Positions 1 to 64,000 of a stretch of 64,000 nt of DNA are shown here, one piece after another. Source of the DNA: Opitutaceae bacterium TAV5 (GTDB taxonomy: Bacteria > Verrucomicrobiota > Verrucomicrobiia > Opitutales > Opitutaceae); assembly GCA_000242935.3 (NCBI GenBank), contig CP007053.1, forward strand, positions 1,116,001 through 1,180,000, written 5' to 3'. A program made the position numbers and the translations under genes. The notes under the pieces are model-generated. The model was not told the origin of the DNA, made no database searches, and saw only the letters and a program-made list of their open reading frames with translations. Numbering within the stretch: the stretch's first letter is position 1; the number at the start of each line of letters is the position of its first letter.

Positions 1-761
1 CCTGTTTTCTCGACGCCACCCAGGCGCTGCACGGCGACCTCGGCCTGTGCAGCGAGGGCGACGTGGTCATCCTGCTGAGCAACAGCGGGCAATCCGACGA
101 GGTCATCCGGCTCGTCACCCTCCTGAAGCGGTTTGGCGTCGTGCTCGTGGCGTTTACCAGCAATCCGGATTCCGAACTCGCCCGCCATGCGCCGCTGCGT
201 CTCCTCTACCGGGTGCCGCGCGAGGCGTGCCCGCTGGGCATCGCGCCGACGGCGAGCACCACGGCGGCGCTCGCGCTCGGCGACGCCCTCGCGATGGTGT
301 TGCTCAAGGAGCGCGGCCTCACGCGCGACGATTTCGCGCGTTTCCATCCGGCCGGCAACCTCGGCCGCATCCTGCTGCTGCGCGTCAGCGACATCATGCG
401 CAGCGGCGACCGGCTGCCGACCGCGCCGGAGACGGTGACGCTCCAGGAAGCGATCCTGCGCATGACCAGGGCCAAGAGCGGCTCCATCGCGCTGCTCGCC
501 CCGAAGACCGGCAAGCTCGCCGGCATCCTCACCGACGGCGATTTTCGCCGCGCCGCGCTCACCGGGCCGGATTTCCTGACGCAGCCGGTCGGCACGTTCA
601 TGACGCGCTCGCCCAAGACGATCCGTGACGACGCGCTCGGCGTCGATGCCCTCCGCCTTTTCGAACAACACAAGATCGACGACCTGATTGTCGTCGACCG
701 GGCGGGTCGTCCGGTCGGCCTCGTTGACGGCCAGGATCTGCCAAAACTCAAAATTGTATGA
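1..761 (+). CDS. kdsD: Arabinose-5-phosphate isomerase, KpsF/GutQ/KdsD family, 5' truncated
   Basis: The frame is open from base 3, so the N-terminus lies before the window; about 252 residues remain of a family that usually has 320-330. The visible part starts inside the SIS sugar-isomerase domain (HGDLGLCSEGDVVILLSNSG, the phosphosugar-binding Ser/Gly loop) and ends in two CBS motifs (VSDIMRS..., VGTFMTRSPKTI...). Enzymes of this family interconvert ribulose-5-phosphate and arabinose-5-phosphate in the cytosol, the first step toward Kdo for lipopolysaccharide or capsule. The stop overlaps the next start (ATGA), so the two genes are probably translationally coupled. The assignment to Kdo synthesis rather than a catabolic GutQ role is inferred. 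Confidence 0.87.
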   Translation, partial: CFLDATQALHGDLGLCSEGDVVILLSNSGQSDEVIRLVTLLKRFGVVLVAFTSNPDSELARHAPLRLLYRVPREACPLGIAPTASTTAALALGDALAMVLLKERGLTRDDFARFHPAGNLGRILLLRVSDIMRSGDRLPTAPETVTLQEAILRMTRAKSGSIALLAPKTGKLAGILTDGDFRRAALTGPDFLTQPVGTFMTRSPKTIRDDALGVDALRLFEQHKIDDLIVVDRAGRPVGLVDGQDLPKLKIV

Positions 762-2074
762 GCGAAAAAACTACAGACAGCAGCGTCGGCAAGAGCGCCG
801 GCGGCAATGCCGCCCGCGTCTCTCCGGCACGGGTCGCAATTATCGGCATGGGCGGCTTCGCCGGTGTCCACCAGAACGCGCTGGTGAAGCTCGAGGAGCT
901 CGGCCAGGCGCGGCTCGTCGCCACCTGCGACCCGCGTCCCGAGGCCTTCGCGAACGAGCAGGAGCGCTGGCGTTTCGCGGCCCGCGGCGTGCGTGTTTTT
1001 GGCGATTACCGCGAGTTGCTCGATGCCTGCGGCGCGGAGCTCGACCTGATTGTCATCCCCACGCCGATCTCGCTCCACGCCGAGATGCACCGCGCCGCCG
1101 TCGAGCGCGGCATCCCCGTCTATCTCGAAAAACCGCCCTCCCTCGATCCCGCCGAGCTCGAGTCGATGATCGCCACCGATCGCGCCGCGAAAAAGGCCAC
1201 CCTGGTCGGCTTCAATTTCATCATCGAAAAACCCCGCGCCGCGCTCAAGCAGCGCATCCTCGCCGGCGAGTTCGGCGCGCTCACCGACGTGCGCCTCCTC
1301 GCGCAATGGCCGCGCACCGCCGCCTATTTTTCGCGCAACAACTGGGCCGCCCGCCTCCGCACGCCCGACGGCCGCCTGCTGCTCGACTCGTGTTTCGGCA
1401 ACGCCATGGCGCACTACGTGCACAACACCCTTTACTGGGCCGGCCCCGCCGCCGTGCTCGACTGGGCGCGGCTCGCGCAGGTGAAGGCCGAGCTTTACCG
1501 CGGCAACGAAATCGAGGGCACCGACACGTTTTTCACGCAGGCCGTCACGGCGACCGGCGCCACGATCCGCATCGCGCTCACGCATGCCTGCCCGGAGCCG
1601 CACATCCACCACGAGACCATCGTCCTCGAAAAAGCCCGCATCCGCTACGTAGTGGGTTCGCATTACGAAATCGTCCGGAACGACGGCCGCACCGAGCGCC
1701 AGACGCTCCCGCCCTTCGACACGCTGGTGGAGAACCACCTCGAATATTACCGTTACCTGCGCGGCGAGCTCGACCGCCCCGCGACGCGTCTGGAAGACAG
1801 CCGCGCCTTCGTGCATTTCAACGGTCTCTCGTATGTCGCAAGCGGCGAGATCACCACGATCCCGGCCGCGGCGCGGCATTTCGTGCGCAACGAGAAGGAC
1901 CAGCGCGACTATCTCAACGTGACCGGGCTGGCCGGCGCGATGCAGACCTTTCTCGACGAAGGCCGCTGGCCGAGCGAGACCTGCGGCTGGCCGCGGCAGC
2001 GTCCGGCCGCCGTGGTGGCGCCTTCGGACATCACCCGCCTCGGCGAGACGATCACGCGGATCACGGGCGCGTGA
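758..2074 (+). CDS. Gfo/Idh/MocA family oxidoreductase
   Basis: This 438-aa protein has an N-terminal Rossmann motif (VAIIGMGGFAGVH, residues ~27-38) and the family EKP motif (residues 124-126), whose Lys normally acts in catalysis. It is expected to be a cytosolic NAD(P)-dependent dehydrogenase acting on a sugar, inositol or sugar nucleotide; the substrate cannot be read from sequence. Its ATG overlaps the TGA of the preceding sugar-phosphate isomerase, which hints at a shared role in sugar or surface-glycan metabolism. The first ~22 residues are Ser/Gly/Ala rich and precede the Rossmann fold, but the overlap supports this start. Confidence 0.88.
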   Translation: MSEKTTDSSVGKSAGGNAARVSPARVAIIGMGGFAGVHQNALVKLEELGQARLVATCDPRPEAFANEQERWRFAARGVRVFGDYRELLDACGAELDLIVIPTPISLHAEMHRAAVERGIPVYLEKPPSLDPAELESMIATDRAAKKATLVGFNFIIEKPRAALKQRILAGEFGALTDVRLLAQWPRTAAYFSRNNWAARLRTPDGRLLLDSCFGNAMAHYVHNTLYWAGPAAVLDWARLAQVKAELYRGNEIEGTDTFFTQAVTATGATIRIALTHACPEPHIHHETIVLEKARIRYVVGSHYEIVRNDGRTERQTLPPFDTLVENHLEYYRYLRGELDRPATRLEDSRAFVHFNGLSYVASGEITTIPAAARHFVRNEKDQRDYLNVTGLAGAMQTFLDEGRWPSETCGWPRQRPAAVVAPSDITRLGETITRITGA

Positions 2075-2145
2075 AAAAACGCTGATATGCGCGGATCCCT
2101 CCCGCGCTTTTCAGGCTGAACAGACTCGAAACCGGGTGGCCGCTC

Positions 2146-2847
2146 TCAGCGCAGCGCCTCCCGCACCACCCACGCCGCGAAGCCGAGCAGGACCACGCCG
2201 AAGGCGCGCGGCAGCCAGCGTTGCGCCCGGGCCAGTTGCCTCGCCACCGGCGGAAACAGCAACGCCCACGTGATCAGCAACCACATGACGGCGCCGTGGA
2301 CGACGACCGTGACCGGCATGAGCACGCGCCACTGCCAGGCCGACTCCGCCGTCACGAACTGCGAGAACAGGCTCACGAAAAAAACGAACACCTTCACATT
2401 GGTGACGTTGCACAAAAACCCTTCCATGAATCCCGCCGCCGCCTGTTTGCGGTCGCGGTCGGCAGGGAGGTGCTGGCGGACGGCTGCTGCCGCCGCGACC
2501 GGCAGGGCGGCGGCGGATGCCGGCGCGTTTGCGTTTTGCCTGCCGCCCTCCTCCACCGTCACCGCATCCGCCGCCGGCCGGGCCAGCAAGGCTTTCAGCC
2601 CGATCCACGCCAGAAACAGGGCGCCGGCGAGCTGGATTGTCCGCAATACGAGGGCAGGCGCCACCGCCAGCCCGAGCGACAGCGCGGTCACCTGCAACCC
2701 GAGCCCGGCCGCGATGCCCCAGCCCGTGGCGAAAGCCCGTGCGCGCGAACCGCTCATGCTGTTCCTGACGATGAGAAAAAAGTCAGGCCCCGGACTCAGC
2801 AACCCGACCGTGAGGATGCCCAGAAGTGTAACCAGTTGAGGGAACAT
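2146..2847 (-). CDS. LysE/RhtB family amino-acid exporter
   Basis: The start MFPQLVTLLGILTVGLLSPG and the following PDFFLIVRNSM match the LysE/RhtB signature at the first membrane helix. The protein has several hydrophobic segments and would export amino acids or similar small molecules across the inner membrane. It is 233 aa, longer than the usual ~205, because of an Ala/Pro-rich hydrophilic insertion of about 40 residues between helices (around residues 75-120). The open frame runs further upstream, but those residues are translated hairpin-repeat DNA, so the ATG at 2847 is preferred. It points toward the preceding operon and shares no transcript with it. Confidence 0.85.
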   Translation of the reverse strand: MFPQLVTLLGILTVGLLSPGPDFFLIVRNSMSGSRARAFATGWGIAAGLGLQVTALSLGLAVAPALVLRTIQLAGALFLAWIGLKALLARPAADAVTVEEGGRQNANAPASAAALPVAAAAAVRQHLPADRDRKQAAAGFMEGFLCNVTNVKVFVFFVSLFSQFVTAESAWQWRVLMPVTVVVHGAVMWLLITWALLFPPVARQLARAQRWLPRAFGVVLLGFAAWVVREALR

Positions 2848-2960
2848 GGAAGCCGGCGAGCGAAGCATTTTTGCCAACGGCTGTCCAAACCGGATTCGGA
2901 CCGGAGGCGGGGCGAGGATGCCCCCCCCCTGCATTCCGCCTTTCTGCGGCGAAGCCACCC

Positions 2961-3024
2961 TGGAGTGCGGCAGTCCTCTGCCGCTTTTTTGGAGCGGAAA
3001 GCGGCAGAGGACTGCCGCACTCCA
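2961..3024. repeat. Perfect 27-bp inverted repeat (GCGGCAGTCCTCTGCCGC type)
   Basis: The left arm 2961-2987 and right arm 2998-3024 are exact reverse complements, separated by a 10-nt loop. Each arm contains an internal palindrome (GCGGCAG-TCCT-CTGCCGC), so the element can fold as one long hairpin or as two small ones. It lies between the divergent starts of the LysE and Uma2 genes and has no terminator-like T-tract past the stem. It looks like a dispersed REP-type element. Confidence 0.85.
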
Positions 3025-3118
3025 AGGCTGGCTTCGCCAGCATCCGGCGGGGCGGGAAGGGCGTGACCGGAAGACGCAACGGTTGCCATTCCGGAGGCGA
3101 GGCGCACAGTGGATAATC

Positions 3119-3841
3119 ATGGCCAAGCCGCCCGTCGCCACCGTTTTTGCCGTACCCGCTTCCACCCGCCGTCGTCAACGTTCCGCCGCGCCGCTCCGGT
3201 TTCCGGCGTCCGGCCGCACGCCGGCGCCGAAGGGCAACCCGCTCCTCGACTCGGCCCGCTTCCTCGACTGGCTCCAGCCCGGCATCCACGCCGACCTGAT
3301 CGGCGGCCACATTTTCAAGCGCTCCCCCGTCGCGCTCAACCACGCCCGCATTGTCAATTTTCTGGACAGCCTCCTGCACCAGTACATCGAGGAATTCGAA
3401 CTCGGTGAACTGCACCGCGAAACCGTCGCGGTGCGGCTCAGTCCGCGGGATACCTTTTTGCCTGATTTGTCGTATTTTACCCCGGAGCAGGTAGCCCGGC
3501 TGGGCGTCACCCATGCGGATTTTGCGCCCACGCTCGTGGTCGAGGTGCTCTCTCCGGCCACCGCCCGCCGCGACCGCGAGGCCAAGTTTTCCGCCTACGA
3601 GGCGCACGGCGTCCAGGAGTACTGGGTGATCGATCCCGACAAGGCCGACCACCATTTCTATCGCCGCGCCGGTGATCTTTTTGGCGAATACGCCACCGGC
3701 GATGACGGCCAGGATCGCATCGACGCCATGAGCATCCCCGGTTTCTGGCTGCGCCGCGAATGGCTCGCCCACGCCGCCCGGCTCCCGGCCGTGGCCCCCT
3801 GTCTCGCCGAGCTGCGCGCCGCCCGCAAGCGCCGCCGCTGA
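3119..3841 (+). CDS. Uma2-family (DUF820) PD-(D/E)XK nuclease-like protein
   Basis: The 240-aa product has the Uma2/DUF820 layout: an N-terminal basic Pro/Ala stretch, then LIGGHIF...NHARIV, and the nuclease-like core PDLSYF...[18 protein letters not shown]...Y...[10 protein letters not shown]. The Asp in PDLS, the Glu in VEVLSP and the Lys of REAK fit the PD-(D/E)XK catalytic set. Members are abundant in cyanobacteria and other bacteria with many paralogues; their true role is unknown, although they are annotated as restriction-like endonucleases. The open frame extends to 2846 through the hairpin repeat, and ATG 3119 is chosen because everything upstream is repeat DNA. It stands alone. Confidence 0.83.
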
Positions 3842-4026
3842 TCCGCCCTAATGCCGGGCTCAACCGCCGCTTATTTCCGCGGCCATTCCCCGCCGGCGCG
3901 AAAAAATGCCTGCCTCGCCCCGTCGTTTGCTGCCAGAGTGATCGACCATTGACCTTTCGCCGGGCGGCACGACCAAACCGCTGCCCGGTCGACCAACACA
4001 TCCATCAACGACCGATCCGCACGACC

Positions 4027-5700
<1,674 letters not shown>

Positions 5701-5726
5701 TAGCGACATCCCGAAACCTTCAGATT

Positions 5727-5800
5727 TTTACACCCAGGCCGCAAAGAACGCAAAGGATTGCTGATCCTGCTCTTCGCGTTCTTTGCGATCTTTGTGTAAA
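5727..5800. repeat. Intergenic inverted repeat, CGCAAAGAA type
   Basis: Arms 5727-5755 and 5772-5800 are 29 nt each and match as reverse complements at most positions. Each arm holds two 9-nt units (CGCAAAGAA, CGCAAAGGA) and ends in TTTACAC. It sits between the convergent fumarase and tRNA-dihydrouridine synthase genes. Confidence 0.8.
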
Positions 5801-5876
5801 GTCAAAAATATCCGGGACACCGGTATGACGTTCGCAATTACAGGGTGCCGTTCCTTGGGGTGAAACCGCCGGTCGT

Positions 5877-7008
5877 TCACCACCGCTCCACCGGCCCCTT
5901 CGGCACGGGAATCGCCTCGCGATCCGCCGCCGCCCCCGCCTCGCCGGGGGCGCGCATGAAGGATGCCGTCAGCGGTTCGAGCCGGAAACGCGGCAGCAAC
6001 TCGCCACGCTCGTCGCAAAACTGCGCGCGCCAGGCGGTGTACTCCGCGATCAGCGCCTCGAAACCGGCGCGGGAGGTGAGCGTCAGGACTTTTTGTTTAA
6101 AAAACTTCGCCGGCCCGAACCGGCGCGCGTACCAGGGCGCCACGCGACGGAAAAGGCGGACGCCGTGTTCCTCGCCGTAAAATTCGCAATAACGTTCAAA
6201 ATGCCGGCGCATCACGCGCACGCGCTCTCCGAAGCCGGGCTCCGGAAGGAGTTCGCCGGTGCGCAGGAGGTGATCGGTGCGCCGGAAAATCCACGGATCG
6301 TAAAACGCCCCGCGCCCGACGCTCACACCGGCGCACCCGGTTTCGGCGATCATGTGGCGCGCGGCTTCGGGAGTCGTGATGTCGCCGTTGCCGATGACCG
6401 GCAGCCCCGGCACCGCTTCGACGACGGCGCGGATGCCGGCGAGATTGACCGTGCCGGAAAAGCCCTGCGCGCGGGTACGGCCGTGGACAAAAATCGCGGC
6501 AATGCCGACGTCGGCGAGCACGCGGGCGAGGTCGGGCGCGGTGAGGTTGTTGTCATCCCAGCCGAGGCGCATTTTTGCGGTGACCGGGATTCCCCCCCCT
6601 CCCCCCCCCGACCGCCTCGATCATGCCGCGCACCAGCGCGGCGGTTTTTTTGAGTTCGGTCATCATGGCGGAGCCGCCGCCGATGCTGACGACTTTTTTG
6701 ACGGGACATCCCATGTTGATGTCCACCGATTGCGCGCCCAGTTCCTTGCAGACGACGGCGGCGTCGCGCATTTCTTCCGGCACCGCGCCGAAGAGCTGGA
6801 TGGCGAGCGGCTGGTCGCCGGGCGCGGTGGCGACGAGGCGCATCGCGCCCTTGCTGCGCTCGAGGAGCGAACGGGCGTTGACGAGGTCGGTGGTGGCGAG
6901 GCCGAGCCCGCCGAGTTCGCGCACGGTGAGCCGCATCGGCAGGTTGGTGTAGCCGGCGAGCGGTGAAAGAAACAGATTGGACGACAGCGTGAGCGGCCCG
7001 ATGCGCAT
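5877..7008 (-). pseudogene. tRNA-dihydrouridine synthase, frameshifted in a G tract
   Basis: Two frames together give a complete Dus enzyme, which reduces uridine to dihydrouridine in tRNA using FMN. The N-terminal part (ATG 7008, MRIGPLTLSSNLFLSPLAGYT) carries the active-site DINMGCPVKK with the catalytic Cys and runs to ...RGMIEAVG. The remainder continues in another frame from IPVTAKMRLGWDD through GNGDI, GVSVGRGAFYDPWIF to the stop at 5877. The switch lies in a homopolymer (C8-T-C9 on the plus strand, 6592-6609), where one base added or lost restores a single ~375-aa protein. A sequencing error, a true mutation or slippage-based phase variation are all possible. No other part of the gene is damaged. 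Confidence 0.85.
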
Positions 7009-7084
7009 GGGCAGGAGAGTGGGCGGGAAACAGGCGGTTGTGCAACCTGGCGTTCCCGGGAAACTCGTGCCAGGCTGGCAGGCA

Positions 7085-7555
7085 ATGGCTTCCGGTTCCA
7101 GACCCACAAACGCTCCCGCCACCGCGCCAGTCCTGCTCTTCGACGGCGAGTGCGGGCTGTGTGTGGCGCTGATGCGGTTTCTCCTGAAGCGGAGCAGGCG
7201 CCTGCACGCCGCGCCGTTGCAGGGGCCGACGGCCCGGGAGCTTTGCCGGCGCGCGGGGCTGCCCGCTCCGGCCACCCCGCAAGACTTCGATTCACTGGTT
7301 CTCATTTACGACCGGCAACACCCGGAAGCCGGTCACGCGCTGCGGACCGATGGCGTGGTGGCGTTGTCACGGTTGCTCGGTCCGGGCTGGCGCGCCGCCG
7401 GCACCGCGCTCGGCTGGCTGCCGGGCGGATGGCGCGACGCCGGCTACCGCGTGGTGGCCCGTTTCCGGAAAAAACTGTGGGGCTCCCCTCGCCTCCCGCT
7501 CCCGGATGCGCGGACCGGCCAGCCGCCGGCGTGGGCGGAGCGGCTTTTGCCATGA
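7085..7555 (+). CDS. DCC-family (DUF393) thiol-disulfide oxidoreductase-like protein
   Basis: The 156-aa protein has the family hallmark DGECGLCVALMRFLLKR near residues 20-36, a thioredoxin-like CxxC variant, followed by SLVLIYD and DGVVALSRLLGPGW. DCC proteins are small predicted oxidoreductases whose substrate is unknown. ATG 7085 gives a short lead before the motif; the longer frame would start upstream inside the divergent dihydrouridine synthase gene. The N-terminus lies 76 bp from that gene's start, so the two may share a promoter region. Confidence 0.8.
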   Translation: MASGSRPTNAPATAPVLLFDGECGLCVALMRFLLKRSRRLHAAPLQGPTARELCRRAGLPAPATPQDFDSLVLIYDRQHPEAGHALRTDGVVALSRLLGPGWRAAGTALGWLPGGWRDAGYRVVARFRKKLWGSPRLPLPDARTGQPPAWAERLLP

Positions 7556-7677
7556 ACGGGCCGGGAATCCGCAGCCGAAAGCACGCAGGATCTCCCGGCC
7601 CGACGATGCTTCCACCGCAAAAAATCCGCAATCAGGCGTGAAATCGGCGGTGCTCTCGTTCTAGTGTGGTCCCCTTC

Positions 7678-9639
7678 ATGCATCCTTCCCCGACGCCGCC
7701 CTCACCCGCGACGCGCCTGACCAATGGCGTACTCGTCCGGCGGTTGTTCAATCTGGCCTGGCGTTACCGGAAGCAGTGCCTCCAGGTGCTGTCGCTCCAG
7801 CTCGTGTTGCTGACACTCGGTCTGAGCGGACTTTCGCTCACTGGCATGGGCATCGACTACATCCGCCACGTCGTCTCGCCCGTCGGGCCGGACGGCGCGC
7901 ACGCCGTGCCGATGCCGGAGATGAAATACATCCCTGCGCTGCCCGAGGAGGCGCGGCCCATCCTCGTGCTGCTCGCCATCGCCGGCACCATCCTCGGGTT
8001 CGCCGCCGTGCGCTCGTCGCTCAACTACGCCTACACGGTGGCGATCAACCGCCTCGTGCAACAACGCCTCGTCGTCGACCTGCGCGCGGAAATCTACGAA
8101 AAACTGCAACGCCTCTCGTTCCGCTTCTTCGACGCCAACACGACCGGGTCGGTCATCACCCGGGTCACCGGCGACGTGCAGGCCGTGCGCATGTTTGTCG
8201 ACCAGGTCATGATCCAGAGCGTCATCATGATCGTGTCGCTCACGGTCTATATCATCTACATGACGCACCTGAGCGTGCCGCTGACGCTGCTCTGCCTGGG
8301 CACGACGCCGGTGCTGGCGATCATGTCGACAACCTTTTCGCGCATCATCCAGCCGCGCTACGCCCGCAACCGCACGCTGGTGGAGCGGCTCGTGCAGCGG
8401 TTCACGGAATCGATCCAGGGCATCCAGGTCATCAAGGCGTTCGGACGCGAGGAGGAGGACCGCGCCGCCTTCGAGAGCGCCAACCGCGAAGTGTACGACC
8501 AGCAACGCAGCATCTTTTTTCGCGTCAGCCTGTTCTCGCCGGCAGTGGGCCTCCTGACCCGCATCAACATCCTCGCGCTGCTCGGTTACGGCGGCTGGCT
8601 CGTGATCCAGGGCCGGCTGCCGCTCGGCACGGGGCTCGTCGTGTTTGCCGGGTTGCTCGAACAGTTTTCCGGCCAGGTCAACCAGGTGGCCACGCTCGTC
8701 AACAGCGTGCAACAGTCGCTCATCGGCGCGCGCCGTGTGTTCGAGATCATCGACTCGCCGGTCGAGGTGCAGAATATCCCCGACCCGATCCGCCGTCCGC
8801 GTCTGGAGGGCGACGTGCGGTTCGAGAACGTCTCCTTCAGCTACGTGGGCCGCGACGCCGTCCTCGACAACATCAGCCTGCACGCGGCGCCCGGGCACTG
8901 CATCGCCATCCTCGGCGCGACCGGCGCCGGCAAGAGTTCTCTGATGAGCCTCATCCCGCGCTTTTTCGACGTGACCGCCGGCCGCGTCCTCATCGACGGC
9001 ATCGACGTGCGCCGCCTCCACCTCGACGACCTGCGGCGCGGCATCGGCATCGTCTTCCAGGAAAGTTTTCTCTTCTCCAACACCGTCGCCGCCAACATCG
9101 CCTTCGGTCATCCCGACGCCACCCGCGAGCAGGTGGAGCGCGCCGCGCGCATCGCCGCCGCGCACGACTTCATCCTGGAGCTGCCGCAGGGTTACGACAC
9201 CATCCTCGGCGAAGGCGGCAACAGCCTCTCCGGCGGCCAGCGCCAGCGCCTCGCCCTCGCCCGCGCCATCCTCCTGGAGCCCGCCATCCTGCTCCTCGAC
9301 GACCCCACCGCCGCCATCGACGCGCAGACCGAGCACGAGATTTTCGAGGCCCTGCAAAACGCCATCGCCGGCCGCACCACCTTCATCGTCGCCCACCGCG
9401 TGAGCACCCTGCGCCGGGCCGACGAGATCATCGTGCTGGAGCGCGGCCGCATCGTGCAACGCGGCTCGCACGAACAACTCCTCCGCCAGGCCGGCGCCTA
9501 CCGCCGCGTGGCCGCGCTGCAACTCGTGGACGGCGCGAAGCTCGACGCCGCGCCGGTGTTTCCCGAGGCCTCGCTGCAATCAACCGCCAACCTGCCGCCG
9601 CCCGTCGCGCCGACGATACGGAAGGAGGACAAGGCATGA
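7678..9639 (+). CDS. ABC transporter, fused permease-ATPase (half-exporter with degenerate Walker B)
   Basis: This 653-aa half-transporter has six predicted membrane helices followed by a nucleotide-binding domain: Walker A GATGAGKS near residue 413, signature LSGGQRQR near 517, Walker [13 protein letters not shown] near 537 and the H-loop IVAHRVSTL. The catalytic Glu that normally follows the Walker B Asp is Asp here (DD instead of DE), as in the degenerate half of heterodimeric exporters. The stop overlaps the start of the next ABC gene (ATGA), so the two products probably pair in the inner membrane. A GTG at 7666 is an alternative start; the ATG at 7678 is preferred. The exported substrate is unknown. 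Confidence 0.93.
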
Positions 9640-11642
9640 GCACCGCAAAACCTTCCGCCCCTGGCGCACCCGACCGCCCCGACCGCCTGCTCACCGTCCA
9701 CAAGGATTCGCGCTTCGAGACCGACGACGCCCAGTTCAAGCCCCTCCAGTGGTCGCTCATCCGGCGGATGTTCGGCTACACCCGGCACGTCGCCGCGAAG
9801 CGCAACTGGCTCATTTTCCTGACGCTGTGCCGCGCGATGCAGCTCCCCGCGCTCACGTGGCTGATGAGCGTGATCATCGCCGGACCCATCGCCCGGCACG
9901 AATGGAGCACCGTCATCGCCATGCTCTTCGCCTACGGCGGCCTCGCCCTGGTCACCGAGGGCATGTTCCACTTCCGCCAGCGGTTCGCGCTCGAGATCGG
10001 CGAGACGGTGGTCAACCGCCTGCGCAGCGAAGTCTTCGACGCCGTGCAGCGCCAGCCGATGAGTTTTTTCCACCGCACGAAACTCGGCCGTATCCTCAGC
10101 CGCATGACATCCGACGTGGACGCGCTGCGCACCGGCATCCAGGACGTGTTTTTCGTGAGCATCGTGCAGGTCGGGCAGATGAGCTTCGCCGCGCTCGTCA
10201 TGCTCTGGACGGACTGGAAGATGTTTCTCGTCGTCGCCGGCCTCGCCCCGATCCTGTGGGGGCTCAACCGCCGCTTCCGTGTCAGGCTCAGCCGCTATTC
10301 GCGCGCCTCGCAGGAAAGCTTCAGCCGGGTGACGGCCACGCTCGCCGAATCCGTCAACGGCATCCGTGTGACCCAGGGGTTTGTCCGCCAGGAGACCAAC
10401 GCCGGCCTCTTCCGCCAGCTCCTCTCCGACCATTCGCAGCACAACATCAACCTTGCCCGCACCTCCGCCGTCCTCACGCCGATCCTCGAGCTCAACAGCC
10501 AGCTCTTCATTTCCGTGCTGCTCATGCTCGGCGGCTGGCGCGCCTTTTCCGGGGCCATCGGTCTCGAGGACCTGATCACGTTTTTCTTTGTCGCCAACCT
10601 CTTCTTCTCGCCCATCCAGGTCATCGCCAACCAGTACAACCAGGCGCTCATCGCCATGGCCTCGGCCGAGCGCGTGTTCCGGCTCATCGACCTGAAGCCC
10701 GAATGGACCGACGCGCCCGACGCGCAAGACCTCCCCGATCCGCGCTGCGGCTTCGCAGCAGCTTCCGCTCAGGGTTCAGGGTTCGGAGTTCAGGGTCCAG
10801 GCAATGCCACGCCGCCCGCATCCGCCACATCGGCCGACAACTCCAGACCCGAAACTCCAGACTCCGGACTGGCGGCGGCCTCAGCCGCCGCCGGGCTGCG
10901 CATCGAATTCCGCAACGTGACCTTCGGCTACAACCCGGAGGTGCCCGTCCTGCGCGACATCACCTTCACGGCGGAGCCCGGGCAGACGATCGCGCTCGTC
11001 GGCCATACCGGCAGCGGCAAGAGCTCGATCATCAATCTCGTCTCCAAATTTTACCTGCCCACCTCCGGCGAACTGCTCATCGACCACCGCGATATCCACA
11101 CGATCACCGGCCATTCGCTGCACCGGCAGACGGGCATGGTCACGCAGCAAAATTTCCTCTTCAGCGGCACCGTGCTCGACAACATCCTCATGGCCCGGCC
11201 CGAGGCGACGGAAGACGACGTGCGCGCCGCCGCCGCCTCCATCGACTGCCTCGACCTGCTCGACGCGCTTCCCGGCGGCCTGCGCACGGAGGTCGGCGCC
11301 GGCGGCGGCGGCATTTCGCTCGGGCAGCGGCAGCTCGTGTGCTTCACCCGCGCCATGCTCGCCGGCCCGCGGCTCGTCATCCTCGACGAGGCCACGAGCG
11401 CCATCGACGCGCTCACCGAAGCCCGCCTCCAGCGCGCCCTGCAACTCCTCCTGTGCGGCCGCACCAGCATTGTCGTGGCGCACCGCCTGAGCACGATCCG
11501 GTACGCCGATCTTGTCCTCGTTCTCGACCAGGGGCGCATCATCGAAAGCGGCACGCACGACCAGCTCGTGGCCGCCGGCGGAGCCTATGCCTCGCTGCAC
11601 GGACAGTTCGCCAAGGCGGGGGGAACGGCCGGAGATGCGTAG
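9636..11642 (+). CDS. ABC transporter, fused permease-ATPase (partner half with consensus Walker B)
   Basis: The 668-aa partner of the upstream half-transporter has an N-terminal cytosolic tail, membrane helices, and an ATPase domain with Walker A GHTGSGKS, Walker B LVILDEATSAID and H-loop VVAHRLSTI. Its signature is ISLGQRQL rather than LSGGQ. Together with the DD Walker B of the partner, this predicts one degenerate and one active ATP site. The linker between membrane and ATPase domains (roughly residues 378-412) is not protein-like: it is an in-frame copy of a dispersed inverted repeat found elsewhere in the window. The start overlaps the previous stop by four bases. Substrate unknown. Confidence 0.93.
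   Translation: MSTAKPSAPGAPDRPDRLLTVHKDSRFETDDAQFKPLQWSLIRRMFGYTRHVAAKRNWLIFLTLCRAMQLPALTWLMSVIIAGPIARHEWSTVIAMLFAYGGLALVTEGMFHFRQRFALEIGETVVNRLRSEVFDAVQRQPMSFFHRTKLGRILSRMTSDVDALRTGIQDVFFVSIVQVGQMSFAALVMLWTDWKMFLVVAGLAPILWGLNRRFRVRLSRYSRASQESFSRVTATLAESVNGIRVTQGFVRQETNAGLFRQLLSDHSQHNINLARTSAVLTPILELNSQLFISVLLMLGGWRAFSGAIGLEDLITFFFVANLFFSPIQVIANQYNQALIAMASAERVFRLIDLKPEWTDAPDAQDLPDPRCGFAAASAQGSGFGVQGPGNATPPASATSADNSRPETPDSGLAAASAAAGLRIEFRNVTFGYNPEVPVLRDITFTAEPGQTIALVGHTGSGKSSIINLVSKFYLPTSGELLIDHRDIHTITGHSLHRQTGMVTQQNFLFSGTVLDNILMARPEATEDDVRAAAASIDCLDLLDALPGGLRTEVGAGGGGISLGQRQLVCFTRAMLAGPRLVILDEATSAIDALTEARLQRALQLLLCGRTSIVVAHRLSTIRYADLVLVLDQGRIIESGTHDQLVAAGGAYASLHGQFAKAGGTAGDA
10771..10870. repeat. 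AGGGTTC-type inverted repeat inside a coding sequence
   Basis: The left side carries AGGGTTCAGGGTTCGGAGTT and the right side its degenerate reverse complement (CTCCAGACCCGAAACTCCAG). The spacer is rich in CCGCCCGCATCCGCC. The same family recurs at 26047-26171 between two genes. Here it is read through in frame and supplies the low-complexity linker of the ABC transporter. Confidence 0.75.
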
Positions 11643-11787
11643 TTGGATGTCAACTACCGGCGGGCCGGCTGCTTTTGAAAGCTCGGGGGCAACTCCGCAA
11701 GTTTGAAATTCCCCCTCTGAAAAGCCTGATTTTATACCAAAAATCGTTGTTGCGTTCGCGGACGCGAAATCCAGGACTAACGCCGCT

Positions 11788-12063
11788 ATGGCTAAAAAAG
11801 CTCCTACACGTAAACCCAATGCAGCCTTCATGAAACCGGTTCAACCTGACGATGCCCTCGCGGCGGTCGTTGGCGCGAAACCTCTTCCTCGTACCGAGCT
11901 CACCAAGAAGCTCTGGGAGTACATCAAGAAGAACAAGCTCCAGGATCCGAAGGAGAAGACCAAGATCAACGCTGACGCCGCTCTGAAAGCCGTTTTCAAT
12001 GGCAAGAAGACCGTCACGATGTTCGAGATGACGAAGCTCGTCTCCGGTCACCTGAAGGCCTGA
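11788..12063 (+). CDS. SWIB/MDM2-domain protein
   Basis: This 91-aa protein is almost entirely one SWIB domain: VQPDDALAAVVGAKPLPRTEL, KKLWEYIKKNKLQDP and the closing VTMFEMTKLVSGHL are typical. SWIB domains are best known from eukaryotic chromatin remodelling factors. Stand-alone bacterial copies are typical of Chlamydiae and relatives and are thought to be DNA-associated, but their role is unproven. The basic N-terminus (MAKKAPTRK) fits nucleic-acid contact. The gene is followed closely by a strong intrinsic terminator and seems to be monocistronic. Confidence 0.9.
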   Translation: MAKKAPTRKPNAAFMKPVQPDDALAAVVGAKPLPRTELTKKLWEYIKKNKLQDPKEKTKINADAALKAVFNGKKTVTMFEMTKLVSGHLKA

Positions 12064-12095
12064 ACTGCTGCATGGCAGTTTTCGGTTTTTGCAAG

Positions 12096-12130
12096 AACCG
12101 CCGAAGCGAAAGCTCCGGCGGTTTTTTTTT
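12096..12130 (+). terminator. Intrinsic terminator after the SWIB gene
   Basis: An 8-bp stem AACCGCCG / CGGCGGTT (12096-12103 with 12116-12123) is followed by an uninterrupted run of T to 12130. It lies 33 bases past the SWIB stop codon. Confidence 0.9.
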
Positions 12131-12155
12131 GTTGGCCGTGGGGGGGGGCGCTTCC

Positions 12156-12320
12156 ACTCGTTCTCATTCTCGTTCTCCTGCTCTTTCTCCGGATCGGGAT
12201 CTTTCTCGTACTCCTTCTCTTACTCGTACTCGTGCTGCGGCGCGCCGTGCGTGCGTGTGCCATGCGAGTGCCGTGCGAGTGCCGGAGCAGGAGAACGATC
12301 GATCAGGAGAACGAGAACGA
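12156..12320. repeat. Intergenic inverted repeat built of GAACGA-type hexamers
   Basis: The left half (12156-12236) is a run of TCGTTC / TCTCCT / TACTCG hexamer-like units. The right half (12285-12320) is the opposite strand version, GAGCAGGAGAACGATC then GATCAGGAGAACGAGAACGA. The middle holds GTGC/CGAG-rich short repeats. No protein-coding signal is seen. Confidence 0.7.
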
Positions 12321-12328
12321 TTCCGGCG

Positions 12329-12495
12329 TGGCACGGCCATCCTGGCCGTGGACGACGCGTAGCGTCGCCTCCGTGCCTCTCCGGAACACGGGCTGGAAGC
12401 CCGTGCCACCTCCGGAGCGGGCGGGACGCCCGCGCCACTTCAGCAGCGGCAGGTACCGAGGCCGAAGGCCGACAGCTTGCCATGCCGCCGCTCCG
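12329..12495. repeat. Cluster of short GGCACGGGC-type hairpins (copy 1)
   Basis: A string of small palindromes (GGCACGGCC-ATCCT-GGCCGTG, GACGACGCG-TAGCGTCGC, CACGGGC-TGGAA-GCCCGTG, GCGGGC-GGGAC-GCCCGC) fills the gap between convergent genes. Bases 12350-12409 match 15980-16039 at 59 of 60 positions. These are non-coding dispersed repeats. Confidence 0.85.
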
Positions 12496-12498
12496 GAA

Positions 12499-14421
12499 TT
12501 ACGGTTCGTAGCGAAACATTTCCTCCCGTATTTCCGCGGTGGCCCGCCCGGCCGGAGCGACCCGGATGACGAGCAGTCGCGCATCCGCCAGCCACGCCCG
12601 CGCAGCAGCTTCCTCGGCAGCCCGCTGTTGTTCATGGTCAATGTGCCCCTCGCGCACCCATCTCCATCGTCCCCGCCAGCGTTCCCGTCGTGCTTCCCGG
12701 TCGTCCGTTCCTGGCACCTCGGGCTTCCGGACCACAGTGAAGTCCATCCGCCGCGAGGAGATCACGAACGGCACCGTTTGCATAAATTCGGCCAGACTCT
12801 CGCCCGAGGTGACCGGATGCACCGTTGTCGCCTCACCGAGCCTGTCGTTAACCAGCACATAACGCACGCCATCGAACCAGCTTTCGGGCTCAAATAAACG
12901 GTCGATCCCGGGAAGCCGGATGCCGGCGCATACCGGGCGGCGTTCGCGCAAGGTAAGGTGGATGTTGCCAAAGCTGATCTCCGTACGCAGCACCTTCACC
13001 TCGATACCGGGTCCCCGGGCCTTCGCTCCGGCGCGTAACGGCAATTCGCAGACGATCTCCGGGCGTCCCACCCGATACTCCAGCTTGCCCTCCCAGGCGA
13101 ATGGCGGGGGCGGCCACGGATTTTCTGTCCGGGAAAAAACCCCGGACAGCGGAAACAGCCACTCGCAGACCGGCGACTCGTATCCTGCCGCGAATTGCGT
13201 GAATTGCGCGAATGGCGTGACACCTCGCTTGCGCAGCAAGCCGTATGCGATCGCAAGATTATCCGATCTCGAGTTCCGGGCAGCAGTTGTTTCCCATGTC
13301 TGGCGTCCGGGTGCATCGACTTCGAGCCTCACCGGCTCCCAGACAAGGTCTTCGTGCGGCGGCGCCACCCGGAGTGTAACCGCAGGCTGGATACGAGGCA
13401 GATCGTGCAACACATCCTCGCGCCAGGCGCGATCTCTTTGGCTATCACCGTTTTCCTGTTTTCGTAGTGTCGTGTTGGAAAACCGGATAAACCGGAACTC
13501 GTGGCGGGATACCACGGGTTTCCCCACCACACCGGAACGCGATACTACAAATTGGGGCGTTTCGTTTCCGGTTCCGGAAGCGAACACCGCGCGTTGTTCA
13601 CCCGGCAGCCGGCGAACGAAATCCACCGGCCAGAAACGCGCGGCGCTCAGGGCGAGGATAAACCCGAGTGTGCCTGCGAGCCAGGCTCTCCATTCCGAAC
13701 GTCGTATCCAGGCGCCCCTCCATGCGATCGCTGCGCTCGTCAGCAAAACACCTGCGCCGGCAAGCATCCGGCTGGCAAACAACGATTTGCCCATCAGCAC
13801 CCCGTCAAGCCCGACGGGATTCGCGCCGGGGAGCAAGATGATGAACAGGCACGACACCAGCGCCGCGATGATCAGGCTCGCCGCCACTCCGCGAAAAACA
13901 ACGGCAAACGTGGACGCCGCCAGCACACAGGCCGCCTGGTTGAGCGCCACGCTGCGCAGCGACACAAAAAACTCCTCCGCGCCCGCGCCATAGCACAGCA
14001 ATGCCGCCGCCATCACGACCAACGGCGCGAGCCAGCAGGCGATGCCGGCAAACAGCAGCTTGGCCGTCAGCATCTGGCCCGGAGAGACCGGCTGCGTGCG
14101 CCAGAACGCTTCCTTTCGCAGCGGACCGTCGGACTGGACGGCACGGGCGATGATGACAAACAGGAGCAGCAGGTCGGCGAGCAGCGCGACCTGCAGGACG
14201 GTTGCTTCCGTTGCGCCGTAACCGGGTTCGGACGGTTCGAGCCGTGCCATCAGCCACAAGGGCAACGCCAGCCGCAGCAACCAGACGCCGCCCCAGACCA
14301 GCAACAGCCAGCGTTGCCGGCGCAGGTCTTTTTTGACGATGTGCCAGACGAGTGCGAAGCGGCGCGGCGCGAGTGCCGGCGCGGCCGGAGAATCGGGAGA
14401 GGCGGGGGAAAGCGTTTTCAT
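12499..14421 (-). CDS. ABC-2 type transporter permease, GntR-linked operon
   Basis: The 640-aa product starts at the ATG that overlaps the stop of the ATPase gene (ATGA). About residues 25-290 hold six or more hydrophobic segments (LLLVWGGVWLLRLALPLWLMA, VALLADLLLLFVIIARA, ACWLAPLVVMAAALLCY and others). The remaining ~330 residues are a soluble region of no family I recognise, probably extracytoplasmic or peripheral. The context (GntR regulator, ATPase, permease) is that of YtrA-type stress-responsive ABC systems whose substrate is usually unknown. The open frame upstream of this ATG is only a shadow of the ATPase gene. Confidence 0.8.
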   Translation of the reverse strand: MKTLSPASPDSPAAPALAPRRFALVWHIVKKDLRRQRWLLLVWGGVWLLRLALPLWLMARLEPSEPGYGATEATVLQVALLADLLLLFVIIARAVQSDGPLRKEAFWRTQPVSPGQMLTAKLLFAGIACWLAPLVVMAAALLCYGAGAEEFFVSLRSVALNQAACVLAASTFAVVFRGVAASLIIAALVSCLFIILLPGANPVGLDGVLMGKSLFASRMLAGAGVLLTSAAIAWRGAWIRRSEWRAWLAGTLGFILALSAARFWPVDFVRRLPGEQRAVFASGTGNETPQFVVSRSGVVGKPVVSRHEFRFIRFSNTTLRKQENGDSQRDRAWREDVLHDLPRIQPAVTLRVAPPHEDLVWEPVRLEVDAPGRQTWETTAARNSRSDNLAIAYGLLRKRGVTPFAQFTQFAAGYESPVCEWLFPLSGVFSRTENPWPPPPFAWEGKLEYRVGRPEIVCELPLRAGAKARGPGIEVKVLRTEISFGNIHLTLRERRPVCAGIRLPGIDRLFEPESWFDGVRYVLVNDRLGEATTVHPVTSGESLAEFMQTVPFVISSRRMDFTVVRKPEVPGTDDREARRERWRGRWRWVREGHIDHEQQRAAEEAAARAWLADARLLVIRVAPAGRATAEIREEMFRYEP

Positions 14422-15398
14422 GATACAGGATTTTTCAGGTTTGGCGCAGGCGTCCGCGCCAGGGTCAGGTAGATCTCGCGCAATGGCATCGGCCTCGCCG
14501 TGATCGTGATGTTGTCCGCTGCGCCCGGCGCATCCGTTGCGGACGCCAGCGGCGACAGCAACCGTTCGCGGCAAGCGCGTTCGCTGTCGCTCCCGCGCCA
14601 TGCCGTATCCACAAACCCGGCACGTGAACCGGCCTGCTCCACGTCGAGCCACGCCGGATTGCCGGTCCCCGTCAGCCGCCGCGCCGCTTCCGCCGCCGCC
14701 GCGGGCGAACCGAAGCGCAACTCCACCCGGCGGACCCGCGCCTGCAAGGCTTCGAGCGATTCGGCGAGTTGCAGGCGCCCCCGGTCGATGATCGCAATGT
14801 GATCGGCGAGCCGCTCCACCTCCTCGATATCGTGCGAGGAAAGCAGGACGGTCCACTCGCCGAGGAGCGATGCCTCGATCAGACCGCGGATGAAATCGTC
14901 GCGCGCCACCGGATCGAGTCCGCCGAACGGTTCGTCGAGCAGCAGCAGCCGGGGGCGCCGGGCAAGCGCGACGAGCAGCGCCGCCTTCATCCGCATGCCG
15001 CGCGAGAGGTGACGCAGTTGCCGGTCCGGCGGCAGTTCGAAAGTGCGCAGCAACACAGCTTCGAGCTCGCGATCCCATGCCGGATAAAACGGACGGCAAT
15101 AATCGGCAAACTCGCCCAAAGTCATCCGGTCGGGCAGGTCCTGCCCTTCGGCGACGTAGCCGATGCGGGCGAATTCGGCGGGGCCGAGTTTTCGGGAATC
15201 GCAACCGAGCACGAAGGAACTCCCGTCGTGCGGCGCGAGGAGGTTGAGCAGGAGTTTTATTGTGGTCGTCTTGCCCGCGCCGTTGGGGCCGAGCAAGGCG
15301 AACACGGACCCGGCGGGCACGCGCAACGTGAGGGCATCGAGGGCTTTCCGGCGGCCGAAGCGCCGGGTGAGGGCAAAGGTTTCGATGGCGTGTTTCAT
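14418..15398 (-). CDS. ABC transporter ATP-binding protein
   Basis: This 326-aa ATPase has Walker A LGPNGAGKTTT (residues ~35-45), a YVAEGQDLPDRMT Q-loop region, signature-like RHLSRGMRMKAAL, Walker B LLLLDEPFGGLDP and H-loop LLSSHDIEEVE. The last ~100 residues are a regulatory extension. It energises the permease encoded next, with which it overlaps by four bases. It lies 68 bases downstream of the GntR regulator gene, forming a three-gene operon. ATG 15398 is chosen from the conserved start MKHAIETFALTRRFG. Confidence 0.92.
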   Translation of the reverse strand: MKHAIETFALTRRFGRRKALDALTLRVPAGSVFALLGPNGAGKTTTIKLLLNLLAPHDGSSFVLGCDSRKLGPAEFARIGYVAEGQDLPDRMTLGEFADYCRPFYPAWDRELEAVLLRTFELPPDRQLRHLSRGMRMKAALLVALARRPRLLLLDEPFGGLDPVARDDFIRGLIEASLLGEWTVLLSSHDIEEVERLADHIAIIDRGRLQLAESLEALQARVRRVELRFGSPAAAAEAARRLTGTGNPAWLDVEQAGSRAGFVDTAWRGSDSERACRERLLSPLASATDAPGAADNITITARPMPLREIYLTLARTPAPNLKNPVS

Positions 15399-15466
15399 CG
15401 TGGTCGGGAGGTGATGCCGTTGAGGTGAAGGCGGCTGACAGGACGGAACGGGAACGGCGGACGGGT

Positions 15467-15865
15467 TCAGGGCGGGGAGAGGCTTTCCCAGTGGCGGGCG
15501 ACGGCGTCCTGCAAATCTTCGAGCGAGACGCCGCGTTTGAGGGATTCGACGACGAGGCGTTCGATGTCCGGGTCGAGCCCGGCAGCGCGGGCCTTGCGCG
15601 CGCGAATGCCGGACGCGTCTTCCGGGCGGGCGGCCACGGTGCTGCCGACGGCGGGAGTGGTGACGAGCACGCCTTCGGCGACCAGTGCGGCGACGATCTT
15701 GTGGGCGGTGTTGGGGTTGATACGGAGCGCCTGGCTGAGCTGGCGCACGGAAGGGAATTTTTCGCCAGCCGCCAGTTGTCCGCTCACCACGGCCTTGCGG
15801 ACGGCATGGAGCACCTGCTCCGCCACGGGCTCGCCCGGCCTGAGGGTGATGGGGAACGGCAACAT
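15467..15865 (-). CDS. GntR-family regulator, YtrA subfamily
   Basis: The 132-aa protein has the GntR winged helix (EQVLHAVRKAVVSGQLAAG, SVRQLSQALRINPNTAHK, LVAEGVLVT; residues ~16-75) and only a short helical C-terminal tail, which defines the YtrA subfamily. These regulators usually repress their own ABC transporter operon, which follows here on the same strand. A palindrome directly upstream of the ATG is the likely operator. Effector unknown. Confidence 0.92.
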   Translation of the reverse strand: MLPFPITLRPGEPVAEQVLHAVRKAVVSGQLAAGEKFPSVRQLSQALRINPNTAHKIVAALVAEGVLVTTPAVGSTVAARPEDASGIRARKARAAGLDPDIERLVVESLKRGVSLEDLQDAVARHWESLSPP

Positions 15866-15890
15866 ACCGTACTATCTGAACTGGTACGGA
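15866..15890 (-). promoter_or_regulatory. Candidate operator of the GntR/ABC operon
   Basis: CCGTAC (15867-15872) and GTACGG (15884-15889) form a dyad with an 11-nt spacer, one base upstream of the regulator's start codon. Position and symmetry fit autorepression by the YtrA-type protein; binding is inferred. Confidence 0.5.
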
Positions 15891-15913
15891 TAGGACGGCA
15901 AGCCGGAAAAAGT

Positions 15914-16135
15914 GACACGGGCATCTTGCCCGTGGACGGCGCGAAGTGCCGCCCCCGGAGCGGCGGTCTCCAGACCGCTGGACGACGCGCAGCGTCGCCT
16001 CCGTGCCTCTCCGGAACACGGGCTGGAAGCCCGTGCCACGCGGAGAGGCAACGCTCACGGGCAGGGATGCCCGTGCCACCTCCGGAGGCGAGGCGCTGAC
16101 GCGCCTCGTCGCAGCGGCAGGAATGCCGCCGCTCC
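15914..16135. repeat. Cluster of short GGCACGGGC-type hairpins (copy 2)
   Basis: At least five small palindromes follow each other: CACGGGC-ATCTT-GCCCGTG, AGCGGTCTGGAGACC-type, GACGACGCG-CAGCGTCGC, CACGGGC-TGGAA-GCCCGTG, CACGGGC-AGGGAT-GCCCGTG and GCGGCA-GGAA-TGCCGC. It shares a 60-nt block with the cluster at 12350-12409. It fills the whole gap between the GntR operon promoter and the convergent end of the PEP-binding gene. Confidence 0.85.
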
Positions 16136-16137
16136 GT

Positions 16138-18804
16138 TCACTCCGGTTTCCGCCGGCTCACGGTCACCTCCTGCGCGGGGGCGTTGGCGATGAGCCACAG
16201 GCCCTCGTCCGGGGCCGGGGCGAGATCGGCGGCGCGCACGATGCGCACGGCGTGTTTCGCCGCCGCCGGGTCGCCGGCCAGTTTTTCGAAATGGTCGGGG
16301 GCGGCATCGAGCGCGGCGGAGTCGAGGCGGTTGCCCTCGCGCCCGGGGAAAAGCGCGAAGCACAGCATGTTCATTTCGACCATCTCGCCGAAAAAATGCG
16401 TGCCGAGCGCGATGTCCGGCGTGAGGTCGGCGTGCATCATCGCGAGTTCGCAGATGACGGATATGTGGTTGATCTCGGAAAACCGCACCGGCACCCCGAG
16501 CGAGGCCATCTGCGTGCCCCAGCGGCCCGGACCCATCGCCATGACCGCGCCGCCCTGGTCCGCGAGCGCGCGATTGGCCCGGCCGACGGCGCGCGCCACC
16601 GCATGCCGGTCCTGCTCGCCAAGCGTGGCGTAGATTTCCGGACGCACCCGGATGATCCAGTCGATGCGCCGCACGCGGCTGTGGCCGACAACCGCGCCGC
16701 GCGCCTGCAACAGGATGTCTTCCGGCGGCAGGCGCACCTCGGGCACATCGGGATCGTGCGTGCCCTGGACCTGGAGCGGCCGGCATTGCAGCAAATGAAT
16801 CCAGTATGAGGAAGGCGGAGCGCCGACGGGAACCGGGGCGTCGGCGCCAGCTTCGAAATTGACGGCGAACTCCACATCCACGGGGCGTCCGTAGGCGGCT
16901 TCGAGCGTGCCGAGCAGGGCGCGCATGTCGGCGACGAAGCCGCCCGGCGAAGCGTCGGCCAGCAGCGGTTCGAGCGTGAGCACGCGGACTTCGCGGCCGG
17001 TACGGTCGGAGACGTCGTCGTCGCGGGTGGTGAGCAACTCCGCGGGCACGTCGGCGGCGCGGGCGAGCACGGTCTCGAAATCGTGCGAGGCGAGCCGGTC
17101 GGCGGCGAGGTCGATGACATCGACCCGGCGTTGCGAGTGGCGAAAGATTTCGTCGAAATCGGCCTCGGGCCGGCGCAGCGGGGCGTTGAGGGCGACGACG
17201 CGCGTGTAGTCGTCGTCCACGCGGTCGACGGCGCGTGTGCCGAGCCCGAACACGAGCCGCACCACGCCGGCCTTCGGGTCGATCGCGGGATGCCACGCGA
17301 ACGGATTCCACGAAAAACCGACGCCGGCCAGGTGCGGATAAAAATACTCGCCCTGGATCGAACCGGTCACACGCATGACGAGCAGTGCCATCTGTTCGTC
17401 CCGCTGGAGCAGGTCGTGGCGGGCGCGGTAGCTGAGGGCCTCGCGGCTCATCGTGCTGGCGTAAACCGTGCGCACGGCGTCGAGAAAGGCGCGCAGGCGC
17501 TCCTCGCGCGTGCCCTGGTTGGCGCAAAACACGCTCTCGTACTTGCCCGCGAAGGAGCGGCCGTAGTTGTCCTCGAGCAGCGAGGAGGAGCGCACGATGA
17601 GCGGGTATTGCCCGAAATAGTCGAGCAGCGCCTCGAACTGCCGGAGCACGTAGTCGGGAAAGGTGCCGGCGCGGATTTTTTCGCACGCCTCGTCCACGCC
17701 ATCGAGAAACGTGGCCGGGTCGCACTGGCGTTCGCGGTCGGGCCAGAGCCCGTTGCGGACGAGGAAGGTGTAAAACACGTCGGAGCCGACGTAGAACGAA
17801 TCGTGTTCTTCCAGCTTGCGCGCGAGCGCCGGATGATCGCGGGCGATGATGTTGCGGGCGACGAGCATGCCCGTGGTCTTGCCGCCGATGAGCCCGGTGC
17901 CGACAAGGCGGCGGCGGACGGCGAGCAGATCGCGGAGGCTGAGGTAACGGCTGACGAGCGGCATGATGGCCTCGTCGCGCGTGATCATCATGCGCACGAG
18001 CTGGAGCCACACCTCGGGGTGATCGTCGCCGGCGATGCCGGTGGCTTCGGGGTCGGCGGCCGGACGGGTGCCGGCCACGAGCTCCTCGGCGCGGTGCCAG
18101 ACTTCGCCGCCATACACTTCGGATGCCGCCCAGTTGGGACCGGCATGCAGGAGCGCGCGGGCGATTTCGGCGCTGGAACGGACGACCTCGAACGAATTGT
18201 CCGCCCCCCGGAGGTGGAGAAAATGGATGGTGGGCGAGTCGCGAAACTGCGTCTTGAGCGGGCGCACGTAGAGGCGGTCGCCGCAGCCGAAGACGTCGAG
18301 AAAGAGCTGCGTGGTGGCGATGACCGGCTCGGTGGCGTCGCGCGAGTGGCGGCGGCGCAGGAGGCCGAAATACGCGACGGTCTCCAGCTCGAACAGGTAA
18401 GGACAGGTGAGCATGAAGAAGTTGCCCAGCATGGCGTCGGAATACCAGTCGGTGGCGAGATCGGAGAGGCAGTCGAAGATGTAGTAGGCCGCGAGCCCGG
18501 CCTCGCCGATGACCCTCCGTATCCGATGTATGAATACCTCAAAACCGTCCTCCGGCCGGAGCGTGATCGCCTCGCACGGGAAATCTTCGGGCAGGAGGCG
18601 CGGATGGCGGGCGAAGCGGAAGTAAAAAAGCCGGCGCCGGTCGCGCACGGCGGCTTCGGCAAAGGGTGTGACGAAGGCCTGGTACTGGGAGACGCTATCG
18701 ACGTGCCACACGATGTTGTCGCCGGCGAGCACCCGGTCGATGGCGGCATCGAAAGCGGGCAGGCCGGAAGTATCTGGCGGGGTGTTCTGTTTGGGTGTAT
18801 GCAA
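16138..18804 (-). CDS. PEP/pyruvate-binding domain protein (PEP synthase N-domain-like)
   Basis: About 888 aa. The C-terminal two thirds resembles the ATP-grasp nucleotide-binding domain of PEP synthase/pyruvate phosphate dikinase: LIGGKTTGMLVARNII, YPLIVRSSSLLEDNYGRSFA, GSIQGEYFYPHLAGVGFS and FGLGTRAVDRVDDD. The phosphohistidine swivel domain and the PEP-binding barrel of full enzymes are absent, so a normal PEP synthase reaction is unlikely; the role is unknown. No in-frame ATG precedes the conserved region. TTG 18804 is my choice because everything upstream (alternatives GTG 18898, TTG 18912) is translated GAAGTTTG-type repeat DNA. Confidence 0.8.
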   Translation of the reverse strand: MHTPKQNTPPDTSGLPAFDAAIDRVLAGDNIVWHVDSVSQYQAFVTPFAEAAVRDRRRLFYFRFARHPRLLPEDFPCEAITLRPEDGFEVFIHRIRRVIGEAGLAAYYIFDCLSDLATDWYSDAMLGNFFMLTCPYLFELETVAYFGLLRRRHSRDATEPVIATTQLFLDVFGCGDRLYVRPLKTQFRDSPTIHFLHLRGADNSFEVVRSSAEIARALLHAGPNWAASEVYGGEVWHRAEELVAGTRPAADPEATGIAGDDHPEVWLQLVRMMITRDEAIMPLVSRYLSLRDLLAVRRRLVGTGLIGGKTTGMLVARNIIARDHPALARKLEEHDSFYVGSDVFYTFLVRNGLWPDRERQCDPATFLDGVDEACEKIRAGTFPDYVLRQFEALLDYFGQYPLIVRSSSLLEDNYGRSFAGKYESVFCANQGTREERLRAFLDAVRTVYASTMSREALSYRARHDLLQRDEQMALLVMRVTGSIQGEYFYPHLAGVGFSWNPFAWHPAIDPKAGVVRLVFGLGTRAVDRVDDDYTRVVALNAPLRRPEADFDEIFRHSQRRVDVIDLAADRLASHDFETVLARAADVPAELLTTRDDDVSDRTGREVRVLTLEPLLADASPGGFVADMRALLGTLEAAYGRPVDVEFAVNFEAGADAPVPVGAPPSSYWIHLLQCRPLQVQGTHDPDVPEVRLPPEDILLQARGAVVGHSRVRRIDWIIRVRPEIYATLGEQDRHAVARAVGRANRALADQGGAVMAMGPGRWGTQMASLGVPVRFSEINHISVICELAMMHADLTPDIALGTHFFGEMVEMNMLCFALFPGREGNRLDSAALDAAPDHFEKLAGDPAAAKHAVRIVRAADLAPAPDEGLWLIANAPAQEVTVSRRKPE

Positions 18805-18808
18805 GGGG

Positions 18809-18943
18809 AAGTTGGCAGGTGGCGGTTTGAAATTTGAAGTTGGAAGTTTGAAGTTGGTGGCTGTCGGTTCCTTCCCGCATTTTGTCACCAATTTCAAATT
18901 ACAAACTTCCAACTTCAGATTTCAAATTTCAAAATCGGCCTTG
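18809..18943. repeat. GAAGTTTGAAGTTGG-type inverted repeat (copy 1)
   Basis: The left side (18809-18860) is a run of TTTGAAGTTGGAAG-like units and the right side (18899-18943) is its opposite-strand version (CAAACTTCCAACTTCAG). A related copy lies at 32368-32492. It overlaps the uncertain 5' end of the PEP-binding gene. Confidence 0.8.
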
Positions 18944-18948
18944 GCCGG

Positions 18949-19668
18949 TCATCGCATCGGGCCGACATGGCCGTCGAAATAAAGCGCGTTGCGCACGTTG
19001 CCATGGACGGGCCGGGGCGGCACACGCGGGTCGGTGGCATAAAAGGAACTCGAATCTTCGGGCAGCTGTTTCCGGTCAAATTCGCGCAAGGCGACCGTGG
19101 TGGCAGGCTCGGGCAACGCGGAGATCTGCATCGGACGGACGAGATTGTCCGGGTTGCTGCTGTAACGGCCGAAAGGGAAATAGCCGGAGCCGTCGTCCGC
19201 GCCGGTCTCGCCGGTGGAATAGTAGCAGATGCTGGTTTGCGGGGCGTGATCGGAGTTCAGCCACGCCGGGCAGGAGAGCGCCTGGGCGCGCATTTCGGTG
19301 GAGGGCGGTGGCGGCTGGAGGCCGAAGTAGGGAACGAGGAAATTGGCCAGGTTGCCGCTGCCGGTATCGAAGCTCCCGGAGGCGTCCGAATTGTAAACCG
19401 GACCCTGGCCGCGCCAGAGCGGGCCGGGAAGCAGGTCGCGGCTGTCGGTGGCGTAGTTGAGCATGGCCACGCCGGCCTGGCGAAGATTGGAGCGGCAGGT
19501 GGCGATGCGGGCCTGGTTGCGGATATGCCCGATCCCGGCGATCACGAGACCGGCAAGTACGCCGATGAGGGTAATGACGGCCAGAAGCTCGATCAGCGTC
19601 ACGCCGCGTCGGGAACGGACGCCGGCCGGGGGCAACGGACGAAAACGGGGAAAAATGCGGCAGATCAT
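18949..19668 (-). CDS. Pseudopilin-like protein with prepilin cleavage motif and H-x9-DG tail
   Basis: The 239-aa product has a basic leader ending in RSRRG followed by VTLIELLAVITL, the type IV prepilin cleavage/methylation signature with Glu at +5, then one hydrophobic helix. The C-terminus HGNVRNALYFDGHVG contains the H-x9-DG motif frequent in Planctomycetes/Verrucomicrobia pseudopilin paralogues (DUF1559-like). Such proteins are processed by a prepilin peptidase and placed in the envelope; most have no known job. ATG 19668 gives a suitable ~25-residue leader, whereas the longer open frame adds unrelated sequence. Confidence 0.87.
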   Translation of the reverse strand: MICRIFPRFRPLPPAGVRSRRGVTLIELLAVITLIGVLAGLVIAGIGHIRNQARIATCRSNLRQAGVAMLNYATDSRDLLPGPLWRGQGPVYNSDASGSFDTGSGNLANFLVPYFGLQPPPPSTEMRAQALSCPAWLNSDHAPQTSICYYSTGETGADDGSGYFPFGRYSSNPDNLVRPMQISALPEPATTVALREFDRKQLPEDSSSFYATDPRVPPRPVHGNVRNALYFDGHVGPMR

Positions 19669-19750
19669 GACAGGGACGGAACTAAAACAGAATCCCGCGG
19701 CAGGGCGAGTCTGCGATAGCGGGGCTGCAAACGCCCCCTTCGCGTCGCGC

Positions 19751-19888
19751 TTAGCGGGCGTGCACGGGCACTTCCTGCACGCGATTGCGCGAGGCGATGA
19801 CGAAAAATACGCACCAAGCCGCAATCAGCAGCCCGAAGGCGAGGCCGACAGCGATCCAGAGTGAGCGAGCCTGTGACGGTTTCTTCAT
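19751..19888 (-). CDS. Small single-pass membrane protein, 45 aa
   Basis: A short frame runs from ATG 19888 to TAA 19751. After a basic start (MKKPSQARS) comes one strongly hydrophobic segment (LWIAVGLAFGLLIAAWCVFF, residues ~10-29) and a short polar tail RNRVQEVPVHAR. The positive-inside charge pattern and lack of rare codons support a real gene, but I do not recognise a family. It lies 82 bases upstream of the pseudopilin gene on the same strand and may be cotranscribed. No clear ribosome-binding site is seen. Confidence 0.5.
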   Translation of the reverse strand: MKKPSQARSLWIAVGLAFGLLIAAWCVFFVIASRNRVQEVPVHAR

Positions 19889-20092
19889 GACACGAACGGG
19901 AGGCACGGCAGTTCACGACGCGGCAGCGGATTTGTCGAGTGCAGGCCGACAACCCGATCCACTTCCGGCCTCCCGCCGGCTCCCGTCCGCGGCGGCGGGA
20001 TTTCCGGGAACCGGGCGGCCTCCGGGGAAGAACAGGCGAGCGAGCCGCATTTTGGGATTCAGGATTTCGGAAATTCGTTTGAGGTCTGCGGT

Positions 20093-20947
20093 ATGGAATC
20101 TGTGTCTGGTCCGGAATCATCAGGAAAACCTCTTCTCTACATCATTCTCGGCGCGGCCGGTTCGGGGCGTCGCGAGGTGATCGCCGATCTGGTGGCCGAC
20201 GGGCTGGGCGAGGAGGACAACGCGGTCCTGTTGTTGCCGGAGGGCGAGGCGGCGGCCGGCGAAGCGCTCGCCGACGTGACCACGGCCCACTGGCAACTGG
20301 AGGCAGGGACGATCGATGCGCAGGTGCCGGCGGGAGCGACGCATGTGTTTTTCCTGACCGACGGCCGGGGCAACCCGGTGGACCAGCTCGAGGCGCTCGT
20401 ACCGTGGAGCCGGGCAGCCGGTCTGGAGGTGGCGCGGGTGATCACGGTGGTCAACTGCCAGCTCGCGGAGCATCACACGGAGCTGCTCGCGTGGTACGAC
20501 GCCTGCATCCATTTTTCGGATGTGACGCTGCTGCACCGGCGCGAAGGCGTGGCCAACAAGTGGATGTCGGACTTCCAGGCACGCTATCGCGACCGGTATT
20601 ATCCGTGCCTGTTCGAGCTGGTGAAAGGCAGCCGGGTGCGCAATCCGGCGCTCGTTCTGGAATCCGAAGCGCGCCGGATGTCGCATGCGTTCGATGCCGA
20701 CGAATGGGCCGGGATCTCGCTCGAAGGCGTGGAATTCGGCACGGAAGACGAGGAGGACGACGAGGGCGACCGCCTCGCTCCATCGGGCAAATCCGGAAAA
20801 AAGGCGAAGCGCGCCGCGAAGAAAAAGGAGGCCGCCGACAAGGAGGACGACGATGGCATGGACCTGCCCGAAATCGACCCGTATTTCGAGCGCCGCGCCG
20901 GCGGCCAGCGGATCCGGGTAATCCCGGATGTGAGCCGGTTTCTGTAG
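20093..20947 (+). CDS. P-loop-like protein of unknown function with acidic/basic tail
   Basis: The 284-aa protein begins with YIILGAAGSGRREVI (residues ~16-30), which resembles a Walker A loop although Arg-Arg follows the SG instead of the usual Lys-Ser/Thr. Later segments VARVITVVNCQLAEHH and HFSDVTLLHRREGV recall the GTPase fold of CobW-like metallochaperones, but the diagnostic CxCC motif is absent. Residues ~225-262 are a charged linker, first acidic (EDEEDDEGD) then Lys/Ala rich (KKAKRAAKKKEAADKEDDD). Function unknown; it stands alone on this strand. Confidence 0.75.
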   Translation: MESVSGPESSGKPLLYIILGAAGSGRREVIADLVADGLGEEDNAVLLLPEGEAAAGEALADVTTAHWQLEAGTIDAQVPAGATHVFFLTDGRGNPVDQLEALVPWSRAAGLEVARVITVVNCQLAEHHTELLAWYDACIHFSDVTLLHRREGVANKWMSDFQARYRDRYYPCLFELVKGSRVRNPALVLESEARRMSHAFDADEWAGISLEGVEFGTEDEEDDEGDRLAPSGKSGKKAKRAAKKKEAADKEDDDGMDLPEIDPYFERRAGGQRIRVIPDVSRFL

Positions 20948-21057
20948 GGCGGGATTTCTGATTTTCGATTCCCGATTTTCGATTGGAGGCGCTGCCGCGC
21001 CAGATGCGGGATGATGCGCAGTTCCCGATTGGTAACGGATGTTACGCGGAGGACGGC

Positions 21058-21180
21058 GTGGCACGGGCTTCCAGCCCGTGGGTTTGGTGTGGCATGGGCA
21101 TCCGTGCCCATGATTGCCGGGGGGTGGGAGGGACGTTTGCGGCGCGGAGCGCCGTCCACGGGCAAGGATGCCCGTGCCAC
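21058..21180. repeat. Cluster of short GGCACGGGC-type hairpins (copy 3)
   Basis: GGCACGGGC-TTCCA-GCCCGTG, GGCATGGGCA-TCCG-TGCCCATG and CACGGGC-AAGGAT-GCCCGTG follow each other. Just before them, 20951-20987 holds a short GATTTTCGATTCCCGATT direct-repeat run, with a weak opposite-strand echo near 21213-21224. No gene is seen between 20948 and 21235. Confidence 0.8.
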
Positions 21181-21235
21181 GTCGGCCCGCGTCACTTCAG
21201 TTGGTGATCAGGAATCGGAAATCGTCCGGCCGCCT

Positions 21236-22264
<1,029 letters not shown>

Positions 22265-22340
22265 GGAAAAGCAACTACGGGGAGCCTTGGGAAATTCATT
22301 TTTAACCACTAATGGACACTAATCCCAAACCATGAGGGAA

Positions 22341-22411
22341 CCGCTAAAGGACGCTAACGGGCGCTAAAACCGGACTTTTTTGTTTTAGCGCCCGTTAGCG
22401 CCCTTTAGCGG
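22341..22411. repeat. GCTAAAGG-type inverted repeat (copy 1)
   Basis: Arms 22341-22370 and 22382-22411 (30 nt) match at 29 of 30 positions. Each arm is three 10-nt units (CCGCTAAAGG, ACGCTAACGG, GCGCTAAAAC). A second copy is at 49967-50049. The rest of 22265-22487 holds no gene; a partial ACTAATGGACACTAATCC run precedes the element. Confidence 0.9.
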
Positions 22412-22487
22412 TCCTCTTTCTGTTCCGGTCATTGGTGATCAGGGTTTGGGTGGTTTGATTTCGGAGCAGATAATCCGCAATGGTCCG

Positions 22488-24281
22488 TCACTCCGCCGGG
22501 ATCACCGTCTGGATGTGCAATTCCTTGAGCTGTTTCGCGGTGACGGGCGTCGGGCTCTGCGCCATCAGGTCCTGGCCTTTTTGCGTTTTCGGGAAGGCGA
22601 TCACGTCGCGGATGCTCGTGGTGCCGCAGAGCAGCGCCACCAGGCGGTCGAGGCCGAACGCGATGCCGCCGTGCGGCGGGGCGCCGTAGGTGAACGCCTT
22701 CAGCATGTAGCCGAAACGGCTTTCGACGACGTCCTTCGGGATTTTCAGAACGTCCTCGAAAACCTTTTTCTGCAACGCCGGCTGGTGGATGCGGATCGAG
22801 CCGCCGCCGAGCTCCATGCCGTTGAGCACGAGGTCGTAGTGCTGGCCGCGGACGGCCTTCGGGTCGGAGTCGAGCAGCGCGGCATCCTCGGGGACCGGAG
22901 CGGTGAACGGGTGATGCGTGGCCACGTAGCCGCCGCGTTCCTCGTCGTAGCTCATCAGCGGGAAATCGACGACCCAGAGAAACTTCCAGTCGCTGGCATC
23001 GATCGCGAGCTTGCCGCGCTTCACGAGGAGCTGCGCGGCCTCGAGACGGATGCGGCCGAGGATGGCGCAAGCCTGTTCCCACGGAGCGGCGGCGAAGAAG
23101 ATCATGTCACCCTCGGCGACGCCGAGTTTTTCGGTGAGCGCGGCTTTCTCGGCGTCGGAGAAAAATTTGACGATCGGCGATTTCCATTCGCCGCCCTCGA
23201 CCTTGATGAAGGCGAGGCCCTTCGCGCCGAGCGACCTGGCGATGTCCTCGAGGTTCTTGAGTTCGCCCTGCGTGAGGTCGGCGAGGCCTTTGGCGTTGAT
23301 CGCCTTGATGACGCCGCCGTTCTCCACCGTGGTCTTGAAAACCTTGAAGGCGGAGGTCCTGAATGTATCCGAAAAGTCTGACAGCTCGATGCCGAAGCGC
23401 AGGTCGGGCTTGTCCACGCCGAAACGGTTCATCGCCTCGACATAGGGCATGCGCAGGAACGGCGTCGGGATGTCCACATCGAGGACGTCCTTCCACACCT
23501 TTTTCAGCATGCCTTCGAACAGCCGGTAAACGTCCTCGCGCGTGATGAACGACGCCTCGACGTCCACCTGGGTGAACTCCATCTGGCGGTCGGCGCGCAG
23601 GTCCTCGTCGCGGAAACAGCGGGCGATCTGGAAATACCGCTCCACGCCGGCGACCATGAGGATCTGCTTGAACTGCTGCGGCGACTGCGAGAGCGCGTAG
23701 AACTGGCCCGGGTGGATGCGCGAGGGCACGAGGTATTCGCGCGCGCCCTCGGGCGTGGACTTGAAGAGGGCGGGCGTCTCGACCTCGATGAATTCCTGCG
23801 CGTCGAAGTAGTCGCGGATGGACTTGGTGGCGCGGTGACGTACCTGCAGGTTCCTGCGCATGCGCGGGCGGCGCAGGTCGAGGTAGCGATAGGTGAGGCG
23901 CAGGTCTTCGTTGACCTTGTCGGCCGCGGCGTCGTCGAGCGGAAACGGCGGTGTTTCCGAGATGTTGTGGATGATGAGGGCGGTGGCATCGATCTCGATG
24001 GCGCCGGTCGGGAGGTTCTTGTTGACCGTGCCCTCGGGCCGGGGAACGACCTTGCCTTCGGTCTCGATGACGGACTCCGGCTTCAGCGTGGCGGCCAGGG
24101 CACCGAGTTCCGGGTTGGTCTGCGGGTCGAATTTCACCTGCGTGATGCCTTTGCGGTCGCGCAGGTCGATGAAAAGGATGCCGCCGTGGTCGCGGATGGA
24201 ATCAACCCAGCCGATGAGCGAGACGGTCGCGTCGAGATCGGCCAAGGTGAGCTGGGCACAGTGATGGGTGCGCTTCATCAT
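22488..24281 (-). CDS. aspS: Aspartyl-tRNA synthetase
   Basis: The 597-aa class II synthetase has an N-terminal OB-fold (VSLIGWVDSIRDHGGILFID), motif 2 (ARCFRDEDLRADRQMEFTQ), the bacterial-type GAD insertion (middle third) and motif 3 (GGIAFGLDRLVALL). It charges tRNA-Asp in the cytosol; whether it is discriminating or also charges tRNA-Asn cannot be told here. Length fits the bacterial family (~590). Two consecutive ATG codons (24281, 24278) begin MMKRTHHCAQL; the longer open frame upstream lacks homology. It is preceded by a 467-bp gene-free stretch. Confidence 0.96.
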   Translation of the reverse strand: MMKRTHHCAQLTLADLDATVSLIGWVDSIRDHGGILFIDLRDRKGITQVKFDPQTNPELGALAATLKPESVIETEGKVVPRPEGTVNKNLPTGAIEIDATALIIHNISETPPFPLDDAAADKVNEDLRLTYRYLDLRRPRMRRNLQVRHRATKSIRDYFDAQEFIEVETPALFKSTPEGAREYLVPSRIHPGQFYALSQSPQQFKQILMVAGVERYFQIARCFRDEDLRADRQMEFTQVDVEASFITREDVYRLFEGMLKKVWKDVLDVDIPTPFLRMPYVEAMNRFGVDKPDLRFGIELSDFSDTFRTSAFKVFKTTVENGGVIKAINAKGLADLTQGELKNLEDIARSLGAKGLAFIKVEGGEWKSPIVKFFSDAEKAALTEKLGVAEGDMIFFAAAPWEQACAILGRIRLEAAQLLVKRGKLAIDASDWKFLWVVDFPLMSYDEERGGYVATHHPFTAPVPEDAALLDSDPKAVRGQHYDLVLNGMELGGGSIRIHQPALQKKVFEDVLKIPKDVVESRFGYMLKAFTYGAPPHGGIAFGLDRLVALLCGTTSIRDVIAFPKTQKGQDLMAQSPTPVTAKQLKELHIQTVIPAE

Positions 24282-24748
24282 AACGGTATGGTAACAGTAA
24301 TCGGTCGGTAAACGGTTTGTCGGAACGGATCGGAAACAGTCCGGGAAAAGTCCGGAAAAACCGCCAGCAAAGCCGCTCCGTCCGCCCCGCGGCAACGAGA
24401 TAATCGCGGATGCGGCGACCGCACGCCGCTTTTCCGGAAAAGGACACCCTCTGCCCGCCTCTTTCCGCCTGCTGCCGACGCTCCGCTAATCCGGAAGATG
24501 AGTAAAACCGCATTCGACTTCAGGATAATAAGTTATATCCATTTTTAGATGCTACCAATCATGCCTTTTTTTATTATTTGCCTTGCATGTTGCCGTAAAA
24601 CCGCTCTCCTCCGGAACCTTATCGTTAGAGCACGTTAGATGACAGGAACTGGTGATTCGTCAGATGGAGTCAGGCTTCAAGTGATGATTTCGAAACCCGA
24701 TGACCGGGAACGGACTGGCAGCAGACGCAATTCTACGACCCACATCAC
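24282..24748. other. Gene-free, partly AT-rich divergent promoter region
   Basis: No credible coding frame is seen. Bases ~24520-24600 are clearly AT-richer than the surroundings (GATAATAAGTTATATCC, TTTTTTTATTATTTG) and probably hold promoter elements for the RRM gene or aspS. I could not pick a convincing -35/-10 pair or a riboswitch fold. Confidence 0.5.
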
Positions 24749-25117
24749 ATGAGCAATTCCAAACTCTACGTCGGCAACATGTCCTTCAAGACCTCCGAAG
24801 ACGAACTCCGTTCGGCTTTCGGCCAGTTCGGCAACGTGACCGACGTTTATGTCGCCATGGACAAGATGACCGGCCGCCCCCGCGGTTTCGCGTTCGTCAC
24901 CATGAGCACGCCTGAAGAGGCGAAAATCGCGGCCGAGAAGCTGAATGGCGTCGACCTCGGCGGTCGCGCTCTCACCGTCAATGAAGCCCGTCCCAAGGAA
25001 GAAGGCGCCGGCCGTTCCTTCGGTGGTGGCGGCGGTGGCGGTGGCCGCGGCGGTTTCGGCGGTGGCCGTGACCGTGATCGCGGTGGCTTCGGCGGCGGTC
25101 GCGACCGTCGTTACTGA
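24749..25117 (+). CDS. RNA-binding protein, single RRM with Gly-rich tail
   Basis: The 122-aa protein is one RNA recognition motif (residues ~4-82) with RNP2 LYVGNM and RNP1 RGFAFVTM, followed by a Gly/Arg tail (FGGGGGGGGRGGF, GGGRDRDRGGF). This layout matches bacterial Rbp proteins known from cyanobacteria and other phyla, which bind RNA and are often cold induced; the target here is unknown. It stands alone, with a strong intrinsic terminator just downstream. Confidence 0.93.
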   Translation: MSNSKLYVGNMSFKTSEDELRSAFGQFGNVTDVYVAMDKMTGRPRGFAFVTMSTPEEAKIAAEKLNGVDLGGRALTVNEARPKEEGAGRSFGGGGGGGGRGGFGGGRDRDRGGFGGGRDRRY

Positions 25118-25144
25118 GCCGGTTCCTGCAATCCGCTTTTTTCC

Positions 25145-25180
25145 ACGGGCATCCCTTTCCGGGGTGCCCGTTTTTTTTTG
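25145..25180 (+). terminator. Intrinsic terminator after the RRM gene
   Basis: An 11-bp stem ACGGGCATCCC / GGGGTGCCCGT (25145-25155 with 25161-25171, one T-G wobble) is followed by a run of T. Confidence 0.92.
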
Positions 25181-25296
25181 GTGCCGGCCCCCCCCTCTGC
25201 TCTCCCCTGCTCCTGCAAGATTGTTACAATCCGGAAACAGCCCGGCTTTACACTCGGCAATCCGCGTGCTCCGCATAACTTGATCCACCAAAGTCC

Positions 25297-26034
25297 ATGT
25301 CGGAATCCGTCCCGCAAACGTCACCAGCATCACAAAAAATCCTCGTCGTCGACGACGAGCCCGACGTCACCGAACTGCTCGCCTTCCACCTCCGGGCCAA
25401 GGGATTTGTCGTCGAAACGCTCAACGATCCCAATCTCAGCCTCGGCTTTGCCCGCACTTTCCGGCCCGACCTCGTCATCCTCGACGTGATGATGCCCGAT
25501 CTCAGCGGCATCCAGCTCTGCCGCCTGCTCCGCGCCGATCCCTGGCTCGGCAAGGTGCCCGTCATGTTCCTCACCGCCAAGGCCGAAGAGGGCGACCGCA
25601 TCCAGGGGCTGGAGACAGGGGCCGACGACTACATCTGCAAACCCTTTTCCACGAAGGAAGTCGTCCTGCGCGTGCAGACCATCCTCCGCCGCGTCGGCGA
25701 CGCCGCGATCGCCCCCGCCGGCGATGCCGCCGCCTCCTCCCGCCTCCTGCGCGCCGGAGACATCACCCTCGACACCGAGCGGCACGAAGTCGCCATCTCC
25801 GGCCAGCCCGTCGATCTCACCGCCACCGAATTCAAGCTCCTGCAACTCCTCATGGAGCGGCGCGGCCGGGTGCAGACCCGCGAACACCTCCTCATCAACG
25901 TCTGGAATTACGAAACCGAAATCGAAACCCGCACCGTCGACACCCACGTCCGCCGTCTCCGCGAAAAACTCGGCGAGCATGCCGACCTCATCGAAACCAT
26001 CCGCGGCGTCGGCTACCGCATGGCGGCGCGCTGA
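25297..26034 (+). CDS. Response regulator, OmpR/PhoB type
   Basis: The 245-aa protein has a receiver domain with acidic residues D19-D20-E21, phospho-acceptor D63 (LVILDVMMPD), T93 and K115, and a C-terminal winged helix (EFKLLQLLMERRGRV, VDTHVRRLREKLG, IRGVGYRM). It would bind DNA after phosphorylation by the histidine kinase encoded 160 bases downstream. The arrangement and the HK architecture resemble PhoB/PhoR, but no pst/phoU genes are nearby to confirm a phosphate role. Confidence 0.93.
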   Translation: MSESVPQTSPASQKILVVDDEPDVTELLAFHLRAKGFVVETLNDPNLSLGFARTFRPDLVILDVMMPDLSGIQLCRLLRADPWLGKVPVMFLTAKAEEGDRIQGLETGADDYICKPFSTKEVVLRVQTILRRVGDAAIAPAGDAAASSRLLRAGDITLDTERHEVAISGQPVDLTATEFKLLQLLMERRGRVQTREHLLINVWNYETEIETRTVDTHVRRLREKLGEHADLIETIRGVGYRMAAR

Positions 26035-26046
26035 GCGCGCGACCAT

Positions 26047-26171
26047 GCAGGGTTCAGGGTTTGGCGTTTGTGGAGTTTAGCGTTCAGAGTGCCGGAATGC
26101 CAAACGCCACATCCGCCCCGCCCTCCGCCCCGAACCCCGGGTACCGAACCCTGAACTCCTAACCCTGAACC
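26047..26171. repeat. AGGGTTC-type inverted repeat (intergenic copy)
   Basis: The left arm begins GGTTCAGGGTTTGGCGTTTG and the right arm ends CCGAACCCTGAACTCC then AACCCTGAACC. The central part is CCACATCCGCCCC rich, like the copy embedded in the ABC transporter gene at 10771-10870. It separates the response regulator and kinase genes. Confidence 0.8.
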
Positions 26172-26194
26172 GGCGGTGCCTCGCGCCGCATCCG

Positions 26195-27475
26195 ATGATC
26201 TGGCTCGCTCTCATCCTCCTCTCGCTCGTCCTCGCCGTCACCCTCCTGCGGCTGCTGGCGCATCGGCGTGCCCTGAGCGCCCTGCACATGGCCATCCTCC
26301 AGCGCCAGCCGCTCCTCCAGGAAAACCTGCCCACCCGCACGGATACCGCCTGGCGCAGCCTCTGCGAGGCCGCCAACCATCTCATTGCCGACATTGCTCG
26401 CCTCGACCGGCAGCGTGTCGGCCAGCTTGCCCAGCTCGAAGCCACCCTCGGCAGCCTTCAGGAAGCCGTCCTCGTCATCGACGCCGCCAACACCGTCCTC
26501 CTCGCCAACAAGGCCCTCGGCGCCATCTTCCCCCGCGCCGACGCCATCCTGCACCGCCGCCTGGAAACCGTTGTCCACAACGCCGCCTTCCTCCGCTACG
26601 TCGAGGCCGTCCGCCGCGACGGCGCCCGCCCGCAGGAAGAAATCGAGTTTGCCGACGACACCTCCGCCGCCGTCACCTGGCTGGAGGTCACCGGCACCGT
26701 CATCCCCGACCTCCACATCGGCCAGCCGCCCTGCGTGCTTTTCGTCCTGCACAACATCACCCGGCAAAAACGCCTCGAGGCCGTGCGCAAGGATTTTGTC
26801 GCCAACGTCTCCCACGAGCTCCGCACCCCGCTCAGCGTCATCAAGGGCTACGTCGAGACGATCATCGAAAGCGGCGGCGAACTGCCCGCCGCGCAGCGCG
26901 ACAAGTTTCTGCTCACCATCCAGCGCCACACCGACCGGCTCAACTCGATCATCGAGGACCTGCTGACGCTCTCCCGCCTCGAATCCGGCAAGGCCGGCCT
27001 GCAGCGCGAGCCCGCCGATCTCGTCCGCCTCGTCCAGGGCATCCTCGACGATTACCGTTCGCGTCCCGCCGCCGCCCGCCACGAATTGCATTTCTCGCCC
27101 GGCTCCGCGCCCCTGCCGCTGGCGTTCGATCCGCTCAAACTCTCGCTCGTTTTTCACAACCTCCTCGACAACGCCCTCAACTACACGCCGGCCGGCAGCC
27201 GCATCGACATCACCTTGCAGCTCAAGGGATCCGAAGTGGAGGTCTGCGTCCGCGACAACGGCCCCGGCATTCCCTCCGCCGATCTGCCGCATCTCTTCGA
27301 ACGGTTTTATCGCGTGGACAAAGGCCGGGGGCGCGACACCGGCGGCACGGGCCTCGGCCTCTCGATCGTGAAGCACATCGTGCAACTCCACGGCGGACGC
27401 GTGCGGGTCGAAAGCACCCAGGGACGCGGCACCGCGTTTTTCTTCACACTCCCCGTCTCCTCACGCCCGTCCTGA
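26195..27475 (+). CDS. Sensor histidine kinase, PhoR-like
   Basis: The 426-aa protein has one N-terminal membrane helix (IWLALILLSLVLAVTLL), a PAS-like region (~residues 80-190: LGSLQEAVLVIDAANTVLLAN), a HisKA box with H207 in FVANVSHELRTPLS, and a HATPase domain with N box HNLLDNALNY, G boxes VRDNGPGIPS and TGLGLSIVKHIV. It should autophosphorylate and pass phosphate to the preceding response regulator. With only one membrane segment and no periplasmic domain, it probably senses through the PAS region or a membrane partner. Confidence 0.92.
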   Translation: MIWLALILLSLVLAVTLLRLLAHRRALSALHMAILQRQPLLQENLPTRTDTAWRSLCEAANHLIADIARLDRQRVGQLAQLEATLGSLQEAVLVIDAANTVLLANKALGAIFPRADAILHRRLETVVHNAAFLRYVEAVRRDGARPQEEIEFADDTSAAVTWLEVTGTVIPDLHIGQPPCVLFVLHNITRQKRLEAVRKDFVANVSHELRTPLSVIKGYVETIIESGGELPAAQRDKFLLTIQRHTDRLNSIIEDLLTLSRLESGKAGLQREPADLVRLVQGILDDYRSRPAAARHELHFSPGSAPLPLAFDPLKLSLVFHNLLDNALNYTPAGSRIDITLQLKGSEVEVCVRDNGPGIPSADLPHLFERFYRVDKGRGRDTGGTGLGLSIVKHIVQLHGGRVRVESTQGRGTAFFFTLPVSSRPS

Positions 27476-27545
27476 GCAGCCCCCCGCCCCCTGCCCGAAA
27501 CCCGATGTTGGACATCCCCGGCCCTTTCCGTTGCCATGGGCCACC

Positions 27546-28391
27546 ATGTCCGCCACCGCAAGCCATCCCTCGTCGTCCTCCCTGCCCGTCTCGCCAGCCG
27601 TCGCCCTCGCCTCCGGTCTGTTGCCCGAAGATGCTCTCGGCCGGATCGTGCCCCTCGAGGGCGCGATCAATTTCCGCGATCTCGGAGGTTTGCCCGCCGG
27701 CGACGGACGCCGCGTGCGCAGCCGGCGGATTTACCGCGCCGGCCTCATCGACCGCCTCTCCGATGCGGATGTCGCCGAACTCGCCGCCCGCCGCATTCTC
27801 ACCGTTCTCGATTTTCGCGAGGCCGACGAAGCGGCCCATGCCCCCGACCGCCTGCCCGGCGACGCGATCGCGATCACGCTTTGCTCCGCCGGACACGACA
27901 GCCCTGACGCATGGGCGCGCCAGCTCGCCACCGCCGATTCCGGCGTGCCCTTCATGGAGGCGTTTTACGCGAGCACCGGTTCGCTGGCGGCCCGCTACCG
28001 GCCCTTTTTCGAACACCTCCTCGCCTTGCCCGAAGACCGGGCGCTGCTGTTTCACTGCACGGTGGGCAAGGATCGCACCGGCATTGGCGCCGCGCTGCTG
28101 CTCTCCGCTCTCGGCGTGCCCGACGAAGCCATCCTCGCCGATTACCTGCTCACCAACACCTGCCGCGCCGCCCTCGCCGACGACATGAACATCCCCGGAC
28201 TCCTCGACGGCGTGGAGGTGAAACCGCAGGTCGCGCGCGACCTCCTGTCCGCCCGGCCCGAATACCTGCGCGCGCTCCGCGACTCCATCACGCAACGGCA
28301 CGGCACGTTCGCGACATTTCTGGAAACCGTCCTCGGCGTCGGCGAAACCGAAGTGCGCCTGCTCCGGGAGAAATTCACCGAGCCGGCGTAG
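27546..28391 (+). CDS. Tyrosine/serine protein phosphatase, DSP family
   Basis: The 281-aa protein contains the Cys-phosphatase loop HCTVGKDRTG (C-x5-R), preceded by NFRDLGGL and YRAGLIDRLSDAD, the usual layout of bacterial DSP-type phosphatases (PF13350-like). The substrate may be a phosphoprotein, a phosphoinositide or another phosphoester. ATG 27546 is favoured over the TTG at 27531. It follows the kinase gene by 70 bases and may belong to the same transcript. Confidence 0.88.
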   Translation: MSATASHPSSSSLPVSPAVALASGLLPEDALGRIVPLEGAINFRDLGGLPAGDGRRVRSRRIYRAGLIDRLSDADVAELAARRILTVLDFREADEAAHAPDRLPGDAIAITLCSAGHDSPDAWARQLATADSGVPFMEAFYASTGSLAARYRPFFEHLLALPEDRALLFHCTVGKDRTGIGAALLLSALGVPDEAILADYLLTNTCRAALADDMNIPGLLDGVEVKPQVARDLLSARPEYLRALRDSITQRHGTFATFLETVLGVGETEVRLLREKFTEPA

Positions 28392-28467
28392 CGTAGCCGG
28401 AAGGAAACGACGTAGACGCCTGCGCCGCTCCATCATACCGCCGCCGCGACGCCGCACAGCGACCCCT

Positions 28468-28495
28468 GTAGCTGCGAACGTAAGTTCGCAGCTAC
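28468..28495. repeat. Perfect 12-bp hairpin GTAGCTGCGAAC
   Basis: GTAGCTGCGAAC (28468-28479) and GTTCGCAGCTAC (28484-28495) flank a GTAA loop, followed by a partial extra GCTACGGCTAC. It lies between convergent genes and lacks a T-tract, so it is a repeat-like hairpin rather than a standard terminator. Confidence 0.8.
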
Positions 28496-28526
28496 GCTAC
28501 GGCTACGGGCACGGCGGGTCCCGCTG

Positions 28527-29609
28527 CTACCGCGTCAGCCACCGCGCCGCCGCCTGGGCGCGCAGGCAAAGCTCGGCCGCCTTGAAGGTGTGACGCTGCG
28601 TCATCGCCTTCTCGGTGCGGTTGAGCACATCGAGGATCAGCTCGCCGAAGAAACGGAATCCGACCTTGCCCGCCACCTGCAGGTGATGCTCGCCCTTCCC
28701 GTCCACGAGATAGACATGATCCCCCGTCTTCTCGCGCCCCACATCGAGGTACTTGCGCAACTCGATGTAGCCCTCCGTCCCGAGAATCGTCATGCGGCCG
28801 TCGCCCCAGGTGCCGAGACCGTCGGGTGTAAACCAGTCCACGCGGATATAATTGGTGGCGCCGTTGTCGCCGACGAGGTTGGCCTCGCCGAAGTCCTCAA
28901 GCTCGGGCTTGTCGGGGTTGGCGTAGTTGCCCACCGCCGCATTGGTCACGGTCGCATCCGTCGCGCCCGTGAAGGTCAGAAATTGCTCGAACTGGTGGCT
29001 GCCGATGTCGCACAGGATGCCGCCGTACTGCTCCTTTTTGAAAAACCAGTCGGGACGGCTCGCCTTGTTCAGGCGATGCGGGCCGAGGCCGATCACCTGG
29101 ATGACGCGGCCGATCACCCCCTGCTGCACCAGGTCGGTGGCGTACATGGCCGACTCGACGTGCAGACGCTCGCTGAAATACACGGCGTACTTGCGGCCGG
29201 TGCGGGCGACGGTGGCCTTGGCCTGGTCGAGCTGGTCGAGCGTGGTGAACGGTGTCTTGTCCGTAAAATAGTCCTTGCCCGCCTCCATGACGCGGCAGCC
29301 GATCGGCCCGCGGACGTTGGGCACCGCGGCGGCGGCCACGAGCTTCACCTCGGGGTCGTCGAGAATCTCGTCGAGCGAGCGCGCCGCCTTCGCCTGCGGG
29401 AAGCGGGCACGCAGGTCCTCCACCTTTTTGGCATCGGGATCGTAGATCCATTTCAGCACGCCGCCGGCCTCGCTGAGGCCGTTGCACTGGCCGTTGATAT
29501 GACCGTGATCGAGGTGAGCCGCCGCAAAGACAAATTCACCGGCCTTGACGACCGGACTCGGTTTGCCTTGGGGAGCGTAGTTCATGCCATCGGATTTCTG
29601 GTGGGACAT
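28527..29609 (-). CDS. Gfo/Idh/MocA family oxidoreductase
   Basis: The 360-aa protein has an N-terminal Rossmann-like region (FVFAAAHLDHGHINGQ, in place of the usual GxGxxG), the DKTPFTTLDQLDQ segment where EKP normally lies (here DKT-P), and a substrate domain with GGILCDIGSHQFEQFL and GTEGYIELRKY. This variant subclass is common in Planctomycetes/Verrucomicrobia and acts on unknown sugar derivatives. The altered dinucleotide loop means activity should not be assumed. ATG 29609 starts MSHQKSDG; ATG 29585 (MNYAPQG) is an alternative. A dispersed repeat follows its promoter side. Confidence 0.85.
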   Translation of the reverse strand: MSHQKSDGMNYAPQGKPSPVVKAGEFVFAAAHLDHGHINGQCNGLSEAGGVLKWIYDPDAKKVEDLRARFPQAKAARSLDEILDDPEVKLVAAAAVPNVRGPIGCRVMEAGKDYFTDKTPFTTLDQLDQAKATVARTGRKYAVYFSERLHVESAMYATDLVQQGVIGRVIQVIGLGPHRLNKASRPDWFFKKEQYGGILCDIGSHQFEQFLTFTGATDATVTNAAVGNYANPDKPELEDFGEANLVGDNGATNYIRVDWFTPDGLGTWGDGRMTILGTEGYIELRKYLDVGREKTGDHVYLVDGKGEHHLQVAGKVGFRFFGELILDVLNRTEKAMTQRHTFKAAELCLRAQAAARWLTR

Positions 29610-29725
29610 GGTGCGAAAAAAGTTTCACCTCCAGCAAACGTCGAGGGCGAAAAAGGCGCGAGCAACCCCCGCCTGCAAACAGTCTCACCGGAATGGCACA
29701 CGAACCCGGACCGGGCGCGGAGGGG

Positions 29726-29816
29726 GAGCCCACGAAACACACGAAAAGACACGAAAATCAGGCAGCCGGATTTCTTCGTATTTTTTTCGTGTCCTTTCGT
29801 GTGTTTCGTGGGCTCT
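29726..29816. repeat. CACGAAAAGA-type inverted repeat
   Basis: Arms 29726-29757 and 29783-29816 match at about 31 of 32 positions; each begins GAGCCCACGAAACACACG and is made of ~10-nt CACGAAAAGA units. It lies between the oxidoreductase start and the pal terminator. Confidence 0.88.
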
Positions 29817-29833
29817 CTCCGATTCGTATCAAC

Positions 29834-29873
29834 AAAAAGCCCCGGATCGGGAAACCCGGTTCCGGGGCTTTTG
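29834..29873 (-). terminator. Intrinsic terminator for pal
   Basis: AAAAGCCCCGGA (29835-29846) pairs with TCCGGGGCTTTT (29861-29872), with an inner CGGG-AAA-CCCG helix. Read on the minus strand it ends in a T run, 46 bases after the pal stop codon. Confidence 0.88.
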
Positions 29874-29918
29874 CACCGCCTGCGGGATAACCCCGGGCGG
29901 GAATGAAATGGCAGGGAA

Positions 29919-30530
29919 TTATTTCAGGATCACGATATCGACGCGGCGATCCTGCGCCGCGGTGGCGGCGTCGGCATTCTCGACGGCCTCGAGATCGCCT
30001 TTCGAGATCACTTCGATGCGGGAAGGAGACACGCCGAGATCCTGGAGATACTGGCGGACGGAAGACGCGCGACGGTCGCCGAGGCCGAGATTGTACTCGG
30101 CCGTGCCGCGCCAGTCGCAACGGCCTTCGAGGAGAACACGGTCGTTGGGGTTGGCGTCGAGGTGCTGCTTGGCGGCCTGGACCTTGCCGCGCTCCTCGGC
30201 GCGGATCGCCGACTGGTCAAAGGCGAAATAGACCGGCTGGAACTGGCCGCGGATCTCGCCGCCGGGGGCAAAGGTGTTCGGGTTGTCGGTGAGCAGGGAA
30301 CCCGTATCTGCTACTTGTGAAGACGGATTGTACGGCGTCAGCGGGCCACCGGAAATATCGGTCGGATTGAGGTAGCCGTTTCCGCTGTTCAATCCGGACG
30401 ATGTTCCCACCCCCTGGCCGAGAACAGTGGAGCCCGGATCGGGGCGAACCGGTTTTTTCTTGCAGCCTGCCGCGAAAAGCACGGCAGAGCCAGCAGCGAT
30501 AAAAAGAGCCTTGCGGAGGAGAACGTTCAT
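29919..30530 (-). CDS. pal: Peptidoglycan-associated lipoprotein (Pal/OmpA-like)
   Basis: The 203-aa product has a lipoprotein signal peptide ending in LFAAGC (lipobox, Cys 23), a Pro/Ser/Gly-rich linker, and an OmpA-C domain (VYFAFDQSAIRAEERGKVQAA, LEGRCDWRGTAEYNLGLGDRRA, ISKGD). It would anchor the outer membrane to peptidoglycan. ATG 30530 (MNVLLRKALFIA) gives the correct signal peptide; the longer frame adds a hydrophobic stretch before it. tolB/tolA are not next to it, unlike in Proteobacteria. Confidence 0.93.
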   Translation of the reverse strand: MNVLLRKALFIAAGSAVLFAAGCKKKPVRPDPGSTVLGQGVGTSSGLNSGNGYLNPTDISGGPLTPYNPSSQVADTGSLLTDNPNTFAPGGEIRGQFQPVYFAFDQSAIRAEERGKVQAAKQHLDANPNDRVLLEGRCDWRGTAEYNLGLGDRRASSVRQYLQDLGVSPSRIEVISKGDLEAVENADAATAAQDRRVDIVILK

Positions 30531-30757
30531 GGCGGGAAAGAAAAAGATGGGGATGACGTTAATGGGCACAGCCCGAGGGTGGACAAGCTATTTAAGAAGG
30601 TTGCAGAAAATACCATGCTCCGCGCACCTCGCAACCGGACAGGCACATTTGGGCATTTTTCGAGTCCCGCTCCTCCCGTCACCCCGAAACCGCCATCAAT
30701 TGGCGAATAACCGGCTATTGGCAGAACCGGATAAATATGCGAACGTAGGCGTTTCAT

Positions 30758-31567
30758 ATGAAATCCGTCCTCGATTTCAAGGCCCGCAAGGGCGGCGCTC
30801 CCATTACCATGTCCACCGCCTACACCCACTGGGAGGCCCGCCTCGTCGCCGACTCGCCGGTCGATTGTGTGCTCGTGGGTGACAGCGTGGCAGGCGTGGT
30901 CGACGGCGAAGCCACCACCTTCTCCGCCACACCCGAAATCATCGCTCGCCACACGGCCGCCGTCGCCCGCGGGCTCGGCGGGCCGGATGGGCCGGGCGCT
31001 CAAAAGCTGCTGATCGCCGATTTCCCGTTTCTGGCCGCCTGCAAGGGAATCCCGGCTGCCGTGGACTGCGCCGCCCTCCTGCTCCGCTCCGGCGCTCACG
31101 CCGTCAAGATCGAGGGCGTGGACGGTCACGAGGACGTGATCCGCCACCTCGTGCAATCCGGCGTGCCGGTGATCGGCCACCTCGGGCTCACTCCGCAATC
31201 CGTCAACGCCATGGGCGGCTACAAGGTCCAGGGCCGCGGCGGCGCCGCCGGCGCCGACCTGCTCCGCCAGGCCCGTGCCGTGGAGGCCGCCGGCTGCTTC
31301 GGCCTCGTCCTCGAGTGCGTGCCCGCCGCGCTCGGCCGCGAGATCACCGCCGCCCTCGCCATCCCGACCATCGGCATCGGCGCCGGGCCCGACACCGACG
31401 GCCAGGTGCTGGTGTTTCACGACCTGCTCGGGCTCACGCCCGGCTTCCGGCCAAAGTTCGTCCGCCCCTTCGCGCAAGGTGGCCAGGTGGTTGCCGCCGG
31501 GCTCGCCGCCTTTGCCGCCGCCGTCGGCGACCGTAGTTTTCCCTCCGATACCGAAAGTTATCACTGA
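30758..31567 (+). CDS. panB: 3-methyl-2-oxobutanoate hydroxymethyltransferase
   Basis: The 269-aa protein has the PanB barrel motifs STAYTHWEARL, DCVLVGDSVAGVV, AHAVKIEG, IGHLGLTPQSVNAMGGYKVQG and IGIGAGPDTDGQVLVFHDLLG. It transfers a hydroxymethyl group from methylene-tetrahydrofolate to ketoisovalerate to give ketopantoate, the first committed step to pantothenate and CoA. It is followed 22 bases later by coaC and then coaB, so this looks like a CoA-synthesis operon. Length is normal. Confidence 0.95.
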   Translation: MKSVLDFKARKGGAPITMSTAYTHWEARLVADSPVDCVLVGDSVAGVVDGEATTFSATPEIIARHTAAVARGLGGPDGPGAQKLLIADFPFLAACKGIPAAVDCAALLLRSGAHAVKIEGVDGHEDVIRHLVQSGVPVIGHLGLTPQSVNAMGGYKVQGRGGAAGADLLRQARAVEAAGCFGLVLECVPAALGREITAALAIPTIGIGAGPDTDGQVLVFHDLLGLTPGFRPKFVRPFAQGGQVVAAGLAAFAAAVGDRSFPSDTESYH

Positions 31568-31589
31568 CACCACCCACCCATCCCTCCGC

Positions 31590-32348
31590 ATGAATACGCG
31601 AACCAGCTCCCCGTTCCCGTCCGCCACCGCCTCCGCGCCGCGCCCTGCCGCCGCCTCGCCGGCCACGGCCAGTCCGTTTACCGCCAGCCCGTTTGCGGCC
31701 GTCGCTCCCGGAGCTGCCAATGCTCCCGGGACCGCAGCCACGGCAGCCGCCGTCCCGGCTGCGCCCGAAAAGCGCAAGTCGCGCATCCTCTTCGCCCTCA
31801 CCGGCTCCATCGCCTGCTACAAGGCCTGCTTCGCCATCTCCAAACTCGTGCAGGCCGGCTACGAAGTGCGCACGGTGGCCACGCCCGCCGCGCTGCAGTT
31901 CGTGGGCAATGCCACGCTCGAAGGGCTCACCGGGCAACCCGTTTACAGCGATTTCTGGCAGCCCGGCCGCGCCATGGATCATATCGATCTCGCCCGCTGG
32001 GCCGACCTCGCGATTGTCTGCCCGGCCACGGCCAACACCATCAACCGCCTCGCCGCCGGCCTCGCCGACGACGCCATCGGCCCGCTCTTTCTCGCGTGGG
32101 AAATCCGCAAAAAACCGTGGTGGATCGCGCCGGCGATGAATGTCGTCATGTATCAGAATCGCATTACCCAGGCCTCGCTGCGCAAGCTCGCCGATCTCGG
32201 CGCGCGCGTCCTCGGCACCGGCACCGGCGCGCTCGCCTGCGGCGAGGAAGGCCCCGGCCGCCTGCTCGAACCGGACGAAATCGTCACGCAGATCCAGGTG
32301 CATTTCTCGCCGACCGCTCCGGCCCGCGACCCCCGGCATATTGCGTGA
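31590..32348 (+). CDS. coaC: Phosphopantothenoylcysteine decarboxylase (separate CoaC)
   Basis: The 252-aa flavoprotein has a disordered Ala/Pro/Ser-rich leader (residues ~1-60), then FALTGSIACYKA, the active-site His region MDHIDLARWADLAIVCPATANTI, the PAMN motif (PAMNVVMYQN) and the substrate clamp ACGEEGPGRL. It decarboxylates phosphopantothenoylcysteine to phosphopantetheine. In most bacteria this is fused to CoaB; here the synthetase is a separate gene downstream across a dispersed repeat. The long leader is unusual and could be trimmed if a later start is used, but no other in-frame ATG lies before the domain. Confidence 0.9.
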   Translation: MNTRTSSPFPSATASAPRPAAASPATASPFTASPFAAVAPGAANAPGTAATAAAVPAAPEKRKSRILFALTGSIACYKACFAISKLVQAGYEVRTVATPAALQFVGNATLEGLTGQPVYSDFWQPGRAMDHIDLARWADLAIVCPATANTINRLAAGLADDAIGPLFLAWEIRKKPWWIAPAMNVVMYQNRITQASLRKLADLGARVLGTGTGALACGEEGPGRLLEPDEIVTQIQVHFSPTAPARDPRHIA

Positions 32349-32367
32349 GCCGGCCCGCGCGGGCCGG

Positions 32368-32492
32368 GAGAGTTTGAAGTTGGAAGTTGGAAATTTGAAG
32401 TTGGTCATCAACCGCCAGCGCAATTCGTAACCAATTACCAACTACAAACTGCCAACTACCAGTTTCAAACTTCAAACTACCAACTTCAAACC
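32368..32492. repeat. GAAGTTTGAAGTTGG-type inverted repeat (copy 2)
   Basis: The left side (32368-32405) has TTTGAAGTTGGAAGTTGG units and the right side (32431-32492) the opposite-strand version (CAAACTTCAAACTACCAACT). It lies exactly between coaC and coaB. A related copy is at 18809-18943. Confidence 0.85.
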
Positions 32493-32500
32493 ACCACCTC

Positions 32501-33163
32501 GTGAAAATCCTCGTCACCTCCGGAGCCACGCGCGAGCCGATCGATGCGGTGCGTTTTGTGTCCAACATCAGCAGCGGGGCGACCGGCGCCGCCCTCGCCG
32601 ATGCGCTCGCCGCCCGCGGCCATGCCGTGACGCTGCTCCACGGCGAGGGCGCCGTGCTGCCGCGCACCGTCGCCGACACGCGCCGCTTCGGCTCCACCGC
32701 CGACCTGCGCGCCCGCCTGCGCGCCCTGCTCGGCGCCGGCGACTGCGACGCCGTCATCCAGTGCGCCGCCGTCTCCGACTACCGGCCCGACACCGTGGAG
32801 GCGGGCAAACTCACCTCGCGCGCCGACGAGATGATCCTCCGTCTCGTCCCCACGCCCAAGCTCCTCCCCGAGCTCCGCAGCTACGCGCCTCCCGGCGGCC
32901 GCCCGCTCTTCGTGATCGGATTCAAGCTCACCGCCGGCGCCGACGAGGCCGCCCAGGCGCAGGCCGTCGCCCGGCTCTTTGCGGCGGGCACGGTCGACGC
33001 TGTCATCCACAACGACACCGCCACGCTCGGCCAGGGCGCCGCCCGCCCCTTCCATGCCTGGCGCAACGCCCGCACCCCGCCCGAGACGCTCGCCGGGCAG
33101 GCCGCCCTCGCCGGGTGGATTGACCGTGAACTGGAGCGGCACGCCGGTCGAAAATCCCGGTAA
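32501..33163 (+). CDS. coaB: Phosphopantothenate-cysteine ligase (separate CoaB)
   Basis: The 220-aa protein begins MKILVTSGATREPIDAVRFV, the canonical CoaB start, followed by SNISSGATGAALADALAARG, AAVSDYRP and VIGFKLTAG. It joins cysteine to phosphopantothenate at the expense of a nucleotide. The start must be GTG 32501; the nearest upstream sequence is repeat DNA. It is shorter than the CoaB half of fused Dfp proteins by only a little, and retains the HNDTATLG loop (N-D of the usual ANDV motif). Cotranscription with panB and coaC is likely but crosses the repeat. Confidence 0.9.
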   Translation: MKILVTSGATREPIDAVRFVSNISSGATGAALADALAARGHAVTLLHGEGAVLPRTVADTRRFGSTADLRARLRALLGAGDCDAVIQCAAVSDYRPDTVEAGKLTSRADEMILRLVPTPKLLPELRSYAPPGGRPLFVIGFKLTAGADEAAQAQAVARLFAAGTVDAVIHNDTATLGQGAARPFHAWRNARTPPETLAGQAALAGWIDRELERHAGRKSR

Positions 33164-33215
33164 AATTCCCGTTGACGCCCTTCCGGGAGACCCTTTGCTG
33201 GACCGCCTTTCCCTT

Positions 33216-33291
33216 GGCAAGATAGCTCAGTTGGTAGAGCAGGTGACTGAAAATCACCGTGTCCTCGGTTCGATTCCGAGTCTTGCCACCA
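33216..33291 (+). tRNA. tRNA-Phe (GAA)
   Basis: A full cloverleaf is visible: acceptor GGCAAGA / TCTTGCC, D arm GCTC...GAGC, anticodon stem GGTGA / TCACC with loop CTGAAAA (anticodon GAA at 33249-33251), T arm CTCGG-TTCGATT-CCGAG, discriminator A and an encoded CCA end. It follows coaB closely and has its own terminator. Confidence 0.98.
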
Positions 33292-33301
33292 CTCTTTTAC
33301 G

Positions 33302-33340
33302 AAAAAACCCGCGTTTCCGGAAAACGGACGCGGGTTTTTG
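33302..33340 (+). terminator. Intrinsic terminator after tRNA-Phe
   Basis: ACCCGCGT (33307-33314) pairs with ACGCGGGT (33328-33335), with an inner CCG/CGG extension, an upstream A run and a T run to 33339. The flanking A and T runs make it usable in both directions. Confidence 0.9.
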
Positions 33341-33346
33341 TTGCAC

Positions 33347-33467
33347 GGAGCGGCGGCATTCGTGCCGCTGCTGACGACGCGAAGCGTCGCCGGATTGGTG
33401 GTGTGGCACCCTTGAAGGGGCGAGACGCTGCCGCGTCTCGTCGCAGCGGCACGAATGCCGCCGCTCC
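33347..33467. repeat. Nested inverted repeat, GGAGCGGCGGCATTCG type
   Basis: Outer arms 33347-33371 and 33443-33467 are exact reverse complements (25 nt). Inside lie smaller palindromes GACGACGCG-AAGCGTCGC and GAGACGC-TGCC-GCGTCTC. It shares the GCGGCAT...ATGCCGC core with the hairpin clusters elsewhere in the window. Confidence 0.88.
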
Positions 33468-33494
33468 ATCGGCTTGCAGACCTCGCCCTCCCTC

Positions 33495-34709
33495 TCAGAA
33501 CGTGTGCGTCACCAGCCCCGAGCGCAGCTTCGGCTCGAACCAGGTGCTTTTCGGCGGCATGATCTGGCCGGCGTCGGCGATGTCCATAAGCTGGTCGATC
33601 GTCACCGGATACATCGAAAACGCCACCCCGCCTTCGGCATCGACGCGTTTCACGAGTTCACCCGTGCCGCGGATGCCGCCGACAAAATCGACGCGCTTGC
33701 TCGTGCGCGGATCGTCGATCCCGAGCAGCGGCGCGAGCAGCCTGTCCTGGAGCACGCTCACATCGAGACGCGACACCGGGTCCGCATCCGGCGCGGCGGC
33801 GCAACGCAGCCCGTACCACTTTCCGCCCAGATACATGCTCACCTTGCCCACCGCATCCGGCGACGGCGCGGCGCCCTCCTCGAGCCCGAAGGTCGCCTTC
33901 ACCTCGGCGAGAAACGCCTCCGGCATGCGTCCGTTCAGGTCGGCGACGATGCGGTTGTAGGGCAAGATCTTCAGTTCGCTGGCCGGGAACAGCACGCAGA
34001 GGAACCCGTTGTAATCCTCGGCGCCGGTGTGCTGCGGGTTGCGTTCGCGCCGCAGCCGGGCCACGCGCGCCGCACTGGCGGCGCGGTGATGGCCATCGGC
34101 GATGTAGGTGAGCGGCACGGCCGCAAAGGCCTGCACGACATCCGCCCCGCCCTCGATCCGCCAGACGGTGTGCCGGATGCCGTCGGGCGCGGTGAAATCG
34201 TAGACCGGCTTCGTCTTCACGGTGGCATCGACGATCGCCGTGACGGCGGCCTCGTCGCGGTAGGTGAGGAACACCGGGCCGGTGTTGGCGCCGAGCGTGT
34301 CGATCAGTTTTGTCCGGTCGTCCTCCTTGTCCTTGCGGGTCTTCTCGTGCTTCCTGATGAGTTCGGCGTCGTAATCCTCGACGTTGCAGAGTGCGACGAC
34401 GCCGCGTTGCACGTGCTCACCCATTTGCTGCTGATAGATGTAAACGGCGGGACCCTTTTCGCGGACGAGCACGCCATCCGCCTGGAGTTTGAGAAAGTTT
34501 TCGCGGGCCTTTGCGTAAACGGCGTCGCTGTACGGATCCGTGCCGGCGGGCAGGTCGATCTCGGCGCGGTCGACATGGAGCAGGCTGCGCGGCTTGCCGG
34601 CGGCGAGCGCGGCGGCCTCGGCGGCGTTGACGACGTCGTACGGGACGCAGGCCACTTCTTCGACATGTTGCGGGAGCGGGACGAGACCCTGAAAAGCACG
34701 GATACGCAT
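33495..34709 (-). CDS. DUF1015 family protein
   Basis: The 404-aa protein starts MRIRAFQGLVPLPQHVEEVACVPYDVVN and contains YIYQQQMGEHVQRGVVALCNVEDY and YIADGHHRAASAARVAR, hallmarks of DUF1015. This widespread family is of unknown biochemical function; the conserved ADGHHR segment suggests an enzyme, and in many genomes it sits beside serine-biosynthesis genes, though not here. ATG 34709 matches the usual family start, and the frame upstream lacks similarity. It is convergent with tRNA-Phe. Confidence 0.88.
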   Translation of the reverse strand: MRIRAFQGLVPLPQHVEEVACVPYDVVNAAEAAALAAGKPRSLLHVDRAEIDLPAGTDPYSDAVYAKARENFLKLQADGVLVREKGPAVYIYQQQMGEHVQRGVVALCNVEDYDAELIRKHEKTRKDKEDDRTKLIDTLGANTGPVFLTYRDEAAVTAIVDATVKTKPVYDFTAPDGIRHTVWRIEGGADVVQAFAAVPLTYIADGHHRAASAARVARLRRERNPQHTGAEDYNGFLCVLFPASELKILPYNRIVADLNGRMPEAFLAEVKATFGLEEGAAPSPDAVGKVSMYLGGKWYGLRCAAAPDADPVSRLDVSVLQDRLLAPLLGIDDPRTSKRVDFVGGIRGTGELVKRVDAEGGVAFSMYPVTIDQLMDIADAGQIMPPKSTWFEPKLRSGLVTHTF

Positions 34710-34950
34710 AAAACCGGTGATGCAAACGCCCGCCGCCGCCACCGTCAAGCGGAGCGACGTCCCCCGCCGTTCTCCCCTCCGCCGGGCGGCTCCTCCCCTC
34801 TGCCCGTGGCGTAGCCTCACGCCATCCCGCCGGCACATCCGGTGCTGGTTTTCACGGGTCGGTCAAAAGCCGCCCGCGGAGAATCTCTCCCCGGCAGGGG
34901 CCGGCCATTTTCCTGCGTTTCTCACTTTTCCGCTTCACCCGCCTCCAGAC

Positions 34951-37900
34951 ATGCCACTCCCGCTTCACCTCCTGCGCCTGTCCGCTTTCCTTTTCACAGG
35001 GCTGACGCTCGCCGCCCAGCCCTACGAGGCCGGCGGGACTTACTACGGGCGCCAGAACTACATCGAGTACCGCGCCGGCAATCTCCCCCTGATTCTCACC
35101 ACCGGTCACGGAGGCGACCGTACTCCGGCGGAGATTCCCGACCGCACCTGGGGCACCCTGGTCACCGACACCAACACCCGCGAGCTCGCCATCGCCTGCT
35201 ACGACGAGATCGTAGCCCGCACCGGCCGCTACCCGCATCTCGTCATCTCCCACCTCAACCGCACCAAGCTCGACCCCAACCGCGACATCGTCGAGGGCGC
35301 CCAGGGCAACGCCCCGGCGGAGCAGGCCTGGAACGAGTTTCACAACTTCATCGCCGCCGCCCGCGCCTCCGCCGAATCCGCATACGGATTCGGCCACGTC
35401 ATGGATATCCACGGCCACGGACACACCATCGGTCGCCTCGAACTCGGCTATGCCCTCGGCGCCAGCCAGCTCAACCGGACCGATGCCGTGCTCAACAATC
35501 CCGGCTACGCCTGGATGAGCACCTTCCGCACGCTGGCGCTCCTGCGGCCCGGCGTGCCGTTTTCCGACCTGATCCGCGGCGAGCGCAGCCTCGGGGATCT
35601 CTTCAACCTGCGCAGCGTTCCCGCCTGGCCCTCACCCCAGTACCCCGTCATCGGCGACGAGCTTTTCTTCGACGGCGGCTACATCGTCCGCAGCCATACC
35701 TGCCTCCTCGACAACAGCACCGTCAACGGCGTGCAGATCGAGACCCACTACGGCGTCCGCAGCTCCGCCTCCACCCGCGCCACCTTCGCCTCCCGCTTCG
35801 CCAACGTCCTCCAGCCGTATCTCTGGTACAACTACGGATTCGACCTCGGCACGATTTCCCTCGCCCGCATCACGCCCCCTGCCAACAGCCTGCTCGTTCG
35901 CGGCGGCGGCAGCCTCGCGCTCACCGTCAGGCGCACCGGCTATCTCGGCCTCTCCAGCACGCTCGCGCTCTCTTTCGGCGGCACCGCCGTCCGGGGCGCG
36001 GGCGGCGACTACACCGCCTCGGTCTCCACGCTCTATTTCCCCGCCGACGAGGACACCGCCACCCTCACCCTCGCGCCCGCTGCCGCCGGCCCCGTATTCG
36101 GCGACCGCACCCTCGAAATCGCCCTCGCGCCGAGCGCCACCCAGAGCGCCGATCTCACCCCGCTGGTGCTCACCCTGAGCGACGGCCTCAGCCAGATCGT
36201 ACGAGTCTCGTCGCCCGCCGGCTCTGTCGCCGAACCGGCCGGCGCCGTCACCTTCCGCCTCACCCGCACCCGGACCGACGACACCCTCACCGTGCCTCTC
36301 GCCTGGTCCGGCACCGCCATCACCGGCACCGATTACGAGGATCCTCCCGCCACGGCCGTCTTCCCCGCCGGGGCGGACAGCGTCGATGTCACCGTGCCGC
36401 TCGTCAACGACGGCCGCGCGGAACCGGACAAGACCCTCGTCCTCTCGATCGGCACCCCTTCCGCAGGCCTCGCCGGCCATCCCTCGTCCGCCAGCGTCCG
36501 CCTGCTCGACGACGACCGCCCCGCCGGCCTCGCCCTCTGGCTGCGCGGCGATCTCGACGGCAACATCGCGCCCGACAGTTCCGACTACCGCCGCCACGCC
36601 ACCACCCTGCCCGCCAACGGCCCCTCCTCGAACGGCCCCGTCCCGTCCGCAACCGACGGAGACGACTCGCCCGCCATCGTCTTCGACGGCGTCGACGACA
36701 CCCTCGCCCTGCCCCGCTTCACCCTCGATCCCGACGGCGCCTTTACCCTCGCCTTTCACTTCCGTCTCGATGCCGGCGGCACGATCAGCAGCAAAAACCT
36801 CTTTTCGTACGGCACCCGCGGAGAATCCGGCTCGCTCCATCTCTACCTCGCCACCACCAACGTCGCCAACGGCACCGTCTCGCTCCGCACCAGCCTGGGC
36901 GGCCTCTCCGCCAACGCCCTCGACGTGCCCCTCACCAGCCCGCAAACGTGGCAGGACGGCGTCTGGCGCCACTACGCCCTCGCCGTTGCGGCGGACGGTT
37001 CGGCCCGCGTCTACATCGACGGCCAACTCATGCGCACCGCCACCGGTCGCTCCGGCCGGCTTTCCCCGGACGAACTGGCCTGGTTTGGCTGGAGGCCGGC
37101 GTCGGGCAACTCCACCAGCTTCCTCGCCGGCACCTTGCGCGACATCCGGCTCTACGACCACGCCCTCCCCGCAACCGGCATCCCCGCCCTCGCCACCGGC
37201 CGCCAGACCTGGGCCGGATGGCTTGCCGAAAAGTATCCGGACACCACCTCCCTGCCGTCCGTGGAACCCGCCGATGGCGACCTCTCCCCGCTGCTCCGTT
37301 ACGCGCTCGGCGGCGACCCAGTCCGGGCGACTCCCCTTCCCGGTTACAAGGTCTGGCTGGAAAACGACCGCCTGCGCCTGCGCTTCCTGCGCGAGACCAC
37401 GGCCTCCGATCTTTCCTGGACAGTCGAGGCCTCCGCCGACGCGGCCGGCCCCTGGACGCCTCTCGCCCGTCGTACCTCTTCGGATACAGACTGGCAGGTG
37501 CTTGCAGCCGGCGCCTCCGTGACCGAATCCGGCGGCCGGGTTGTCGTCACCGACAGCGTCTCCGCCGGCAGCCTCCCCCGCCGCTTCCTCCGCGTGGTCG
37601 TCGCCGTATCCGGGACGACCACCGCCAGCGTGGCCACCACCCCGGCCGGCATGATGTCGTTTTCTGTCCCCGCTCCGCTTCCCGGGCAGGCGGAGTCCTG
37701 GGCTTACAACGCCATTTCGCTGGCCAAGCCGGTCTCGGCCAGCGGCCGCATCTCCGCCATCACGGTGCGAGATGGTCTCACCCTTCTGACCGACGACACC
37801 GCCGGCTGGTCCGATAACAGCTACAACTCCGCCCCCGGATCCCGTTACTCCACCCATTATCTCGAGCTGGTCACCGGTCCCGCCCGCGGAATGATCGCCG

Positions 37901-38604
37901 ACATCGTCGCCACATCGGGCGCGGAGCATACCCTCACCCTTGACGGCGACCTCGGAAATGCGGACCTCGCCGGCAGCATTTACCGGATTCGTGAACACTG
38001 GACACTCGCCAATCTTTTCGGAGCCGACAATCCTCCCGGCCTGAGCCGCGGCTCCATCCTGAATGCCGACCTGGTCAGCCTCTGGTCAGGCAGCTCGTAT
38101 AATGTTTTCTATTACAGAGAAACTTCCACCGGCCAGGGTTGGCGCAATGCGGCCAATGTTTCTGTAAACGAATCGGGCGTCGTCATCTACCCCGACCAAG
38201 GCGTGTTTTTCACTCGTCGCGGCTCCACGGCCCTGCATCTCCGCTATGTCGGCGAAATTCGTCACGAACCGTTTTCCGTGCGGATCGAACCCGGATTCAA
38301 CCTCATATCGGCCCTGGCTGCCCGCGACATCACGCTGGCCGAATCCGGCCTGTTCACCGGCTCTCCGGAAACCGGCCTGAAAGCGGGGGCGACGGTCACG
38401 GCCGACACCGTCGCCGTGTGGGACGGAGCCTCTTTTCAGGTCTATTATGTAAGATCGACCGCAGCCGGACTTCAGGGCTGGCGCCGGGCAGACAACGTTT
38501 CCATCGACGCCTCCGGCGCCCTGATCCCTGCCGGCGCGGCGATCATCATCACGCGCCAGCCCGATCTCTCCGGCTTCTTCTGGAACCGGCCCGACATTCA
38601 GTAA
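34951..38604 (+). CDS. Large secreted multidomain protein: N-formylglutamate amidohydrolase-like, Calx-beta, LamG, TIGR02597-like
   Basis: The 1217-aa product has a signal peptide (LLRLSAFLFTGLTLAAQ). Residues ~20-300 resemble N-formylglutamate amidohydrolase/metallo-peptidase-like folds (LTTGHGGDRTP, VISHLNRTKLDPNRDI, VMDIHGHGH). Then come a Calx-beta-type module (~415-525, VAEPAGAVTFRLTRT ... PDKTLVLSIG), a LamG/concanavalin-like module (~528-750, LWLRGDLDGNIAPDSSDY, FTLAFHFRLD) and a C-terminal region (~890-1217) like the TIGR02597 family of Verrucomicrobia. It has no PEP-CTERM itself, but the next gene does. It probably acts on peptide- or glycan-linked material outside the cell; the substrate is unknown. 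Modules were identified by eye. Confidence 0.8.
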   Translation: MPLPLHLLRLSAFLFTGLTLAAQPYEAGGTYYGRQNYIEYRAGNLPLILTTGHGGDRTPAEIPDRTWGTLVTDTNTRELAIACYDEIVARTGRYPHLVISHLNRTKLDPNRDIVEGAQGNAPAEQAWNEFHNFIAAARASAESAYGFGHVMDIHGHGHTIGRLELGYALGASQLNRTDAVLNNPGYAWMSTFRTLALLRPGVPFSDLIRGERSLGDLFNLRSVPAWPSPQYPVIGDELFFDGGYIVRSHTCLLDNSTVNGVQIETHYGVRSSASTRATFASRFANVLQPYLWYNYGFDLGTISLARITPPANSLLVRGGGSLALTVRRTGYLGLSSTLALSFGGTAVRGAGGDYTASVSTLYFPADEDTATLTLAPAAAGPVFGDRTLEIALAPSATQSADLTPLVLTLSDGLSQIVRVSSPAGSVAEPAGAVTFRLTRTRTDDTLTVPLAWSGTAITGTDYEDPPATAVFPAGADSVDVTVPLVNDGRAEPDKTLVLSIGTPSAGLAGHPSSASVRLLDDDRPAGLALWLRGDLDGNIAPDSSDYRRHATTLPANGPSSNGPVPSATDGDDSPAIVFDGVDDTLALPRFTLDPDGAFTLAFHFRLDAGGTISSKNLFSYGTRGESGSLHLYLATTNVANGTVSLRTSLGGLSANALDVPLTSPQTWQDGVWRHYALAVAADGSARVYIDGQLMRTATGRSGRLSPDELAWFGWRPASGNSTSFLAGTLRDIRLYDHALPATGIPALATGRQTWAGWLAEKYPDTTSLPSVEPADGDLSPLLRYALGGDPVRATPLPGYKVWLENDRLRLRFLRETTASDLSWTVEASADAAGPWTPLARRTSSDTDWQVLAAGASVTESGGRVVVTDSVSAGSLPRRFLRVVVAVSGTTTASVATTPAGMMSFSVPAPLPGQAESWAYNAISLAKPVSASGRISAITVRDGLTLLTDDTAGWSDNSYNSAPGSRYSTHYLELVTGPARGMIADIVATSGAEHTLTLDGDLGNADLAGSIYRIREHWTLANLFGADNPPGLSRGSILNADLVSLWSGSSYNVFYYRETSTGQGWRNAANVSVNESGVVIYPDQGVFFTRRGSTALHLRYVGEIRHEPFSVRIEPGFNLISALAARDITLAESGLFTGSPETGLKAGATVTADTVAVWDGASFQVYYVRSTAAGLQGWRRADNVSIDASGALIPAGAAIIITRQPDLSGFFWNRPDIQ

Positions 38605-38621
38605 CACAAAAATAACTACAC

Positions 38622-39245
38622 ATGAAAACATCCGCCTTCTTTTTTCTGAAAACAGGCCTGTTACTTGCCGGTCTCCTTTACGCTCTTTCCGCGCAGGCCC
38701 AAATCAACGTCTTCTGGGGAAACTCTGCCGAAACCGTCATGATCGTCGACTCCTCCGGAAACGCGATGCCGGAAGGCTCCCTCATTTATCTCGGTATTTT
38801 TTCCGAAAATACGGACTTCGGCGAACACGGAACCGACCTGACCTACCTTCTGGATCATTTCACCCTGCTGGCGAGTTCGGCCATCGGAGACGGCGGTTAT
38901 GACGGCATTGACGGCTATTTTTCTGCGAGTGCTATTCTTTCCGAAACAAGCACGCAGCTCAGCTACTGGATCTTCAATTCCGGCGACATCGCCAGCGCCA
39001 CCGAATGGAGCGTGACGAGCAGCGCATTGTGGACCACGCCCGCCAGCATACAAAGCATCCTGACAACGGATCTCGGCCAGCTCACGACCGGCGATGTTCT
39101 TGTCGGCATCCTCGACGTCGCGAACGGCCTCCTCAAGACCGCCGCAGGCTCCGCCGTTCCCGAGCCGTTCGCCTTCGCGGCGCTGGCGGGACTGGCCGGC
39201 CTGGCCTTTGCCGCCGCCCGGCGCAAGCCCGGGTCACAGGTATGA
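38622..39245 (+). CDS. PEP-CTERM sorting-domain protein
   Basis: The 207-aa product has a signal peptide (FFFLKTGLLLAGLLYALSAQAQ) and a C-terminal VPEP motif followed by a hydrophobic helix (FAFAALAGLAGLAFAAA) and Arg-rich end, the signal processed by exosortase. The body is a compact, Ser/Thr/Asp-rich domain of unknown fold. It lies 17 bases after the giant secreted protein, so the two are probably cotranscribed and may interact at the cell surface. No exosortase gene is in the window. Confidence 0.88.
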   Translation: MKTSAFFFLKTGLLLAGLLYALSAQAQINVFWGNSAETVMIVDSSGNAMPEGSLIYLGIFSENTDFGEHGTDLTYLLDHFTLLASSAIGDGGYDGIDGYFSASAILSETSTQLSYWIFNSGDIASATEWSVTSSALWTTPASIQSILTTDLGQLTTGDVLVGILDVANGLLKTAAGSAVPEPFAFAALAGLAGLAFAAARRKPGSQV

Positions 39246-39276
39246 CGCAGGATATACGCCGGCCTGCTTCGACGCG

Positions 39277-40230
39277 CTAGTGCTGTTCCCGGTACCACGC
39301 CAGCGTCTCGGCCAGACCACGGTCGAGATCGTAGCCCGGCGTCCAGCCGGCGGCGAGGAGCTTTTCGGCGGAGGCCCGCGAATGCCGGACGTCGCCGGGC
39401 CGGGGCGCTTCGTGGACGATGCGGCTGGCGCTGCCGGTCTGCGCAATGATGCGCTGCGCCAGTTCCAGAATCGTCAGGCTGCCGCCGTAACCGACATTAA
39501 AAACGCCCGTCAGCCCCGCCGTCCGGGCAGCGAAGAGATTGGCCGCCACCACGTCGCGCACGTAAACGAAATCGCGCGTCTGGCCGCCGTCACCGTGGAT
39601 CGCCACCGGCTGGCCGGCGAGCGCGCGGCGGATGAAGATCGGCACGGCCGCCGCGTAGGCGCTGTTCGGGTTCTGGCGCGGACCGAAGACGTTGAAATAC
39701 CGCAGGCTCGCCGTCTCGATGCGGCCGGCGGCGGCGAAGAGCGCGCAGTAATATTCGCCGTCGAGCTTGGTGATCGCGTAGGGGCTTTTCGGGGCCGGGC
39801 GCATGTCCTCGCGCTTGGGCACTTCGGGATCGTCGCCGTAAATCGCGGCGGAGCTGGAAAGCACGAGCTTGCGCGCGCCGGCGGCGGCCGCCTCCTCCAG
39901 GACCGTGAGCAGGCCGGTGACGTTGAGCGTCACGCATTCGTGGATACGCTCCATCGACTCGGGCACGCTGACGAGCGCGGCGAGGTGAAACACGGCGTCG
40001 CAGCCCTGCACCGCGTCGCGTACCGTCGCCCGGTCGGTGATGCAGCCGCGCACCAGCCGCACACCGGGTGCGGGCAAACCGGCGAGGTTGTCCGGACTGC
40101 CGGTGCGGAAATTGTCGAGCACCACGACTTCCGTGCCGGCTTCGAGCAGCGTGCGGACGAGGTGCCCGCCGATAAAACCGGCGCCGCCGGTGACGAGGGC
40201 TTTGCGAAGGCGGGGAGAGATGGATGACAT
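39277..40230 (-). CDS. NAD-dependent sugar epimerase/dehydratase
   Basis: The 317-aa protein is an extended SDR: nucleotide loop VTGGAGFIGGHLV (residues ~13-25), VVVLDNFRTGSPDNL, Ser-Ser-Ala catalytic region LVLSSSAAIYGDD, the YAITK active-site pair, and FNVFGPRQNPNSAYAAAVPIF. It is closest in look to UDP-glucose/galacturonate 4-epimerases, acting on a nucleotide sugar for surface polysaccharide. ATG 40230 (MSSISPRLRKALVTGG) is the best start; the longer frame runs into the upstream repeat. It is convergent with the PEP-CTERM gene. Confidence 0.93.
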   Translation of the reverse strand: MSSISPRLRKALVTGGAGFIGGHLVRTLLEAGTEVVVLDNFRTGSPDNLAGLPAPGVRLVRGCITDRATVRDAVQGCDAVFHLAALVSVPESMERIHECVTLNVTGLLTVLEEAAAAGARKLVLSSSAAIYGDDPEVPKREDMRPAPKSPYAITKLDGEYYCALFAAAGRIETASLRYFNVFGPRQNPNSAYAAAVPIFIRRALAGQPVAIHGDGGQTRDFVYVRDVVAANLFAARTAGLTGVFNVGYGGSLTILELAQRIIAQTGSASRIVHEAPRPGDVRHSRASAEKLLAAGWTPGYDLDRGLAETLAWYREQH

Positions 40231-40261
40231 AGAGCGGTTCAAATAAAACTGTAGTCGTTTT

Positions 40262-40350
40262 TTAACCACGGATTTCGCGGATTATCACGGATTCAAACCA
40301 TGCCTTGCCGCTTCCTCCTTATCCGTGTGCATCCGTGATATCCGTGGTTC
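40262..40350. repeat. ACGGAT-type inverted repeat (empty copy)
   Basis: The left arm starts TTAACCACGGATTTCGCGG and the right arm is the opposite strand ending ATATCCGTGGTTC. Units of ~9-10 nt carry CGGAT. Only ~25 bases lie between the arms, in contrast to 49143-49686 where a gene is enclosed. Confidence 0.88.
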
Positions 40351-40489
40351 TGTTTTCAGGATCCTGTACGGCTACAATTTTTAAAAAAATGCTTTAAAGA
40401 GATTTTAAAAAAATGTTTTTGAACAGAAGCCTGATTGCCCGCGGGGCGCGGGAATGCCGGGATCAACGTGTGATAAAGGAATTTAAAAA

Positions 40490-40642
40490 TTGAACAGAAG
40501 ATAACGAAGGGAACGAAGATTCGCTGGAGGCTGGCAGGGAGGTTAAGCGAAAGAAATATTTTCTGTTTTGGAAAAAACCACGGATCCGGGATGGGTTACG
40601 AGAACCGGAATATCTTTGTTCCCTTCGTTATCTTCTGTTCAA
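40490..40642. repeat. GAACAGAAG-type inverted repeat (copy 1)
   Basis: Arms 40490-40519 and 40613-40642 match at 29 of 30 positions (TTGAACAGAAGATAACGAAG...). The arms consist of 9-nt units (GAAGATAAC, GAAGGGAAC, GAAGA). The centre differs from that of the copies at 44092 and 47623. The right arm runs past the end of the sugar-kinase gene by four bases. Confidence 0.88.
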
Positions 40643-41787
40643 TTATCAGAGGGCTCCTTCAGCTTTCCCCACGTTTCCCCGATGATCTGCCGGAACGCAT
40701 CGGCCTGCGCCTCGAGGCTGCGCAGGAGAGCGAACTGGTTGCGGGCGCGGTCGAGGTTGTGATGCGGGCGTTTCGTTTTGAAATAGACGTCGCCTTGCAG
40801 GTAGTCCGTGAGGAAACGGATGCCGACCTCGTACGTCATGACCTGGCCGCCGGTCACGAGGTGGGCGCGTTCGGTGTCGTTGAGCGCCGCGCCGGCTCCG
40901 GCGAGAAAACCTTCGGCGAGCGCGACAAAAATTTCCGGGCGGGCGACCACGAGCGCGAGATCCGTCTCGTCTTCCAGGGCGGCGTTGGTCGCGGTGCGCA
41001 CCATGTCGCCGAAATCGTAGAGCGAAAGGCCGGGCATGACCGTATCCAGATCGATCACACAGACGCCCTCGCCGGTGGCGTTGTCGAGCATGACGTTGTT
41101 GAGCTTGGTGTCGTTGTGCGTGACGCGCTCCGGCACGAGGCCGGCGGCGAGCAGGTCGGTGAGGCGGCGCGAGAGCGGTTCGCGGCTGCGGGCAAAGGCG
41201 ATTTCTTCCGCGACCGAAGCGGCGCGCCCGGCGGTGTCGGCGGCGATGGCGGCTTCCAGCGCGGCGTAGCGGCGGGGCGTGTCGTGAAACCCGGGGATCG
41301 TCTCGCGCAGACGCCCGCCAGGCAGATCGGCGAGCAGGCGCTGGAATTCCCCGAACGCGCAGGCGGCGGTGCGCGCCTGGGCGGGCGTTTCGATCTTGTC
41401 GTAAGTGAGCGCGTTTTCGATGAACAGGTAGGCGCGCCACCAGGCTCCGTAGTCGTCGCGCACATACGGCCGGCCGTCGCGTCCGGGGACGACCGTGAGC
41501 GCGCGACGCGAGGCGTCGGCCGCGCCGCCGGCGGCCAGGCGCGCCTGCTGGTGGGTGGTGACGCGCGTGATGTTGTCCATCAGCGCCGGGACGTCGGTGA
41601 AGATGCGGTGGTTGATCCGCTGCCAGATGTAGCGGACCGGCGCGCCGGCCTGCGAAACGGTCACGGCAAACGTGTCGTTGATGTGACCCGATCCGTACGG
41701 GACGGCGGCCACCACTTCTCCATAAAGTGCGAAGCGGTGACCGAGGGTCGCGAATCCGGAAAGCGGCGGGAGGGTGGTAGCGGACAT
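40639..41787 (-). CDS. Sugar kinase of the aminoglycoside-phosphotransferase fold (NahK-like)
   Basis: The 382-aa protein carries the APH-type catalytic loop THNDTKLNNVML and the metal-binding VIDLDTVMPG, with an N-terminal lobe AAVPYGSGHINDTF. Together with the adjacent nucleotidyltransferase this matches the pairing of N-acetylhexosamine 1-kinase with a sugar-1-phosphate nucleotidyltransferase, so it probably makes a sugar-1-phosphate. It is 10 bases downstream of that gene on the same strand. ATG 41787 (MSATTLPPLSG) is preferred because the frame upstream overlaps the neighbouring gene. The exact sugar is unknown. Confidence 0.86.
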   Translation of the reverse strand: MSATTLPPLSGFATLGHRFALYGEVVAAVPYGSGHINDTFAVTVSQAGAPVRYIWQRINHRIFTDVPALMDNITRVTTHQQARLAAGGAADASRRALTVVPGRDGRPYVRDDYGAWWRAYLFIENALTYDKIETPAQARTAACAFGEFQRLLADLPGGRLRETIPGFHDTPRRYAALEAAIAADTAGRAASVAEEIAFARSREPLSRRLTDLLAAGLVPERVTHNDTKLNNVMLDNATGEGVCVIDLDTVMPGLSLYDFGDMVRTATNAALEDETDLALVVARPEIFVALAEGFLAGAGAALNDTERAHLVTGGQVMTYEVGIRFLTDYLQGDVYFKTKRPHHNLDRARNQFALLRSLEAQADAFRQIIGETWGKLKEPSDN

Positions 41788-41797
41788 GGTGATTTCC

Positions 41798-42697
41798 TCA
41801 GTGCCACAGCGGCGACGGGTAATCGTCCGCGGCGACGAGCGCGGCGATGGAGGCCTGCACGCGGGGTTTGTCCTCGCGGTAAGTGACGCCGAACCACTGG
41901 CTCCCGGTCGGCAGCACCCGCACGCGGGCGGAGCCGGCGCGGAGCAGGTCGTTGACGGCGAAAGGCAGATAAAACTCGGTTTTTTCGTCGCCACCGTGTT
42001 TTTGGAGAAACGTTCGCCAGCACGCGTCGAGTTGCGGCAGGAAGGCCGGCGTGAAACCCCAGCAGTTCATCGACACGATGGTCGCGGGCCTGTACTTCGC
42101 ATCCGCCCCCGGGCCGACCTCGGCCGCCAGAATGCCGGTGTGCTCCTCGATCCCGGCAAGCAGCCCGTGTGTATCCACCTCGCAAACACCGCGCGAGACG
42201 GCGCCGTGCTCGGACAGCGTGTTGGCCAGGGAAAAACCCACCATCGCGTATTCGGGCGGTGTCGCCGTCGCCGCCCCGGCGGCCCGCAGGAAGGCGGCGA
42301 GACGGGCGAACGAGTCGGCGCCGTAAAAATCGTCGGCGTTGACCACCGCAAATGCGTCGTCCCCCAGCGCCTCGCGCGCGCACCACACCGCGTGACCGGT
42401 GCCCCAGGGTTTGGTCCTGCCGGCGGGAACCGTGTGGCCGGCGGGCAACGCGTCGAGCGACTGAAACACGTAGTCCACCCGGATGCTTCCGGCAAAACGC
42501 GCGCCGACCGATGCGCGAAACGCCTCCTCGAAATCGCGCCGGATGACGAACAGCACGCGGTCGAAGCCCGCGCGAATCGCGTCGTACACCGAATAATCGA
42601 GCACCGTTTCGCCGGCCGGCCCCATGGGATCGACCTGCTTGAGCCCGCCGTAACGGGAACCCATGCCCGCGGCCAGAACGAGGAGAGTGAGTTGCAT
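41798..42697 (-). CDS. Sugar-phosphate nucleotidyltransferase
   Basis: The 299-aa protein starts MQLTLLVLAAGMGSRYGGLKQ, the nucleotide-binding signature of NDP-sugar pyrophosphorylases, followed by MGPAGETVLDYSVYDA and the metal-site NADDFYG. This subfamily often accompanies NahK-like kinases. It would convert a sugar-1-phosphate and NTP to an NDP-sugar. It heads a two-gene operon with the kinase and is transcribed divergently from a GntR/LacI-type regulator; a palindrome lies between the two starts. The much longer open frame upstream is a shadow of the regulator gene. Confidence 0.9.
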   Translation of the reverse strand: MQLTLLVLAAGMGSRYGGLKQVDPMGPAGETVLDYSVYDAIRAGFDRVLFVIRRDFEEAFRASVGARFAGSIRVDYVFQSLDALPAGHTVPAGRTKPWGTGHAVWCAREALGDDAFAVVNADDFYGADSFARLAAFLRAAGAATATPPEYAMVGFSLANTLSEHGAVSRGVCEVDTHGLLAGIEEHTGILAAEVGPGADAKYRPATIVSMNCWGFTPAFLPQLDACWRTFLQKHGGDEKTEFYLPFAVNDLLRAGSARVRVLPTGSQWFGVTYREDKPRVQASIAALVAADDYPSPLWH

Positions 42698-42727
42698 GGA
42701 CGCATTGGAAACATATGGAGACCTTGT

Positions 42728-42761
42728 TTGCAACAAAAAATCATGTTGCATATTCGCAACA
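42728..42761. promoter_or_regulatory. Candidate operator between sugar operon and its regulator
   Basis: TGTTGC (42744-42749) and GCAACA (42756-42761) form a perfect 6-bp dyad with a 6-nt spacer. A further TTGCAACA lies at 42728-42735. The sites sit 30-60 bases from the nucleotidyltransferase start and ~60-90 from the regulator start, as expected for a shared control region; binding is inferred. Confidence 0.55.
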
Positions 42762-42820
42762 GACCTGTTGGCTGTTTCACGTTCTTCGGCGGCCTGTCCG
42801 CCTCCCGCTTTTCCAATCCG

Positions 42821-43906
42821 ATGCCGGCTCCCGCTCAAAAATCGAAATCCCGTCAGCGTCTCGAAACGCATGTGCGCGCCTGCATGGAGAGCGAAACATG
42901 GCCCGTGGACCAGCCGTTGCCGACCACGCGCGAGCTGGCGAAAAAATTCGGTCTCTCCGCGGCCACCGCCTTTCGCCTGCTCCAGCGGCTGGCGCAGGAG
43001 GGGCAGGTCTGGCAGCACAGCAGCGGCCGTTTCTACAAGGTCGCCGCGCAGCTGCTGCTCGACCGTCCGCGCCCGGTGGCGTGCCTGATCCGGCGGCTGG
43101 AGCTGTGCAGCGCGCTCTACCGCGAATTGCTCGAAGGCATCAGCGCGGGTTCGGGCGAGGCGCGGCGGGCGATGCTGCTCTGGCACGACGACGTGCTCGT
43201 CAACCATCCCGATCCGGCAAAACCGCCGGTCTTCGCGGGAGCGGCGGCGCAGCGGTTGCTGCTCGACGGTTTTCTGGAACGGCACGGCGCCGATGCGGGC
43301 GGCTTCGTGCTCGATCACCTCTGGGCGGACGCCGTCCTGAAACGCGCCGCCGCCCGGCTCGCGCCCGGCGTGCTTCTCTTCCGCCAGGCGCCGGCGGGCG
43401 TGGCGCTCTCCAACGTGCGCGCCGATTTCGGAGCGGCGGCCACGCAGGCGCTCGCGCACCTGTCGGGGCGCGGTTTCGACCGGATCGTGCCGGTGTCGCC
43501 CTTCGACGGCGACCCGGCGGTGGACGAGTTTTTCGGCGCGCTGGAAAAGGAGGCGCGCGCGCTCGGTTGCGAGGAACGGCTCGCCCCCCGGGTCCACGCC
43601 CGCACGCCGGAGGAACAGGCCGCGCTCGTCGCCGCGCTGCCGAAGAAAAAACGCACAGCGCTGATTGTCCCCGAGGACCATGTGGCGGCGAGCCTGCACG
43701 CGCTCGCGGTCGCGGCGGGGCGCGCCTGCCCGGAGGCAGTCGGCGTGCTTTCCGTCATGGGCACCGATGTCGGCAAGGCCGCCGGCCTGAGCTGCCTCGG
43801 CTTCGATTTTCGCGCCATGGGCCGGGCGGCGGTCTCCCTGCTCGGCGAACCGGAGCCGCGCAGCGTCGTTTTCCCCCCGGTGCTCACGCTCGGCGGCACG
43901 ACGTAA
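42821..43906 (+). CDS. Transcriptional regulator, GntR-type HTH with LacI-like ligand domain
   Basis: The 361-aa protein has an N-terminal winged helix (MESETWPVDQPLPTTRELAKK, LSAATAFRLLQRLAQEGQVW) and a C-terminal region that looks like the periplasmic-binding fold of LacI/GalR repressors (RPRPVACLIRR, GFDRIVPVSPFDGDP, RTALIVPEDHVAASL, GVLSVMGTDVGK). Such hybrids usually sense a sugar. It is divergent from the sugar kinase/nucleotidyltransferase operon, which it probably controls. ATG 42821 is used; an upstream ATG near 42743 would add residues overlapping the likely operator. Confidence 0.85.
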   Translation: MPAPAQKSKSRQRLETHVRACMESETWPVDQPLPTTRELAKKFGLSAATAFRLLQRLAQEGQVWQHSSGRFYKVAAQLLLDRPRPVACLIRRLELCSALYRELLEGISAGSGEARRAMLLWHDDVLVNHPDPAKPPVFAGAAAQRLLLDGFLERHGADAGGFVLDHLWADAVLKRAAARLAPGVLLFRQAPAGVALSNVRADFGAAATQALAHLSGRGFDRIVPVSPFDGDPAVDEFFGALEKEARALGCEERLAPRVHARTPEEQAALVAALPKKKRTALIVPEDHVAASLHALAVAAGRACPEAVGVLSVMGTDVGKAAGLSCLGFDFRAMGRAAVSLLGEPEPRSVVFPPVLTLGGTT

Positions 43907-43926
43907 CGCGAAAATTCCAAGCCCTT

Positions 43927-44045
43927 CAATAGCCACAAAAAACACCAAGGAACACGCCGCGCATGAAACCCTCCATCGCGCTTATGAGCGCACGGGAGAT
44001 TCGCGCCGGGCAGAAGGAAATTGTGTGTTTCTTGTGGCCCTTCCT
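43927..44045. repeat. GCCACAAAAAACACC-type inverted repeat
   Basis: AGCCACAAAAAACACCAAGG near 43930 and TGTGTTTCTTGTGGCCC near 44025-44041 are degenerate reverse complements. No coding signal lies between them. Confidence 0.6.
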
Positions 44046-44091
44046 CCCGTTCCGGAACCGGAGAACAATCACAAAAAGGAATCTCCAGAAA

Positions 44092-44233
44092 TTGAACAGA
44101 AGGCAACAAAGGGAACGAAGAACAACCAAGGACATTCATCATTCATTTTTATACAACCTGCTTACAATAAATAACTTTTAATTTAAAAATCCTCTTTGTT
44201 TCATCTTCGTTGCCTTCGTTTCCTTCCGTTCAA
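44092..44233. repeat. GAACAGAAG-type inverted repeat (copy 2, 142 nt)
   Basis: Arms TTGAACAGAAGGCAACAAAG... (44092-44122) and ...CTTCGTTTCCTTCCGTTCAA (44202-44233). The whole element aligns without gaps to the reverse complement of 47623-47764, about 105 of 142 positions identical by hand, mostly differing by transitions. The AT-rich centre contains AATAAATAACTT. Confidence 0.88.
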
Positions 44234-44344
44234 AAACGAATTTTCAGAACCTCCCCAAAGGTAATACCCGGGTGCAGGACCGAAAATTCCCGTTGCCCCT
44301 CCCCTGCCCTTTCGCGAGCGTGGGCCTTTCGTTTTTCCATCACC

Positions 44345-45610
44345 ATGCTCAACGCCTCGCCGCTCAAGACACTCGATCCGGAAATCCATTCGGCCATCTC
44401 GGCCGAGTTTGCCCGCCAGCAAAGCCACATCGAGCTCATCGCCTCGGAAAATTTCACCTGCCCGGCCGTCATGGAGGCCCAGGGCAGCGTGCTCACCAAC
44501 AAGTACGCCGAGGGTTATCCCGGAAAACGCTGGTACGGCGGCTGCGAGTTCGTGGACAAGGTCGAGCAGCTCGCCATCGACCGCGCCAAAAAACTCTTCG
44601 GTGCCGAGCACGCCAACGTGCAGCCGCACTCCGGTTCGCAGGCCAACTTCGCCGTCTACACCGCCGTCCTCCAGCCCGGCGACAAGATCCTCGGCATGAA
44701 CCTCAGCCACGGCGGACACCTCACGCACGGCAACCCGGCCAACTTCTCCGGCAAGCTCTACAATTTCGTCCAGTACGGCGTCCGCGAGGACACCGGCCTC
44801 ATCGACTACGACGAGCTCGCCGCCATCGCCGCCCGCGAGCAGCCGAAGATGATCACCGTCGGCGCCAGCGCCTACTCGCGCATCATCGACTTCGCCCGCA
44901 TGGGCGAGATCGCCCGCTCCGTCGGCGCGTACCTGTTTGCCGACATCGCGCACATCGCCGGTCTCGTCGCCACCGGCGTCCATCCGTCGCCCGTCGCCCA
45001 TGCCGACTTCGTGACGACCACCACGCACAAGACCCTGCGCGGACCGCGGGGCGGCCTCATCCTCTGCAAGGCCGCGCACGCCAAGGCCATCGACTCCGCC
45101 GTGTTCCCCGGCGGCCAGGGCGGCCCTCTCATGCACGTCATCGCCGCCAAGGCGGTGTGCTTCGCCGAGGCGCTGAAACCCGAGTTCAAGACCTACACGC
45201 AGCAACTCGTGAAAAACACGCAGGCGCTCGCCGCCGCCTTCGCGAAACGCGGCTACAAGATCGTTTCCGGCGGCACCGACAATCACCTGTTCCTCCTCGA
45301 CCTCCGGCACAACCTGCCCGAACTCACCGCCAAAAAGGCGCAGGAGACGCTCGATCTCGCGCACATCACGCTCAACAAAAACACCGTGCCTTTCGAGACG
45401 CGCTCGCCCTTCCAGGCGTCCGGCATCCGCATCGGCGGCGCGGCCGTGACCACGCGCGGACTCGGCGAAGCCGACATGGATGAAATCGCCGCGGCCATCG
45501 ACACGGTCCTGAAAGCCATCGACACCGACGGCCAGGCCGCCGCCATCGACGACGCGAAAGCCCGCATCGCCAGGCTCACCGCGAAGTACCCGCTGCCGTA
45601 CACGCTCTGA
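44345..45610 (+). CDS. glyA: Serine hydroxymethyltransferase
   Basis: The 421-aa PLP enzyme shows [35 protein letters not shown], the PLP-lysine motif [14 protein letters not shown], and [13 protein letters not shown]. It interconverts serine and glycine with tetrahydrofolate, feeding one-carbon units (also used by PanB upstream). Length is normal. ATG 44345 begins [14 protein letters not shown]; the frame is open further upstream through repeat DNA. No riboswitch fold was recognised in the 110-nt leader. Confidence 0.96.
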
Positions 45611-45631
45611 TCCGCGTGTGGCGATAAAAGG

Positions 45632-45703
45632 GGCACGGCCATCCTGGCCGTGGACGGCGTTCCACGCCGCCTTCCGCAACACGGGCAGGATGCTCGTGCC
45701 ACA
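45632..45703. repeat. GGCACGGGC-type hairpins (copy 4, short)
   Basis: GGCACGGCC-ATCCT-GGCCGTG and CACGGGC-AGGAT-GCTCGTG lie around a GGCGTTCCACGCC palindrome, between convergent glyA and dnaX. Confidence 0.75.
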
Positions 45704-45753
45704 CCGGAATCATGCCAGGCCGGTTCCCCTCGCCGGGACGGCCTGTCGCCGGA

Positions 45754-46371
45754 TCAGTTCAGCGGCGGAGCCTTGAACACGCCGGGCGGCATTTTTTTGA
45801 CGGTCACGAAACGGGCCCGGAAAAGTTCGTCCAGTTTCTCGCGCACGGGCGCAGGGACGCGGGCGACGAGGTCATCGAGCGGCGGCAGGGTGCGCGGGTC
45901 CGCGGCCTCCTCGCGGCGGGCAAGGTCGCGGGCAGAGACGCCGGTGGCGGTTTCGCCGCGCGAACGCAGTTCGGAGAGCATCGCCGCCTCGGCCGCGGCA
46001 TCGGGCAGCGGAGCGCCGTCGTCGTCGGAGGCAGGCATGGGCATCGCGCCGCCGATGTCATCGGTGACAGAACCGGAGTCATGACCGGAACCGGCGAACG
46101 CCGACGCGGCGAACGCGGCATCCTCGTCATAGCCTTCGGCATCGCTGTCGCTGTTGACGCCGTTGCCGCTCGCGGACGAGGCAACTCCGGCCGCACCGGC
46201 GGGGGCTTTGTCGACAAAGCGGAGGGCGCGTTTTTCGCCGGCGGCGGCGGCGGAGTCGTGGCGGGCGTTGGCGGCGGCGACGAGCGCGAAGGCCTGGCTG
46301 GCGGCTTCGGCCGTGGCGGCGCCATCGGCGAGGGCCGCGAGGAGCCGCCCCTCAAGCTGCGTGATCAGGGC
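45754..46371 (-). CDS. dnaX: tau-specific C-terminal extension of DnaX, reached by -1 slippage
   Basis: After the poly-A tract that closes the short DnaX frame, the -1 frame reads [20 protein letters not shown] and stays open for about 205 codons to the TGA at 45754. Codon use is as GC-rich at third positions as in the neighbouring genes. The segment has an Ala-rich linker, an acidic part ([15 protein letters not shown]) and a more structured end ([21 protein letters not shown]). In other bacteria the tau extension binds DnaB and the polymerase core. It has no good start codon of its own at its 5' end, which supports expression only by frameshifting. Confidence 0.75.
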
Positions 46372-47531
46372 TTTTTTTTTTCGTCGCCGGCGGCGGCGCC
46401 TGCGGGGTCCGGCGCGGCTTCGGCGAGCGCGGCGAGTTCCCGGATCAGCGAATCGATGGCGCGGCTGCGGCTGGATTCGACGGCCTTGAGGAGCGTGACC
46501 TCGAAATTGATCTTGTCGGAGAGGCCGAGTTTCACGCTGCCCTCGCCTTCGCGCAGGGCATCGAGCAGGCGCGTGACCTGCTCGGTCGTCATGGGAACGT
46601 TGCCGAGCCGCGTGGTGCGGCCGTTGTTGGCGATGGCATCGAGCAGCGCCTGGCGGATTTCGCCCTGAAGATCATGCAGGAGGCGGACGAGGTCGCGGCC
46701 GTTGGCGTCGCAATCCTCGACAATGCGGACGAGCTCCTGGTGGTTGCCGGCGGCGATGGCGCCGGCGAGCGCGGCGATCTGCTCGGCGGAAACGAGGCCG
46801 TACACATCGAGGACGTCGGCCTCGCCGATTTCCGCGCCGCAGAAGGAAATCATCTGGTCGAAGATCGACTGCGCGTCGCGCATGCCGCCGTCGGCCATGC
46901 GGGCGATGCAGGCAAGGGCTTCGGGCGTGGCGCTGATTTTTTCTTCGGCGCCGATCTGCGCGAGGCGCTTGATGATGAGTTCGTCGGGGATCGGCTTCAG
47001 GTCGAAACGCTGGCAGCGCGAGAGGATCGTCGGGAGGACCTTCTGGACGTCGGTGGTGGCGAACACGAATTTCACGTGCTCGGGCGGCTCTTCGAGTGTC
47101 TTGAGCAGCGCGTTGAACGCGGCCGTCGAGAGCATGTGCACCTCGTCGATGATGTAGATCTTGAACTTGCCCTGGGTGGGCGCGTAGCGGACGTCGTCGC
47201 GGAGGTCGCGGATCTGGTCGACGGAGTTGTTGGAAGCGCCGTCGATTTCGATGACATCCATGGAGGTGCCGTCGGTGATGGACTTGACGGCGGGATCGGC
47301 CGGGTCGAAGTCGGCTTTGGGACCACCGGTGCAATTGAGGGCCTTGGCGAAGATGCGGGCGGTGGAGGTCTTGCCCGTGCCGCGCGGGCCGACGAAGAGG
47401 TAGGCGTGCGCGATGCGGTTGCGCGCGATGGCGTTCTTCAGCGTGCGCACGACATGGTCTTGTCCGACGACGTCGTCAAATGTCTGGGGGCGCCATTTGC
47501 GGGCGATAACCTGATAACCGTTGTTCGACAC
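46365..47531 (-). CDS. dnaX: DNA polymerase III subunit gamma (short DnaX frame)
   Basis: The 388-aa frame has the clamp-loader AAA+ motor: [19 protein letters not shown], Walker [11 protein letters not shown], Walker [10 protein letters not shown], the [20 protein letters not shown] segment, SRC motif LSRCQRFD and the domain III region. Gamma/tau load the sliding clamp and organise the replisome. GTG 47531 gives the standard N-terminus; the TTG at 47573 only adds residues. A few residues after domain III the frame runs into A10 and stops at once (GAA AAA AAA AAG CCC TGA). A -1 slip there yields a ~592-aa tau ending at 45754. Confidence 0.93.
46371..46382 (-). promoter_or_regulatory. dnaX: Slippery A10 tract in dnaX
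   Basis: The coding strand reads GAA AAA AAA AAG in frame, which contains the heptamer A AAA AAG used for -1 frameshifting in Escherichia coli dnaX. Here the zero-frame stop lies two codons later and the -1 frame is long, the reverse of the E. coli arrangement. Transcript slippage on ten A residues is an equally possible mechanism. I see only a weak GAGG/CCTC hairpin about 17-30 bases downstream. Confidence 0.7.
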
Positions 47532-47622
47532 AGGGTCGTTTTTCAGGGAGCCGGCGGCGCGGTGCAAGCCCAAGCACCCTGGCGAGGGGTGAAGAAGTAA
47601 GGGAGCATCCGGAAATTCATTT

Positions 47623-47764
47623 TTGAACAGAAGGAAACAAAGGTAACGAAGATAAAAACAAAGAAGACTTCAGACGAGAAGTTATTTACTATAAGAGAGT
47701 TAAACAGGAGTGAACGGTAAGCGTCCCTGGTTGTTCTTCGTTCTCTTCGTTGCCTTCTGTTCAA
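47623..47764. repeat. GAACAGAAG-type inverted repeat (copy 3, 142 nt)
   Basis: Arms TTGAACAGAAGGAAACAAAG... and ...CTCTTCGTTGCCTTCTGTTCAA. It has the same 142-nt length as the copy at 44092-44233 but the opposite orientation, and the centre AGTTATTTACTAT is shared. It fills the gap between lepB and dnaX. Confidence 0.88.
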
Positions 47765-47798
47765 TTTTCAGAAGTTCCCTTGATTCTTGATCAGCCGC

Positions 47799-49082
47799 TT
47801 ACGGCGCGGGGCCCCAGCGTTTCGTGAAGGGGTAATAGATCATCAGCGGACGGCCGACGATATCCTTGGCCGGAACCGTGCCCCAGTAACGGCCATCGAG
47901 GCTGTTGGCGGAGTTGTCACCCATGGCCATGTAGCGGTCGGGTTCGACGGTGAACGTCTGGCCGACGCCGAAGTATTTTTCGTTGCGATAACCGGGATAG
48001 TCCTCGGCCTGGCGGGCATTTTTGTCGAAGGCCGGTGAACCGGTGATCGGAGCGCCGTTGCGGTAAAGCGTGTGGTCGCGGATCTCCAGCTTGTCGCCAG
48101 GAAGGCCGACGAGCCGCTTGATGTAGTACTGGTCGGTCGGCGTGCCGGGCGCCTGGTAGGAATGGAGCTCGGCGAGGTGATCGGTCCGGAAAACAAAACC
48201 GTCGCCCACCCCCGGGCGGACGAAGTGGTAACTGACGCGATCCACGAAAAGCTGGTCGCCGGTGAGGATGTCGAACGAGAGCAGACGCTGGCCGGCCCGG
48301 ACGGTCTTGCCGGTGCGGAGAGCGAGCTGGCCGTTGGAGAGTTTCACGACTTTGCCGGCCTGCGCCGGGTCGTTGAGAATTTCGCGCAGGAGGCGGTGGT
48401 CATCCGGGAAAAAGGCGTCGCGGATCACCTGGCTGAAATCGAAATCGCCAGGCACGGTGACGGTGGCGGGCGTCAGGCGTTCGCCGCCGACGAGGAGGGC
48501 GTATTCGCGATTTTGCGCCGGGAAGACGAGCCAGTTGCGGCCACTGACCGCGCGCGACTCGGGCTGGCCGTTCATGGCGAGCGGGACGAGGACTTCGCCC
48601 GAGGCCGGAGCGTCGATCCGGCGCGGGCGCGAGCCGGTGAGGACGAGGTTGGCAAACTTGCCGACCGGGCCGGGCTCGTCGGCGGGCGAGGCGTACACCT
48701 GGCCGGTCATCCCGTAGTAGCTCGGCCACATGGAATTGGTCGGGATCTTGAAAGGCTGCACGATGTAGGTGCGGATGCCGAGGATGACGATCGCGGCGAC
48801 GAGGAAGAACTCGACGTTCTCGACGAGGCCGGACTTGGGGTAATGGGTGCCGCCGGCGCGCTTGAGCACGGGTTCGAGGGCCTCGATCGCGACCTTGAGC
48901 CTGGCGGCGTCGACGCGTTTTTTCAGGGCGTCGCGCAAGGCGGCGGCCTTGGCCTGGAGGTCGGCGAGGACGGGGGTTTCGAGGATATCGCGCCGGTAGT
49001 GGTAGATCTTGTCCGCCAGCTCGAGCCAGTTGGCGGCGTGCTTGCGCATCTTTTTTTCTTCGGAAAGGAACAGGCTGAACAT
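47799..49082 (-). CDS. lepB: Signal peptidase I
   Basis: The 427-aa protein has an N-terminal helical cytosolic region (~residues 1-88), one membrane helix (VEFFLVAAIVILGIRTYIV), the catalytic Ser117 in IPTNSMWPSYYG, the Lys region QYYIKRLVGLPGD, and the closing GDNSANSLDGRYWGTVP. It cleaves signal peptides of exported proteins at the outer face of the inner membrane. It is larger than typical bacterial LepB (~260-320) because of an insertion of ~150 residues between the Ser and Lys boxes, a known feature of enlarged family members. The gene stands between repeats. Confidence 0.95.
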   Translation of the reverse strand: MFSLFLSEEKKMRKHAANWLELADKIYHYRRDILETPVLADLQAKAAALRDALKKRVDAARLKVAIEALEPVLKRAGGTHYPKSGLVENVEFFLVAAIVILGIRTYIVQPFKIPTNSMWPSYYGMTGQVYASPADEPGPVGKFANLVLTGSRPRRIDAPASGEVLVPLAMNGQPESRAVSGRNWLVFPAQNREYALLVGGERLTPATVTVPGDFDFSQVIRDAFFPDDHRLLREILNDPAQAGKVVKLSNGQLALRTGKTVRAGQRLLSFDILTGDQLFVDRVSYHFVRPGVGDGFVFRTDHLAELHSYQAPGTPTDQYYIKRLVGLPGDKLEIRDHTLYRNGAPITGSPAFDKNARQAEDYPGYRNEKYFGVGQTFTVEPDRYMAMGDNSANSLDGRYWGTVPAKDIVGRPLMIYYPFTKRWGPAP

Positions 49083-49142
49083 GGATGGGTCGTTGGAAGG
49101 ACGGAAGGTGTGGGAAGGCGGAAGGTTAAAGGCGTGCTTCTT

Positions 49143-49686
49143 TAACCACGGATGTCACGGATTTTCACGGATAAAGAACAAACATGATCGGTTAGCGAAC
49201 AACACGTTTCCATTGCAGGTCTGCGTGTTTGAAATTGAGGAGCAACGCCAGCTTGAGGCCACTGATGGCGAGATAGCCGATCACCTGCGCTTGATCTGTC
49301 GGGGTGAAATCATCTTTCACCTTGGGATCTGCAATGACAAGTTCATCGACGATCATGTCGGGAATGAGCGTATCGATGAGAATCCCATCATAAAAAACAT
49401 CGTGGCGTTTTTGCTGATTCACCTGGTGGCCGCGTTTACGTAATTCGATAACGAGCGCGTTTTCATAGGCTTTTTCACTCAGCCCAGGTTTAAGCGTATT
49501 CAGTACCGTCATCGCCGATCCTATAATGGCTTTGCTGATTTCAGAATGGATCAGGCTGCCGGTACTCATGGTTGGATAATCTGGTGGCATTCGGAGATGC
49601 CTTTGACCACGGATGAAAGATTGTGCAGATGGAAGGGTCTGCGGGACAGATTCTTATCTGTGTTAATCCGTGCGATCCGTGGTTCA
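49143..49686. mobile_element. Candidate repeat-bounded element carrying a GxxExxY gene
   Basis: The left arm 49143-49176 (TTAACCACGGATGTCACGG...) and right arm 49654-49686 (...TCCGTGCGATCCGTGGTTCA) are 33-nt inverted repeats matching at about 27 of 33 positions, and they enclose the GxxExxY gene. A degenerate extra forward arm (ACCACGGATGAAAG) is at 49607. The arms are of the ACGGAT family, which also occurs without a gene at 40262-40350 and 60727-60825. Mobility is inferred; no target-site duplication was established. Confidence 0.5.
49192..49569 (-). CDS. GxxExxY protein (PDDEXK_3-like)
   Basis: The 125-aa protein contains the namesake motif as GLSEKAYENALVIELRKRG (residues ~32-50), with Glu and Tyr in the expected spacing, and later YDGILIDTLIPDMIVDELVIADPK, where the Asp and the hydrophobic-Lys segment fit a PD-(D/E)XK-like fold, then QVIGYLAISGLKLALLLNF. 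Family members are small, very widespread and of unknown function. ATG 49569 (MSTGSLIHSE) is favoured; ATG 49590 adds seven residues. It is flanked on both sides by ACGGAT-type arms, and the gene is the only content of that element. Confidence 0.88.
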   Translation of the reverse strand: MSTGSLIHSEISKAIIGSAMTVLNTLKPGLSEKAYENALVIELRKRGHQVNQQKRHDVFYDGILIDTLIPDMIVDELVIADPKVKDDFTPTDQAQVIGYLAISGLKLALLLNFKHADLQWKRVVR

Positions 49687-50105
49687 TCTGGTTTTTGAGG
49701 ACTTGGATGAAAACAGGGAACCGCCGATGCGCCACATGATTTTCCCTGAAATTGCACACGGGAATGCTGAAATTCGCGGAAACCAACGGAGAGAGGTTTT
49801 GCTTTCAGGCAGAAAATTCCAGAGACCGCCGGAAAGGTCACCGGGAACACAGGGCTCCGGCACAGAGAACACCGCGGCCAGAACGACTCCACAAAACTCC
49901 CCTCATGCCCCAATCACCTTCAATCCAGTTAATTACTTCCCTATGGAACAGGATCATTTTGAATAAACCGCTAAAGGTCGCTAACGGACGCTAAAGACCG
50001 GACAATCGGAAAAAATCCGGTTTAGCGTCCGTTAGCGACCTTTAGCGGTCTCTCTCTTCGGTTGGGCTCTGCCGCTCCTTATGCTGCAGGCTCCTTCCCG
50101 GTTCG
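49570..50105. other. Gene-free stretch with repeats
   Basis: Apart from the ACGGAT-type arms (to 49686) and the GCTAAAGG-type element (49967-50049), the sequence 49690-49960 shows no credible frame, RNA fold or promoter that I can support. Confidence 0.5.
49967..50049. repeat. GCTAAAGG-type inverted repeat (copy 2)
   Basis: Arms 49967-49995 and 50021-50049 are exact 29-nt reverse complements made of 10-nt units (CCGCTAAAGG, TCGCTAACGG, ACGCTAAA). Compared with the copy at 22341-22411, the unit-linking bases differ (A/T, G/A) but both arms of each copy agree with each other. Confidence 0.92.
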
Positions 50106-52370
50106 TTATTTTTGGTTCCTGACGACGCCAGCGGTTTGCTCCTTCGAAGCCGGCTGCCATGAACCGGACGGGCTTCGGATGAACTCGGCCGCACCTGGAG
50201 TCTCCAGTTGGAGGGACAGGAAGTCGGTGGACAGGGTTTTGCCGTTCAGGCCGACCGTGGAGGGCGCGCCATCGGAATCCAGCAGCGCATAAGCGAAGCT
50301 TCCTTCGAGTCCGGCCGAGTCTCCGAGCCAGACCATGCAAGTTTGTTTCCCGTCGGAAAGCCGGAGACGACCGGGAGCTTCCAACACGGCGGTGAAAGCA
50401 TCGGGCGACTCGTCGCCTGCCTGTATGCACGCAGCGGTGACGAAGAAATGGTTTTCCACTTTGGGGGAATCAAGGGCGACGTGAAAACCGCGCCGCTGCG
50501 GACGCGATGGTTTTTGCGGGTAGAGTTCCGTCTCGACAATGGTGGGGGCGATGGACCGCCTGGCGACGGTCCCCAGCGAGTGGAGGACGAGTTGCGCGGG
50601 ACCATTCCGGAAGAGCACCCGGTGTTCATCCAGGGCGACCGGCTCGCGGTCTCCGTGCAGCCGGAATTGATACGTATGCGGCTTGGCGGAACGCAGGTCG
50701 TCGAGAATCACCAGAAAGCGACCTTGGATAAGCATGAGATGGCGGTTGACACGCTCCATCGCGAAATCCGGCACATCGTAGGCATCGGCGAAGACCGCCG
50801 TGGCGGCGGCCACACGCGGAGTGAGCCAGGTGTCGCGAAGGTGGATCTTGTTGTATTTCGGATACCGCTCGATCGGGAAGGTGCCCCACGCCGTGCCGCC
50901 GCGCGCCTGGCCGACGCCGTCGATGAGGAGGGAGTTGTGATCGGCGGTTTCTTTCTTCCCGGTGTAGCCGGTGTCGTTGGCGAGAAAGACTCCCTTGGCA
51001 AAAAGGATGAAGGAGCCGGCATCGGGATGCGCGTGGCCGAGGGATGGTTTCCACTCGGGGTGGCCGGGAAGCAGTTCTCCCACCCGATGACCGGCAGGAG
51101 GACCGGATTTGAACGCGATGGCAGTGGCATCGGGATCGAACCAGTCGTTGCGCCAGTGGATGATATCCATGTCGGGAAAATAATGATACGGCGGGCGCGT
51201 GGCATAACCCTGCTCGGCGTCGTCCGGGAAGGGTTTTTCCTGCCAGAGCAGGCTGAAGGCGGAGTCAATGGGGATGTTGATGTCGGCGCGCGCCTTTTTC
51301 TGGCGGGCGATAAAGGCGGCAAGCAACGGGTCTTGTGTGCTCTGCAAGATCGCCATGGCGGGGAAATGTTTCACGCCGCTGGTGAGGGTGTGCCACGGGA
51401 GTTCGTAGCCTTTCTGGGCAGTGACGCCGTCGCCGTTGACGCGGGGCCCCCAGTCGCCGAAATCAAAAACGAAGCGTGGATGGGGAAGAAACATGTGGGC
51501 CAGGAACAACCCCGCGTCGCGAAAGGGCGGCTCGGCAAAAAGATCGCGTCCGGTGGAACCCTTCAGGGCAAGGGCATAGGCGGCGGGGAACTGCATGGTG
51601 TAGCTCCAGTAGGAAGGCCCCTCGAAAAACCAGCCGTCGTGAGCGATGGCGGCGAGGCAGCGATGGGTGAGATTCGTTGAAAAAATTCCCCATTCGCGCG
51701 CGGCCGGATGTTCATCCACGATGGCAAGCGAGGCGATGGCGAGGCCGCAAACGGGGATGATGAGATGGTTTTGTTCGTAGGCGAAGCTCTTGCGCCAGAC
51801 GAGGTCCGCGTGAAGTTGCGCGGCCTGGGCGATAAGGGTTTTGCGAAGGAGCGCCTCGAAGCCGGGATCGAAGGCGCCGTGCAGGGTGTCGTAGGCGAAG
51901 GAGAGTCCGAAGAGGATGTGTCCGGCGGTGAGTCCCTGGCCGCCGCCGAGGTTTTTGGTGACGATGATCTGGTAGCCTTCGAGCGCGGGTTGCCAGTCTT
52001 GCAGCAGGTGTTTGCGGAGGGCCTCGTCACCGGTGACGCGCCAGGCAGCGGCAACGTGGCAGAGGTCAAAAATAATCTGTTGTTGGCGCGGCAGGGAGGC
52101 GGTATCCAGGAGCACGCGACCGAAAGGCGGTTTGGGCAGGAAGCGGGCAAAGAATTTCGGGTCGTCGCGATGCTGTTTTCGGGCGGCTTCGATTTCGGCC
52201 GCGTCCGTGAAGAGGCGCGGATGAACGCCGACTTTTGAGGGTGCCAGGGCGAAATCGCCGATGTGGAGAGCGGCGAGATTTTCCTTGGCGGAAGGAGCCC
52301 CGGAAACGGGAAGCGCGGCCAGAAAAGCTCCTGCTGTCATGATCAATGGATACAATGAGATGGAGGACAT
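50106..52370 (-). CDS. Heparinase II/III-like polysaccharide lyase
   Basis: The 754-aa protein has a signal peptide (LIMTAGAFLAALPVSGA), an alpha-helical toroid (WRVTGDEALRKHLLQDW, NHLIIPVCGLAIASLAI, HDGWFFEGPSYWSY) and a C-terminal beta-sandwich with GHAHPDAGSFILFAKG and DTGYTGKKETADHNSLLIDG, the layout of heparinase II/III and alginate-lyase-like enzymes. Conserved N/H/Y residues in these motifs fit uronic-acid lyase chemistry; the polysaccharide is unknown. It is secreted and heads the polysaccharide neighbourhood that continues to 60.6 kb. The start ATG 52370 gives a clean signal peptide. Confidence 0.88.
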   Translation of the reverse strand: MSSISLYPLIMTAGAFLAALPVSGAPSAKENLAALHIGDFALAPSKVGVHPRLFTDAAEIEAARKQHRDDPKFFARFLPKPPFGRVLLDTASLPRQQQIIFDLCHVAAAWRVTGDEALRKHLLQDWQPALEGYQIIVTKNLGGGQGLTAGHILFGLSFAYDTLHGAFDPGFEALLRKTLIAQAAQLHADLVWRKSFAYEQNHLIIPVCGLAIASLAIVDEHPAAREWGIFSTNLTHRCLAAIAHDGWFFEGPSYWSYTMQFPAAYALALKGSTGRDLFAEPPFRDAGLFLAHMFLPHPRFVFDFGDWGPRVNGDGVTAQKGYELPWHTLTSGVKHFPAMAILQSTQDPLLAAFIARQKKARADINIPIDSAFSLLWQEKPFPDDAEQGYATRPPYHYFPDMDIIHWRNDWFDPDATAIAFKSGPPAGHRVGELLPGHPEWKPSLGHAHPDAGSFILFAKGVFLANDTGYTGKKETADHNSLLIDGVGQARGGTAWGTFPIERYPKYNKIHLRDTWLTPRVAAATAVFADAYDVPDFAMERVNRHLMLIQGRFLVILDDLRSAKPHTYQFRLHGDREPVALDEHRVLFRNGPAQLVLHSLGTVARRSIAPTIVETELYPQKPSRPQRRGFHVALDSPKVENHFFVTAACIQAGDESPDAFTAVLEAPGRLRLSDGKQTCMVWLGDSAGLEGSFAYALLDSDGAPSTVGLNGKTLSTDFLSLQLETPGAAEFIRSPSGSWQPASKEQTAGVVRNQK

Positions 52371-52412
52371 GATGAATCGAAAAATCGAGGCGGAGGGGGG
52401 GACGTGACGGAA

Positions 52413-53075
52413 TTACTCCACCTTCACGGGGGCGACGTGCCAGTCGAAGTAGAGATGCATGCGGACGTTGCCGAGCGGTGGTTCGGGCAGGTAGTTAGAG
52501 CCACTCCGAATCTTTCTGTCGACGTCCCGGATGGCCCATTCTTTGCTCGGACTGTATTCGGCAAGCTTCACGAACGAAATCGGGTAAGGTGGTTTGTTTT
52601 CTTCGCTGCCGTTGCCAAAGGGATTTGCGAGCAGATTCCCTTTGGCCGAAGAACCGATTTGTGTGCAAACCATGTAAACAAATGTGTCGATGCCCATGCC
52701 TTCCGACACGCGTTGGCGCTCGTAGGCCCGATTCTTAAGAGCAGGAGACACGTAGGTCGTGGCGGTCGGCTCGGGATCACTCAAATAAGGCCAGAGAAAA
52801 TAGCCGAGATATCGTCTGTTATTAGTGGAGTAACCCGGCATCTGGCCGATATTGAGATTTCCGGGAAGGCGACCTTGGCGGTCGTCGTTGACATAGGCGG
52901 CGATGGCAAGCCCGACGGAGCGAAGACTGGCGATCGTGGAGGTGCGCTCCGCCATGGAGCGCGCCTTGCCCAGCGTCACCAGAAGGATGGCACTGAGGAC
53001 GCCAATGATGGCAACAACGGTCAGCAGTTCGATCAACGTGAAAGCGCGAACGGAGCGTAAGGTGGGGCGGTTCAT
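52413..53075 (-). CDS. Pseudopilin-like protein with prepilin cleavage motif
   Basis: The 220-aa product has a basic leader (MNRPTLRSVRA) followed by FTLIELLTVVAIIGVL, the prepilin N-methylation signature with Glu at +5. The body is polar, and the C-terminus (NVRMHLYFDWHVAPVKV) is a degenerate form of the H-x9-DG tail. Such proteins are commonly scattered among extracellular-enzyme genes in Verrucomicrobia. ATG 53075 gives the proper short leader; the longer frame is rejected. It is 42 bases upstream of the lyase gene and could be cotranscribed. Confidence 0.87.
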   Translation of the reverse strand: MNRPTLRSVRAFTLIELLTVVAIIGVLSAILLVTLGKARSMAERTSTIASLRSVGLAIAAYVNDDRQGRLPGNLNIGQMPGYSTNNRRYLGYFLWPYLSDPEPTATTYVSPALKNRAYERQRVSEGMGIDTFVYMVCTQIGSSAKGNLLANPFGNGSEENKPPYPISFVKLAEYSPSKEWAIRDVDRKIRSGSNYLPEPPLGNVRMHLYFDWHVAPVKVE

Positions 53076-53107
53076 AACGCGAGGGGCGGGGGGAGGATTT
53101 GAATTGC

Positions 53108-54472
53108 TTAACGGGTGGAACGACGGCGGCAAACGCAACAAGCGGCAAGCGCAGCCACGATAGCGAGAACGGAGGCGACGGAGGCAGGTTCGGGAATGAC
53201 GGAGTTCAACACGACGCTGACCGAACCGTTGTCATAGGAAAACATGCCCGTCCAGCCAGCGTTGGCAATCGTCCATCCGTCGACTCCGGGATCGGAGGCA
53301 AGGCCGGTGATGATGCCGGAATAAACAACTCCGGCTTGGGCCCCTTCGCTGATGTTGTCGAAGAAGATGGACTGGTCGCTGGCAAAGCTCCAGATGCCGC
53401 CGGTGCGAGCGATAGAGGAGTGAGCGCCGCCAGCGCCCAAGGCCAGCCGGATCGTGGAGCCGCTCTGGAAGGTAACGTCGTTGGCGATGGTGAGGACGCT
53501 GTTAAGCGTCTCTCCGTCCCCGCCAATCAGGGTTCCGCCGGAATCGACGATGATCGCGTTGCCCGCCGCAAGGGCGACGATTCCGGTGCCGCCAAACGTG
53601 CCGCTGTTTTTCACCGCAACTTCGCCGGTGCCGACTCCGCTGCCGCTGGCGTTGGCAACGAGGAGCGCCCCCTCCTCGACGGTTGTGCCGCCGCTGTAGG
53701 TGTTGGCGTTGGAGAGGATTTGGGTGCCTGTGCCTGTTTTCTCTATGGTGAGTGAGTTCGTCGCGCCGCCGTTTTCGATTTTTCCGTTGTAGTTTTTGGT
53801 GCCGCTTCCGAGAGCAATTTTGAGCGTGCTCGACTTGTTTGCACTAGCGGAGGCCACTCGAATGACTCCGGTTCCTGATCCCGTGATGCCGCCAACGGTG
53901 AGCGCGGTGGCGGTGCCATCGGGTCCCGCATGCAGCCCAACGGTGCCTGCGTTATCCAAGCCGCCCGCCAGCGTGGCATTGAGGACGTATAAAGGAAGCG
54001 TAGCACTGCTTGAAGTCACGCTCGTTACGCCAGAGACGTACAGGGAGGTGAGTGGATTGGGACTGGAACCAAAGGCGATGGAACCGCCGTTGAGTGTGAC
54101 GGAACTGGTGGTGACGTTGAAGACGGTGGTCGCGAGAGCATTGTCATTCCGGATAACCAGCGTGCCCGAACCCGATTTGATCAAACCGCCAGCGCCGATT
54201 GTCAGTTGCGACTGCCCGCCAGTGCCCCGAAGCGTCCATGCGGAGCCGATGTCCATGCTGTAAACGGACTTTTCACCATTGACGAGTGCGGCACCCGTTT
54301 TAAGCGGCGTCCCGATGGTGTCGCCTTCGCCGGGCGTGCCGTTCGGTGACCAATTGGCGGCGGTGTCCCAACTGGAGGAGGTGGCGGCATTATCCCATTG
54401 GTAGGTGGTGGCCGCGAGGTTGAGCGTTGAAGCGGCAAGGAGCAGAGGCAGGAGGAGTTTGTGCTTTTTCAT
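53108..54472 (-). CDS. PATR-repeat (autotransporter-type) protein with PEP-CTERM tail
   Basis: The 454-aa protein has a signal peptide (MKKHKLLLPLLLAASTLNLA), an N-terminal part starting TTYQWDNAATSSSWDTAANW, and beta-helix repeats of the PATR type (LTIEKTGTGTQILSNANTYSGG, TTVEEGALLVANASGSG, then GTFGGTGIV). The end VIPEPASVASVLAIVAALAAC plus Arg-rich CRRRSTR is a PEP-CTERM/exosortase sorting signal. It should be a surface adhesin-like or matrix protein; ligand unknown. It lies 33 bases from the pseudopilin gene on the same strand. Confidence 0.88.
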   Translation of the reverse strand: MKKHKLLLPLLLAASTLNLAATTYQWDNAATSSSWDTAANWSPNGTPGEGDTIGTPLKTGAALVNGEKSVYSMDIGSAWTLRGTGGQSQLTIGAGGLIKSGSGTLVIRNDNALATTVFNVTTSSVTLNGGSIAFGSSPNPLTSLYVSGVTSVTSSSATLPLYVLNATLAGGLDNAGTVGLHAGPDGTATALTVGGITGSGTGVIRVASASANKSSTLKIALGSGTKNYNGKIENGGATNSLTIEKTGTGTQILSNANTYSGGTTVEEGALLVANASGSGVGTGEVAVKNSGTFGGTGIVALAAGNAIIVDSGGTLIGGDGETLNSVLTIANDVTFQSGSTIRLALGAGGAHSSIARTGGIWSFASDQSIFFDNISEGAQAGVVYSGIITGLASDPGVDGWTIANAGWTGMFSYDNGSVSVVLNSVIPEPASVASVLAIVAALAACCVCRRRSTR

Positions 54473-54558
54473 ATTGGGTGGTGGTTGCAGGTTGGAGTGT
54501 ATTGGGGAAATAATTACCTTAATTGATATGGTGGTATGTGTGGGGAGGGAGAGAATGA

Positions 54559-55623
54559 TCAGGTGGAGCGGTCGTAGGCGGTGAGGGCCACCATCGACTC
54601 AACCGGTTGCCCCGCAAGATAGCGGTTCACGTTGGCGAGAGCGTAGTCACCGCACAATGGATACATATCATCGGTCGGTCCGCCGATATGAGGGGAGACC
54701 AGCGCCTCGGGCAGGCTGACAAAGGGTGAGCCCGGGGAAACGGGCTCGCTGACAAATACGTCGCTGGCGACGCGCAGGCGTTTTTCACGGGCGATTCGCA
54801 AGAGAGCTGGCTCGTCAACCAGGCGCCCACGGCCCACGTTGACGAACACCGCGCCATCCGGCAGCAAGGCCAGGACATCCGGGCCAATCACACCTTGGGT
54901 CGCGGGAGTGAGCGCCTCGCAAGTCACAAATACATCGGCTCCGGCGCAAAGCTCCTCCAGCGAGGAAACCGGATGCGCTCCGTGTTCCTCCATGAAGGAG
55001 ACCGGAACACCGGCTGAGTAAGCGTAAATGGATACGCCGAACGGACGCAGCAAGCCGATGAGCTTTCGTGCGATGGCTCCGAAACCATGGATGGCGACTC
55101 GCTTGCCATGCAGGCAGCGGGTGGCCAGTCGTTCCCGGCGGCGGTCATCAGGCCAGCCCAGGACGTCACGCCACGAAGGCAGATTGCGCAAACCGGCGAG
55201 AACGAGGAGCAACGCATGTTCCGCCACAATCGGGGCGACGAGCGAACCCCAGTTGCTGACGAGCAGCCCCCCTTCTATCTGTGCACGTGTCACCAGATGG
55301 CGCACCGAACCGGCGACATGACACACATACTCCACCGGCCCTCCCCCGGAACAGGCGAGCTCCCCGACGATGGCAGGCGTGCGCCATGCACTGACAATCA
55401 CACGCGGACGGATACGCAGCACCCGCTCCCGCCAGGCATCGGGTCCCGCCAGCATCTCGACATCGCAATAATCCGCCCGTCCGTGGGCCGCGAGGTCCGC
55501 GGTTCCATTGGGGAAAAAGCATGCCCATTCGCTGTGATCCAGGGCGAAGAGAATACGCGAGGTTTCGGCGTGGGCTGAAGACCGCGGGGAGCAATACTCT
55601 TCGACAAGGGGGATTGCGGGCAT
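54559..55623 (-). CDS. D-isomer-specific 2-hydroxyacid dehydrogenase
   Basis: The 354-aa protein shows the family nucleotide motif VAIHGFGAIARKLIGLL (GxGxxx(G) in degenerate form), VFVTCEALTPATQGVIG, NVGRGRLVDEPALL and the C-terminal catalytic His region ALVSPHIGGPTDD. These enzymes reduce 2-keto acids or oxidise D-2-hydroxyacids with NAD(H) in the cytosol. Substrate is unknown, but it follows two LacI regulators on the same strand, suggesting a carbohydrate-linked pathway. ATG 55623 starts MPAIPLVEEYCSP; the frame upstream is unrelated. Confidence 0.88.
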   Translation of the reverse strand: MPAIPLVEEYCSPRSSAHAETSRILFALDHSEWACFFPNGTADLAAHGRADYCDVEMLAGPDAWRERVLRIRPRVIVSAWRTPAIVGELACSGGGPVEYVCHVAGSVRHLVTRAQIEGGLLVSNWGSLVAPIVAEHALLLVLAGLRNLPSWRDVLGWPDDRRRERLATRCLHGKRVAIHGFGAIARKLIGLLRPFGVSIYAYSAGVPVSFMEEHGAHPVSSLEELCAGADVFVTCEALTPATQGVIGPDVLALLPDGAVFVNVGRGRLVDEPALLRIAREKRLRVASDVFVSEPVSPGSPFVSLPEALVSPHIGGPTDDMYPLCGDYALANVNRYLAGQPVESMVALTAYDRST

Positions 55624-55679
55624 GGCGGCATCTTGCGACCAGCCACCCGCGGGCAACAACCGCCGCGTTACTTGATAAA

Positions 55680-56732
55680 TTAAGTGACCCGGGAACGAGG
55701 CACACTCCTGCGCAGGGTGGAGCCCGGATGCCACGAACCACGAATGAGGAGGCGCTGCGGGTGTTCGGGCACACCGCGCTCATTGCGCTGGATCATCGCG
55801 ACCAGAAGATCCACGGCGGCCGCGCCGATGCGCCGGTTGTCCTCCAGCACTCCGCTGAGGCCGCTATCGGTTGAAGGGAGCATCGGGCAGGCAACGCCGA
55901 GGCGGCGGGGCACAGCGAGCGCCCATTGCTCAATACAGCGATTGAACTGCACGTCGCAGGTGAGAACCGCCTCCAGCCGATTGTCCAGTATCCAGTCGCG
56001 CAGAGCTTCCTCGGTCCACCAGCATTCACCCAAATAAGGCGGAATGTCGGGATGTCCGAGGAGGGTCCGGGCCGCGAGGTAACCCGCGAGAAAGTTATGA
56101 TTGGTGCGTTGATCGTGACTGCGAATGGTTGCGAATCCGATCCGCCGGTATCCCAGGGCATGGAGTTTTTCCATCGTATCCAGAGTCGCCTGATAATGGG
56201 CGGGGGCGACCGAGTGCAGGTCCGGCTTCTTGAGACTGTATCCAAAAGTCACGGCAGAAAAATTCTCCCAGAGCAGTTCCGAAATGCTGGTATCGGGATT
56301 GGGCTGCGGGCAGAGCAGCAAGCCCTGGATGCCACGGGCCAGAGCGACATTGCTAACCCGCTTCCACGACCCCTCGGTCTCCGTCAGATCGAGGATAATC
56401 AGATGGTAGCCATGCCGGGCTGCCTGCTGGCGGGCTCCCTCTACGTATTCCACAAAATGCGGGATTTCCCGCCAATCGAAGTCGGCGGTGGTCGATGCCA
56501 GCCAAGCCAGATTGCCATGAAACCCCACAGGGTTGGTGCGCAAGCGATAGCGGGAAAGAGCGCCCAGCATCGGATCGGGCGCGTAGCCGAGTCTGGCGGC
56601 CAACTTTTGGACACGGACGCAGGTGCGGGACGGGATGCTGGGATCGTTGCGCAGGGCGAGGGAAACCGCCGCAATGGTCAGCCCGGCCGCCCGGGCAATA
56701 TCCTTCTGGGTAATCCGGCGGGGAGTGCTCAT
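55680..56732 (-). CDS. LacI-family transcriptional regulator
   Basis: The 350-aa protein has the LacI HTH (TQKDIARAAGLTIAAVSLALRN) with hinge segment RVQKLAARLGYAPDPML, and a ligand domain with LIILDLTETEGSW, GYRRIGFATIRSHD, and LEAVLTCDVQFNRCIEQWA. It would bind a sugar-type effector and control nearby polysaccharide genes. ATG 56732 (MSTPRRITQKDIA) is the natural start; the extra upstream frame is non-homologous. It lies 64 bases after the second LacI gene and 56 before the hydroxyacid dehydrogenase, in one apparent operon. Confidence 0.92.
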   Translation of the reverse strand: MSTPRRITQKDIARAAGLTIAAVSLALRNDPSIPSRTCVRVQKLAARLGYAPDPMLGALSRYRLRTNPVGFHGNLAWLASTTADFDWREIPHFVEYVEGARQQAARHGYHLIILDLTETEGSWKRVSNVALARGIQGLLLCPQPNPDTSISELLWENFSAVTFGYSLKKPDLHSVAPAHYQATLDTMEKLHALGYRRIGFATIRSHDQRTNHNFLAGYLAARTLLGHPDIPPYLGECWWTEEALRDWILDNRLEAVLTCDVQFNRCIEQWALAVPRRLGVACPMLPSTDSGLSGVLEDNRRIGAAAVDLLVAMIQRNERGVPEHPQRLLIRGSWHPGSTLRRSVPRSRVT

Positions 56733-56796
56733 GCCGAAAAGCCTACAATTCGTACTCAACGCAGGAGGCAACCGGAATCCCGCAGTGACAGGAATT

Positions 56797-57816
56797 TCAC
56801 GGCGCCCCGGAAAGTGATTCCGAAGCAGCGACAGCATCCTCCTCGCCAGTGAACAGCACCGAGTTCAGCGCCACCGTCTGTTTGTAGGCCGGCAGGCCAA
56901 ACTCCCGGTTGATCAGCAAACGATGCGTCAGGTTGACCGCAGCCTGGCCGATCACCTCATAGCGGGCGGTAAAATGCGCGACGCCGCGAGTCTCCGTCGA
57001 TGAAAGCAGGACCTGCGGCAACCCATCCACTGCTGCCGTCATCCGGCGCAAAGGCTCGCTCAACTTCCGGGATAAAATCACCCCGTCGGGCCGGTTCGCC
57101 CGAAACCACCGCCCGAATGCCTCCGGCCGCTTGGGATCGATTTCGTAAAACGGCTCCCGCGGCCGTGGGCTTGCTCCGTGATAATGCAGCAATGCCGCCT
57201 CCAGCATGGGCCGTCTGAAAAGATGGGCGACCTCCGGATCCTGAATGAAACAGGGACCCCGGCAGCCCTGCGACTTCAGCCAATCCAGAGCAGTCTTGAT
57301 GTCGGTCGCATAATCCCGCCCGACCGAATGCAGTGTCGGCGTATCCACCGCATGGCCGATCGACACCCACGCAAACCCCTCCCACGGGAAAGCCAGCCCG
57401 GTTCGTCCCGAACGAAAGGGTCCCAGTAATACTCCGCGAATACCACGCGCCCGCCAGATGGAAGCCAGCCTCGCCAACTCCCGCGATGTCCCCTGCTTGA
57501 AATGAAAATACTCCACGGCATAACCCAGCCGCGCTCCGTAATTCTCTACCGACCGGAAAAAGGATGACAGCCAAGGCATCGTCTCTCGCGGACAATCTCC
57601 GCACCAGGCGAGCGTCTCCCGATAAAAACTCCGCTGGCGGATTTTTGACATGCCCGCCGAAACCACCGGATCGAGCTGATACCCCGCCTGCTTCAACGCC
57701 GCTTGTACCCGTTCTGTCGTTGCACGACACACCCGTGGATCCTGATGCAAGGCACGGGAAACCGTCGAAGCGGAAAGCCCCAGCCGGGCGGCGATCTGAC
57801 GAAGAGGAGGAGGCAC
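56797..57816 (-). CDS. LacI-family transcriptional regulator, divergent from xylanases
   Basis: The 339-aa protein (GTG start 57816, MPPPLRQIAARLGLSASTVSRALHQ) has a LacI HTH and hinge RVQAALKQAGYQLDPVV, and a ligand domain (GIRGVLLGPFRSGRTG, GCRGPCFIQDPEVAHL, DGVILSRKL). No in-frame ATG precedes the HTH; the TTG at 57894 adds residues that look like leader DNA. It is divergent from the tandem xylanases by 84 bases with a palindrome between, so it is the likely xylanase regulator. Confidence 0.9.
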   Translation of the reverse strand: MPPPLRQIAARLGLSASTVSRALHQDPRVCRATTERVQAALKQAGYQLDPVVSAGMSKIRQRSFYRETLAWCGDCPRETMPWLSSFFRSVENYGARLGYAVEYFHFKQGTSRELARLASIWRARGIRGVLLGPFRSGRTGLAFPWEGFAWVSIGHAVDTPTLHSVGRDYATDIKTALDWLKSQGCRGPCFIQDPEVAHLFRRPMLEAALLHYHGASPRPREPFYEIDPKRPEAFGRWFRANRPDGVILSRKLSEPLRRMTAAVDGLPQVLLSSTETRGVAHFTARYEVIGQAAVNLTHRLLINREFGLPAYKQTVALNSVLFTGEEDAVAASESLSGAP

Positions 57817-57817
57817 G

Positions 57818-57834
57818 AATGCAACCGTTGTATT
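57818..57834. promoter_or_regulatory. Candidate LacI-type operator upstream of the xylanases
   Basis: AATGCAACCGTTGTATT is a near-perfect dyad (AATGCAAC / GTTGTATT) with a single central base, lying two bases upstream of the LacI gene's GTG and ~67 bases before the first xylanase start. LacI-family sites are usually palindromes of this size with a central CG. Binding is inferred. Confidence 0.5.
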
Positions 57835-57900
57835 ACCCTCCCCATCGCACAAGCGCGGAACGCCGGCAAGATGCGTTCCTCGTTGTTTTCCCAATCAGCC

Positions 57901-59229
57901 ATGAACACCCGCTCCCTTGTTTCCACCGAATACAAAAAGCTCTGGTCGGCCCCCGGGCTCCAGGCCCGCATCGGCGATGGCATCCGGCGCCACCGCCAGA
58001 GCGACGCCGTCATCCGCACAACCGACTTCACGGGCAAACCCATGCCCGGCGTCAAGGTCCGCGTCCGCCAGCACGACTCGCCCTTTCACTTCGGGGCCAA
58101 CCTTTTCAAGCTCGGGGATTACCCGCTGGATGAACTCAACCGCAAATACGAGGAGGCCTTCTGCGCCCTCTTCAACGGCGCGACGGTTCCTTTCTACTGG
58201 CGCACGCTCGAACCCGAACAAGGCCGTCCGCGCTTTGGCACGCACAGCGTGCCCCTTGCCCGCCGGCCGCCACCCGACAAAGCCGTGAAATTCTGCGAAG
58301 AACGCGGCCTGCGCATGCACGGCCACACCCTCGTCTGGAACCTTCGCAAATGGGGCATCCCCGACTGGCTGCCCGAGGATCCTGCCGAGGCCGCTCCGTT
58401 CTGGGAAAAACGCATCGCGGAAATCGCCGCCCGCTACGGCAACCGCATCAAGCGCTGGGATGTCGTCAACGAAGTCGTCGCTCACTACGAACGGCGACCC
58501 GTCGGCCTGCCCATGCAGCCGGACTATGCGGCGCGTTCTTTTGAATGGGCGGAAAAATACCTGCCCGCCGAGGCCCGCCTCGACATCAACGAGACGACCG
58601 GGGTCTGGGGCGTGCGGGCAGGGAATGCCTACACCGATGAATACGTCGCCCTGATCGAACGCCTCCTCGCCACCGGCCGTCGCGTCGGAGGGATAGGCCT
58701 GCAATTTCACCTCTTTAACGACAGCGACCTCGCCAGGGTTCTCGCTGGCGAGACCTACACACCGGAGTCGTTGCTCTCCGTCCTCGACCGCCACGCCCGC
58801 TTCGGACGGCCCATTCACGTCAGCGAGATCACGCTCACCGCCCCCGGCAACTCTCCCGAAGGACTCGCCGCCCAGGCCGAGGTCGTCCGCAATTTCTACC
58901 GCCTCTGGTTCAGCCACCCGTTCGTCGAGGGCATCACCTGGTGGAATCTGCCCGATGGCGGCGCGGCTCCCGGTGAGAACAAGGTTTATTCGGGACTGCT
59001 TTTCGACGACATGCGCCCCAAGCCCGCCTGGCACGTCCTGCAGGATCTTGTCCGCCGGGAATGGCGCACGCAGACGGAAGGCGTGACCGATTCCGACGGT
59101 TGCTTCCGCTTCCGCGGCTTCCACGGCTCCTATGTCATCAATACGGAATCCGGCAACGTTGACTCCGGTATCCAGTCTTCAATCACCCTCGAACCGGAGA
59201 AGACCGCAGAACAACTCATCCGCCTGTGA
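57901..59229 (+). CDS. Endo-1,4-beta-xylanase, GH10 (first tandem copy)
   Basis: The 442-aa GH10 enzyme has HFGANLFK (~63-70), the acid/base E191 in WDVVNEVV, the nucleophile E309 in HVSEITL, and the C-terminal FRFRGFHGSYVIN module. It hydrolyses internal xylan bonds. No signal peptide is visible, so it may work on imported oligosaccharides or leave the cell another way. The second copy lies 44 bases downstream and is nearly identical in the N- and C-terminal parts but clearly different in the middle (about residues 190-320). ATG 57901 is chosen; upstream frame overlaps the regulator's operator. Confidence 0.93.
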   Translation: MNTRSLVSTEYKKLWSAPGLQARIGDGIRRHRQSDAVIRTTDFTGKPMPGVKVRVRQHDSPFHFGANLFKLGDYPLDELNRKYEEAFCALFNGATVPFYWRTLEPEQGRPRFGTHSVPLARRPPPDKAVKFCEERGLRMHGHTLVWNLRKWGIPDWLPEDPAEAAPFWEKRIAEIAARYGNRIKRWDVVNEVVAHYERRPVGLPMQPDYAARSFEWAEKYLPAEARLDINETTGVWGVRAGNAYTDEYVALIERLLATGRRVGGIGLQFHLFNDSDLARVLAGETYTPESLLSVLDRHARFGRPIHVSEITLTAPGNSPEGLAAQAEVVRNFYRLWFSHPFVEGITWWNLPDGGAAPGENKVYSGLLFDDMRPKPAWHVLQDLVRREWRTQTEGVTDSDGCFRFRGFHGSYVINTESGNVDSGIQSSITLEPEKTAEQLIRL

Positions 59230-59273
59230 CACCGCGTATGACCTGCACTGACAAGAACGGATAAAATCCAGCC

Positions 59274-60611
59274 ATGAACCCCCATTCCCTTGTTTCCACC
59301 GAATACGAAAAGCTCTGGTCGGCCCCCGGGCTCCAGGCCCGCATCGACGATGGCATCCGGCGCCACCGCCAGAGCGACGCCATCATCCGCACAACCGACT
59401 TCACGGGCAAACCCATGCCCGGCGTCACGGTCCGCGTCCGCCAGCACGACTCGCCCTTTCACTTCGGAGCCAACCTTTTCAAGCTCGGGGATTACCCGCT
59501 GGATGAACTCAACCGCAAATACGAGGAGGCCTTCTGCGCACTCTTCAACGGCGCGACGGTTCCCTTCTACTGGCGTACGCTCGAACCCGAACAAGGCCGT
59601 CCGCGCTTTGGCCTGCACAGCGTGCCCATTGCCCGCCGGCCGCCACCCGACAAAGCCGTGAAATTCTGCGAGGAGCGCGGCCTGCGCATGCACGGCCACA
59701 CGCTTGTCTGGTGTTTGCGCAAATGGTCCGTCCCCGACTGGCTGCCCGAGGATCCTGCCGAGGCCGCTCCGTTCTGGGAAAAACGCATCTCGGAAATCGC
59801 CGCCCGCTACGGCGACCGCATCAAGCGCTGGGATGTGCTCAACGAGCCGGTGGCGTTCTATGACCGGACGCCGCGCGGGATTCGCATGACGGACGATTAC
59901 GAGGGAAAAGCCTTCGCCTGGGCCGAAAAGCATTTTCCCCCCGATGTCCGGTTCGATGTCAACGAAATCAGTCCCGCCTGGACGCAAGGCAAGATGGACG
60001 GCTGGACGAACAAGATGGGGGACCTCACCCTCCTGCTGGAGCGCCTCCTCTCCGCCGGGCGGCGCGTCGGCGGCATCGGGCTTCAATTCCACGTTTTCTC
60101 CGACGCCGAACTCGGCAAAGTGCTCTCCGGCCAAATCTGCACGCCCGAAATCCTGTTCAAGGCGCTCGACCACTACGCGCGATTCAAACTCCCGCTACAC
60201 GTCAGCGAAATCACGCTCACCGCCCCCGGCAATACCGCCGAAGGTCTCGACGCCCAAGCGGTCGTCGCCCGCAATTTTTACCGCCTCTGGTTCAGCCATC
60301 CGACGGTCGAGGGCATCACCTGGTGGAACCTCCCCGATGGCGGCGCCGCGCCGGGAGAAAACAAGGTTTATTCCGGACTGCTTTTCGACGACATGCGCCC
60401 CAAGCCCGCCTGGCACGTTCTGCAGGATCTCATCCACCGGGAATGGCGCACCCAAACGGAAGGGATTACCGACGCCGACGGTTGCTTCCGTTTCCGCGGC
60501 TTCCACGGTTCCTATGTCATCAATACGGAATCCGGCAACGTTGACTCCGGTATCCAGTCTTCAATCACACTCGAACCGGGGAAGGCCGCCAGTCAGCTCA
60601 TCCGCCTGTGA
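59274..60611 (+). CDS. Endo-1,4-beta-xylanase, GH10 (second tandem copy)
   Basis: The 445-aa paralogue has acid/base E191 (WDVLNEPV) and nucleophile E312 (HVSEITL). Residues 1-190 and about 315-445 are almost the same as in the upstream copy, often at the nucleotide level as well, whereas residues ~192-310 differ strongly (for example EISPAWTQGKMDGWTNKMGD versus ETTGVWGVRAGNAYTDEYVA). Both keep catalytic residues. The pattern suggests recent duplication with diversification of the substrate-cleft loops, or gene conversion of the ends. No signal peptide is seen. It is probably cotranscribed with copy one. Confidence 0.93.
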   Translation: MNPHSLVSTEYEKLWSAPGLQARIDDGIRRHRQSDAIIRTTDFTGKPMPGVTVRVRQHDSPFHFGANLFKLGDYPLDELNRKYEEAFCALFNGATVPFYWRTLEPEQGRPRFGLHSVPIARRPPPDKAVKFCEERGLRMHGHTLVWCLRKWSVPDWLPEDPAEAAPFWEKRISEIAARYGDRIKRWDVLNEPVAFYDRTPRGIRMTDDYEGKAFAWAEKHFPPDVRFDVNEISPAWTQGKMDGWTNKMGDLTLLLERLLSAGRRVGGIGLQFHVFSDAELGKVLSGQICTPEILFKALDHYARFKLPLHVSEITLTAPGNTAEGLDAQAVVARNFYRLWFSHPTVEGITWWNLPDGGAAPGENKVYSGLLFDDMRPKPAWHVLQDLIHREWRTQTEGITDADGCFRFRGFHGSYVINTESGNVDSGIQSSITLEPGKAASQLIRL

Positions 60612-60726
60612 GCCCTCTGCCGTTTGGCCCGATGCCGAACGGCAACTCCCGGAAACGTGTAGTATCCGGTTTTTATCTGTGTAATCCGTGGTTAAAAGCA
60701 GAGTGAGGCGTTCAAGGCGTTCGCTT

Positions 60727-60825
60727 TGACCACGGATTTCACGGATGGAAAGCTGCTTTCAGGAATCGGGACTGGAATAAACTCCCTGTCTTTATCCGGG
60801 TTTCCATCCGTGAAATCCGTGGTTA
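60727..60825. repeat. ACGGAT-type inverted repeat (empty copy)
   Basis: TGACCACGGATTTCACGGAT... (60727-60751) and ...ATCCGTGAAATCCGTGGTTA (60801-60825) match at 24 of 25 positions, with about 50 bases between. A solitary right-type arm (TTTATCTGTGTAATCCGTGG) precedes it at 60672-60697. Confidence 0.88.
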
Positions 60826-60852
60826 AAAAACGAACAGGTTTACGGCTCCCGC

Positions 60853-62646
60853 TCAGTTCTTCAGCACCTGGATAAAGGCGTCGGGCGGGATGGAGACCTT
60901 GCCGATGAGCTTCATCTTCTTTTTGCCCTCCTTCTGCTTGTCGAGGAGCTTGCGCTTGCGGGAGATATCGCCGCCGTAGCACTTGGCCGTGACGTCCTTG
61001 CGCATTTCCTTGACGTTGTCGCGAGCGATGATCTTGCCGCCGATCGCGGCCTGGATCGCCACCTTGAACATCTGGGCGGGGATGATGTCGGCGAGTTTTT
61101 CGCAGAGTTCGCGGCCCTTGCCCTCGGCCTTGTCGCGGTGGACGATGCTGGCGAAGGCATCGACGGGGTCGCCGTTGATGAGGATGTCCATCTTGACGAG
61201 GTCGGCGGGCTGGTACTCGCCGAGTTCGTAATCCATGGAGCCGTAGCCGTGGGTAACGCTCTTGAGGCGGTCGTTGAAATCGACGAGGATCTCGTTGAGC
61301 GGTAGGATGCAGGTGAGCATGACGCGCGTGGCGTCGAGGGTGTCGGTGTGCTCGACGGTGCCGCGCTTTTCCATGACGAGGGCGAGGATGTCGCCCATGG
61401 ACTCGTTGGGGATGTGGATCGCGGCCTTGATGGTGGGTTCGGAAATATAGTCGATGGTGCCGGGATCGGGCAGCATCACGGGGTTGTCCACCTCGATCTC
61501 GTCCTTGCCGTGCGGTTTCACGTGATAGACGACGCTCGGGTAGGTCGAGATGATCTCCACGTCGTGCTCGCGGCGGATGCGCTCCTGGATGATCTCCATG
61601 TGGAGGAGGCCGAGGAAGCCGCAACGGAAGCCGAAGCCGAGGGCGACGGAGCTTTCGGACTGGTAGAGGAAGGCGGCGTCGTTGAGGCGGAGTCGGCCGA
61701 GGGCGGCCTTGAGTTTTTCGTAGTCGTTGGACTCGAGCGGATACAGGCCGCAGAAGACCATGGGGCGCACTTCCTTGTAGCCGGGGAGCATCTCGGTAGC
61801 GGGGGTGCGGGAGAGGGTGACAGTGTCGCCGATCTTGATCTCGGAGGGGTCCTTGATGTTGGAAACGAGGTAGCCGACGTCGCCGGCGCTGAGTTCGGCG
61901 AGCTTGGTCATCTTGGGGGTGAAGACGCCGACTTCCTTGATTTCGGAGCGCTGGTTGGTGCTCATGAGCGTCATCTGGTCGCCGGCCTTGAGGGAGCCGG
62001 AGAAGACGCGGGCGTAGGTGATGACGCCGCGGAAGGAGTCGTACAGGGAATCGAAGACGAGGGCGCGGGTCTGCGGGTAATCGGCCCAGCGGGGAGGCGG
62101 GATGCGCTGCACGACGGCTTCGAGAATCTCCTCGATGCCGATGCCGGATTTGCCGCTGGCGAGGATGGCCTCCTCGGCGGGGATCATGAGGATGTCCTCG
62201 AGTTGCTGGGTGCAGAGGTCGAGGTCGGCGGAGGGGAGGTCGATCTTGTTGATGACGGGGATGATCTTGAGACCCTGGGCGGTGGCGAGGTGGGCGTTGG
62301 CCACGGTCTGGGCCTCCACGCCCTGGCCGGCGTCGATGAGGAGGACGGCGCCTTCGCAGGCGGCGAGCGACCGGGAGACTTCATAGGCGAAGTCCACGTG
62401 GCCGGGGGTGTCCATGAGGTTGAGCTTGTAGCGGTGGCCGTCCTTGGCCGGGTAAACCATGGCGACGGGGTGGCTCTTGATGGTGATGCCGCGCTCGCGT
62501 TCGAGGTCCATCGCATCGAGGTGCTGGTCGGTCATGACACGCTGCGCGACGGTGTTGGTGTATTCGAGCAGGCGGTCGGAGAGCGTCGTCTTGCCGTGAT
62601 CGACGTGGGCGATGATACAAAAATTGCGAGTGAGCGAAACGTCCAT
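60853..62646 (-). CDS. lepA: Elongation factor 4 (LepA)
   Basis: The 597-aa GTPase starts MDVSLTRNFCIIAHVDHGKTT, with G motifs AHVDHGKT, DTPGHVDF and NKIDLPSAD, EF-Tu-like domain II, and the LepA-specific C-terminal domain (KRKLLDKQKEGKKKMKLIGKV). It acts on stalled or mis-translocated ribosomes. Length equals the family norm. It is often cotranscribed with lepB in Proteobacteria, but here lepB lies 12 kb away. Confidence 0.97.
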   Translation of the reverse strand: MDVSLTRNFCIIAHVDHGKTTLSDRLLEYTNTVAQRVMTDQHLDAMDLERERGITIKSHPVAMVYPAKDGHRYKLNLMDTPGHVDFAYEVSRSLAACEGAVLLIDAGQGVEAQTVANAHLATAQGLKIIPVINKIDLPSADLDLCTQQLEDILMIPAEEAILASGKSGIGIEEILEAVVQRIPPPRWADYPQTRALVFDSLYDSFRGVITYARVFSGSLKAGDQMTLMSTNQRSEIKEVGVFTPKMTKLAELSAGDVGYLVSNIKDPSEIKIGDTVTLSRTPATEMLPGYKEVRPMVFCGLYPLESNDYEKLKAALGRLRLNDAAFLYQSESSVALGFGFRCGFLGLLHMEIIQERIRREHDVEIISTYPSVVYHVKPHGKDEIEVDNPVMLPDPGTIDYISEPTIKAAIHIPNESMGDILALVMEKRGTVEHTDTLDATRVMLTCILPLNEILVDFNDRLKSVTHGYGSMDYELGEYQPADLVKMDILINGDPVDAFASIVHRDKAEGKGRELCEKLADIIPAQMFKVAIQAAIGGKIIARDNVKEMRKDVTAKCYGGDISRKRKLLDKQKEGKKKMKLIGKVSIPPDAFIQVLKN

Positions 62647-62808
62647 GAGTGCAGTTGGTGCGCCTGCCGTCCGGCGATACGGAGAGGCGGGCGTCGGATG
62701 AAACTGCCCAGCGTGGACGGTGGCCCGCAGCTTTCAAGCGGCGAAATTCGGGGGATCGGGGGGGGGGAGCCCCCGGCAGAACCGTCCCCGGACCGGCCGG
62801 GCTGAGGC

Positions 62809-63303
62809 TTACGGCTTGGCCGGGGACTTCCGCCCGCGGCGGACGGCCGGCCGCGCAGGTGGCTCCGTCGCTCCGGCGGCTCCGGTCGCTCCGATTGCCC
62901 CGGCGGCCGCGCCCGCGCTGTAGCCGAAAATCGTCACCTCACAGCCCACCGCCACAAAACCCGGCGGCAACGGGCATTGCGCGCGCACGTCCGGCGTCTC
63001 GCAGTCGAGGCTGAAGATCCGGCCCGTCCTCAGACAATAAAAGTGCGGATGATGTCGCGGCGTCGGCTTTTCGTAGGACGTCGGCTGCCCCGGAAAACTC
63101 ACCCGCGCGAGCGCGCCCTCCCCGACCTGCTCCTGGAGATTGCGAAACACTGTCCGCAACCCGATGCGCGGCAACCGGCGGCGCGCCAGCGTCCACACCT
63201 CCTCGGCAGTCAATGGCCCGGCCGCCTCGGCGATGACTTCGGCGATGGCGGCGCGCTGGCGCGTGGCATGAATGCGTTTCCCTTGGGCGGTAATCGGTGG
63301 CAC
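62809..63303 (-). CDS. Fur-family metal-responsive regulator
   Basis: The 164-aa protein has the Fur winged helix (RQRAAIAEVIAEAAGPLTAEEVW, GLRTVFRNLQ) and the dimerisation metal site region HHPHFYCLRTGRIFSLDCE. The second Cys of the usual CxxC is Thr (CLRTG), and the C-terminus is a long Ala/Gly/Arg-rich tail, so the structural Zn site is probably lost. Metal specificity (Fe, Zn, Mn) is unclear. GTG 63303 must be the start because no ATG precedes the HTH. A palindrome upstream may be its own operator. Confidence 0.88.
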   Translation of the reverse strand: MPPITAQGKRIHATRQRAAIAEVIAEAAGPLTAEEVWTLARRRLPRIGLRTVFRNLQEQVGEGALARVSFPGQPTSYEKPTPRHHPHFYCLRTGRIFSLDCETPDVRAQCPLPPGFVAVGCEVTIFGYSAGAAAGAIGATGAAGATEPPARPAVRRGRKSPAKP

Positions 63304-63361
63304 GGCGACAAAATCAGGCAGATCGATAAGCGCCGGTCAATGCGCCGCGCACATTTGCTAA

Positions 63362-63383
63362 TTTTGGCATAACGATGCCAAAA
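63362..63383. promoter_or_regulatory. Candidate Fur-type operator palindrome
   Basis: TTTTGGCAT (63362-63370) and ATGCCAAAA (63375-63383) form a perfect 9-bp dyad around AACG. It is 59 bases upstream of the Fur-family start. It could also be read as a weak terminator, but no transcript should end here. Confidence 0.5.
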
Positions 63384-63755
63384 AAAGATCGCGCCCTTCG
63401 CGCCGGCCGGATTCACCTCGTGGCCGCTCGATGTTCGTTCACAGTTTTCGCCGGGCCGTCCCCGTTCGCTCCGCAAGCGACTGCGGGGCCGCACTCCGTC
63501 CCGGCGTCCGCAATTTTGAGGACTTCGCCGGATGCGGAGGCGCCGGAGTGGCACGGGAGAGTTTTTCCCCTGGTCAGGGTGATCCGCTCACGGTTTTGTC
63601 TCTCCGGTTTTCCGCTCCGGCGAAGCTCCCTCATGGTTATCCTTTACCTGATATGCCGGCCCCGGTAGCAGATTGCCCCGCTAACACACACCAACTTTCC
63701 CGGTTGCCACACCGCACCCTCCTGTGCGCCGGTCATGCCTTGTCTATCTGTCTTT
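63384..63755. other. Gene-free stretch before the transporter
   Basis: No frame with a credible start or homology and no repeat of the window's families is seen. It probably holds the transporter promoter; I could not choose a -35/-10 pair. Confidence 0.4.
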
Positions 63756-64000
63756 ATGGAATGGCTTCAAAACCTCTTCGCTCATGAATCCGTCGCCCGC
63801 ACGGTCATCCTTCTCGGAGTCGCCGGCGGCGCGGGCATCGCTCTCGGAAAAATAAAAATCTGCAACATCGGGCTCGGCGCGGCCGGCGTCCTTTTCGCCG
63901 GACTGGCGCTCGGGCACTTCAAGCTGAGTTTCGATCACAACGTCCTCGAATTCGTGCGCGAGTTCGGGCTGATTCTTTTTGTCTACACGCTCGGGTTGCA
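63756..64000 (+). CDS. AspT/YidE/YbjL-type transporter, 3' truncated
   Basis: From ATG 63756 the frame runs to the window end (81 codons): MEWLQNLFAHESVARTVILL, then GVAGGAGIALGKIKICNIG, and EFGLILFVYTLGL. This matches the first helices and the conserved 'G-x-I-x-LG' / 'FVREFGLILFVYTLG' segment of the aspartate:alanine antiporter-like family (YidE/YbjL duplication domain). It would be an inner-membrane exchanger; substrate and the remaining ~470 residues are outside the window. Confidence 0.82.
   Translation, partial: MEWLQNLFAHESVARTVILLGVAGGAGIALGKIKICNIGLGAAGVLFAGLALGHFKLSFDHNVLEFVREFGLILFVYTLGL

Follow-up and report, generated by a model that had tools for sequence, protein, structure and literature searches.

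The stretch of DNA analysed here (the window) comprises 64,000 nucleotides of contig CP007053.1 from Opitutaceae bacterium TAV5. Within it, one small gene is enclosed by inverted repeats, and the same repeats recur elsewhere in the window with no gene between them. What relation do the gene and the repeats bear to each other, and does the protein act on the sequences that surround its own gene? The original prediction, made from the window sequence, was that the gene and its arms form an autonomous element with MITE-like derivatives, and that the protein could recognise or process the arms. Our analysis supports this interpretation.

A GxxExxY gene lies between inverted arms

The features of the element, with the means by which each was found, are as follows.

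49192-49590, minus strand: GxxExxY (TIGR04256 / PF13366) gene of PD-(D/E)XK nuclease fold, 132 amino acids (open reading frame, profile and AlphaFold)
49143-49174, plus strand: arm downstream of the GxxExxY gene, TTAAC plus three CACGGAT units at periods of 9 and 10 (repeat search)
49147-49153, 49156-49162 and 49166-49172, plus strand: the three CACGGAT units of the downstream arm
49654-49684, minus strand: arm upstream of the GxxExxY gene, three inverted units at periods of 9 and 10 (repeat search)
49656-49662 (one base different), 49666-49672 and 49675-49681, minus strand: the three units of the upstream arm
49608-49614, plus strand: isolated extra CACGGAT unit between the gene and the upstream arm (by eye)

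The window protein matches the TIGR04256 GxxExxY profile at 117.8 bits (cut-off, 35) and the PF13366 PDDEXK_3 profile at 110.7 bits (cut-off, 22), making it a member of the family well above cut-off. The motif itself reads G36xxE39xxY42, and the putative active site is D78...D88-P-K90. The arms at 49144-49174 and 49654-49684 are 31 nt long and 84% complementary, confirming that a nuclease-fold-like gene lies within inverted arms. To the eye, the isolated unit at 49608-49614 and the arm at 49654-49684 together resemble a degenerate solo hairpin. When the window was searched with Rfam at gathering thresholds, tRNA alone was found, and no family reached threshold at the arms. A second palindromic, high-copy repeat adjoins the element at 49937-50078; it has dozens of matches in its own genome, many of them one place counted on both strands.

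The gene-in-arms arrangement is general

Of 387 genomes drawn from the window's phylum, 228 have TIGR04256. A scan of named genomes gave 80 GxxExxY loci, which span many phyla and include two from archaea. Since viral contigs yielded a single GxxExxY relative, carriage by phage is not the principal route in the sample scanned. As a measure of flanking arms we took the best ungapped inverted repeat between the 250 nt on each side of the domain, with a score of at least 14 as the threshold. Pooled over the window's own genome, its phylum and the named genomes, 157 of 195 GxxExxY loci reached this score, compared with 4 of 585 same-length segments, and the arms fell below the threshold at the other 38 loci. 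The original prediction had staked itself on such an enrichment of GxxExxY genes beside repeats. The named-genome and viral loci considered together gave 63 of 81, whereas segments of equal length taken from these loci gave 5 of 243. The 195 loci descend from 198 loci and 197 genes by a requirement for sufficient flanking sequence; they still hold two duplicate pairs (L005/L007 and L045/L126), and 116 of them come from the window's own phylum.

Neighbouring genes served as a further control. At the named loci, 62 of 79 GxxExxY genes had arms, compared with 6 of 412 neighbours of 80 to 450 amino acids. Two of these six are further GxxExxY genes, three encode TIGR02436 four-helix-bundle proteins as judged by profile, and the sixth looks unrelated by eye. 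The same contrast was seen at the held-out loci described below, where arms were present at 81 of 104 loci and 1 of 33 controls. A GxxExxY gene between inverted arms is thus the general rule, and the window is one case of it.

Each arm is an array of three 7-nt words

Where the arms could be parsed, each consists of three copies of a 7-nt word, mostly of the form CRCNRA[G/T/A], 8 to 10 nt apart, and the outer flank is commonly TTNAC. The word differs between elements and is common to both arms within one element. Mean identity among the six units had a median of 0.90 in 150 parsed elements, compared with 0.54 when both arms were permuted alike; the 150 are what a length limit left of the 157 loci above threshold (L007 and L045 dropped), 125 of them have a unit identity of at least 0.7, and 106 are in standard phase. 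In these 106, the word begins with C, followed by A (72) or G (34), C, a variable fourth base (A in 57, G in 38, C in 7 and T in 4), G (58) or A (48), mostly A (102), and G (91), A (8) or T (7). The original prediction had assumed a single ACGGAT repeat family; this has to be given up, for different GxxExxY loci carry different words.

The units match between arms at 2,197 of 2,352 positions and the spacers at 232 of 416, the comparison being made in the 112 equal-register elements among the 125, and units within an arm agree at 91%. Ungapped inverted-repeat scoring favours equal spacing in both arms and inflates spacer identity; the contrast between units and spacers is therefore conservative, and the equal-register count of 112 out of 125 is itself no evidence. 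Because the direct repeats are kept while the spacers pair poorly, the arms are better described as iterated recognition sites than as a stem. As to what the protein might do with them, the predicted recognition is borne out by the covariation described in the next section; processing of an arm hairpin fares less well, what is conserved being the word, six times over.

The arm word covaries with two residues of the protein

Protein similarity and word similarity are correlated across elements (Mantel r, 0.45; permutation standard deviation, 0.04). In the numbering of L061, used throughout for the family, the residues of interest are 2 and 3, which correspond to S19 and K20 of the window protein. 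Among the training elements, T2 accompanied G at base 5 of the word in 43 of 43 cases and A2 accompanied A in 14 of 15; E3 or G3 went with G in 40 of 40 and N3 with A in 7 of 7. The rule for base 5 was written down before the held-out loci were fetched. These were other GxxExxY copies from 40 named genomes, each already the source of one training locus; of 130 fetched, 104 stayed below 90% identity to every training protein, with a median of 58% to the nearest one. Among these 104, arms were present in 81, of which 67 were parsed at a unit identity of at least 0.7 and 52 were in standard phase. The rule called base 5 correctly in 45 of the 52 and wrongly in 7, compared with 28 correct for a constant guess of G. 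By strength of call, the score was 23 of 25 for strong G, 8 of 9 for strong A and 14 of 18 for weak A. The window protein itself breaks the rule: S19 and K20 predict A, and the CACGGAT word has G.

A second rule, in which T or S at residue 89 predicts G at base 7 and any other residue predicts A or T, was correct for 48 of the 52 held-out elements (constant guess of G, 27). A FastTree phylogeny from which columns 2, 3, 89 and 105 had been left out requires at least 35 changes at base 5, but only about 3 at base 7. For this reason we do not claim base 7 and residue 89 as recognition, and their association may reflect clade history.

The base 5 association behaves differently when relatedness is taken into account. 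In 35 phylogenetically independent pairs whose members differ in base 5, training and held-out elements being pooled, the combined rule had, on average, 27.9 pairs with it and 0.03 against; T2 alone had 20.8 with G and 0.0 against, and the best other column, its dichotomy chosen on the same pairs, netted 13. Restricting the pairs to strongly supported branches left 9, in which T2 had 6.5 with and 0 against (p about 0.03). Pairs of elements within single genomes remove base composition and lineage: among 52 such pairs in 21 genomes, 42 agreed with the rule, 1 went against it and 9 were ties, and one random pair per genome gave 17:0:4 in the same order. Both of these tests, on independent pairs and on same-genome pairs, include training elements. 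Residue 2 carried 0.55 bits of pooled excess mutual information and residue 3 carried 0.42, the next best column reaching 0.18 (1 of 158 pooled rows had a gap and was dropped). In the same-genome pairs, no residue column is prominent for word base 2 or word base 4. Because residues and base covary and the rule predicts held-out data, recognition of the arm word by the GxxExxY protein is strongly supported by these sequence comparisons.

The protein is predicted to have a nuclease fold

Both AlphaFold models are confident (pLDDT of 97.2 for the L073 domain; mean pLDDT of 92.2 for the window protein), and the GxxExxY model can with confidence be assigned a predicted PD-(D/E)XK-type fold. D62, E72 and K74 are invariant among 60 aligned GxxExxY sequences. 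The best solved match by VIA-align is 4ic1_G (SSO0001), which we take to be a Cas4 protein, with a Z score of 9.8 over 96 residues; further matches were the Hjc resolvase 1gef (7.1), Cas4 4r5q (6.6) and BglII (6.3), in a range below 8 where matches by chance are common. Profiles agree weakly, L073 matching Cas4 with a best E value of 0.0046 in PADLOC. For the window protein, PADLOC gave no match, no match to a DDE transposase was found, and the only family matches were GxxExxY and PDDEXK_3. PHROGs returned nothing firm for GxxExxY, and a sequence search of solved structures found none clearly related (best E value, 0.46).

In the full-length model of the window protein the first helix spans residues 10-33, with S19 and K20 inside it. 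The L073 model had suggested that residues 2 and 3 cap helix 1. The full-length window model rules this out; the helix starts at residues 2-3 in the L073 model only because the sequence modelled there began with the domain.

Solo copies carry the word and spacing of resident genes

The original prediction had named two gene-free copies of the repeat in the window, and both are real hairpins. Together with other copies found here, they are listed below.

40263-40350, no strand assigned: gene-free hairpin of the CACGGAT word class, 84-nt type (shares its outer flanks with copies elsewhere in the genome)
60727-60825, no strand assigned: gene-free hairpin of the CACGGAT word class with another loop (pattern search)
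60675-60694 (about), minus strand: single arm of the CACGGAT word class (pattern search)
29729-29812 (about), no strand assigned: gene-free hairpin of another word class, CACGAAA (pattern search)
22305-22323: single CACTAAT-class arm, carrying the word of another resident gene (pattern search)

The 84-nt solo hairpins (40233-40380 in the window) have long outer flanks in common, which by eye themselves contain inverted TGTAGCCGT; these copies therefore appear to have been propagated together with their flanks, as one larger unit. Elsewhere in the genome, at L035 (G000:C1:3799034-3799199), a CACGAAA hairpin, as judged by eye, is nested within a CACGGAT hairpin.

The genome to which the window belongs (7.42 Mb, two contigs) gave nine TIGR04256 matches, which by count make up seven loci, and all seven have flanking inverted arms. 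Their words are CACAGAG, CACTAAT (two loci), a mixture of ACAGAAG and ACGAAG, CACGGAT (the window), a GCAGAG-like word and CACAAAA. One of these loci, L005:1477-2265, is a fused tandem GxxExxY pair whose second domain, by eye, is without the E-x-K residues, and another, L008 (G000:C1:2383455-2383796), is a frameshifted GxxExxY copy with arms that are still nearly perfect.

Arms are far more numerous than genes. A two-unit arm pattern allowing up to 3 mismatches matched the genome 58+58 times, compared with 4+3 for the reversed control, and exact three-unit arms were found 69+64 times (133 in total), compared with 0+0 for the control; the three-unit pattern left the word open but covers CAC-type units only, so that other solo classes go uncounted. 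When 100 listed arms of the 133 were each assigned to the nearest of three words on offer, with spacing left free, 95 matched one of three resident genes in both word and spacing: 35 were CACAGAG at 8,8, as in L001; 32 were CACGGAT at 9,10, as in the window; and 28 were CACTAAT at 10,10, as in L002. The others were 4 mixed arms at 10,10 and 1 CACGGAT arm at 9,9. At least 6 of the 100 belong to gene elements, and the rest lie away from the seven GxxExxY loci. By eye, no target-site duplication was seen among the hairpin copies read in this genome.

A similar relation was sought in 38 genomes by counting word pairs, counts that include each gene's own arms (a few each) and so partly confound abundance, and that rest on words known for part of each genome's genes. 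In all 15 genomes known to have a CACAGAG-type gene, CACAGAG pairs were more numerous than CACGAAG pairs. In all 7 genomes known to have a CACGAAG-type gene, CACGAAG pairs reached 6, CACAGAG being the more numerous in two of these. Of the 16 other genomes, CACGAAG pairs reached 6 in 4 and CACAGAG pairs in 7. Reversed controls gave 0 to 2, but 8 in one genome (G418, CACAGAG).

Gene, solo hairpin and no hairpin occur at one site

Presence/absence polymorphism of the arms, which the original prediction required, exists in two places. In the other genome of the genus (G387), about 60 nt stand in place of the 621 nt of the window element, although this empty site is anchored on the right by only 39 nt, with the following gene on a different contig. 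Among 121 Flavobacterium genomes, an unbroken match through the gene-bearing element of L145 was obtained in at least 12, a count that includes the query genome. At 46 further Flavobacterium species sites, read by eye (20 + 26), 21 had a solo hairpin with the word class of the L145 element, 12 had arrays of a different class, 5 lacked any hairpin and 2 had a GIY-YIG-like gene; the remaining 6 had other inserts, unresolved sequence or N. Gene, solo-hairpin and no-hairpin states thus occur at one orthologous Flavobacterium site, which is too diverged for target-site duplication to be judged. The two GIY-YIG-like genes (L435 and L464) are small, were named by eye, and stand at the site that in other species holds the GxxExxY element or a solo hairpin.

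A minimal element that would serve its solo copies in trans

We consider it likely that GxxExxY genes and their arrays form a mobile hairpin system run by a single nuclease: a minimal element whose protein reads the words at its own ends and also serves solo hairpins in trans. The element would consist of one PD-(D/E)XK nuclease gene between inverted ends with three 7-nt words each. The protein would bind the word, residues 2-3 in its first helix setting the purine at position 5, with T2 or E/G3 going with G and A/V2 or N3 with A. Solo hairpins of the same word and spacing would be non-autonomous, depending for their upkeep and spread on the cognate nuclease acting in trans. This nuclease probably makes nicks or cuts at the ends, and copying would then rely on host repair or replication. 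An autonomous element with MITE-like derivatives is supported as a description, by the enrichment and by presence/absence at orthologous sites, while we infer that it is the GxxExxY protein that cleaves and moves the DNA. Recognition of single-stranded units by the protein is a variant that the data allow.

Three other explanations were weighed. The arms could be operators, with GxxExxY an autoregulator that binds DNA sequence-specifically, the solo arrays its other regulatory sites and nothing moving. Such an arrangement would account for an upstream arm that often lies within tens of nucleotides of the domain start, for units that look like iterated binding sites and for the covariation, which shows recognition only; we nevertheless think it unlikely, since the arms flank the gene on either side in the inward orientation typical of element ends, one genome has 133 three-unit arms with loops that differ among those read, one hairpin is nested in another (L035), gene, solo and empty states share a site, and the nuclease residues are invariant. 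A still less probable explanation is that the hairpins form a repeat family of their own, mobilised by another enzyme, into which GxxExxY repeatedly lands as a passenger. Covariation of residues with arm bases, in independent and same-genome pairs alike, would be unexpected of a passenger, and solo arms would not match the word and spacing of resident genes; what speaks for it is that one Flavobacterium intergenic site is occupied, depending on the species, by arrays of one or other of two word classes or by GIY-YIG-like genes, and that TIGR02436, another small-protein family, also occurs between inverted arrays of other words. Least probable of all, if only by a shade, is an RNA or DNA stem-loop (a terminator or processing hairpin) whose stem the protein recognises: the arms are inverted and able to pair, and the solo copies are compact hairpins, but selection for a stem would neither make direct repeats, which are nearly as alike within an arm as between arms, nor spare the spacers, and no Rfam family exceeded threshold at the arms.

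If the single-nuclease system is as we propose, a common family without an assigned function gains a probable role, a DNA substrate and a specificity rule at the level of residues. The few enzymes believed to drive palindromic repeats in bacteria would be joined by a nuclease superfamily, a widespread class of genome repeat would be explained, and a compact sequence-reading nuclease would become available. Whether one may go further is, to us, evenly balanced: GxxExxY may represent a previously unrecognised class of autonomous transposase: a PD-(D/E)XK nuclease of about 120 amino acids, working alone, that moves itself and its cognate solo hairpins, with TIGR02436 genes as a second lineage on the same plan. 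This larger reading covers many bacterial phyla and some archaea, and is framed around iterated 7-bp end words and a short residue-to-base code. If true, it would place these among the smallest self-mobilising elements in cells.

Relation to known systems

We found no prior description of a GxxExxY-array system in the literature searched, which contained few subscription papers, so that this absence is weak. In the portions of papers available, GxxExxY receives passing mentions and PDDEXK_3 none that we found. GxxExxY/PF13366 is mentioned in the available part of a report on an algal virus genome (PMC12085832), and a paper on Arctic microalgae, likewise available in part, also matched (PMC9756366). 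Titles matching the arm strings, among those listed, are unrelated to bacterial repeats; in the MITE, hairpin and repeat-family literature, the titles and the abstracts shown among the matches listed do not name GxxExxY; and in a paper on heptamer repeats (PMC4853749) GxxExxY is absent from the passages on those repeats. The TIGR04256 and PF13366 entries state no function; association with arrays and recognition of the word are added here.

The closest parallel is with RAYT and REP/REPIN sequences, for which the available part of one study (PMC2817692) describes the same three kinds of relation as those found here. As in that system, the GxxExxY gene is flanked by inverted copies of the repeat (157 of 195 loci) and coevolves with it, and cognate abundance follows as well, partly confounded by the gene's own arms. 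Unlike RAYTs, which are tyrosine transposases (Y1/HUH) related to IS200/IS605, GxxExxY has a predicted PD-(D/E)XK fold, and unlike REPINs, its arms are three iterated 7-nt words, with covariation placed at residues 2-3 and base 5. With an enzyme from a different superfamily and a repeat of different construction, GxxExxY is not a member of the RAYT/REPIN system. GxxExxY is predicted to fall in the fold superfamily of Cas4, Hjc resolvases and restriction endonucleases, a likeness of fold and not of common function.

The MITEs of ordinary insertion sequences are likewise short, non-autonomous palindromes that have their ends in common with a gene-bearing copy and show presence/absence. Unlike them and their parent insertion sequences, the GxxExxY element has no DDE match, no target-site duplication seen by eye, and ends made of iterated words. 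A homing endonuclease reads the uninterrupted site, whereas the words that covary with GxxExxY lie in the element's own ends, although the solo hairpins could also be targets.

The TIGR02436 genes form a case of their own. Three of them were met among the arm-flanked control genes (L112:3429-3759, L131:1643-1991 and L145:3235-3607), and an inverted repeat scoring at least 14 flanks 17 of 30 TIGR02436 loci (L170-L199), a count that has no matched control; the words differ from those of GxxExxY. No report joining a four-helix-bundle protein with an inverted repeat was found in the literature searched. S23p presumably belongs with the TIGR02436 four-helix-bundle proteins. In the intervening sequence (IVS) elements of 23S rRNA, according to the available part of one account, a small S23p open reading frame lies inside a selfish element (PMC4990558). 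The GxxExxY element resembles these in having a small open reading frame within a selfish element, and IVS elements differ from it in protein family, in their rRNA location and in their words.
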